From assembly GCA_021825865.1 (NCBI GenBank), contig JAKAFU010000021.1, forward strand, positions 1 to 33,495: a stretch of 33,495 bases of DNA, read 5' to 3'. The DNA comes from a bacterium. Its GTDB lineage: Bacteria > SZUA-79 > Acidulodesulfobacterales > Acidulodesulfobacteraceae. A program made the position numbers and the translations under genes. Positions 1-33,495 of the stretch are shown here, one piece after another. Numbering within the stretch: position 1 is the stretch's first letter; each line of letters opens with the position of its first letter. Below the pieces are notes generated by a model. It saw only the letters and a list, made by a program, of their open reading frames with translations, was not told the DNA's origin and made no database searches.

Positions 1-499
1 GTCTTTCAAATTTGCGCTCCAGAACCTTTTCCGCATAAAACGTCAAAAATCTTTTTGAGCGATTTCCGCTGAGTGTAATCCATAAAATAGGTGAAGAATT
101 TACATTTAATTTTTTAATTACAGGCGTATTAATATTTTTAGGCAGGGTATCCAAAATGGCATCTACGTCTGCCGTCACTACTTCATATCTGTGGTCTATA
201 TTTCTGTTTAAATGAAATTCTACGGTCACGGTAGACTGCCCTACGCTGCTGGCGGACATAATGTGCTTTATACCCGAAACGGAATTTACGGCATCCTCAA
301 TTTTCTTAGTAACATCAAGCTCCATTTCTTTTGGACTTGCCCCTGGCAAGGTTGTCGTTATGTTTACGATAGGAAACTGAATATTAGGGTATAAATCGAC
401 TGCGAGCGTGAAGTAGCCGAAAATACCGAGTACAACAAAAATACTTACCATCATTACGGCAAATACCGGTCTTTTAATAGATATATCTGAAATTTTCAT
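1..499 (-). CDS. RND efflux pump, inner-membrane transporter subunit (N-terminal part only)
   Basis: The frame is open from an ATG at 499 to the left edge, so only about the first 166 residues are present. They read MKISDISIKRPVFAVMMVSI, then a first membrane helix, then VDLYPNIQFPIVNITTTLPGASPKEME. This is the standard start of AcrB/MexB-type (HAE1) resistance-nodulation-division transporters: a cytoplasmic amphipathic start, TM1, and the porter domain beginning with the D-YPNI-P motif. Such proteins usually exceed 1000 residues, so the rest lies outside the window. It would export drugs, solvents or toxic metabolites using the proton gradient, together with the adaptor encoded just upstream and an outer-membrane channel not seen here. 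The 214-base gap to the adaptor gene is longer than usual for an operon, but no terminator is evident in it. No clear Shine-Dalgarno sequence precedes the start. The substrate cannot be inferred. Confidence 0.93.
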   Translation of the reverse strand, partial: MKISDISIKRPVFAVMMVSIFVVLGIFGYFTLAVDLYPNIQFPIVNITTTLPGASPKEMELDVTKKIEDAVNSVSGIKHIMSASSVGQSTVTVEFHLNRNIDHRYEVVTADVDAILDTLPKNINTPVIKKLNVNSSPILWITLSGNRSKRFLTFYAEKVLERKFER

Positions 500-713
500 A
501 ATATAATAAATTTATTTTAATTTGCTTCGTTTATTTCAGTTAAATTTTACTATCAAACATATTTGGAAAATTAACTCAGCAGCCTTATTAATTATTTTAT
601 TACTGCATTTAATTCCAATATTTATTGTTATTAAATTACACTCTAAAAATAATAAATGTCAGATTAAATACAATCCTCAGCAAATCTAATATGCAGAGAA
701 TACGTATTAACAA

Positions 714-1928
714 TTAAGCAGCAACAGATACATTCTGCCCGTTCCGCACAAGATTTGAGCCTTTAACTATTACAGAATCATTTTTGGTTATGCCTTTTGT
801 AATTTGTATATAGCCCTTCTTAGTTATACCTGTTTTTACTTTTTTTATGTAAGCTTTACCATTTTTATATATAAAAACAAAATTTCCGGTCAAACCAGTT
901 CTTAAAGATGCTTCTGGTACAAAAAGACCGTTTCTTATTGTTCTGACGTCAACATAAACATTGGCAAACATCTGCGGTCTGAGCATTAACTTATTGTTTT
1001 TAAATAATGCCTTTACTCTTATCATTCTGGTCTGAGGATTAAGCTGAGGGCTTATAAAATATATTTTACCCTTAAATATTTTATTCGGAATACCTTTAAT
1101 CTTTGCAGATACAGTCTGTCCATTTTTAATTTTAGGGATTAGACTTTGGGCAATATGAAATTCTAATTCAAGCGGTTTAAGAGAAACTATTTCATAAGCA
1201 ACTTTGTTTATAGCTACATAATCTCCGATGTTAATATTTCTTTTGTAAACAACGCCGTTAATTAAGGATTTTATTAAAGTATCCCTATAATTCTTCTCGT
1301 CAAATCCTAAAACTGATTTATCGGAATTAAGAGCAGCCAGAGCCATTTTATAGTTTGAAACTGCGGTATCATATTCTAAAGGCGTTAAAAGCTCCTTCTT
1401 ATACAGCATTTTATCACGTTTTAACGTTGTAAGCGCAAGAGAAAGATTTGCCTTATCTTTATTTATTAAGCCTTTCTGAGCCTTTAGAGTATAATATGCT
1501 TTTGTTCTGTCTATAACCGCAAGAACTTCTCCGGAATGAACCGAATTGCCGTCATGCGCATAAATTTTTACTATCTGTCCTGCAGCTCTGGAAGAAACAT
1601 CTGCTGTTTTATAAGGTATGAAGTATCCGGGTGAAGCAATATATACATGCGCATTCATTGTCTTCACTTTTTTAACCGTCACAAGCATATTATGTTTAAC
1701 CGCTATTTTTTTACTGGCGCATGCGCTTAAGGTAAAAACAGAGATCAGAATAAACATCATAAGCAGTGCGGGAGCAATGACATATTTAAAATTCCTTTTT
1801 GTTATCTTACGCTTAGGATCAATGCTGTTAAGGTCTATATGCCGGTTTAAATTATCATTTGAATTATATATTGTTTTGCTATTTTTACTATTTTTATATT
1901 CTAAAAAATTTATAATTTTATTTTTCAT
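714..1928 (-). CDS. RND efflux periplasmic adaptor (HlyD/MexA-type membrane fusion protein), probable lipoprotein
   Basis: 404 residues. After a polar N-terminal stretch of about 47 residues come a basic segment (KRKITKRNFK), a hydrophobic helix at about 50-66 and a lipobox LSAC ending at Cys70, followed by a mature domain typical of RND adaptors. The mature part has a biotinyl-lipoyl-like hairpin (SRAAGQIVKIYAHDGNSVHSG), a short coiled-coil hairpin at about 140-200 and a beta-barrel domain (LFVPEASLRTG, VKTGITKKGYIQI). It should link the inner-membrane pump encoded next to an outer-membrane channel. An AAGGA sequence lies about 9 bases before the ATG, which supports this start even though it leaves an unusually long cytoplasmic extension before the signal sequence. 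It begins 16 bases after the tetR-type gene and is probably cotranscribed with it. Confidence 0.9.
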   Translation of the reverse strand: MKNKIINFLEYKNSKNSKTIYNSNDNLNRHIDLNSIDPKRKITKRNFKYVIAPALLMMFILISVFTLSACASKKIAVKHNMLVTVKKVKTMNAHVYIASPGYFIPYKTADVSSRAAGQIVKIYAHDGNSVHSGEVLAVIDRTKAYYTLKAQKGLINKDKANLSLALTTLKRDKMLYKKELLTPLEYDTAVSNYKMALAALNSDKSVLGFDEKNYRDTLIKSLINGVVYKRNINIGDYVAINKVAYEIVSLKPLELEFHIAQSLIPKIKNGQTVSAKIKGIPNKIFKGKIYFISPQLNPQTRMIRVKALFKNNKLMLRPQMFANVYVDVRTIRNGLFVPEASLRTGLTGNFVFIYKNGKAYIKKVKTGITKKGYIQITKGITKNDSVIVKGSNLVRNGQNVSVAA

Positions 1929-1944
1929 TTTAACAATCCTTTAA

Positions 1945-2559
1945 TTAATTTTTGATTCCGTCAATAAAGATATCAAATATTTCAGCCGATTCTAATTTAA
2001 TTAAATCTTCGTTAAATTCAGCATGATTATTTCTAAAATTATAGATAGCATTAGTTTTAATAAGTGAAATAAGGTAAAAACCGGTCTTTAAGGGGTCCAG
2101 AACATTTTTAAAAATTCCTTCGTCTATGCCTTTAATAATTATTTCAGAGATAAATACCGCATATTTTTTTCTTCTCAAGTTATAAGACTCCTGAGAGGTC
2201 TTCTTTAGAAATACTACGTGCATTTCATCTAAAAAAACTGTTTTAAAAAAATATTTATTTTCGCCTATATATAAAAGGTTTTCATATATTAAAGTTTTAA
2301 TTTTTTCTTCCGGGGTTTCTTTTTTTTCTACTTTATCCGCCATCCTGCTGAACATGGTTTGAAAACCGCTTTTTAAAACATTTTCAAGTACATCGTTTTT
2401 GTCTTTGAAATAAAGATAAATTGTACCTTTCGCCACTCCCGCATTATTCGCCAGCTTATCCATAGTAAAATTGGAAAAACCTTCTTGTTCAATAAGTTTT
2501 CTTGCAGATGCTAAAATACAATCGAATTTATTTATTTTCCCTGTTTCTTCTTCGGCCAT
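1945..2559 (-). CDS. TetR/AcrR-family transcriptional repressor of the adjacent efflux genes
   Basis: 204 residues. The N-terminal helix-turn-helix is clear at about residues 31-51 (FTMDKLANNAGVAKGTIYLY), with the FKDKND sequence typical of TetR proteins following it. The rest is a helical ligand-binding domain with no recognisable specificity. The gene heads the minus-strand set repressor, adaptor, pump. An AAGGA sequence sits 12 bases before the ATG. About 140 bases upstream is a strong promoter whose spacer is occupied by a palindrome of the kind TetR proteins bind, so autorepression and repression of the downstream efflux genes is the likely mode. The inducer is unknown. Confidence 0.93.
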   Translation of the reverse strand: MAEEETGKINKFDCILASARKLIEQEGFSNFTMDKLANNAGVAKGTIYLYFKDKNDVLENVLKSGFQTMFSRMADKVEKKETPEEKIKTLIYENLLYIGENKYFFKTVFLDEMHVVFLKKTSQESYNLRRKKYAVFISEIIIKGIDEGIFKNVLDPLKTGFYLISLIKTNAIYNFRNNHAEFNEDLIKLESAEIFDIFIDGIKN

Positions 2560-2879
2560 TTATGCTGCCATTCCTTAGTTTATTATTTTTAATGCTGTTA
2601 TAACTAGTTTGTTAAAACTATACCTTTTTTTAATATAATTTTACGGCTTTTAAGTATATCAAAGCATATCTCTACAAAAAACCTTATTAGATAGTATTAT
2701 AATGACTTTATAGTCATAAGTCAATAAATTTTAATCTGACAATTAATTACATATATGACATATGTATAAACTAAATGTATAAACTATATAGAAGTTATAA
2801 TATTTAATATATCTATTTTATATTTATATATGGATTTATATTGATATATAAATTTTTATACGGGTAATAATATTTTATA
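2560..2879. other. Intergenic region between the tetR-type gene and the DUF2301-like gene
   Basis: This is a 320-base, very AT-rich stretch. It holds the tetR promoter and operator (2696-2724) and a direct repeat ATGTATAAACTA at 2762-2773 and 2775-2786 (13-base period). The repeat lies about 40 to 60 bases upstream of the tetR -35, so it could be a second regulator site, though by composition alone such repeats are not rare here. I see no gene, tRNA or convincing terminator. Confidence 0.6.
2696..2724 (-). promoter_or_regulatory. Promoter of the tetR-type gene with an operator in its spacer
   Basis: On the minus strand the -35 is TTGACT (2719-2724) and the -10 is TATAAT (2696-2701), separated by exactly 17 bases. 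The spacer holds a perfect 6-base inverted repeat, ATGACT-N4-AGTCAT (2702-2717). The -35 itself contributes a third GACT half-site. Transcription would start near 2689, giving a leader of about 130 bases. A bound TetR-family dimer would cover both promoter elements. This was read directly from the sequence; that the adjacent repressor binds here is inference. Confidence 0.75.
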
Positions 2880-3446
2880 TTAATTTTGGCAATACTGCAT
2901 GAGCGGCTGTTTTATTTTTTTAATTAAAAATGAAAAAGCAAGTACCGCAATAATGAAATATAATATACTAAAGATTATATGAACGGGGAAAGAAGATTGG
3001 ACATTTGCTGCATAAATAATAATGTTTGACAGAATTAATATTGGAAATGACCACAATAGAATCCATCCTTCGTAAAAATGGAAACAATGAGCCTCCTTGC
3101 CATATAAACCGCCAGAACCGGCAAGTACAAATCCAATTGAAATTATGATTAAAATATCTTTAAATGAATTATTAAAATTAATAAAATAAAAAGAAACAGT
3201 ACCAAGAAGTATCCCCGCTATAATACATGAAAGGATAAAAATCTTAACTTCTTTTTTCCACACAAGAAGAAATATTCCTGAAAGCAGCGTCCCGGCTTCA
3301 AATATTGAAAGCCCCAGCAAAATATAACCGGAACTGCTAAAAAAATAGGCTGCAACAAATATTAAAATTCCGGCAAACGCTACCGCATAACCAATTCTAT
3401 AAGTTATATCGTAAGATTTAGGATAATGAATATCTTCCTGACTCAT
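2880..3446 (-). CDS. Integral membrane protein, DUF2301-like
   Basis: 188 residues with about six hydrophobic segments (roughly 17-37, 40-62, 67-90, 96-113, 126-148 and 155-176) and a short basic C-terminus. Between segments four and five is the sequence YGKEAHCFHFYEGW. This resembles the KEA-CF---E signature I associate with DUF2301 membrane proteins, whose function is unknown. The family match is from memory and moderate. The gene follows the M16 peptidase by 69 bases in the same direction. It has no Shine-Dalgarno sequence, but a TATAAT lies 6 bases before its ATG, so it may be transcribed separately as a leaderless message. Confidence 0.75.
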   Translation of the reverse strand: MSQEDIHYPKSYDITYRIGYAVAFAGILIFVAAYFFSSSGYILLGLSIFEAGTLLSGIFLLVWKKEVKIFILSCIIAGILLGTVSFYFINFNNSFKDILIIISIGFVLAGSGGLYGKEAHCFHFYEGWILLWSFPILILSNIIIYAANVQSSFPVHIIFSILYFIIAVLAFSFLIKKIKQPLMQYCQN

Positions 3447-3452
3447 AATAGT

Positions 3453-3458
3453 ATTATA
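3453..3458 (-). promoter_or_regulatory. Possible -10 element giving a leaderless transcript of the DUF2301-like gene
   Basis: A perfect TATAAT ends 6 bases before the ATG, which would put the transcription start at or next to the A of the start codon. The -35 position shows only a weak match (GTTATC at 17-base spacing). The lack of any Shine-Dalgarno sequence fits leaderless translation. In DNA this AT-rich a chance TATAAT is common, so confidence is low. Confidence 0.35.
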
Positions 3459-3515
3459 ATATGCTTAATATATAAGATAACTTTCTTGTTTTTATAATGT
3501 TTTATAATAACCGAA

Positions 3516-4814
3516 TCAACTATGGTCTTTACCTAGAACAGTTATTAACACTTTGTTTTTATCAGAAAATATTTTATTTGTCAAATTAAATATTAAATCA
3601 TCGTTTACGGCTTCTATTTTTTTTAATACCTGATTTTTTGAAATATATTTTTTATAGTATATTTCATTTAAAGCATTCCTGGTCATTAAATTGTTGGAAG
3701 ATTCTAACCCAAGCAAAAAACTGTCGGCTACATGTTTTTTTGCATTTAATATATCATCTGCGCTAATCTTGCTTTCGGACAACTCATTAACAATATTTAA
3801 AATAACGTCCTTTGCCGTCTTAAATTTGTCTTTTGCAACTCCCGCATATATTAATACATAGCCGTCTGTTCTGTGAAAAACGCTGCTGGAATAAATAGAA
3901 TACGCCAGACCTTTTTTTTCTCTCACCTCTTGAAACAGACGGGAACTGACGGAACCGCCGAGAACTGTATTTAAAATTTCCATTACATAATATGCCTTAT
4001 CAGTTTTCTTAATACCGTCAAATCCAAGTATAAAATGAATCTGCTCTAAATCTTTGCTATGAAAAAATTCACCGTAATTTTTAGATATTTTTTTGTTTCC
4101 GCTATTTAAAGTATCTGAACCGTCATAGTTTTCGCCGCTTTTCAATCCGCTATTATTGAATTCATTTTGATTATTTTCTTTATAAAACTTTTTTATAAAT
4201 GAATCTATAGAGACTACTACCTTATTATGGTCTATATTTCCGGCAACAGATACTATAATGTTTTGGGGAACATAATATTCATTAAAATATTTAATAATCT
4301 TATCCCTGTTAAAACTCTGTACAGTTTCAGCGTTTCCCAGTATAGGATTTCCGTAAAGGGAATTACCGTAAAAATCTTCATGAAAAAGGTCATGAACATA
4401 ATCGTACGGATCATCCTGCGCGCCCATGATTTCTTGCAGCACGACAGATTTTTCTTTTTCAATTTCGCTTGCGGAAAACAATGAATTAAACATTATATCC
4501 GTCAGCAAATCAATGGCCCTTTCATAATTTTTTGCTAAGACTTTTGTATAAAAACAGGTTAATTCGTTTCCGGTGAAGGCATTTAATGCTCCTCCCATAA
4601 TATCAATTTCTTTATCAATATCTAAATATGAACGTTTTTTTGTTCCTTTGAAAAGCATATGCTCTATGAAATGCGATATGCCGTTGATATTGGAAGGTTC
4701 ATTCGAACTGCCTGTTTTTACCCAGAAACCGATAGAAATAGAATCAAAATAAGATTTTCTCTCAGTTATAACAGTTGCGCCTGATTCCAAAATATCTTTA
4801 TAAACTTGTCTCAT
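3516..4814 (-). CDS. M16-family zinc metallopeptidase (YmxG/processing-peptidase type)
   Basis: 432 residues. The inverted zinc motif HxxEH is present as HFIEH (His48, Glu51, His52), and the third ligand Glu128 lies in SVVLQEIMG about 76 residues further on, the spacing expected for active M16 peptidases. The second, non-catalytic half has the usual VREKKGLAYSIYS sequence. Residues of about 210-245 form a polar, Asn/Gly/Ser-rich insertion. The position directly after pnp is conserved in many bacteria (the Bacillus neighbour is ymxG). The substrate is not known. The start lies 14 bases after the pnp stop codon, with AGGTG as ribosome binding site overlapping the end of pnp, which suggests coupling. 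Confidence 0.93.
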   Translation of the reverse strand: MRQVYKDILESGATVITERKSYFDSISIGFWVKTGSSNEPSNINGISHFIEHMLFKGTKKRSYLDIDKEIDIMGGALNAFTGNELTCFYTKVLAKNYERAIDLLTDIMFNSLFSASEIEKEKSVVLQEIMGAQDDPYDYVHDLFHEDFYGNSLYGNPILGNAETVQSFNRDKIIKYFNEYYVPQNIIVSVAGNIDHNKVVVSIDSFIKKFYKENNQNEFNNSGLKSGENYDGSDTLNSGNKKISKNYGEFFHSKDLEQIHFILGFDGIKKTDKAYYVMEILNTVLGGSVSSRLFQEVREKKGLAYSIYSSSVFHRTDGYVLIYAGVAKDKFKTAKDVILNIVNELSESKISADDILNAKKHVADSFLLGLESSNNLMTRNALNEIYYKKYISKNQVLKKIEAVNDDLIFNLTNKIFSDKNKVLITVLGKDHS

Positions 4815-4828
4815 ATTTTTTGCACCTG

Positions 4829-6910
4829 TTATAACGCCGCTTTTATGGAAAGTTTAATTTTACCTGCTTTATCAATATCTATAACCTTAACCTTCACCTC
4901 ATCCCCCTCTTTTAGAAAATCGGATACATTTTCAACCCTTTTTTCGTCAAGTTGAGATATATGAACAAGACCGTCCGTTCCCGGAAATATTTCAACAAAA
5001 GCGCCAAAATCCATTATTTTTCTAACTTTTCCATAATAAATCTTTCCTATCTCTGCTTCCTGAGTAATGTCATTTATCATTGCAACGGCAATGTCCAAAG
5101 AATTTTTATCGGATGAATATATATTAACTTTTCCGGTATCATCTATATCTATCTTCGCTCCGCTTTTTTCAATGATTCCTTTAATAACCTTGCCGCCCTG
5201 TCCGATAATTTCTCTGACTTTGTCCGGTTTAACCCTAATTGTTATAATTTGAGGCGCATTTGAAGCAAGTTCTTTTTTAGGTTCGTTAATTGTTTTAAGC
5301 ATAATATCAAGAATGGTAATACGTCCTTCTTTCGCTTGAGCTAAAGCCTTACGCAATATATCGTCGGTTACGCCGGCAATCTTTATATCCATTTGAAGAG
5401 CCGTAACGCCGTTTCTTGTTCCCGCAACTTTAAAATCCATATCCCCGAGATGGTCTTCGTCGCCTAAAATATCAGTTAATATTGCAACCTTTTCATTTTC
5501 TTTTATTAGTCCCATTGCAATACCGGCTATAGGTGATTTAATAGGCACTCCCGCATCCATCAGAGATAAAGTGGCTCCGCAGATTGTTGCCTGGGATGAT
5601 GAACCGTTTGATTCAAGAATTTCGGAAACAACCCTTATCGTATAAGGAAATTCATCCTTGGAAGGAATGACGTATCTTAACGCTTTTTCGCCGAGAGAAC
5701 CATGTCCTATTTCACGTCTGCCTGGTCCCCTTAACGGAGCTACTTCTCCGACGGAAAACGGAGGAAAATTATAATGTATCATAAATCTTTTAGAGGATTC
5801 TTTTTCAGGGGCATCCACAATTTGTTCGTCGAATTTTGTCCCTAACGTCGTTACTACTAAAGCTTGAGTTTCTCCTCTCGTAAAAACTGCAGAACCGTGA
5901 GCCATCGGAATTTCATCTATGGAACAGGTTATCGGTCTGATATCTTTTAAACCCCTGCCGTCTATTCTTTTGCCTTCGTCTAAAATTAAATTTCTTAATA
6001 TATCTTTCTGAATATCTTCAAATACGGCATATATTATATTTTCATTATCAGGATAAATTTCGCTGAATAATGTTTTAGTTCTTTCTCTAAGAGACGATAC
6101 GGCTTCGTTCCTTTCCTGCTTAGAGGTTATCAATATACATTTTTTTAATTCATCGTATACATTTTCCTTAATTTTTTCTATAATCTCTTCAGGTTTATTC
6201 TGTAAAGGAATTTCTATTTTCTTTATATCCAATTGAGAGATAATAGATTTTTGAAATGCTGCTAATTCTTTAATTTTATTATGTCCAAAATTTATTGCGG
6301 AAAGAAGCACTTCTTCGTCTAATTCGTCAAAACTTCCCTCTACCATTGTTATTGCATCGCTTGAACCTGCTATTACCAGATGCGTATCGCTTTTTTCAAT
6401 TTCCTGATAGGTCGGGTTAACGATAAACTCTCCGTTTATCCTTCCTACTCTTACACCTGCGGTAGGACCATTGAAAGGAATCTCTGAAGTTATTAGCGAA
6501 AATGAAACGCCGAGCATAGCGGCCATATCAGGATCATTTTCTTCATCCATCGATACAACCGTTGCAATAACCTGTGTATCCAAAAAATAATTTTCGGGAA
6601 AAAGCGGTCTTATAGGACGGTCTAAAAATCTTGAAGTAAGAACTTCTTTTTCTGTTGCCCTTCCTTCTCTTTTAAAAAAACCTCCGGGTATTCTGCCTGC
6701 AGAATAAAATTTTTCTACGTAATTTACCGTAAGAGGCATAAAATCTATACCTTCTTTAATATTTTTATTTACACAGGTAGTAACAAGCACTTTGGTCTTT
6801 CCGATAGTTACTAATGCGCTGCCGCTAGCCTGCTTAGCTAATCTTCCAGATTCAATAGTAATCTTTTTCCCGTCTAAATCGAAGCTTTCAACAATATAAT
6901 TATTTATCAT
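4829..6910 (-). CDS. pnp: Polyribonucleotide nucleotidyltransferase (PNPase)
   Basis: 693 residues, full length. Order: first RNase PH domain (about 1-220, including FFKREGRATEKE and SRFLDRPIRPLFP), helical linker (about 235-300), and second RNase PH domain with the phosphate and metal site sequence ILGDEDHLGDMDFKVAGT. Then come a KH domain with the GxxG loop (VREIIGQGGKVIKGI) and a C-terminal S1 domain (GKVRKIMDFGAFVEIFPGTDGLVHISQL). PNPase degrades RNA phosphorolytically from the 3' end and works in the mRNA decay complex. It follows rpsO, the standard arrangement. A GAGGA lies 12 bases before the ATG. The rpsO-pnp spacer has a small inverted repeat that could take part in pnp autoregulation. 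Confidence 0.98.
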   Translation of the reverse strand: MINNYIVESFDLDGKKITIESGRLAKQASGSALVTIGKTKVLVTTCVNKNIKEGIDFMPLTVNYVEKFYSAGRIPGGFFKREGRATEKEVLTSRFLDRPIRPLFPENYFLDTQVIATVVSMDEENDPDMAAMLGVSFSLITSEIPFNGPTAGVRVGRINGEFIVNPTYQEIEKSDTHLVIAGSSDAITMVEGSFDELDEEVLLSAINFGHNKIKELAAFQKSIISQLDIKKIEIPLQNKPEEIIEKIKENVYDELKKCILITSKQERNEAVSSLRERTKTLFSEIYPDNENIIYAVFEDIQKDILRNLILDEGKRIDGRGLKDIRPITCSIDEIPMAHGSAVFTRGETQALVVTTLGTKFDEQIVDAPEKESSKRFMIHYNFPPFSVGEVAPLRGPGRREIGHGSLGEKALRYVIPSKDEFPYTIRVVSEILESNGSSSQATICGATLSLMDAGVPIKSPIAGIAMGLIKENEKVAILTDILGDEDHLGDMDFKVAGTRNGVTALQMDIKIAGVTDDILRKALAQAKEGRITILDIMLKTINEPKKELASNAPQIITIRVKPDKVREIIGQGGKVIKGIIEKSGAKIDIDDTGKVNIYSSDKNSLDIAVAMINDITQEAEIGKIYYGKVRKIMDFGAFVEIFPGTDGLVHISQLDEKRVENVSDFLKEGDEVKVKVIDIDKAGKIKLSIKAAL

Positions 6911-6934
6911 CGTAATATTTAATCCTCATCTCTT

Positions 6935-6950
6935 TATATTGACGAATATA
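6935..6950 (-). repeat. Inverted repeat in the rpsO-pnp spacer
   Basis: This is a perfect 6-base inverted repeat, TATATT-N4-AATATA on the minus strand, located 25 bases before the pnp start codon. In enterobacteria the equivalent spacer forms an RNase III-cleaved hairpin used in PNPase autoregulation. Whether this short AU-only stem does anything comparable is unproven. Confidence 0.3.
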
Positions 6951-6986
6951 AAAACCTAACGGCAATATAGTTAAATTAATTTAAAA

Positions 6987-7256
6987 TCATTTTCTAAGTT
7001 CAAGAGATTCTATTAAAGATTTATATCTAGCTTCATCCTTTCCTTTAATATAATCAAGAAGATGCCTTCTTCTCGAAACCATTTTTAAAAGTCCTCTTCT
7101 TGAGTGATGGTCTTTAGCAAACTTCTTAAAGTGTTCGGATAATAAATTAATGCGGTAAGTTAATAACGCAACCTGTACCTCTACAGAACCTGAATCGGAA
7201 TCATGCTGTTTAAATTTTCCGATTATTGACTGTTTTTCTTCTTTTGATATAGCCAT
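6987..7256 (-). CDS. rpsO: 30S ribosomal protein S15
   Basis: 89 residues, the usual S15 length. Characteristic sequences are [20 protein letters not shown] in the N-terminal part and [21 protein letters not shown] in the middle. S15 binds 16S rRNA early in assembly of the small subunit platform. A strong GGAGG ribosome binding site stands 11 bases before the ATG. The gene lies between truB and pnp; the 124-base AT-rich gap to truB could hold its own promoter (a TACAAT -10-like sequence is visible), but no -35 is convincing. Confidence 0.98.
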
Positions 7257-7380
7257 TTAATAAACTCCTCCAAAAAATAATTTAATATTGTATGTTAATT
7301 TTTTTTAATAAATAAAAAATAAAATCTAATGTGCAACTGTATTAAACAAAGCAGTAAATATAAAATCGCAAAAATAAGAA

Positions 7381-8109
7381 CTAATGGATTAAATCTATAT
7401 TAATCAGATTACTTGCAATAAAATCTTTGCCTTTTTCAAGGTCTTTAAAGGATACTGCATCTGAAATATCGTATCCGCCGGCGTTTGTCCTTCTAAGAGA
7501 AATAAGGTTGATCGGTAAATTAAAGTTATCCATAATATCTTGCGCAAAAGCTCTTATATATGTGCCTTTAGAAACCCTGCAGCTAAAATTAATAAACAAT
7601 CCTTCTACGGATTTGATTTCGAATTCATATATATGCACCGTTGATGTTTTATTAATAATTTCATCCGGCAATTCATCGCTTTTATTCTTTCTTGCATATT
7701 TATAAAAGGCTATGCCCTTATATTTTTTAGCACTGTACAAAGGAGCTTTTTGAATAATATCTCCTTTTAAATTGCGCAGATAATTTGAAATTTCAACAAC
7801 GTCGTCACCGGAAATTTCTTTTTCTATAATTATTTTACCTGATGCATCAAGCGTATCGGTAAACTTTCCGCATTCAAACGTTCCTTCATATGATTTCGGC
7901 ATATCAAGAAACTTGTCTTGCAATTTTGTCGCATTATTTATTAGAATCGGCAAAACTCCTGTGGCAAACGGATCAATGGTACCTGCATGGCCTACTTTTT
8001 TGCAATTCAATGTTTTCTTTATAAAATTATCTACGCCGAAAGATGTAATATCTGCCGGTTTATCTATTATTAAAAGCCCTGATTTAGAGAATTTGTCTGC
8101 AGTATTCAT
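7381..8109 (-). CDS. truB: tRNA pseudouridine-55 synthase
   Basis: 242 residues. The TruB catalytic motif GHAGTIDPFATGVLPI contains the nucleophile Asp46; LIIDKPADITSF before it and VSKGTYIRAFAQDI later are also family hallmarks. It converts U55 of the tRNA T loop to pseudouridine. The protein is shorter than the E. coli enzyme and appears to lack most of the C-terminal PUA-like domain, as in several other bacteria. The start overlaps the end of nrnA by 26 bases. An AAGGA 5 bases before the ATG supports it and implies translational coupling. Confidence 0.96.
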   Translation of the reverse strand: MNTADKFSKSGLLIIDKPADITSFGVDNFIKKTLNCKKVGHAGTIDPFATGVLPILINNATKLQDKFLDMPKSYEGTFECGKFTDTLDASGKIIIEKEISGDDVVEISNYLRNLKGDIIQKAPLYSAKKYKGIAFYKYARKNKSDELPDEIINKTSTVHIYEFEIKSVEGLFINFSCRVSKGTYIRAFAQDIMDNFNLPINLISLRRTNAGGYDISDAVSFKDLEKGKDFIASNLINIDLIH

Positions 8110-9166
8110 ATATATCCTTTTTAAGGTTGTTTAAATCTCCGCTCGCCTTGCATCCTGCCGCAAATTTATGACCGCCGCCGCCGTACTTTTCTGCAACTTT
8201 AGAAACATCCGCATAGCTTTTTGCTCTAAAACTCAGTCTATATTCATTAAAAGAAACTTCTTTAAAGAAAATAGCAATTTCAACGCCGTTAATAGACCTT
8301 GGATAGTTAACAAAATTTTCAAATAAAGCCATGCCTTTCTGCTGATTTTCATTGTCTTGAAATATTTCACTGCGCATTTGTTTGGAACCTACCATGGATG
8401 CAATTTTTCCGTCTTGAACCAATTCAAGCGTAGCTAAACTCTTTGACAACAGCTTATACTGTTCTAATGGTTTTGTTTCATATATTTCTTCGGCAATTTT
8501 AGCCGGAGCTATATCATATTGAGTTAAGACGGAAGCAATATAAAAAGCGTTTTTTGTAGCGGAAGCGTATCTGAAAGAACCGGTATCCGTTAATATTGAA
8601 GCATAAAGGCATATTGCTATATCTTTATTTATTTTAGACAGTACTCTTTGTCTTTCTTCGGCTTTACACGGCAATTCTTCGCCGATTTTATATTCTATTT
8701 TGTTTTCTTTAGCGCCGTAAGCCGCAAAAAGGTAGAATAATACCTCCCCTGTGGAACTTGCATCAGGAATCACAAAATTGGCATGTCCAAAATTATTATT
8801 AGTAAAATGATGGTCAATGTTAATTATTCTGTTAATAGCCAACATATTTTCATAACCGTCGCCGACTCTTTGAATTTCGCCGCAATCTGCTACAATGAGC
8901 AAATCTATAGGTTCCGCCGGAAGTTTCTGGGAAAATTCCTTTGCCCATGGCAAAAATCTTAGATTTAACGGTATAGGGTCTTTGTCGTAAAGATATATTT
9001 CTTTATCTAAAGATTTTAAAAACATTCCTATAGCTATAGCAGAGCTTATCGCATCACCTTCAGGATTTTCATGCGTTGCAACAAGTATTTTTTTAGACGT
9101 CTCTATTAAATGAAATATTTCATTTGCGCTGTCTGAAAAACTTCCGGCATTGTTTAACTTGTACAT
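8084..9166 (-). CDS. nrnA: DHH/DHHA1 phosphoesterase, NrnA-type oligoribonuclease / pAp phosphatase
   Basis: 360 residues. The DHH domain shows the metal-binding sequences ATHENPEGDAISSAIAIG, VADCGE and NIDHHFTNNNFG. The DHHA1 domain ends with the GGGGHKFAAGC substrate-binding loop. NrnA-type enzymes degrade short RNA fragments and dephosphorylate 3'-phosphoadenosine-5'-phosphate in the cytoplasm. Its place between rbfA and truB is conserved in many Deltaproteobacteria, Firmicutes and relatives. It follows rbfA by 45 bases, and an AAAGGA lies about 12 bases before the ATG. Which of the two activities dominates cannot be told from sequence. Confidence 0.93.
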   Translation of the reverse strand: MYKLNNAGSFSDSANEIFHLIETSKKILVATHENPEGDAISSAIAIGMFLKSLDKEIYLYDKDPIPLNLRFLPWAKEFSQKLPAEPIDLLIVADCGEIQRVGDGYENMLAINRIINIDHHFTNNNFGHANFVIPDASSTGEVLFYLFAAYGAKENKIEYKIGEELPCKAEERQRVLSKINKDIAICLYASILTDTGSFRYASATKNAFYIASVLTQYDIAPAKIAEEIYETKPLEQYKLLSKSLATLELVQDGKIASMVGSKQMRSEIFQDNENQQKGMALFENFVNYPRSINGVEIAIFFKEVSFNEYRLSFRAKSYADVSKVAEKYGGGGHKFAAGCKASGDLNNLKKDIYEYCRQIL

Positions 9167-9211
9167 TTATATTTTTTGTCCTTTTATTATATTATTATAG
9201 AGAAAATTATA

Positions 9212-9619
9212 TTATGAATTATCGTCCGTTATTTTCTTATGAGCGTTTATTATTTTAAGAATCCTCGATGATTGTTCAATACCCTGGTCGTATTCAAAAC
9301 TCAAATCCGGTATTAATCTTAGTAAAACTTTAGAAAAAACTTCTTTTTTAATAAAATGTTTTGAACTTTTAAATCCGTTCATTGCCTTCTTAACTTCCTT
9401 CTCTATATAGGCAGAATATGTATTATCTTGAGGAGCATAAATATTTCCGTTCTTTATAGCAATAACACTAAAAAAAATTTTACAGTACCTCAAATCTTTC
9501 GATATCTCAGCCCTTAAAATTGTAACATTCTTAAGTCTGTCATCGTTAATTTTAAATTCTAATACTAATGAAACTTCGCGGGCAATCAATTCTGCAACCC
9601 TTTTATTTCTTTCTATCAT
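9212..9619 (-). CDS. rbfA: Ribosome-binding factor A
   Basis: 135 residues with the small KH-like fold typical of RbfA: an N-terminal helix (RNKRVAELIAREVSLVL), then DDRLKNVTILRAEISKDLRYCKIFFSV, and the closing PDLSFEYDQGIEQSSRI. It assists late 16S rRNA processing and 30S maturation. The ATG overlaps the infB stop codon by four bases (ATGA), a standard sign of coupled translation, and infB-rbfA is a highly conserved pair. Confidence 0.96.
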   Translation of the reverse strand: MIERNKRVAELIAREVSLVLEFKINDDRLKNVTILRAEISKDLRYCKIFFSVIAIKNGNIYAPQDNTYSAYIEKEVKKAMNGFKSSKHFIKKEVFSKVLLRLIPDLSFEYDQGIEQSSRILKIINAHKKITDDNS

Positions 9620-12105
9620 AATGTTTGTTTTATATATTCAATTTCATAAACTTCTATAACATCATTAATTTTAATATCATTAAAATTTTCAAGGGATATA
9701 CCGCATTCAAAATTTGACTGCACCTCTTTAACATCATCTTTAAATCTCTTTAAAGAATCGATATGTCCGCTGTATATTATAACATTATCTCTCAAGAGCC
9801 TGGCTCCTGCCGCTCTTTTGACAACCCCCGATGTTACCATACATCCGGCAACAGCGCCTATTTTTGGAACATTGAATACGCTTCTTACTTCAGCTTTTCC
9901 GACTACAATCTCTTTTTCTATAGGTGCGAGAAGACCTTCCATTGCATCTTTAATATCTTTTACCGCATCATAAATGATATTGTAATATCTTATCTCTATA
10001 TTTTCAGTTTCGCTTAAAGTATGAGCTTTAGGCTCAGGACGTACATTAAAAGCTATAACGATAGAACCCGTTGCTTTTGCAAGCATAATATCCGATTCGG
10101 TAATAGCGGAAGCGCCGCTATGAATTATTACAACCTTAACTTTATCTGTAGAGAGCTTATTAAAAGATTGAATGAGAGCTTCCATGGAACCGTACACATC
10201 ACTCTTGACAATTAATTTAAGTTCTTTGACGTCGCCCGCTTTTATTTGAGAATATAAATTCTCAAGGGTCATTTTGCTTGAAGACCTGTACTCGCTCTCT
10301 CTTCGTTTTAACTGCCTTTCCACGCTTATTTTTTTAGCTTCTTTTTCATCTTTTAAAACTATAAAATTGTCACCGGCTGACGGAACGCCTTCTAATCCGA
10401 ATATTTCCACAGGAGTGGAAGGACCGGCTTTCTCTAATTTGTTACCGTTATAGTCCATCATCGCTCTTACTTTGACGAAATATAAACCGCATACTGCGCT
10501 ATCGTTAATATGCAACGTTCCGCTCTGAACAAGCACTGTTGCAACAGGACCTCTTCCTTTATCGAGAGACGCTTCTACTACCGTTCCTCTTGCCGGCTTA
10601 TTGGGATTAGCTTTCAGTTCTAATATTTCCGCCTGAAGAATAATAAGCTCAAGAAGTTCTTTTAATCCCTGTCCCGTTTTTGCCGATACTAAGGAAAACA
10701 AAGTAGAACCGCCTAATTCTTCAGATACTAAACCGTATTCCATTAAACTGTTTTTAATTTTTTCCGGATTAGCTCCGGGTTTATCTATTTTATTTATTGC
10801 AACTATTATAGGAACATTAGCTGCTTTAGCATGATTAATAGCTTCGATAGTCTGAGGCATAACACCGTCATCGGCGGCTACTACAAGAATTACTATATCC
10901 GTTATACCTGCTCCTCTAGCCCGCATTTCGGTAAAAGCTTCATGTCCGGGAGTATCAAGGAAAACAACCATCGAGTCGTTCACTTTCACGTTATACGCAC
11001 CGATATGCTGGGTAATACCGCCTGCTTCATTGGTCGTAACATTTGTTTTTCTTATAGCATCCAGCAAAGAAGTCTTACCATGGTCAACATGACCCATAAC
11101 TGTTACTACCGGAGCTCTCGGAACCAAGGACTCTTCAGCATCGGGAGCTTCCTCAAGCGCTACGACTTCATCAAAACTGACATTTTCAACCGTATAGCCA
11201 TATTCGGAAGTTATAAGCGAAGCTGCATCTATATCTATGATCTGATTAATTGTAGCTATAATATCGACATCCAAAAGCTTTTTGATAACTTCGGAAGCTT
11301 TAACGCCTATTGCCTGAGAAAGTTCGTTGACAGTTATTCCATTGCTTATTTTAATTACTTTTTTTGATTGTTTTTTTTCTGTTATTAATGTTGAATTATA
11401 TTCGCTATGTTTATTAAAATCTTTATATGTCTTAAATCTTTTTCTGGGTTTTCTTGGAGCTACATATTCTTTCTCTTCAATTAGATCTATTATTTTCTCA
11501 TTTTTTTTAGGTTTAACTACATTCTGTTTTTTTACGGTATTTTTCTTTAATGATTTATTTTCCGGCGTATTTAATTCCGTAGCGTCCTTTAAACCATTGA
11601 GTAAACCCTTAACCGCATTCAATGGTAAAACGGCAGGCTTTTCTGTTTTTAAGTTCGCATTTGACGCTGAATTATCTTTATTTTCCTTTTGCAAATTTTC
11701 AGTGCTTATTGCGTTTCCGAATTTGTTGTTTTTGGCATTCAGGTCTGCTAATCCGCTTTGCTCTCCTTCTGTCTGTCTAATTAATGCGTTTGTTTCTTCA
11801 TCTTTATTTAATTTGTTTTTAGCAAATTCATGATTATTTGAATCATAAACAGAACTCTCTTTACTTTGCATATGAACATGAGAAACTTCTGCTTGAGATT
11901 CGTGAGACTGCGATCTTTCCGGCATAGCAGATGCCGGGTTTTCTCCGCTTGCGCCTTTCACGTTATCATTTTTAGAATTATCATCGCCGGCTAATTCAAC
12001 TTTGCTCAGTCTTCTCCTGATGACCCCCTTAGAAACTCTTCTTTCTTCAGTTTTTAAGGAATCTTGAACATTACTTTCATTTATTACTTCGTTATTATCT
12101 GCCAT
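9616..12105 (-). CDS. infB: Translation initiation factor IF-2
   Basis: 829 residues. The first 240 or so are polar, low-complexity and species-specific. They are followed by the IF2N domain (about 250-305) and the GTPase with G1 GHVDHGKT (338-345), G3 DTPGHE, G4 NKID and the effector sequence [11 protein letters not shown]. Domains II to IV follow, ending in the fMet-tRNA binding region. It places initiator tRNA on the 30S subunit and promotes subunit joining. It follows nusA with a gap of 3 bases and no strong Shine-Dalgarno sequence, so translation is probably coupled to nusA. Confidence 0.98.
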
Positions 12106-12108
12106 AGT

Positions 12109-13404
12109 TTAGTTAATTTCCCTGTTTATCCGTTCTTTAAGTTCTAAATCTGATTGCAGACGATTAAGTAAATCCTGAGCCGATTGAATAATTTTATCCG
12201 CTTTTTTAATATCGACGGATAAATCATTTGCTAACTTTTCAGAATCTGCGCCTGCTATAATTTCAGCGGTAGAATAACCGCTCTGATAAAGCGACCTTGC
12301 TATCATATCCCCCATGCCCGGAATATCCATAAGCATTTTATACCCTTCTATATCTTTCTTAGCAGACTTAGATTCAGAAACAACATCTATTTTATAGTCC
12401 GTTAATTTTGACGTAAGCCTCACATTTTGTCCCTGCCTTCCTATCGCAAGCGATAACTGGTCGTCGGGGACGATTACGGTAATAACCTTAGCCTGGCTAT
12501 TTAGCGAAACCTTTGACGGTTCGGCAGGGCTTAAAGCATTTGAAGCCAGCTTGGCAGGATTATCGGAATATTCAATTATATCTATTTTTTCTCCTCTTAA
12601 CTCATTGATAATGTTTTGTATTCTGAAACCTTTGATTCCAACGCACGCACCTATGGGGTCAACATCTCTGCTGCTGCTGTAAACCGCAACTTTAGATCTG
12701 AAGCCGGGAGCCCTTGCAACCTTGGCTATCTTCACTATTCCGTCATAAATTTCAGGGATTTCAGATTCAAAGAGTTTTATTAAAAATTCATCCGACGCTC
12801 TGGAAAGAATAAGCTTCGGACCTCCTTTTTCCATTTTGATATCCGACAATACCGCTCTTATTCTGTCATGAGATTTATATACCTCGCTAAATATTTGATC
12901 CTGTTTCGGTAAAACAGCTTCTGTTTTGCCGAGATCTACAATTATCACTGATTTTTCGACTTTTCTTACAAGACCGTTTACAATTTCGCCTTTTCTGAGA
13001 TTAAATTCGTCAAATATATTTTTATGTTCAACTTCTTTTATCTTTTGAAATATAATTTGTTTGGCAACCTGAGCTTCAATTCTTCCGTAAATATTTTTTT
13101 CTACTTTAAGACCGAGACTGTCTCCGATATGACTATCAGCATCGTATTTAATAGCGTCATTCAGTGTAATTTCCGTTTTGTCATTTTTAACTTCTTCAGC
13201 TACCTCTTTAAACATAAAAACTTCTATTTCTCCTGTTTCTTCAGTGTAATGAGCTTCTAAATCATAGCCGCTTCCGATGTTTCTGCGTGCAATTGCAAGT
13301 ATAGCCTGCTCAACAGCTTCTATAACTAAAGACCTGTCAATATTTTTATCTTTAGAGACCTGATCTATAACTAAAGAAAGATGCTCTGTATTAAGTTGCG
13401 CCAC
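12109..13404 (-). CDS. nusA: Transcription termination/antitermination factor NusA
   Basis: 431 residues. Order: N-terminal RNA-polymerase-binding domain (about 1-125), S1 domain (KGEIVNGLVRKVEKSVIIVDLG), two KH domains (VAVYSSSRDVDPIGACVGIKG; LSLAIGRQGQNVRLTSKLT) and a C-terminal helix-hairpin-helix segment (LMDIPGMGDMIARSLYQSGY). The C-terminus is shorter than in E. coli, where two acidic repeats are present. NusA modulates pausing, termination and antitermination. The start codon is GTG, supported by an AAGGAG 7 bases before it. NusA could feed back on the terminator-like hairpin in this operon's leader, as NusA is known to influence its own operon in E. coli. Confidence 0.97.
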   Translation of the reverse strand: MAQLNTEHLSLVIDQVSKDKNIDRSLVIEAVEQAILAIARRNIGSGYDLEAHYTEETGEIEVFMFKEVAEEVKNDKTEITLNDAIKYDADSHIGDSLGLKVEKNIYGRIEAQVAKQIIFQKIKEVEHKNIFDEFNLRKGEIVNGLVRKVEKSVIIVDLGKTEAVLPKQDQIFSEVYKSHDRIRAVLSDIKMEKGGPKLILSRASDEFLIKLFESEIPEIYDGIVKIAKVARAPGFRSKVAVYSSSRDVDPIGACVGIKGFRIQNIINELRGEKIDIIEYSDNPAKLASNALSPAEPSKVSLNSQAKVITVIVPDDQLSLAIGRQGQNVRLTSKLTDYKIDVVSESKSAKKDIEGYKMLMDIPGMGDMIARSLYQSGYSTAEIIAGADSEKLANDLSVDIKKADKIIQSAQDLLNRLQSDLELKERINREIN

Positions 13405-13446
13405 AATTAAACTCCTTAACTTATATAAAATATAAAATTAAAATTT

Positions 13447-13995
13447 TTATTCTGCTATTAAATTTGCCTTCTTTATTTTTGAAAAAGATATAACATAATT
13501 TTCATCGTCTATTTCATCGTATATTTTTATATTCGCATTTATAATATTCGAACCGGCTTTGTTTAAGTCTGCATTGAGTGAATCTAATGATACTTTTGCA
13601 CCGGTTTGGTCTATTAAATCTGAAACATCAATAATTTTTCCTATAAAATTTAATCTTCCGTTAATTTTTTCGTTCAAAGATATTTTAGCGCGTTTATTTT
13701 TAAATCTTATATAGTCTTTTATTTTAAAAATTACTCTGTCTATACCCGGGGAAGACACTTCCAGATTATATTTAAAATCAATTAATTCTTTAATATCTAA
13801 AATCATGCTTAATTCTTTGGATATATCGGCAAGCTGAGATATGCTTATTCCGCCTTCCGCATCGGCATAAATTCTCAAAGCAACCCCTCTATTTTTTAGA
13901 GAAGAAACAAATAAAGATCCGACAATATAGCAGCCATAATATCTTGCAATATCTTCCGCAAGTTCGTCAATTTTTTTCAATAAATCATCATGCAT
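13447..13995 (-). CDS. rimP: Ribosome maturation factor RimP
   Basis: 182 residues, first gene of the nusA-infB operon as in most bacteria. The N-terminal alpha/beta domain contains the family sequence LRIYADAEGGISISQLADISKELSMILD, followed by YNLEVSSPGIDRVIF, and a C-terminal Sm-like barrel ends the protein. RimP assists 30S assembly. No Shine-Dalgarno sequence precedes the ATG, because the region just upstream is taken by a terminator-like hairpin and its U-tract that ends directly against the start codon. This arrangement is odd and is treated as a separate finding. Confidence 0.93.
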   Translation of the reverse strand: MHDDLLKKIDELAEDIARYYGCYIVGSLFVSSLKNRGVALRIYADAEGGISISQLADISKELSMILDIKELIDFKYNLEVSSPGIDRVIFKIKDYIRFKNKRAKISLNEKINGRLNFIGKIIDVSDLIDQTGAKVSLDSLNADLNKAGSNIINANIKIYDEIDDENYVISFSKIKKANLIAE

Positions 13996-14025
13996 AAATA
14001 AAAAAAGCGGGATAAACCCACTTTT
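13996..14025 (-). terminator. Intrinsic terminator hairpin between truA and rimP, possible attenuator
   Basis: On the minus strand AAAAGTGGG pairs with CCCGCTTTT (14003-14025), nine pairs including one G-U, around a 5-base loop. A T-rich tail (TTTATTT beyond the stem's own T's) follows. It would end the pil-truA transcript. It also lies inside the leader of the rimP operon, downstream of the promoter at 14062-14090, so it may act as an attenuator. The tail reaches the rimP start codon, leaving no room for a promoter after it. Confidence 0.75.
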
Positions 14026-14061
14026 AGATAAAACTTTAGTAATGGTTAACTCTATTTACTA

Positions 14062-14090
14062 ATTATAAATAAATAAATGATAAATATCAA
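14062..14090 (-). promoter_or_regulatory. Promoter of the rimP-nusA-infB operon
   Basis: On the minus strand the -35 is TTGATA (14085-14090), overlapping the truA stop codon, and the -10 is TATAAT (14062-14067), with a 17-base spacer. The predicted start is near 14055, giving a leader of about 60 bases that contains the terminator hairpin and ends at the rimP ATG. Both elements match the sigma-70 consensus closely; use of the promoter in vivo is inferred. Confidence 0.65.
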
Positions 14091-14872
14091 CAAAAAAATT
14101 TATGTTTATATTTAATTGAATATAAAAAAAGACCTTCCGGAGGAGCCTTAGTAATATTAGCAGCCGTTTTACCCGTATTAAGCAGATAATTTATACGTTC
14201 GATATTAATTTTGCCTAAGCCGCAAAGAACTATAGCCCCGACAATTCTTCTTACCATATGTCTTAAAAAACCGTCGCCGGTTATATAAATGTCAAATCCG
14301 TAATTTTTTTTTTGAATATTAATTTTAATTATTCTTCTGAAATAATCTTTGATACACTTTCTTTTATCCGATTTTGCAAAATTTATAAAGTTATAGTTAC
14401 CGACAAACATATTAGAAGCCTGATTCATTAAACTAAAATTAAGATTATCTTTGATATACCATGAATATTTTGACAAGAGCGCGCTTTTAAATCCGTTATT
14501 TAATTTATAAAGATATGTTTTAGATACGGTATCGAAAGTTGCGTGAAAGGAATTATGAACAAGCTCTACGCTTTTAACGGAGATATCATTATATGGCAGC
14601 ACCCCGTTTAAACTTGATTTTAATTTATCCAAATTAAGTAAAAAAGGCAATTTGAAATTAGCCACCTGATTTAATGCGTGAACCCCTGCGTCTGTCCTGC
14701 CTGAAACAAACAGCTCGGTGTCTGTTCCGGTTATTTTTTTAATTGCTTTTAAAACTTCTCCGGATATTGTTTTTAATTCTATATTGTTATTTTCTGCAGA
14801 AGAATTATTCTGGATTTGCCAGCCGTGATAATTTGAACCGTCATACTCTAATACTATAAGATAATTAATCAT
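14087..14872 (-). CDS. truA: tRNA pseudouridine(38-40) synthase
   Basis: 261 residues. The catalytic motif GRTDAGVHALNQVANF carries Asp61; LEYDGSNYHGWQIQ at the N-terminus and GDGFLRHMVRRIVGAIVLCGLG near the C-terminus are the other family signatures. TruA modifies U38, U39 and U40 in the anticodon stem of many tRNAs. The ATG overlaps the pilR stop codon by four bases (ATGA), so this tRNA-modification gene is translationally coupled to the pilus regulators and ends their operon, just before an intrinsic terminator. Confidence 0.96.
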   Translation of the reverse strand: MINYLIVLEYDGSNYHGWQIQNNSSAENNNIELKTISGEVLKAIKKITGTDTELFVSGRTDAGVHALNQVANFKLPFLLNLDKLKSSLNGVLPYNDISVKSVELVHNSFHATFDTVSKTYLYKLNNGFKSALLSKYSWYIKDNLNFSLMNQASNMFVGNYNFINFAKSDKRKCIKDYFRRIIKINIQKKNYGFDIYITGDGFLRHMVRRIVGAIVLCGLGKINIERINYLLNTGKTAANITKAPPEGLFLYSIKYKHKFFC

Positions 14873-16365
14873 CCTCTGTCTGCAATTTTAGAAACTATAT
14901 ACCTTAAAGACCTTGCGGACAATCCAAGTTCTTTTGCCAGCAATTTTTTAGATTGTTTTTTATCTTCCATTCTATCAATTATTATATTTTTTTCAATATC
15001 ATCTATAAATTTTTCTAAACTTATTTTATTTTTAGCATTAATTTCATTGAATACAAAAATAATTTTTTTTAAAATATCTTCATAGGCTGTTTCATTGATA
15101 TTTGAAATAATATTATTTGATTTTTTTTTTATGCTGTCCGGAAGGCAATTTTCCGTTATTTCTTCCGTTCTGCAATATATACATGCTCTTTCTATTAAAT
15201 TTTCCAATTCGCGAATGTTTCCCGGATAATCATAATCTGCCAAAATAGAAACTGCATTCTGGTCAATAAATGCAATATTTTTATTAAGTTTCTTTGAATA
15301 ATTGCCGATAAAATATGAGACTAGTAAAGGAATATCCTCTTTATGCTTTCTTAAGGGAGGCATCTCAATATGAATAGCATTAAGCCTGAAAAATAAATCC
15401 TCTCTGAATTCACCGCGCCTTATCGATTCGTTTAAATCTTTATTAGTTGCAGCAATAAATCTTATATCTAAAGAATATTCTTTATTGGAGCCTATTTTTC
15501 TAAAGGTTTTTTCCTGCAGAACTCTTAGCAGTTTTACCTGAACAGACATCGGCAAATCGCCTATCTCGTCAAGAAACAGCGTACCTTTATCTGCATATTC
15601 CAAAATGCCTTTTTTATCATAATTTGCACCGGTAAACGCTCCTTTAGCATAACCAAAAAGTTCGCTTTCAATAAGATTTTCAGGAATTGCGGATAGATTG
15701 ACCGGAACAAATTCGCCTGCATGTTTGCCGTCGGAGCGTTTATTAAAATATATATCGTGGGCAAGTTTTGCAGCAAGTTCTTTTCCGGTTCCCGATTCGC
15801 CCGTAATAAGCATTGTAGTAAAACTTTTTGCGAAAATATTTACTTCGGTTATAATTTTTGATATTGCCGCTGAATCCCCGACTATATTTCCTCTTAATCT
15901 GTCATTATCGGCTAATTTATTTTTTAAATTATTAAGTTCGTCATACACGGAAAAATATTCTAATGCTTTTTTAACGGTTATCTTAAATTCTTCAGTATCA
16001 AAAGGCTTTATAAGATAATCGAATACCCCTTCTTTTAAAGCATTCACGGCTGTTTTTACATCGGAATACGCAGTCATAAGTACGACCGGCAACAGATGAG
16101 CGGCGTAAGAATAATTTGTATTTTTAAGGCGTAAGAGCTTAAATTGTTCAAGAAAATCTATGCCGTTTATATCGGGCATCGAAATATCAGATATAATTAA
16201 ATTGAATATGCCGTCGGTATTATCGGCAATAAGTTTTAAGGCTTCCCTTGCCGATAATAAAGTCGTTACTTCATAACCCTCATATTTTAAAAGTATTTCC
16301 AAAGAATCTAAAACGGATTTTTCGTCGTCTATTATAAGAATTTTTTTACCGTTTTTCATGTTCAT
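14869..16365 (-). CDS. pilR: NtrC-class response regulator, PilR-like sigma-54 activator
   Basis: 498 residues. Receiver domain with acidic pocket IDDE near 12-15 and phosphoacceptor Asp60 (LIISDISMPD). AAA+ domain with Walker A GESGTGKE (189-196), canonical GAFTGA sigma-54 contact loop (242-247) and Walker B LFLDEIGD. C-terminal Fis-type helix-turn-helix near 470-495 (KKLLAKELGLSARSLRYIV). The receiver carries an insertion of about 14 residues after Asp60. It overlaps pilS by 20 bases. An in-frame ATG two codons later (16359) is an alternative start; neither has a clear Shine-Dalgarno sequence. PilR is assigned from the position after pilB, pilT, pilC and a membrane-bound kinase; it normally activates pilA, which is not in this window. 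Confidence 0.88.
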   Translation of the reverse strand: MNMKNGKKILIIDDEKSVLDSLEILLKYEGYEVTTLLSAREALKLIADNTDGIFNLIISDISMPDINGIDFLEQFKLLRLKNTNYSYAAHLLPVVLMTAYSDVKTAVNALKEGVFDYLIKPFDTEEFKITVKKALEYFSVYDELNNLKNKLADNDRLRGNIVGDSAAISKIITEVNIFAKSFTTMLITGESGTGKELAAKLAHDIYFNKRSDGKHAGEFVPVNLSAIPENLIESELFGYAKGAFTGANYDKKGILEYADKGTLFLDEIGDLPMSVQVKLLRVLQEKTFRKIGSNKEYSLDIRFIAATNKDLNESIRRGEFREDLFFRLNAIHIEMPPLRKHKEDIPLLVSYFIGNYSKKLNKNIAFIDQNAVSILADYDYPGNIRELENLIERACIYCRTEEITENCLPDSIKKKSNNIISNINETAYEDILKKIIFVFNEINAKNKISLEKFIDDIEKNIIIDRMEDKKQSKKLLAKELGLSARSLRYIVSKIADRG

Positions 16366-18217
16366 ATAATGGTAATGTAATATTAATTAACGTGCCTTTA
16401 TTTTTTTTGCTTTTTATACCGATATTTCCGTTAAAATTATCGATTATTGATTTGACTATTGAAAGCCCAAGACCGGTGCCGTTTTTTTTTGTGGTAAACA
16501 GCGGTTTAAATATATTTTTAATAACATCTTCATCTATGCCCTCTCCGTTATCGTAAAATTTCATTATTAGTAAATCGCTGCCCGCCTTCTTTTTGCTATT
16601 CTCATGTTCGCTTTCGCTATGTTCGTCCAGTCCCGCCGGAAACTTTCCTGAAATTTTCATGGCGCTTATTCTTATTTTACCTTTTGTATTATTACTTAAA
16701 TTATTTTTGTATCTTGATTTAACCGAAACGGCAGCATTTTCAATTATATTCACAAATATTTGATGCAGACGATATTTTTCAAAATACATATCAATTTTAT
16801 TATCTATTCTATTTATTATATTATAATCTTTCGATGACTCAAATTGAGAAATTATATATTCTGAAAAATCATGAAGATTAAAGTATTCAAAATTAGCCGA
16901 ATTGCCTATTGCGTTTGTGTTAAACGCAGCTGTTTTACTATTGACAAAGCCAAGAAAGTCTTTGACTAAAGACTCTAATCTTATAGTTTCTGTTTTTATT
17001 ATCCTCGTCAATTTGCTGAAATCAGCATTATCGGCTCCGGCATTCATTATGTTACAATTTATATTATCAGAATTTAAAATATCAATAGAAGTATTAATTG
17101 CAGACAATGGATTTCTTATTTCATGTGCAAGCCAACCTGCTAATTTTCCGGTAGCAATTAATCCTTCATTTATTTTTGAGTCAAGTTCTAATTCTTTTAC
17201 ATATGATATATCTTTAAAAAGCAGAATGCGCCGTCCCGGATTTTTATTGTCTTTAAATTCAGAATAGGAAAAACCTATAATTTTCCCATTATGTCTGACT
17301 TCAAAACGGATAGCGCCGACTTTGTCTTCATCGAAAATATCTAGCGGAAAGTCTTTAAATATATTATCTATTTTTAAATTAAAATGATAAAAACTGCCTG
17401 CTTTGCCGGCAATAGAGTCATTAAATACATCCTGACCTATTAAATCCATTCCTGCTCTGTTTATAAATACGATATTATTTTGAACATTTAAAACAATAAC
17501 GCCTTGCGTAAAACTATTGATAAGTTCTTTGTTAAATATTGCCGCATTTTTCATTACCTCGTCTATTTCTATTACTTTATTACTTAAGTATTTTATATTA
17601 TTGGAAAATTTATATAAAATCCAGCCGAATATTAATAAACCGAAAATATTTAAACTGAGCGCAAACAGCAATTTGTCAGGCTCATATAAATAATAGTAAT
17701 GGCCCGGTACATTGAAATAAAACTGCAAGTCGGCAATAAAACCGATAACTAAAGAAGAGGCTACCGTAAAAAAAATAATACCGGCGCCTAAAAAAATAAA
17801 TCCGGCTATTAAAACTAATAGATAATATAAGAAAATCAGATTGCTTTCCAATCCCCCGTTTAAAATTACGAAAACGGATATCAAAATAAAATCAAGAATA
17901 ATCTGTATTAGTCCAAACAGAGCAAAATATCTTTCTTTATTCCTTTTTTTAATATAATAATTTACAAATGAATATAAAACGGTAAGGAAAACTATAATAA
18001 CAACTAAAAAAATAAAAATTTCATATTCTGTATAAAAAAATAAATCTGAGCCGTGATTAATTAATATGAGCAGGTAGGTTAAAACCGCCAAGGAAATTGC
18101 GGTAAATCTGAATACTATAACAAATTTCAGCTTTTCATAAATGTTACTGCCTTCAATATGAAAATTTCGTTTCAGGCCTTTATTTGCCATACCTAAAAAA
18201 TCATCCTTTAATTGCAT
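16346..18217 (-). CDS. pilS: Membrane sensor histidine kinase, PilS-like
   Basis: 623 residues. About six membrane helices lie between residues 33 and 202, then a PAS-like domain (about 225-340; GVIVLNVQNNIVFINRAGMDLIG). The dimerisation domain follows with the phosphoacceptor His365 in LAHEIRNPLSAIN. The ATPase domain has N box Asn494, G1 DNGEG (556-560) and G2 GTGLG (580-584). A polar insertion of about 25 residues (around 522-547) sits inside the ATPase domain. The six-helix plus PAS layout and the location between pilC and pilR fit PilS, which controls pilin expression through PilR. The start overlaps the end of pilC by 17 bases. Confidence 0.88.
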   Translation of the reverse strand: MQLKDDFLGMANKGLKRNFHIEGSNIYEKLKFVIVFRFTAISLAVLTYLLILINHGSDLFFYTEYEIFIFLVVIIVFLTVLYSFVNYYIKKRNKERYFALFGLIQIILDFILISVFVILNGGLESNLIFLYYLLVLIAGFIFLGAGIIFFTVASSLVIGFIADLQFYFNVPGHYYYLYEPDKLLFALSLNIFGLLIFGWILYKFSNNIKYLSNKVIEIDEVMKNAAIFNKELINSFTQGVIVLNVQNNIVFINRAGMDLIGQDVFNDSIAGKAGSFYHFNLKIDNIFKDFPLDIFDEDKVGAIRFEVRHNGKIIGFSYSEFKDNKNPGRRILLFKDISYVKELELDSKINEGLIATGKLAGWLAHEIRNPLSAINTSIDILNSDNINCNIMNAGADNADFSKLTRIIKTETIRLESLVKDFLGFVNSKTAAFNTNAIGNSANFEYFNLHDFSEYIISQFESSKDYNIINRIDNKIDMYFEKYRLHQIFVNIIENAAVSVKSRYKNNLSNNTKGKIRISAMKISGKFPAGLDEHSESEHENSKKKAGSDLLIMKFYDNGEGIDEDVIKNIFKPLFTTKKNGTGLGLSIVKSIIDNFNGNIGIKSKKNKGTLINITLPLYEHEKR

Positions 18218-19427
18218 TGCCTAGATTAAATATAGGCAAATACATAGCCACAACCAAAACGCCTACTACAATTCCGAGAAAGACTATAAGAGCAGGTTCC
18301 ATCATTGAAGTCAGGTTAGTTACCGCATTGTCCACCTCTTCGTCATAGTAGTCGGCAACTTTAGCCAACATTGCATCAAGGTTTCCTGTTTTTTCTCCAA
18401 CCATTATCATCTGAATTACAAGAGGAGGAAATAATCCTGTTTTGTTAATCGCGACAGAAAGCGGAGCTCCGGATGCCACATCTTCTTTTGCTTTAATTAA
18501 AGATTCTTCTATAATTTTATTTCCGCTTATTTTAGAGACTATGCCTAATGCCGATAAAATAGGAACGCCGCTTTCAATCATTGTTGAAAGGGTTCGGGAA
18601 AACCTTGCGATAGAAACTTTTTTTAACAAAAGTCCCATCAGAGGTATCTTAAGTATCAAACGGTCTATATTTCGTCTTCCGTTTTCTTTTTTATAATATG
18701 ATTTGACTAAAAAAATTATTAAACCGATAGCGACAATTATATACAATATATACGATTTAACGAAATCGCTGAAATTAATCACCTCCTGAGTAAGAGCCGG
18801 CAATTTTGCGCCTACGCTTGCAAAAAGGTTTGCGAATACAGGTATAACAAATGTTAATAATATAACTATAACTCCGAATGCAACTGACAGAACTATTATA
18901 GGATATATCATTGCACCCTTCACTTTCCTTTTAAGTTTAAGGGTTTTTTCGAAATATACCGATAATCGTCTAAAAACTTTATCTAAAACGCCTCCTTTTT
19001 CTCCCGCATCGACAAGATTTATATATAAATCGTTAAATACACGCGGAAATTTTCTGAAACTGTCGGATAAGCTTCCGCCGCTTTCTATGTTTTCTTTAAT
19101 CTTAGATAGAATTCCTTTTAAATTTTTATTTTTTTGCTGTTCTATCATTATAGAGAGACCTTGCAAGATAGGAACTCCCGAATCTACTAATGAAGAAAAC
19201 TGCCTTGTAAATATTATTAAGTCGTCATCGCTGATTTTGGTTTTAGAACTTATTTCCTTTGATGCAGTAAGCTGCATACTCAGAAATTCGCTTTTTTTAT
19301 CAACATTAATAGGATAGATATTGTTTTTATGAAGCTCATCGATAACAATTTCCGGACTCGTTGCGTCAATCTGACCGGTTATGTATTCCCCTGTTTTCTT
19401 TCTGCCTTTCCATTGATAAATAGGCAT
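18201..19427 (-). CDS. pilC: Type IV pilus inner-membrane platform protein PilC
   Basis: 408 residues, the normal PilC length. The N-terminal MPIYQWKGRKKTGEYITG is typical. Two T2SSF domains follow, each containing the FxRxLSxxxxxGVPI-type sequence (FTRQFSSLVDSGVPILQGL; FSRTLSTMIESGVPILSAL). Membrane helices lie near 170-195, 220-242 and 375-402. PilC is the membrane platform turned by the PilB and PilT motors. A purine-rich AAGGGG precedes the ATG. It is separated from pilT by 104 bases and overlaps pilS. Confidence 0.96.
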   Translation of the reverse strand: MPIYQWKGRKKTGEYITGQIDATSPEIVIDELHKNNIYPINVDKKSEFLSMQLTASKEISSKTKISDDDLIIFTRQFSSLVDSGVPILQGLSIMIEQQKNKNLKGILSKIKENIESGGSLSDSFRKFPRVFNDLYINLVDAGEKGGVLDKVFRRLSVYFEKTLKLKRKVKGAMIYPIIVLSVAFGVIVILLTFVIPVFANLFASVGAKLPALTQEVINFSDFVKSYILYIIVAIGLIIFLVKSYYKKENGRRNIDRLILKIPLMGLLLKKVSIARFSRTLSTMIESGVPILSALGIVSKISGNKIIEESLIKAKEDVASGAPLSVAINKTGLFPPLVIQMIMVGEKTGNLDAMLAKVADYYDEEVDNAVTNLTSMMEPALIVFLGIVVGVLVVAMYLPIFNLGNAIKG

Positions 19428-19531
19428 ATAATGACCACCCCTTTATAATTTTATAATATATTTATATTATAAAATAACATATTATAATTATATAATCAAT
19501 CAAATATTATTTTATAGGCACCTGTTCGCCG

Positions 19532-20749
19532 TTATAATTTATCAAAATCAATTCCCGAAAATAATACGTCGTTTGTTTTATTAAAAGAACCGTCGTTTTG
19601 ATTTTGCTGCTGCGTTCCCTTTGTTCCTGCGTTATTATTAATATTTGAAGAAGTATTATTATTTAAAGAACCGCCCTTAGACATCAAACCGGAATTAATA
19701 TTCTGTTTTAATTCATCAACATCAGAAGACCGCGAATATGCTTCAGTTTCGCTTATTATTTTATTATTAACCAACGAAGCAAGTGCCTGATTCAGCGTTT
19801 GCATACCATATTTTTCTTGTCCCAGCTGAAGTTGAGAATATATTTGATGAATTTTATTTTCTCTGATTAAATTTCTTATAGCTGCATTAGGTATCATAAT
19901 TTCAGCCGCCATAATCCTGCCAAGATTATCTATTTTCGGAATAAGGGTTTGAGACATAACGCCCACTAAGGATAGCGATAATGACGACCTGACCTGCGAC
20001 TGCTGGTCTGATGGAAATATATCTATGATTCTAGAAATAGTCTGCACGGCAGAATTGGTATGCAGGGTTCCGAAAGTTAAATGTCCCGTTTCGGCTATAG
20101 TTAATGCCGCTTCCATTGTTTCCATATCACGTATTTCGCCTATTAGAACTACATCAGGGTCTTCCCTTAAAATATGTCTTAAACTTTCTATGAAGCTATA
20201 TGAATCCTGACCTACTTCCCTCTGATTAACCAAACATGATTTATGCTGAAAAATATATTCTATAGGGTCTTCAATAGTAATGATATGTTCATGTCTTGTG
20301 GCATTTATTGAATCTATCATCGCTGCCAGAGAAGTAGTTTTGCCGGAACCGGTAGGACCGGTTACTAATATTAAACCTCTTGGAGATTTTATGATTTCTT
20401 TTATTATAGGAGGCAAACCTAGAGCGTCTATTGAAGGTATGGCATGCGGAATAACTCTGAATGCGCCTGCAATCGACCCTCTGTCAAAATATAGATTGCC
20501 TCTGAAACGCGATACCCCTTTCTGTGAAAATGAAAAATCAAGTTCGTGTGTCTCTTCAAATTTTTTCTTCTGCGCATCTGTTATGACGCTATAGCAAAGA
20601 CCTTGAGTATCGGAAGGAGACAACGACGGAAAATTAAGAGGGGCAAGGGAACCTCTAAGTCTTATTACCGGAGGCGTACCTGCCGCTATATGTAAATCTG
20701 ACGCCCCCATATCCACGGTAGTTTTTAATAAATCTGCTATTGATGACAT
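19532..20749 (-). CDS. pilT: Type IV pilus retraction ATPase PilT
   Basis: 405 residues. Walker A GPTGSGKT (131-138), Asp box EDPIEYIF, Walker B DVVLIGEIRD, His box GHLTFGTLHTN, and the PilT-specific AIRNLIRE motif (290-297), which separates it from PilB-type motors. PilT disassembles the pilus and drives twitching motility. After about residue 354 the protein has a tail rich in Asn, Gln, Gly and Ser that is not part of the conserved motor. An AAAGGA lies 7 bases before the ATG. It follows pilB after 181 bases of very AT-rich, partly repetitive DNA. Confidence 0.97.
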   Translation of the reverse strand: MSSIADLLKTTVDMGASDLHIAAGTPPVIRLRGSLAPLNFPSLSPSDTQGLCYSVITDAQKKKFEETHELDFSFSQKGVSRFRGNLYFDRGSIAGAFRVIPHAIPSIDALGLPPIIKEIIKSPRGLILVTGPTGSGKTTSLAAMIDSINATRHEHIITIEDPIEYIFQHKSCLVNQREVGQDSYSFIESLRHILREDPDVVLIGEIRDMETMEAALTIAETGHLTFGTLHTNSAVQTISRIIDIFPSDQQSQVRSSLSLSLVGVMSQTLIPKIDNLGRIMAAEIMIPNAAIRNLIRENKIHQIYSQLQLGQEKYGMQTLNQALASLVNNKIISETEAYSRSSDVDELKQNINSGLMSKGGSLNNNTSSNINNNAGTKGTQQQNQNDGSFNKTNDVLFSGIDFDKL

Positions 20750-20762
20750 TTTCTTATCCTTT

Positions 20763-20803
20763 AATAAATTAATAAATAAAAATAATAAATTAATAAATAA
20801 AAA
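20763..20803. repeat. AT-only tandem repeat in the pilB-pilT spacer
   Basis: Two copies of a 20-base sequence (AATAAATTAATAAATAAAAA) at 20763-20782 and 20784-20803 form a 21-base period. A related pair of shorter A/T tracts ending in AATAGTAT follows near 20815 and 20865. This is probably slippage-prone spacer DNA; it could bend and influence pilT transcription, but nothing more can be claimed. Confidence 0.6.
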
Positions 20804-20930
20804 ATTTAAAATAAAATAAATAGTATTAAATCATATAACCAAATAAACTAATAAGAATTTAAAATAAATAGTATCAGACGGTATTATATCATACAATTAT
20901 ACGATTATGTTATTATATTATATTATTATG

Positions 20931-22757
20931 TCATATAATTATATTATTAGTTGTTTTAAGATATTGCAGTATTTCTTCCATAGATGTTATACCAGAGATA
21001 AATTTTGCTTTTGCCGATTCGCTTAAAGTAATCATTCCATGGTTTTTAACGGCTATATTTTCAATTTCAAATTCATTTGCATTCTTATAAATTAAATCTT
21101 TAATGTCATCAGTTACCGTAAGCACTTCATATATTGCAATCCTGCCCTTATATCCGGTGTTCATACAGGCAGGGCATCCTTTAGCTTTATATAATACATT
21201 GCGTTTTATTATGTCGTCTTCAAACCCGAAACCCTTGAGCATCCGAGCGTCGGGTATATAAGGTTCTTTGCATTCAGTGCATAATTTTCTAACAAGCCTT
21301 TGCGCTATTACGAGATTAAGGCTTGATGCCACGAGAAACGGTTCAACGCCGACGTTAATCAAACGGGAAATCGTAGACGCGGCATTATTGGTATGAATAG
21401 TTGAAAGAACTAAATGACCTGTTAAAGCAGCCTTTATAGCAATTTCCGCAGTTTCTAAATCTCTTATCTCCCCTACCATTATTATATCAGGGTCCTGCCT
21501 CAAAAAAGAACGCAGCGCCTGAGCAAATGTCAAACCTATATCCTCATTAATCTGCACCTGGTTAATACCGTAAATATTATATTCTACAGGATCCTCCGCC
21601 GTAGAAATATTTACTGTTTTTTTGTTTAAATCGCTCAGGGCACTATAAAGAGTAGTTGTTTTTCCAGAACCGGTCGGTCCGGTAACTAAAATCATCCCGT
21701 ACGGTTTATGGATAGCATCCTGAAAATCGTTAAGCTGATTATCGGAGAATCCTAATTTTTTCATATCAAGCTGAAGAGAAGACTTGTCTAGTATTCTCAT
21801 AACTATTTTCTCTCCATACAGTATCGGAAGACAAGATACCCTTATATCAACTTCTTTACTTTCTACCCTGACTTTTATTCTTCCGTCCTGAGGCATTCTT
21901 CTTTCGGCTATGTCCATTTGAGACATAATTTTAATTCTTGAACTTATAGCATTTTTTAGTTGTCCCGGAACTGTCATGATTTCATTAAGTTTTCCGTCTA
22001 TCCTGAATCGCACGCGTATATTATTTTCATACGGTTCAAAATGCAAATCGCTTGCGCCTCTTCTAATTCCGTCCGATATAACTTTATTGACAAATTGGAT
22101 TATAGGTTTTTCGGAAGAAGACCTTTGTAATTCTGAAATATCAATTTCTTCATTAGCGTCCTCAATAGAAATGGAATCAATGTAGTCTTTGTGTTCCGTC
22201 AAAATACTGGAAGCATTATAATAGGTCGACAGAGCTTGATTTATTTCTGATTCCGCAGCAAGCACCACTTCAACATTAAGTCCGGTATAAAATTTGATAT
22301 CTTCGAGCACGGTGACTTTTGTAGGGTCAGAAACTGCCAGATATAAAGTATTCCCTTGTCTTTTATACGGAACCACATGATATTTTAATGCAGTATCCGG
22401 CGGAATTAATTTGATAACATCGGGCGGTATAGCCGAGGAAAGAAGATTGACGGTAGCCGCGCCGAACTCTTTTGATAAAAACGACACAAGCTCTGAATCT
22501 TTGACAAAACCCAGCTTTGAAAGCTGCTTACCAATACTGCCTCCTGTTTTTTCCTGTTCTTCAAGCGCCATTTCTAATTGATTCGCGGTAATAATATTAT
22601 TTTTAACAAGTATTTCTCCAAGTTTAGCATCTTGTAATTGTTGACCTTTTTTGATTCCGTTTCTTATCTTTTCCTGTATTAATAAAGCATTATTTATATC
22701 TTCTTTTTTTACACTGCCGTGTTTTACTAAAATTTCGCCGAGTTTTTGAGATTCCAT
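20931..22757 (-). CDS. pilB: Type IV pilus assembly ATPase PilB
   Basis: 608 residues. The N-terminal MshEN-type region begins with two similar copies of a roughly 40-residue unit, each starting KLGEILVK (residues 5 and 45). The motor has Walker A GPTGSGKT (360-367), Asp box AEDPVEYNI, Walker B DIIMVGEIRD, His box GHLVLSTIHTN and the zinc-binding cysteines 493, 496, 528 and 531, which are typical of PilB/GspE extension motors. MshEN domains can bind c-di-GMP in related ATPases; whether this one does is unknown. No Shine-Dalgarno sequence is evident before the ATG. It follows aroE after 134 bases, so it may have its own promoter. Confidence 0.96.
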   Translation of the reverse strand: MESQKLGEILVKHGSVKKEDINNALLIQEKIRNGIKKGQQLQDAKLGEILVKNNIITANQLEMALEEQEKTGGSIGKQLSKLGFVKDSELVSFLSKEFGAATVNLLSSAIPPDVIKLIPPDTALKYHVVPYKRQGNTLYLAVSDPTKVTVLEDIKFYTGLNVEVVLAAESEINQALSTYYNASSILTEHKDYIDSISIEDANEEIDISELQRSSSEKPIIQFVNKVISDGIRRGASDLHFEPYENNIRVRFRIDGKLNEIMTVPGQLKNAISSRIKIMSQMDIAERRMPQDGRIKVRVESKEVDIRVSCLPILYGEKIVMRILDKSSLQLDMKKLGFSDNQLNDFQDAIHKPYGMILVTGPTGSGKTTTLYSALSDLNKKTVNISTAEDPVEYNIYGINQVQINEDIGLTFAQALRSFLRQDPDIIMVGEIRDLETAEIAIKAALTGHLVLSTIHTNNAASTISRLINVGVEPFLVASSLNLVIAQRLVRKLCTECKEPYIPDARMLKGFGFEDDIIKRNVLYKAKGCPACMNTGYKGRIAIYEVLTVTDDIKDLIYKNANEFEIENIAVKNHGMITLSESAKAKFISGITSMEEILQYLKTTNNIII

Positions 22758-22891
22758 AATGATAACAATAAAATATTAATATATTAGGTTGTAAATCAAT
22801 TTATTATATTATCATATGTTATGCAGTCTGTTATATAAAAATTTTATCGGCACCTAAAAAAAGCCTATTTAGCCGGCAATTCTATTTAATT

Positions 22892-23785
22892 TTATTTTAA
22901 GGCGTTAACAGTAAAATCAAAATCAGGTTTTCTGCCCGTCCATATATAAAAACTTTCAATGGCCTGAAAAATGAGCATTGAAAATCCATTTGCCGTTTTA
23001 ATTTTATTTTCTTTCATAATTGACATAAACGCAGTTTCGGGAGGATTGTATGAAATGTCTATCGCATAGGCATTTTTGTTTAATTTGCTGAAAGGCAGCG
23101 ATAATATTATTTTGGCAGATTCTTCGGATGGGGTCGCGGTATTTATAATTAAATTGCAATCATCAAATGCATCTTTAATTTTACCGGAAAGAAAATCGGA
23201 AAAAGATAATGATTGAATATTTAGCCAATTATTATATTTACTCCATTCAGCCGCCGTTTCAACTAATTGAGCTGCTTTTTCTAAGTTTCTGTTTATTACA
23301 TATACGCTTGAAGCGCCCTCTTTCAGCACAGAATATAAAACAGCTTTCGCAGCGCCGCCCGCTCCGATAATTACAATTTTTGCATTATTTATATTAAAAT
23401 TGAATTCATATTTAACGCTTTTTATAAAACCGCAGCTATCGGTATTATAACCCTTGTAAATATTATTCTCCAATTTTACGGTATTTACGGCTCCTATCAT
23501 TTCTGCTTCCCGATTCAACTTATCTAAATATTTTACAACCTCTATTTTATAGGGTTTTGTGATATTGGCGCCGTCTAATTTAAGAGCCTTAAAGCCGTTA
23601 AATGCCTCCTTAAAACAATCCGGACTAATATCAAATTTTTTGTAGCAAAGATTTAATTTTAAAAGATTTCCCAGTCTGTTATGAATGAGAGGAGAAACGG
23701 AATAAGATATATTATGTCCGAATATGCCGAGAACAAAAGGGCAGACATATTTATTTTTAAGATTTTCGGAAATAATAAAATCCAT
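22892..23785 (-). CDS. aroE: Shikimate dehydrogenase
   Basis: 297 residues. The shikimate-binding SxS lies in ISYSVSPLIHN (Ser29, Ser31); the catalytic pair is Lys80 in GANITKPYK and Asp116 in YNTDSCGF. The NADP-binding glycine loop is IIGAGGAAKAVLYS, followed by INRNLEKA. It reduces 3-dehydroshikimate to shikimate in aromatic amino acid synthesis. The sequence is slightly longer than the E. coli enzyme but complete. It starts 5 bases after the DUF4388 gene and precedes pilB, so an amino acid biosynthesis gene is embedded in the pilus block. Other aro genes are not in the window. Confidence 0.95.
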   Translation of the reverse strand: MDFIISENLKNKYVCPFVLGIFGHNISYSVSPLIHNRLGNLLKLNLCYKKFDISPDCFKEAFNGFKALKLDGANITKPYKIEVVKYLDKLNREAEMIGAVNTVKLENNIYKGYNTDSCGFIKSVKYEFNFNINNAKIVIIGAGGAAKAVLYSVLKEGASSVYVINRNLEKAAQLVETAAEWSKYNNWLNIQSLSFSDFLSGKIKDAFDDCNLIINTATPSEESAKIILSLPFSKLNKNAYAIDISYNPPETAFMSIMKENKIKTANGFSMLIFQAIESFYIWTGRKPDFDFTVNALK

Positions 23786-23790
23786 GAAAT

Positions 23791-24735
23791 TCAGACCGTC
23801 AGCAGCTGTTTGAGAAGATAATCTATTTTAGCCGCTTTTTTATCATCGATAAACATGTACACATATCTTTCTATTTCATTAACAAGTTTAGTAAGGGATT
23901 GCTTGTCAGTATCAACATGACTAAAATCTACAGGAATTTTTTCGGCTTTTTTTCCTAATTGTTCATTTAATATTTTTTTAATAGAATCTACAATGTCAAC
24001 ATTCGCAGACTTAGCGCTCTGAGGCGGCTCAAGGTGAATATATCCGCTTTGCAGAAGATTATATAATGTTTTTATAATAAAAAAATCATTCTCAATGGAA
24101 AGAGCAATAATCTGATTAACCGTTCTTTTTCCGTCAATAAGGGATAAAACATTCCATATTGCAGGCGAAAGACTTAACGGTCTTGAATTGCCAGTCCTGT
24201 TTGTAACAACGGAAGGAACATATTGCTTTGAAGGTATAACTTTAGCAATTACTGAGAGTTCGTCCCTTCTTTTTTTTGTTTCTATTAGAACCGGAAGAAG
24301 ATTTATTGGAGATGCGAAATTTATAACTTCAGGAAGAGGCTTCTCGTCAAAAGAAAATTCGCCGTTAGATAAAAACAGAATGTAGTTAATAGTTTCAAGT
24401 ATATAGTTAGAAATAAAATCATTTTCTTGAGCTTTCGGAACAACGCCAAGTTTAAAAAAATATATATCAAATCCTGCCGTAGTTTTATAATAAGTTCTGT
24501 ACTTTTCAAGCATTTGAAAATAATCTTCTTTACTGATGTCTAAATATTTCATTATAAATTTTTCAAGAATAGAATTTTCCGAAATAGACAGAAAATTTAA
24601 TAAACCGTCTTTCAGAAAAAGTTTAGCCGCAAAATTATCAAAACGAAGATTTAAAACACCGGTCTTTTTTGATATATCTAAAAATTTCAATACATCAAAG
24701 AGTTCTAGATTTGTTATATTTCCTTTAACATCCAT
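23791..24735 (-). CDS. DUF4388 domain protein (PatA-N-like), possible pilus-associated regulator
   Basis: 314 residues, no signal peptide or membrane helix. The N-terminal MDVKGNITNLELFDVLKFLDISKKTGVLNLRF is typical of DUF4388, a domain frequent in Deltaproteobacteria and often linked to gliding, pili or signalling proteins. The middle (about 190-240; IWNVLSLIDGKRTVNQIIALS) resembles the winged-helix-like part found in such proteins. The C-terminus is charged and helical. No receiver or enzyme motif is visible and the function is unknown. It lies 4 bases after the small membrane protein gene and 5 bases before aroE, upstream of pilB and pilT, which makes a role in pilus control plausible but unproven. 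Confidence 0.8.
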   Translation of the reverse strand: MDVKGNITNLELFDVLKFLDISKKTGVLNLRFDNFAAKLFLKDGLLNFLSISENSILEKFIMKYLDISKEDYFQMLEKYRTYYKTTAGFDIYFFKLGVVPKAQENDFISNYILETINYILFLSNGEFSFDEKPLPEVINFASPINLLPVLIETKKRRDELSVIAKVIPSKQYVPSVVTNRTGNSRPLSLSPAIWNVLSLIDGKRTVNQIIALSIENDFFIIKTLYNLLQSGYIHLEPPQSAKSANVDIVDSIKKILNEQLGKKAEKIPVDFSHVDTDKQSLTKLVNEIERYVYMFIDDKKAAKIDYLLKQLLTV

Positions 24736-24739
24736 AATA

Positions 24740-25072
24740 TTATTTTCGAACCTCTAATTCTTTAATTAAGTGAAAAATAAATCTGTTAACTATAGCTACA
24801 AATATAGAACCGAAAAATAGAACTAAAGAAATGAGGAAATATGCCAGATCCATATTGGTCAGATATGAAATAAAAAAGAAACTTCCTGCTTCGGCTATGA
24901 AAAAAAACAGCATAAAGACGAACATAATAGCAAGCCATTTTCCTACAAAGCCTCCTGGAATCCTTTTTTTAAGAGAAGAAGCTATAACCATATTGATAAG
25001 CATTATCAGAGCCCCAAATAATATAAAAATGTAAAACAGATTTTTAAAATTTAATAAAGTTAATGATCCCAC
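24740..25072 (-). CDS. Small membrane protein of unknown function
   Basis: 110 residues with three hydrophobic helices (about 11-31, 45-69 and 76-99) and a charged C-terminus (HLIKELEVRK). I do not recognise a family. The start is GTG at 25072, chosen because a GGAGG lies 9 bases before it. It is the first gene of the minus-strand block leading to DUF4388, aroE and the pil genes, and its tight 4-base spacing to the DUF4388 gene suggests that the two products act together. Its real coding nature is supported by the strong ribosome binding site and the operon position. Confidence 0.75.
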   Translation of the reverse strand: MGSLTLLNFKNLFYIFILFGALIMLINMVIASSLKKRIPGGFVGKWLAIMFVFMLFFFIAEAGSFFFISYLTNMDLAYFLISLVLFFGSIFVAIVNRFIFHLIKELEVRK

Positions 25073-25408
25073 CTCTTAAATCCTCCAATGACATAACGTT
25101 AAATTATTTATTATAATTTATACATAAATACACAAATAGTCAATATATAAATTGTATATTTATTATACAGTTAATTATTATTTATTATATTTTTATATAT
25201 ATTATATTACATCTAAAATTTTATGCAATAAATTATTATTTAATTTTTGTCTTTTTTTATTTACAGTCTGTTTATGAATTTACATAGTCCGATAAATATA
25301 AAATTGCAATTTATTGCTTTTAATTGCGGCAATGCCGTTTATATGAAAATTTAAAATTACAATTTCCCGCTTTTAATTTAATAAATAATAGATTATAATT
25401 AAAGAATT
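25073..25408. other. Divergent intergenic region between the pil-block and xseB-block
   Basis: This is 336 bases of AT-rich DNA that must hold promoters in both directions. Minus direction: a TATAAT at 25110-25115 lies about 38 bases before the GTG of the small membrane protein gene, with no good -35. Plus direction: a TATAAT at 25394-25399 lies 9 bases before the xseB ATG, again with a poor -35 and implying an almost leaderless message. A 32-base imperfect direct repeat lies at 25294-25325 and 25347-25378, and a small palindrome CGGCA-A-TGCCG lies between the copies. I see no gene or RNA. Confidence 0.55.
25294..25378. repeat. 32-base imperfect direct repeat upstream of xseB
   Basis: The copies at 25294-25325 and 25347-25378 match at 27 of 32 positions by my count, sharing AAAATT, CAATTT and GCTTTTAATT in the same register, 53 bases apart. 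The 53-base period is about five helical turns, so a protein bound to both copies would sit on the same face. The role is unknown. Confidence 0.6.
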
Positions 25409-25717
25409 ATGAATATAAACATTAAAGATTTAAACAAATTAAGCTTTGAAGAAGCTTTAAGAAAACTCGAAGAAAATGTTGCTAATCTTGAAAAAGGCGA
25501 TCTGGGTCTTGAGGAATCGCTTAAAATCTACGAGGAAGGGGTTATATATTCTAAATATTGCATTAATAAATTAGATGCCGCCGAAAAAAAAGTTGAAGAA
25601 TTAATGTCTGATAAAAACGGCGGCATAAAAACAAAACCTTTAGATAATATAGATACGCTCGAAAATATAACTGATAACGATAATGACGATAACTCCTCCC
25701 CAAAGAAGTCTGATTAA
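25409..25717 (+). CDS. xseB: Exodeoxyribonuclease VII small subunit
   Basis: 102 residues. The signature is LSFEEALRKLEENVANLEKGDLGLEESLKIYEEGV followed by LDAAEKKVEEL, the two-helix fold that coats the large subunit XseA. Exonuclease VII degrades single-stranded DNA. XseB is usually about 80 residues; here an acidic tail (about 70-102) is added. The stop codon lies inside a 16-base tandem repeat, so the tail length may vary between strains. The gene begins the plus-strand block; xseA is not adjacent within the window. Only a weak AAAG precedes the start. Confidence 0.93.
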   Translation: MNINIKDLNKLSFEEALRKLEENVANLEKGDLGLEESLKIYEEGVIYSKYCINKLDAAEKKVEELMSDKNGGIKTKPLDNIDTLENITDNDNDDNSSPKKSD

Positions 25718-25744
25718 AAAGAAGTCTGATTAAAAAGAAGTCTG
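25705..25744 (+). repeat. 16-base tandem repeat across the xseB stop codon
   Basis: The unit GAAGTCTGATTAAAAA occurs at 25705-25720 and 25721-25736, followed by a partial third copy GAAGTCTG at 25737-25744. The first copy contains the xseB stop codon. Identical units suggest recent replication slippage. Confidence 0.9.
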
Positions 25745-25844
25745 GCAAAGCGGTGAAAAAGAAGAGACCATTACTGACAGCGTTACAGTTAATAATAAAT
25801 AATATGTTTTGCAAACCAATCTCAAAATTAAATTCTAATTTTAT

Positions 25845-26810
25845 ATGCATTCAATAGAAGATTACATAGAACAAAACAAAGAAATTATCAATAATTTTTT
25901 ATATGCGTATTTTCAGAAAAATTATAATAATAACTGCGGCTGCCTGTCAAAAAAAAATAGCTTAGCCAAAATTTCTGAAAGTAATAAAAAAATCTCTACC
26001 GATTTTTCGATAAACGATGCAATGTATTACACCGTCTCTCTTGGAGGCAAAAGAATTCGTCCTATTTTTTTACTTATAACCGCAGAATGTTTAGGTTTTA
26101 AAAATAAAGCGCAATTGCTTCCGTTTGCATGCTCAATAGAACTTATACATTCGTATTCTCTTATACACGACGATTTGCCTGCAATGGACAACGATAATCT
26201 AAGAAGAGGAAAACCCACAAACCATATAGTTTTTGGCGAAGCTGCCGCAATTCTTGCGGGAGACGCATTGCTTTCGGAAGCTTTTATAATTATTTCCGAC
26301 AACGAATATATAAAATATTTTAAATGCGATACTATATTGAAAATCATTCAGGAACTGTCTTTTTTATCAGGCGCAGGAGGTTTAGTAGGCGGACAGTTTC
26401 TAGATATAATAAATTCAGGTGTTCCAATTGATAACAGCGTACTGACGGAAATACACGATAAAAAAACTGCCGCTCTTATAAAAGCCGCCTGCGCTATGGG
26501 CGGAATCCTCGGAGGAGCGGATGACGGTCTGGTAGCAGCTTTAAAAAATTACGGAACTTATCTGGGACTCGCCTTTCAAGCATTGGACGACTTACTGGAT
26601 GTAATAGGCAGCAGTCAAATTACAGGAAAGACCGTAGGGATTGATAAAAATAATAATAAATCAAATATCGCATCAATTCTCGGCATTGAAGAAACCAAAA
26701 AATTAATAGAAGAATATACTGAAAAAGGGATATCTTATCTTGACAAAACAAATATAAATTTTAATATGCTGAAAGATTTTTCGTATTATTTGACAAAACG
26801 GACAAACTAA
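25845..26810 (+). CDS. ispA: Polyprenyl (geranyl/farnesyl) diphosphate synthase
   Basis: 321 residues. First aspartate-rich motif DDLPAMDNDNLRRGKPTNH; second motif in FQALDDLLDVIG; GGKRIRP, which binds isopentenyl diphosphate, lies earlier. It condenses isopentenyl diphosphate with dimethylallyl diphosphate or geranyl diphosphate to build short-chain prenyl diphosphates for quinone and undecaprenyl carriers. The order xseB-ispA-dxs is widely conserved in proteobacteria. It starts 127 bases after xseB without a good Shine-Dalgarno sequence. The exact product length cannot be fixed by eye, but the short-chain class is likely. Confidence 0.94.
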   Translation: MHSIEDYIEQNKEIINNFLYAYFQKNYNNNCGCLSKKNSLAKISESNKKISTDFSINDAMYYTVSLGGKRIRPIFLLITAECLGFKNKAQLLPFACSIELIHSYSLIHDDLPAMDNDNLRRGKPTNHIVFGEAAAILAGDALLSEAFIIISDNEYIKYFKCDTILKIIQELSFLSGAGGLVGGQFLDIINSGVPIDNSVLTEIHDKKTAALIKAACAMGGILGGADDGLVAALKNYGTYLGLAFQALDDLLDVIGSSQITGKTVGIDKNNNKSNIASILGIEETKKLIEEYTEKGISYLDKTNINFNMLKDFSYYLTKRTN

Positions 26811-26965
26811 AAATTAATAAATAATATGTATCATAATGTTGTAAAAAATATAACCTAAAACAAAATAAATATATATAATAAGAAATATAATAAACACGCA
26901 GACAAAACGATTATTAAACTTGTAGGGTAAAGTTCGCAGGTATGGTATGTGATATATTTAATAAA

Positions 26966-26987
26966 TATCGTATTGCTAAATACGATA
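26966..26987 (+). repeat. Perfect inverted repeat upstream of dxs, possible operator
   Basis: TATCGTATT and AATACGATA form a perfect 9-base inverted repeat with a 4-base centre, ending 33 bases before the dxs ATG. A second, shorter symmetric sequence (26954-26968) overlaps its left edge. There is no U-tract, so it is not a terminator. An operator or a leader hairpin are both possible. The ispA-dxs gap of 210 bases otherwise shows no gene. Confidence 0.55.
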
Positions 26988-27020
26988 CAATAACTTTAAC
27001 TTTATAAGAAAATAAAAACA

Positions 27021-28949
27021 ATGATATTAGATAATATAAACGACATTAACGATATAAAAAAAATAAATTTGGAAGAGCTTAGCTCATTAGCAAAAGAACT
27101 CCGCAAAGAAATTATTTCGGTGTGCTCAACAAACGGCGGACACCTTGCTTCAAGTTTGGGCGTTGTTGAACTGACTATTGCTCTGTTAAAGTCATTCGAC
27201 ATAGAAAAAAATGATAAAATTATATGGGATGTAGGACATCAATCTTATGCATATAAACTGCTTACGGGAAGACGCGACAGATTTCATTCTATTAGAAAAT
27301 TGGGCGGTTTATCCGGTTTTCCGTCTATAAACGAAAGCAAATATGATTTTTTTGGAACGGGACATGCCGGTACTTCTATATCTGCAGCCTTAGGAATGGC
27401 TGTTGCAGATGATATAATAAAAAAAAACGGCAGCGGCAGCGGACGAATTATTGCCGTAATAGGCGATGCCTCCATTTCTAACGGACTGGCACTGGAGGGG
27501 CTTAATCACGCCGGCGCAATGAAAAAAGACATCGTAGTGATACTTAACGATAATGAAATGTCAATATCAAAAAGCGTAGGTGCTTTTTCAAATTATCTTA
27601 ACAAAATTTTAACCGGCGAGATTTACATAAAATTTAGAAACGAGACGGAAAAATTTTTAAAGTCTATACCTTTATTAGGTTTGCAATTTGCAAAACTGGC
27701 TTCTAAAACTGAAGAATTGTTTAAAAACATGATTGGTCCGGGTATTATATTTGAAGAACTCGGTTTTACATATATAGGACCTATAGATGGACATAATATA
27801 GAATATTTGCTTAGTGCATTTGAAAATATTAAAAAAATAAGAAAACCTATTCTGCTCCATATAATTACTCAAAAAGGCAAAGGTTATGAGCCTTCCGAAA
27901 AAAACCCGTCGTTATTTCACGGTATTTCGGCATTTGATAAAAGTACAGGGATAATGCTCAAAAAAACCGGAAATATGACGCTTGGAGAGGTTGCAAGCAA
28001 TTTTCTTGTTAAATTAGCTAAAAATAATGGAAATATTATCGCTATAACCGCTGCCATGACTGAAGGAACAGGTCTTTCTAATTTTGCAAAAATATATCCC
28101 GACCGATTTTTTGATGTCGGAATACAGGAAGAGCATGCGGTTACATTTTCCGCCGGAGCCGCTGCAAACGGGCTCAGACCTTTTTTCTTTATTTATTCCA
28201 CGTTTCTCCAGAGGTCTCTCGACCAGATAATCCATGATGTATGTCTGCAGAATCTGCCTGTTGTTTTTTGCATAGACAGAGCCGGCATCGCCGGAGAAGA
28301 CGGTGCTACCCATCAGGGTATATTTGATTTATCGTACTTAGGCTACATCCCTAATTTAGTCATAATGTGCCCTAAGGATTCCGATGAACTTATAAAAATG
28401 CTTAAAAGCTCCTTGTCTTACAATAAACCTGTTGCAATAAGATATCCTAAAAGCGAAATGCCCTTTTTTGAAATGCCGGAAGCTGATGAGACAGCCATAA
28501 TCAAAGAAGGCGAATTTGAAACTTTAATTGCTCATTTTGATTACATTATTGTAAGCATAGGACTACAAACCGCTATGCTTGAGAAAATATTGGATGAAAT
28601 TAACAGCAATAATAAAAATAGCGAACATGCAACACAAGTAGGTCTTATTAATGCCAGATTCGCTTCGCCTATATCAGACGACCTGATAAATAAAATAAAA
28701 TACGCAAAAAAAATAATGACCGTTGAAGAAAATGTTGAATTCTCAGGGTTCGGGTCAAAAATTATTACATTATTATCTGAATCCGATAATTTATCAAATG
28801 ATGCATTGAATTTTAAATACAAAATCGTTTCTTTGGGCAATAATTTTATTGAACACGGCTCGAGAAAAGAATTGCTTTCTCTGTCCGGATTTTCAGAAGA
28901 CGGTTTTAAAGTAATTATAAATAGTTTTTTCTTTTCTGAAAATAAATAA
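27021..28949 (+). CDS. dxs: 1-deoxy-D-xylulose-5-phosphate synthase
   Basis: 642 residues, full length. The thiamine diphosphate and Mg2+ site is visible as GDASISNGLALEGLNHAG followed by NDNEMSIS; GHQSYAYKLLTGRRDRF and GPIDGHN are further N-terminal signatures. The pyrimidine-domain sequence QEEHAVTFSAGAAANGLRPFFFIYSTFLQRSLDQIIHD contains the catalytic Glu. It joins pyruvate and glyceraldehyde-3-phosphate, the first step of the MEP isoprenoid pathway, and so supplies the substrate used by the adjacent ispA product. No strong Shine-Dalgarno sequence is present. A perfect inverted repeat upstream may mark regulation separate from ispA. Confidence 0.97.
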   Translation: MILDNINDINDIKKINLEELSSLAKELRKEIISVCSTNGGHLASSLGVVELTIALLKSFDIEKNDKIIWDVGHQSYAYKLLTGRRDRFHSIRKLGGLSGFPSINESKYDFFGTGHAGTSISAALGMAVADDIIKKNGSGSGRIIAVIGDASISNGLALEGLNHAGAMKKDIVVILNDNEMSISKSVGAFSNYLNKILTGEIYIKFRNETEKFLKSIPLLGLQFAKLASKTEELFKNMIGPGIIFEELGFTYIGPIDGHNIEYLLSAFENIKKIRKPILLHIITQKGKGYEPSEKNPSLFHGISAFDKSTGIMLKKTGNMTLGEVASNFLVKLAKNNGNIIAITAAMTEGTGLSNFAKIYPDRFFDVGIQEEHAVTFSAGAAANGLRPFFFIYSTFLQRSLDQIIHDVCLQNLPVVFCIDRAGIAGEDGATHQGIFDLSYLGYIPNLVIMCPKDSDELIKMLKSSLSYNKPVAIRYPKSEMPFFEMPEADETAIIKEGEFETLIAHFDYIIVSIGLQTAMLEKILDEINSNNKNSEHATQVGLINARFASPISDDLINKIKYAKKIMTVEENVEFSGFGSKIITLLSESDNLSNDALNFKYKIVSLGNNFIEHGSRKELLSLSGFSEDGFKVIINSFFFSENK

Positions 28950-28957
28950 TAAATAAA

Positions 28958-29716
28958 GTGGAAAAAGCAAGATTAGACATTCTGTTAGCTGAAAAAAATA
29001 TTGCGGGACAAACATTATCCAGAAGCAAAGCCTCTTCTTTGATAATCGAGGGTAAAGTTTTAGTAAACGGCAAAGTATGCGTTAAACCCGGCACACCGAC
29101 AAATATTACAAGCGATATTAAAGTTCTTGAGCCGGCTAATCCATATGTATCAAGAGGAGGGGTTAAACTAAAAGGAGCTTTAGCCGACTTTAATATAAAC
29201 GTTGCCGGCTATTGCGCTCTAGATATTGGAGCTTCTACCGGCGGATTCACCGACTGTCTGCTGAAAAACGGCTGTAAATTGGTTTATTGCGTAGATGTCG
29301 GATACGGACAGTTGGATTATAATCTAAGAAATAATGAAAATATAATAAACTATGAAAAAACAAACATAAAAGATATAGGATTTGACAAAATAAAAGACAA
29401 GGTAGATATTTGCGTAATAGATGCATCTTTCATATCATTAGAAAAAGTACTGCCTCATACCGTAAAATTTTTAAAAGACGAAGGTCTAATTGTAGCATTA
29501 ATAAAGCCTCAATTTGAAACCGGAAATAAAAAATTTCTTAAAAAAGGCATTATCAAAGATGAAACAATATATGAAAGCATAATATCCGGCATTATAGAAT
29601 TTTCAAAAAAAATCGGACTTAAAAGTTTAGGGGTAAAAAAATCGTGCATAAAGGGAAAAAAAGGGAATACGGAATTTTTTATCCATCTTGTAAAAACGGC
29701 AAACGATCTATTATGA
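28958..29716 (+). CDS. tlyA: TlyA-family rRNA 2'-O-methyltransferase
   Basis: 252 residues. An N-terminal S4 RNA-binding domain (ARLDILLAEKNIAGQTLSRSK, residues 4-65) is followed by an FtsJ/RrmJ-type methyltransferase with the SAM loop LDIGASTGGFTDCLL. The KDKE-type catalytic residues can be placed in VSRGGVKL, VIDASFIS, LIKPQFE and KGNTEFF. TlyA enzymes methylate 16S and, in some species, 23S rRNA, and some are described as haemolysins. The start codon is GTG, 8 bases after the dxs stop codon. The dxs-tlyA pairing is common in Deltaproteobacteria and Actinobacteria. Confidence 0.95.
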   Translation: MEKARLDILLAEKNIAGQTLSRSKASSLIIEGKVLVNGKVCVKPGTPTNITSDIKVLEPANPYVSRGGVKLKGALADFNINVAGYCALDIGASTGGFTDCLLKNGCKLVYCVDVGYGQLDYNLRNNENIINYEKTNIKDIGFDKIKDKVDICVIDASFISLEKVLPHTVKFLKDEGLIVALIKPQFETGNKKFLKKGIIKDETIYESIISGIIEFSKKIGLKSLGVKKSCIKGKKGNTEFFIHLVKTANDLL

Positions 29717-31401
29717 CAAAAAATATAACAAAAAAAATTACAACGATGAATCGTACGCGGCTATTTTTAGCGTTAATACTGCTTGTTAATACATTATTGA
29801 TATTTTTTATTTTAGCAGCCTTTGCGTCGCCTTCAAATGCTTATAGTTCATCAGACATACAAAAAGTTATAAAGGGTTTCATTTACGAAAATTATGGAAA
29901 CTACGGCAAATCTATATATAACCTGAAAAGCGCGCTGAAAAAATCCCGCAGCGCCGCCGGATACTATGAACTTTCCAGATTATATTTGAAAAACAAAAAT
30001 TTTACAAAAGCTATTTATTACATAAATAAATCAATTAAAACAGCTTCCGGAAAATATAAAACTAACTGTTACATCTTAAAAACCAAAATATATTTAAGCG
30101 AAAACAAAATTAAAAAATCTTTAGACATTCTGAATTTAATTTTAAAAAAGCATCCGTCTGACAGGCAGGCATTATTGCTGATTGCCGACATTTATAAATT
30201 CGAAAAACATTTTGCGGCAGCCGCGGCATATTTAAATCTGCTAAAATTATACTATCCGGCGGATATAGATTCTTATTATGAATTGTCAAAAATTTATATA
30301 TTAGAAAATAAATCTGCAAAAGCAATAAAAAATCTGAAAGAAGTTATTAAATTAAACCCTTATTTTAAAGAAGGCTATTTTCAATTAACCGCAATTTATA
30401 CGATAACCGACAAAGAACGCTCAGCGCTAAACATTCTTAAAAAATATTTAAGATATAATCCCTTGAGTAATTTTGCATTATATCAATCAGGTCTTATAAA
30501 TTACGCCGTTAAAAATTATGGAACAGGCAGAAAATATTTCTTCAGGCTGCTGCGTTCAATTCCTAGTTCAAAATTGAGGGAAGCTCAAGAAATTGATGTA
30601 AGAAATAACGCATATTTTTTTATAGGCGCTTCTTATTATTTTCAAAATAATTTTCCAAAAAGCATAAAATACCTTAAATTGGTGAAATACGGACATCATT
30701 ATGTTAACTCAAGGTTTCAGGAAATTGAAATATATTTAACGCTTAATAAAAAAAACAAAAGTTCTAAAAATAATGCAAAAATAAATAATATAATCAATAG
30801 ACTAATACATAATAAAAAATTAGAAAAAAATCTAAAAGTATATTATTTTTCAGCAATTTCTTTAGAAGAAATCAGACAATATAAAAAAGCTGAAAATATT
30901 CTGCACAAAGGATTAAAAAATTTTCCTAAAAATACATCACTGCTGTATCAATTAGCCACCGACTATCATTTTTTACATAATAATAAAAAATCAATAAAAA
31001 TAATAGATAAAGTGCTGGCGGCAGACCCGACTAATGCCGATGCACTGAATTTTAAAGGATACTACCTCGCGGTGCATAAAAAAAATTTAACTGAAGCAGA
31101 AAAATTAGTTAAAAAGGCGCTGTCAATAGAACCGGATTCCCCTTATATTTTTGACAGTATGGGATTTGTTTATCTAAGATTGAAAAAATATAACACGGCT
31201 CTGCTTTATTTTAAACGAGCTTTAAAAAAATTAAAACATTCAAGCACGGTATTGAGACACACGGGGTTAGACTATTTAATGCTGAAGAATTACAATAAAG
31301 CTGAAAAGTACTTAGAATTATCGGAAAAGATAAACAAATCAACGCTGACATTAAAATACTTAAAAGAAGTTGTCAAGTTCAGAAATCAAACAAAGAAATA
31401 A
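29713..31401 (+). CDS. Exported tetratricopeptide repeat (TPR) protein
   Basis: 562 residues from the ATG at 29713, which overlaps the tlyA stop codon (ATGA). A longer frame from 29644 exists but would overlap tlyA by 73 bases and put unrelated residues before the signal sequence. An ATG at 29746 (MNRTRLFLAL) is another possible start. A hydrophobic segment ending in ASPSNAYSS looks like a signal peptide with cleavage after a small residue. The rest is an almost continuous array of helical pairs with TPR-type Y-L-A-A spacing (AAGYYELSRLYLKNKNFTKAIYYINKSI; PYIFDSMGFVYLRLKKYNTALLYFKRAL). It is very Lys- and Asn-rich, so basic. Likely a periplasmic or surface-tethered scaffold; partner unknown. 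Confidence 0.88.
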   Translation: MTKNITKKITTMNRTRLFLALILLVNTLLIFFILAAFASPSNAYSSSDIQKVIKGFIYENYGNYGKSIYNLKSALKKSRSAAGYYELSRLYLKNKNFTKAIYYINKSIKTASGKYKTNCYILKTKIYLSENKIKKSLDILNLILKKHPSDRQALLLIADIYKFEKHFAAAAAYLNLLKLYYPADIDSYYELSKIYILENKSAKAIKNLKEVIKLNPYFKEGYFQLTAIYTITDKERSALNILKKYLRYNPLSNFALYQSGLINYAVKNYGTGRKYFFRLLRSIPSSKLREAQEIDVRNNAYFFIGASYYFQNNFPKSIKYLKLVKYGHHYVNSRFQEIEIYLTLNKKNKSSKNNAKINNIINRLIHNKKLEKNLKVYYFSAISLEEIRQYKKAENILHKGLKNFPKNTSLLYQLATDYHFLHNNKKSIKIIDKVLAADPTNADALNFKGYYLAVHKKNLTEAEKLVKKALSIEPDSPYIFDSMGFVYLRLKKYNTALLYFKRALKKLKHSSTVLRHTGLDYLMLKNYNKAEKYLELSEKINKSTLTLKYLKEVVKFRNQTKK

Positions 31402-31423
31402 TAAATCGGGTAAATGAATGATG

Positions 31424-31448
31424 TATGGTATGGTATGGTATGGTATGG
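31424..31448. repeat. TATGG pentanucleotide microsatellite
   Basis: Five perfect tandem copies of TATGG lie between the convergent TPR and response-regulator genes. Such short tandem repeats change length by slippage. It is intergenic and 3' of both genes, so phase variation of a promoter is unlikely. About 60 bases of visibly more GC-rich DNA with nested complementary segments (ATTGCA at 31467-31472 with TGCAAT at 31510-31515; CTGCAGATGCAG between) follow. Confidence 0.9.
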
Positions 31449-31525
31449 TATATACTGCCGCTTCACATTGCAAGCTGCAGATGCAGAACCGCAGAATCGG
31501 CATTGACCCTGCAATTGCCTACAAT

Positions 31526-32956
31526 CTAAATATTTAAGTTTTTAATAGTTTCCAGCTTTCTGTATAATGTCTTGAGTCCTATATTTAAGGCTTTTGCAGT
31601 TTTTACCTTGTCATTTGAATTTTGCATCAGGGTTTTGGATATAATTAAATTTTCTGCGTCTTCAAGACGGATATTTAACGGAATTTTTATATAATTTTCT
31701 TCCTCGTCGTCTATATTATTACAGACATTTTTTTTATCCTTTTCATCTTTAGACAAAGCGCCGCTATGTTTTAAATCTTTTAAATAAGCCGGCAGAATAG
31801 TACCGTTGGCAACAGTTTCAGCGTCTGCAGCAGAAACTGCAACCATAAATTCAATAATATTTTTAAGTTCTCTTATATTCCCTGGATAATTATAATCTAG
31901 TAAGATATTTAAAACTTTTTCATCAACGCCTTTAATATTTTTACCCATTTCTTTCGAAAAATCTTCTATAAATTTATTAACAAGCAGGGGTATATCTTCT
32001 TTTCTTTCACGGAGAGGAATGATTTTTAAATTTATTACATTTAGTCTATAATATAAATCCTGCCTGAACTCGCCTCTTTTTACCTTATCGGCTATATCCT
32101 GAGACGCAGCTATTATTCTTACATTTACTTTAATTGTTTTATTCCCGCCGACACGCTCAAATTCTTTCTCCTGAAGAACTCTTAAAATTTTAGCCTGCGT
32201 CTTGAGAGGAATTTCTCCTATTTCATCTAAAAAAATAGTTCCCCCGTCTGAAACTTCGAATCTGCCTTTATGGAGAGAATCCGCACCTGTAAACGAACCT
32301 TTTTCATGTCCAAAAAGCTCGCTTTCCAAAATTGTTTCGGAAAGAGCTGCGCAATTTAATTTAATAAAGGGTTTATTTTTTCGGTCGCTATTATTAACTA
32401 TAATATTTGCAAGCAGTTCCTTTCCTGTTCCTGATTCGCCTTCTATTAACACTGTAGAATGCGTATTAGATACGGCAATAGCGGTATTTATAATTTCTAT
32501 CATTTTTTTGGACTTAGTAATTAAATTGCCGAAACTAAATTTGTCTTCAAGCCTTATCTTTAGTTCATTTATTTCGCTTAACAGGTTGCGTTTAGAAACA
32601 ATTCTTTTTAATATAATATCTAATTCTTCAAGATTAATAGGCTTTGTTATGTAATCATAAGCTCCGGATTTAATTGCTTCTACAGCAGTTTTAACAGAAC
32701 TGAAACCTGTTGTGATCAATACATCTATATCATAATTTTTTAATTTTACGGTTTTCAGTATCTCAATGCCGGAACCGTCGGGCAGTTTAAGGTCGGTTAT
32801 TATTACGTCTATAAAACTGATTTTTTTTACGTCATTTAAAATCTTAGATGCCGATTTAAAGTCTCGGGCTTCAATAACGTCATGTCCTTCTTCTTTAAGA
32901 TAATTTGAAAGCGCAAATAGCGATGCTTCATTATCTTCAATTATAAATATATTCAA
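31526..32956 (-). CDS. NtrC-class sigma-54-dependent response regulator
   Basis: 476 residues. Receiver domain with acidic residues EDN near 7-9 and phosphoacceptor Asp55 (VIITDLKLPDGSG). AAA+ domain with Walker A GESGTGKE (173-180), contact loop GSFTGA (220-225, Ser instead of the usual Ala) and Walker B IFLDEIGE. C-terminal Fis-type helix-turn-helix (KVKTAKALNIGLKTLYRKLETI). A charged linker of about 40 residues precedes the last domain. It lies 75 bases after the histidine kinase gene on the same strand, so the two form a likely two-component pair. The target genes and signal are unknown. It is distinct from the PilR-like protein in this window. Confidence 0.93.
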   Translation of the reverse strand: MNIFIIEDNEASLFALSNYLKEEGHDVIEARDFKSASKILNDVKKISFIDVIITDLKLPDGSGIEILKTVKLKNYDIDVLITTGFSSVKTAVEAIKSGAYDYITKPINLEELDIILKRIVSKRNLLSEINELKIRLEDKFSFGNLITKSKKMIEIINTAIAVSNTHSTVLIEGESGTGKELLANIIVNNSDRKNKPFIKLNCAALSETILESELFGHEKGSFTGADSLHKGRFEVSDGGTIFLDEIGEIPLKTQAKILRVLQEKEFERVGGNKTIKVNVRIIAASQDIADKVKRGEFRQDLYYRLNVINLKIIPLRERKEDIPLLVNKFIEDFSKEMGKNIKGVDEKVLNILLDYNYPGNIRELKNIIEFMVAVSAADAETVANGTILPAYLKDLKHSGALSKDEKDKKNVCNNIDDEEENYIKIPLNIRLEDAENLIISKTLMQNSNDKVKTAKALNIGLKTLYRKLETIKNLNI

Positions 32957-33031
32957 TTTTATATAAAAACTTTATTTATTAATATTTAATATTAAAATTA
33001 ATTTGTAATAATAAGAAGCGGCAGAAGCGGA

Positions 33032-33495
33032 TTAATTAATAACGCAGCCTAACACAATAGACACTCTGGTTCCTTTACCCTGTTCGCTATCAATATTGAC
33101 GGTAAATCCATGCGAATCTAGAACTTTCTTGACAAATGCGAGACCTAATCCTATACCGTTCCCTTTTGTAGTAAAAAAAGGTTCAAAGACTTTTTTTAAA
33201 TTATTTTTACTAATTCCTACGCCATTATCCTCTATTGTAACAACTGCTTTAGAAAAATAATATGATGTATATATATTCACGGAACCCCGCTTGCCATTAT
33301 AAGAATGAATCGCATTTAATATTAAATTCAAAAAAACCTGCTTCATAAGATACCTGTCCATTTTTACAGTAATATGCTTATCAATATTTAAATTAATCTT
33401 GACAATGTCATTAAGGTAATTTAAATCAATATCGCTAATGCATTCAAGAATTAGAGAATCTAAAGAGACATCATGGTCAAAATCCGGTTTGAAAG
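33032..33495 (-). CDS. Sensor histidine kinase, C-terminal part
   Basis: The frame is open from the right edge to the stop codon at 33032, giving at least 154 residues; the start and sensor region are outside the window. The visible part is a HATPase domain: N box QVFLNLILNAIHSY, G1 box EDNGVGIS, F box VFEPFFTTK, G2 GNGIGLGLAFVKKV, and a final GKGTRVSIVLG. An internal ATG at 33361 is not the real start, because the homologous sequence continues upstream of it. The gene precedes the NtrC-class regulator and probably phosphorylates it. The sensed signal cannot be deduced. Confidence 0.93.
   Translation of the reverse strand, partial: FKPDFDHDVSLDSLILECISDIDLNYLNDIVKINLNIDKHITVKMDRYLMKQVFLNLILNAIHSYNGKRGSVNIYTSYYFSKAVVTIEDNGVGISKNNLKKVFEPFFTTKGNGIGLGLAFVKKVLDSHGFTVNIDSEQGKGTRVSIVLGCVIN

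Follow-up and report, generated by a model that had tools for sequence, protein, structure and literature searches.

The short leader of the rimP-nusA-infB operon in an uncultured bacterium from acid-mine settings, related to Ca. Acididesulfobacter (phylum Ca. Acidulodesulfobacteriota), contains a hairpin that belongs to the rimP-leader family and probably attenuates transcription in response to NusA, a reading to which we assign a probability of roughly 0.75. This reading is built on the anatomy of the leader, its conservation, its membership of a described family and the linkage of the hairpin to nusA. The leader lies between truA and rimP on the minus strand of the window, by which we mean the whole 33,495-nt stretch of DNA that was analyzed. 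The features concerned are as follows.

14087 to 14872, minus strand: truA (PF01416), the upstream neighbor, whose stop codon lies within the -35 hexamer
14062 to 14090, minus strand: sigma-70-type promoter TTGATA-N17-TATAAT, recognized by sequence, with the 17-nt spacing and both hexamers identical in 28/28 family genomes
14026 to 14061, minus strand: remaining leader, A/T-rich, unconserved (spacer identity 0.48) and, on folding, without a stable structure
14003 to 14025, minus strand: predicted terminator hairpin AAAAGTGGG-TTTAT-CCCGCTTTT with core GUGGG/CCCGC, the rimP-leader element; sole covariance-model match in window and genome
13996 to 14006, minus strand: U tract TTTTTTTATTT, adjoining the rimP start, its first four T also paired in the stem
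13447 to 13995, minus strand: rimP (30S maturation factor; PF02576, 3e-16, and PF17384), first gene of the operon
12109 to 13404, minus strand: nusA (PF08529, 9e-29, and KH_5), the proposed source of feedback
9616 to 12105, minus strand: infB (IF2; Pfam IF-2 and GTP_EFTU)
9212 to 9619, minus strand: rbfA (PF02033)

The first-pass annotation had described a promoter overlapping the truA stop codon and a nine-pair hairpin whose U tract ends at the rimP ATG, and both descriptions hold, with the hairpin at 14025-14003 and its tail reaching 13996. The -35 hexamer TTGATA occupies 14090-14085 and encloses the TGA stop of truA (14089-14087); the -10 hexamer TATAAT occupies 14067-14062, and the site was the top promoter-like site (11/12) across the 20 kb scanned. 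Judging from the promoter position, we infer that transcription starts near 14055. About 36 nt of A/T-rich leader separates the promoter from the hairpin, which as RNA reads AAAAGUGGG-UUUAU-CCCGCUUUU, followed by the U tract and then the rimP ATG. Its nine pairs include four G-C and one U-G, with a folding energy of -10.7 kcal/mol, and TTTATTT stands directly 5' of the ATG (13995), placing the stem end 7 nt from the start codon. The gene order 3' of the leader is rimP, nusA, infB, rbfA, a DHH-family gene, truB, an rpsO-like open reading frame and pnp. Another nine-pair hairpin, TCGAGAAGAAGGCATCTTCTTGA (7076-7054, minus strand), was seen within the 89-amino-acid rpsO-like frame (6987-7256), 5' of pnp.

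Chance was assessed by dinucleotide-shuffling the 109-nt stretch 10,000 times; an equal promoter arose in 0.4% of the shuffles and an equal nine-pair terminator in none. Scanning 20 kb for generic terminators gave 14 hits versus 12.5 in shuffles, which is no excess. The deciding evidence is conservation within the family, which confirmed that the element is real. The comparison of leaders in related genomes proposed in the first-pass annotation was carried out on the window genome and 27 same-genus or same-family relatives with a rimP match (28 in all), and the hairpin was conserved in every one. TTGATA-N17-TATAAT, GTGGG-loop-CCC(G/A)C, the U tract and the ATG were present in 28/28, and the distance from CCCRC to the ATG stayed at 11 to 13 nt, while the spacer between promoter and hairpin was anywhere between 36 and 66 nt long. 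Comparing distinct rows in pairs gave a mean identity of 0.89 across hairpin, tail and ATG and 0.83 across the promoter, with the spacer at 0.48 and the truA end at 0.56.

The position of the promoter bears on whether the hairpin simply ends the pil-truA transcript, as had also been suggested, with the rimP promoter firing through it. In the window, pilB, pilT, pilC, a sensor kinase and a sigma-54 response regulator precede truA on the same strand (14869-22757), and the later genes of this run overlap slightly. With truA upstream on the same strand, the hairpin would also block truA read-through. However, the rimP promoter stands between truA and the hairpin in 28/28 genomes, and inspection by eye of the family leaders for a second promoter or a leaderless start 3' of the hairpin found no consistent hexamers. 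Operon transcripts must therefore cross the hairpin. Moreover, other families have the motif before rimP irrespective of the upstream gene, and several genomes have it before nusA beside divergent genes, as described below. These observations weaken the terminator reading, which we regard as improbable.

Conservation of the hairpin-to-ATG distance raises another possibility, in which the hairpin and U tract occupy the rimP ribosome landing zone and throttle translation, possibly through S1 on the U tract. This is consistent with the 11- to 13-nt interval kept in 28 genomes despite a variable spacer, and with the absence of a Shine-Dalgarno sequence before rimP, which the first-pass annotation had pointed out and which extends to 28/28 family genomes. 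That absence is not special, however, since approximately 9 of the 23 window genes examined likewise have none. Outside this family the hairpin is often located farther from the start, and the conserved part has the anatomy of a terminator, that is, a stem and a U tract. We therefore consider control of translation alone quite unlikely, although an effect on translation may supplement attenuation in this family, given the fixed distance.

The window leader contains no ATG, and no frame is conserved among the family leaders compared. The weak upstream AACC/GGTT pairing had been judged too short to call an antiterminator; no conserved antiterminator was indeed found, with the correction that this pairing is lost altogether in the congeners L006 and L007. 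Several sibling genera (L009-L028, for example L014 and L024) have an A-U hairpin, UAUAUAAAAAA...UUUUUUAUAUA, immediately 5' of the terminator hairpin. This A-U hairpin was rejected as an antiterminator, being compatible with the terminator and missing in the genus of the window. With no conserved leader peptide or antiterminator, there is no need to invoke coupling to translation or a fold switched by a ligand. An Rfam scan of the window gave nothing reaching the gathering score.

In order to place the hairpin among known elements, we surveyed the rimP upstream regions of 80 further genomes, nearly all from different families. A terminator lay within 230 nt before rimP in 59/80 (8.3 expected from shuffles), and GGG..CCC..TTTT was found in 34/80 (2.15 expected); the other 21 had no such terminator before rimP, and the element is accordingly not universal. 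Among 52 stems chosen by a rule fixing only GG..CC, pairing and a T tract, the 5' arm read UGGG in 37, facing CCCA in 29 and CCCG in 8, and CGGG/CCCG was found in only 3. A set of 39 leaders was then aligned; odd stems had been removed by hand, so that this set is selected for the GGG/CCC motif. Its core pairs were near-constant, flanking A-U pairs swapped to G-C, and the c-g position inside GGG/CCC varied among CG, UA, UG and others. The near-invariance of the GUGGG arm opposite a partner alternating between A and G is a pattern hinting at reading by sequence.

A covariance model, R1, was built from those 39 rimP leaders, among which the family of the window is not represented. The window hairpin was its only match in the window (37.6 bits, E 6e-6) and its only match in the 1.9-Mb genome (E 3.5e-4); a pattern search of the same genome also returned the motif as a single match. 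Generic terminators in other genomes sometimes score close to this model, so an R1 match alone is no proof and a position before nusA or rimP is needed. As the single match of a model derived from other families, in the expected position, the hairpin is by sequence a member of the general rimP-leader terminator family.

Which product of the operon the hairpin serves was addressed with loci in which nusA comes first. We analyzed 1 kb upstream of nusA in 25 genomes without a detected rimP and in 2 with rimP elsewhere (27 loci). A sense-strand model match (E < 0.05) was present within approximately 170 nt of nusA in 15/27, and none was found at E < 0.05 farther upstream in the 1 kb examined; the other 12 loci had no sense-strand match at this threshold. 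A stricter GTGG motif search was positive in 12/27. At the nusA-first loci the gap between hairpin and nusA was too small to hold rimP. In the two genomes with rimP apart from nusA, neither gene was preceded by a motif-type hairpin. The upstream open frame is divergent in four loci (L178, L184, L192 and L194), and there the hairpin cannot terminate that gene. Searched genome-wide, the hairpin before nusA was the only match at E ≤ 0.05 in one genome (G150) and the best one in another (G177); three other nusA-first genomes had no match at E ≤ 0.05.

When the GTDB species collection was scanned for the exact motif, 62 matches were obtained; 45 of them precede a RimP-like frame, while 9 directly precede nusA without an intervening rimP. 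The contigs with these nine include Planctomycetota, Chloroflexi/Anaerolineales, Lentisphaeria and Pelagibacteraceae records. Of the other eight, one (L111) follows a proS-like frame at the end of its contig, and several resemble ordinary 3' terminators or repeats. In three Clostridia/Oscillospiraceae contigs (L132, L162 and L170), AGCARCTTCGAGTGGGCGTTGCCCACTTTTTT was observed outside the rimP and nusA context, in what looks like a repeated element, and pairing of GCAAC...GTTGC there might replace the hairpin. As a correlation across 27 loci and 9 contigs, taken without a tree, these data indicate that the element follows nusA rather than rimP. In the literature searched, coverage of which was incomplete, we found no statement of this linkage.

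Because the hairpin tracks nusA and not rimP, NusA is favored as the sensed product. An attenuator sensing RimP, IF2 or the state of the ribosome instead is, in our view, also quite unlikely. In its favor, rimP is the first gene, and RimP was considered as an alternative in earlier work (PMC2965389); against it, the hairpin precedes nusA where rimP is not adjacent, an argument that bears less on IF2, since infB usually follows nusA.

In the NusA-responsive mechanism that we propose, with start site, termination and NusA dependence predicted from the leader and its relatives, polymerase would start near 14055 at the conserved promoter and make a leader of approximately 45 to 55 nt. The GUGGG/CCCGC hairpin would fold and polymerase would pause at the U tract, just 5' of the rimP ATG. 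When NusA is abundant, pause and hairpin would be stabilized and most transcripts would end there, damping rimP-nusA-infB-rbfA; when NusA is scarce, polymerase would read through. On this anatomy the rimP start codon would be transcribed after the decision point, and coupling to rimP translation could not control it. Since NusA stimulates approximately 75% of Bacillus subtilis terminators (PMC12288461), sensitivity to it would not by itself set this hairpin apart. The first-pass proposal of an attenuator with NusA feedback thus gains support from the comparative evidence, family membership, the nusA linkage and the B. subtilis precedent.

These results extend the rimP-leader attenuator to Ca. 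Acidulodesulfobacteriota, and the nusA-linkage data bear on the question left in 2010 of which operon product the hairpin serves. As the hairpin tracks nusA, feedback by NusA is now the foremost hypothesis for bacteria in general, one that can be tested on a short template. A near-invariant GUGGG with a free A/G partner also makes reading of the terminator sequence by NusA, or by polymerase with NusA, testable. More tentatively, and at somewhat less than even odds, GUGGG/CCCRC may be a terminator that senses NusA throughout bacteria, with its 5' arm recognized by sequence and with nusA carrying it wherever no rimP precedes, in which case the "rimP-leader" would really be a nusA-leader. If so, the nusA-leader would perhaps be among the most widely shared protein-responsive attenuators.

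The first-pass annotation had presented the element as unknown, but its kind was described in 2010 by Naville and Gautheret (Genome Biol 11:R97, PMC2965389), in whose survey the rimP-leader was the most ubiquitous attenuator; the phylum of the window host was named only after that survey. The published motif has the stem GGGc...gCCC and a general form without antiterminator, and its authors favored recognition of the motif by a protein, with NusA the probable candidate. The window agrees with this general form in having a short predicted intrinsic terminator with a U stretch 5' of the first gene of rimP-nusA-infB, a GGG(...)CCC core present as GUGGG/CCCGC, a distance of 7 nt from the gene start (published range, 4 to 130 nt), an unconserved spacer with no larger conserved element or antiterminator, and a motif specific to this operon in its own genome. 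It differs in having U and U in place of the inner c-g pair, a U-G wobble at the second pair (CCCGC) and a U tract touching the ATG. The inner pair is variable, and lower case in the published motif, and is therefore not decisive for membership.

Rfam RF01770 is the Gammaproteobacteria form of the rimP leader, approximately 102 nt long, with a tandem upstream terminator/antiterminator that the window does not have. The operon position is the same, and the downstream GGGC..GCCC hairpin and U tract of RF01770 correspond to the window element; the 102-nt model gave no gathering match in the window and none at E ≤ 10, versus 102 bits for the Escherichia coli control. In E. coli K-12 (L173), the U tract of the terminator GGGCTTTAGGCCC was seen to enter an out-of-frame ATG approximately 17 nt before the annotated rimP start. 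Closer in size is the rimP-operon leader of Streptococcus agalactiae, in which RNA-seq placed leader termination 31 nt after the start and NusA feedback was proposed (PMC4448216); that leader, like the one described here from sequence, is very short, and it belongs to a different phylum. In B. subtilis, NusA expression is controlled by NusA-stimulated termination in its own leader (reviewed in PMC12288461). The window shares with that attenuator a predicted terminator in the 5' leader of the nusA operon and the presence of nusA within the operon to be controlled, and the increase in termination by NusA, demonstrated in B. subtilis, would be expected here.
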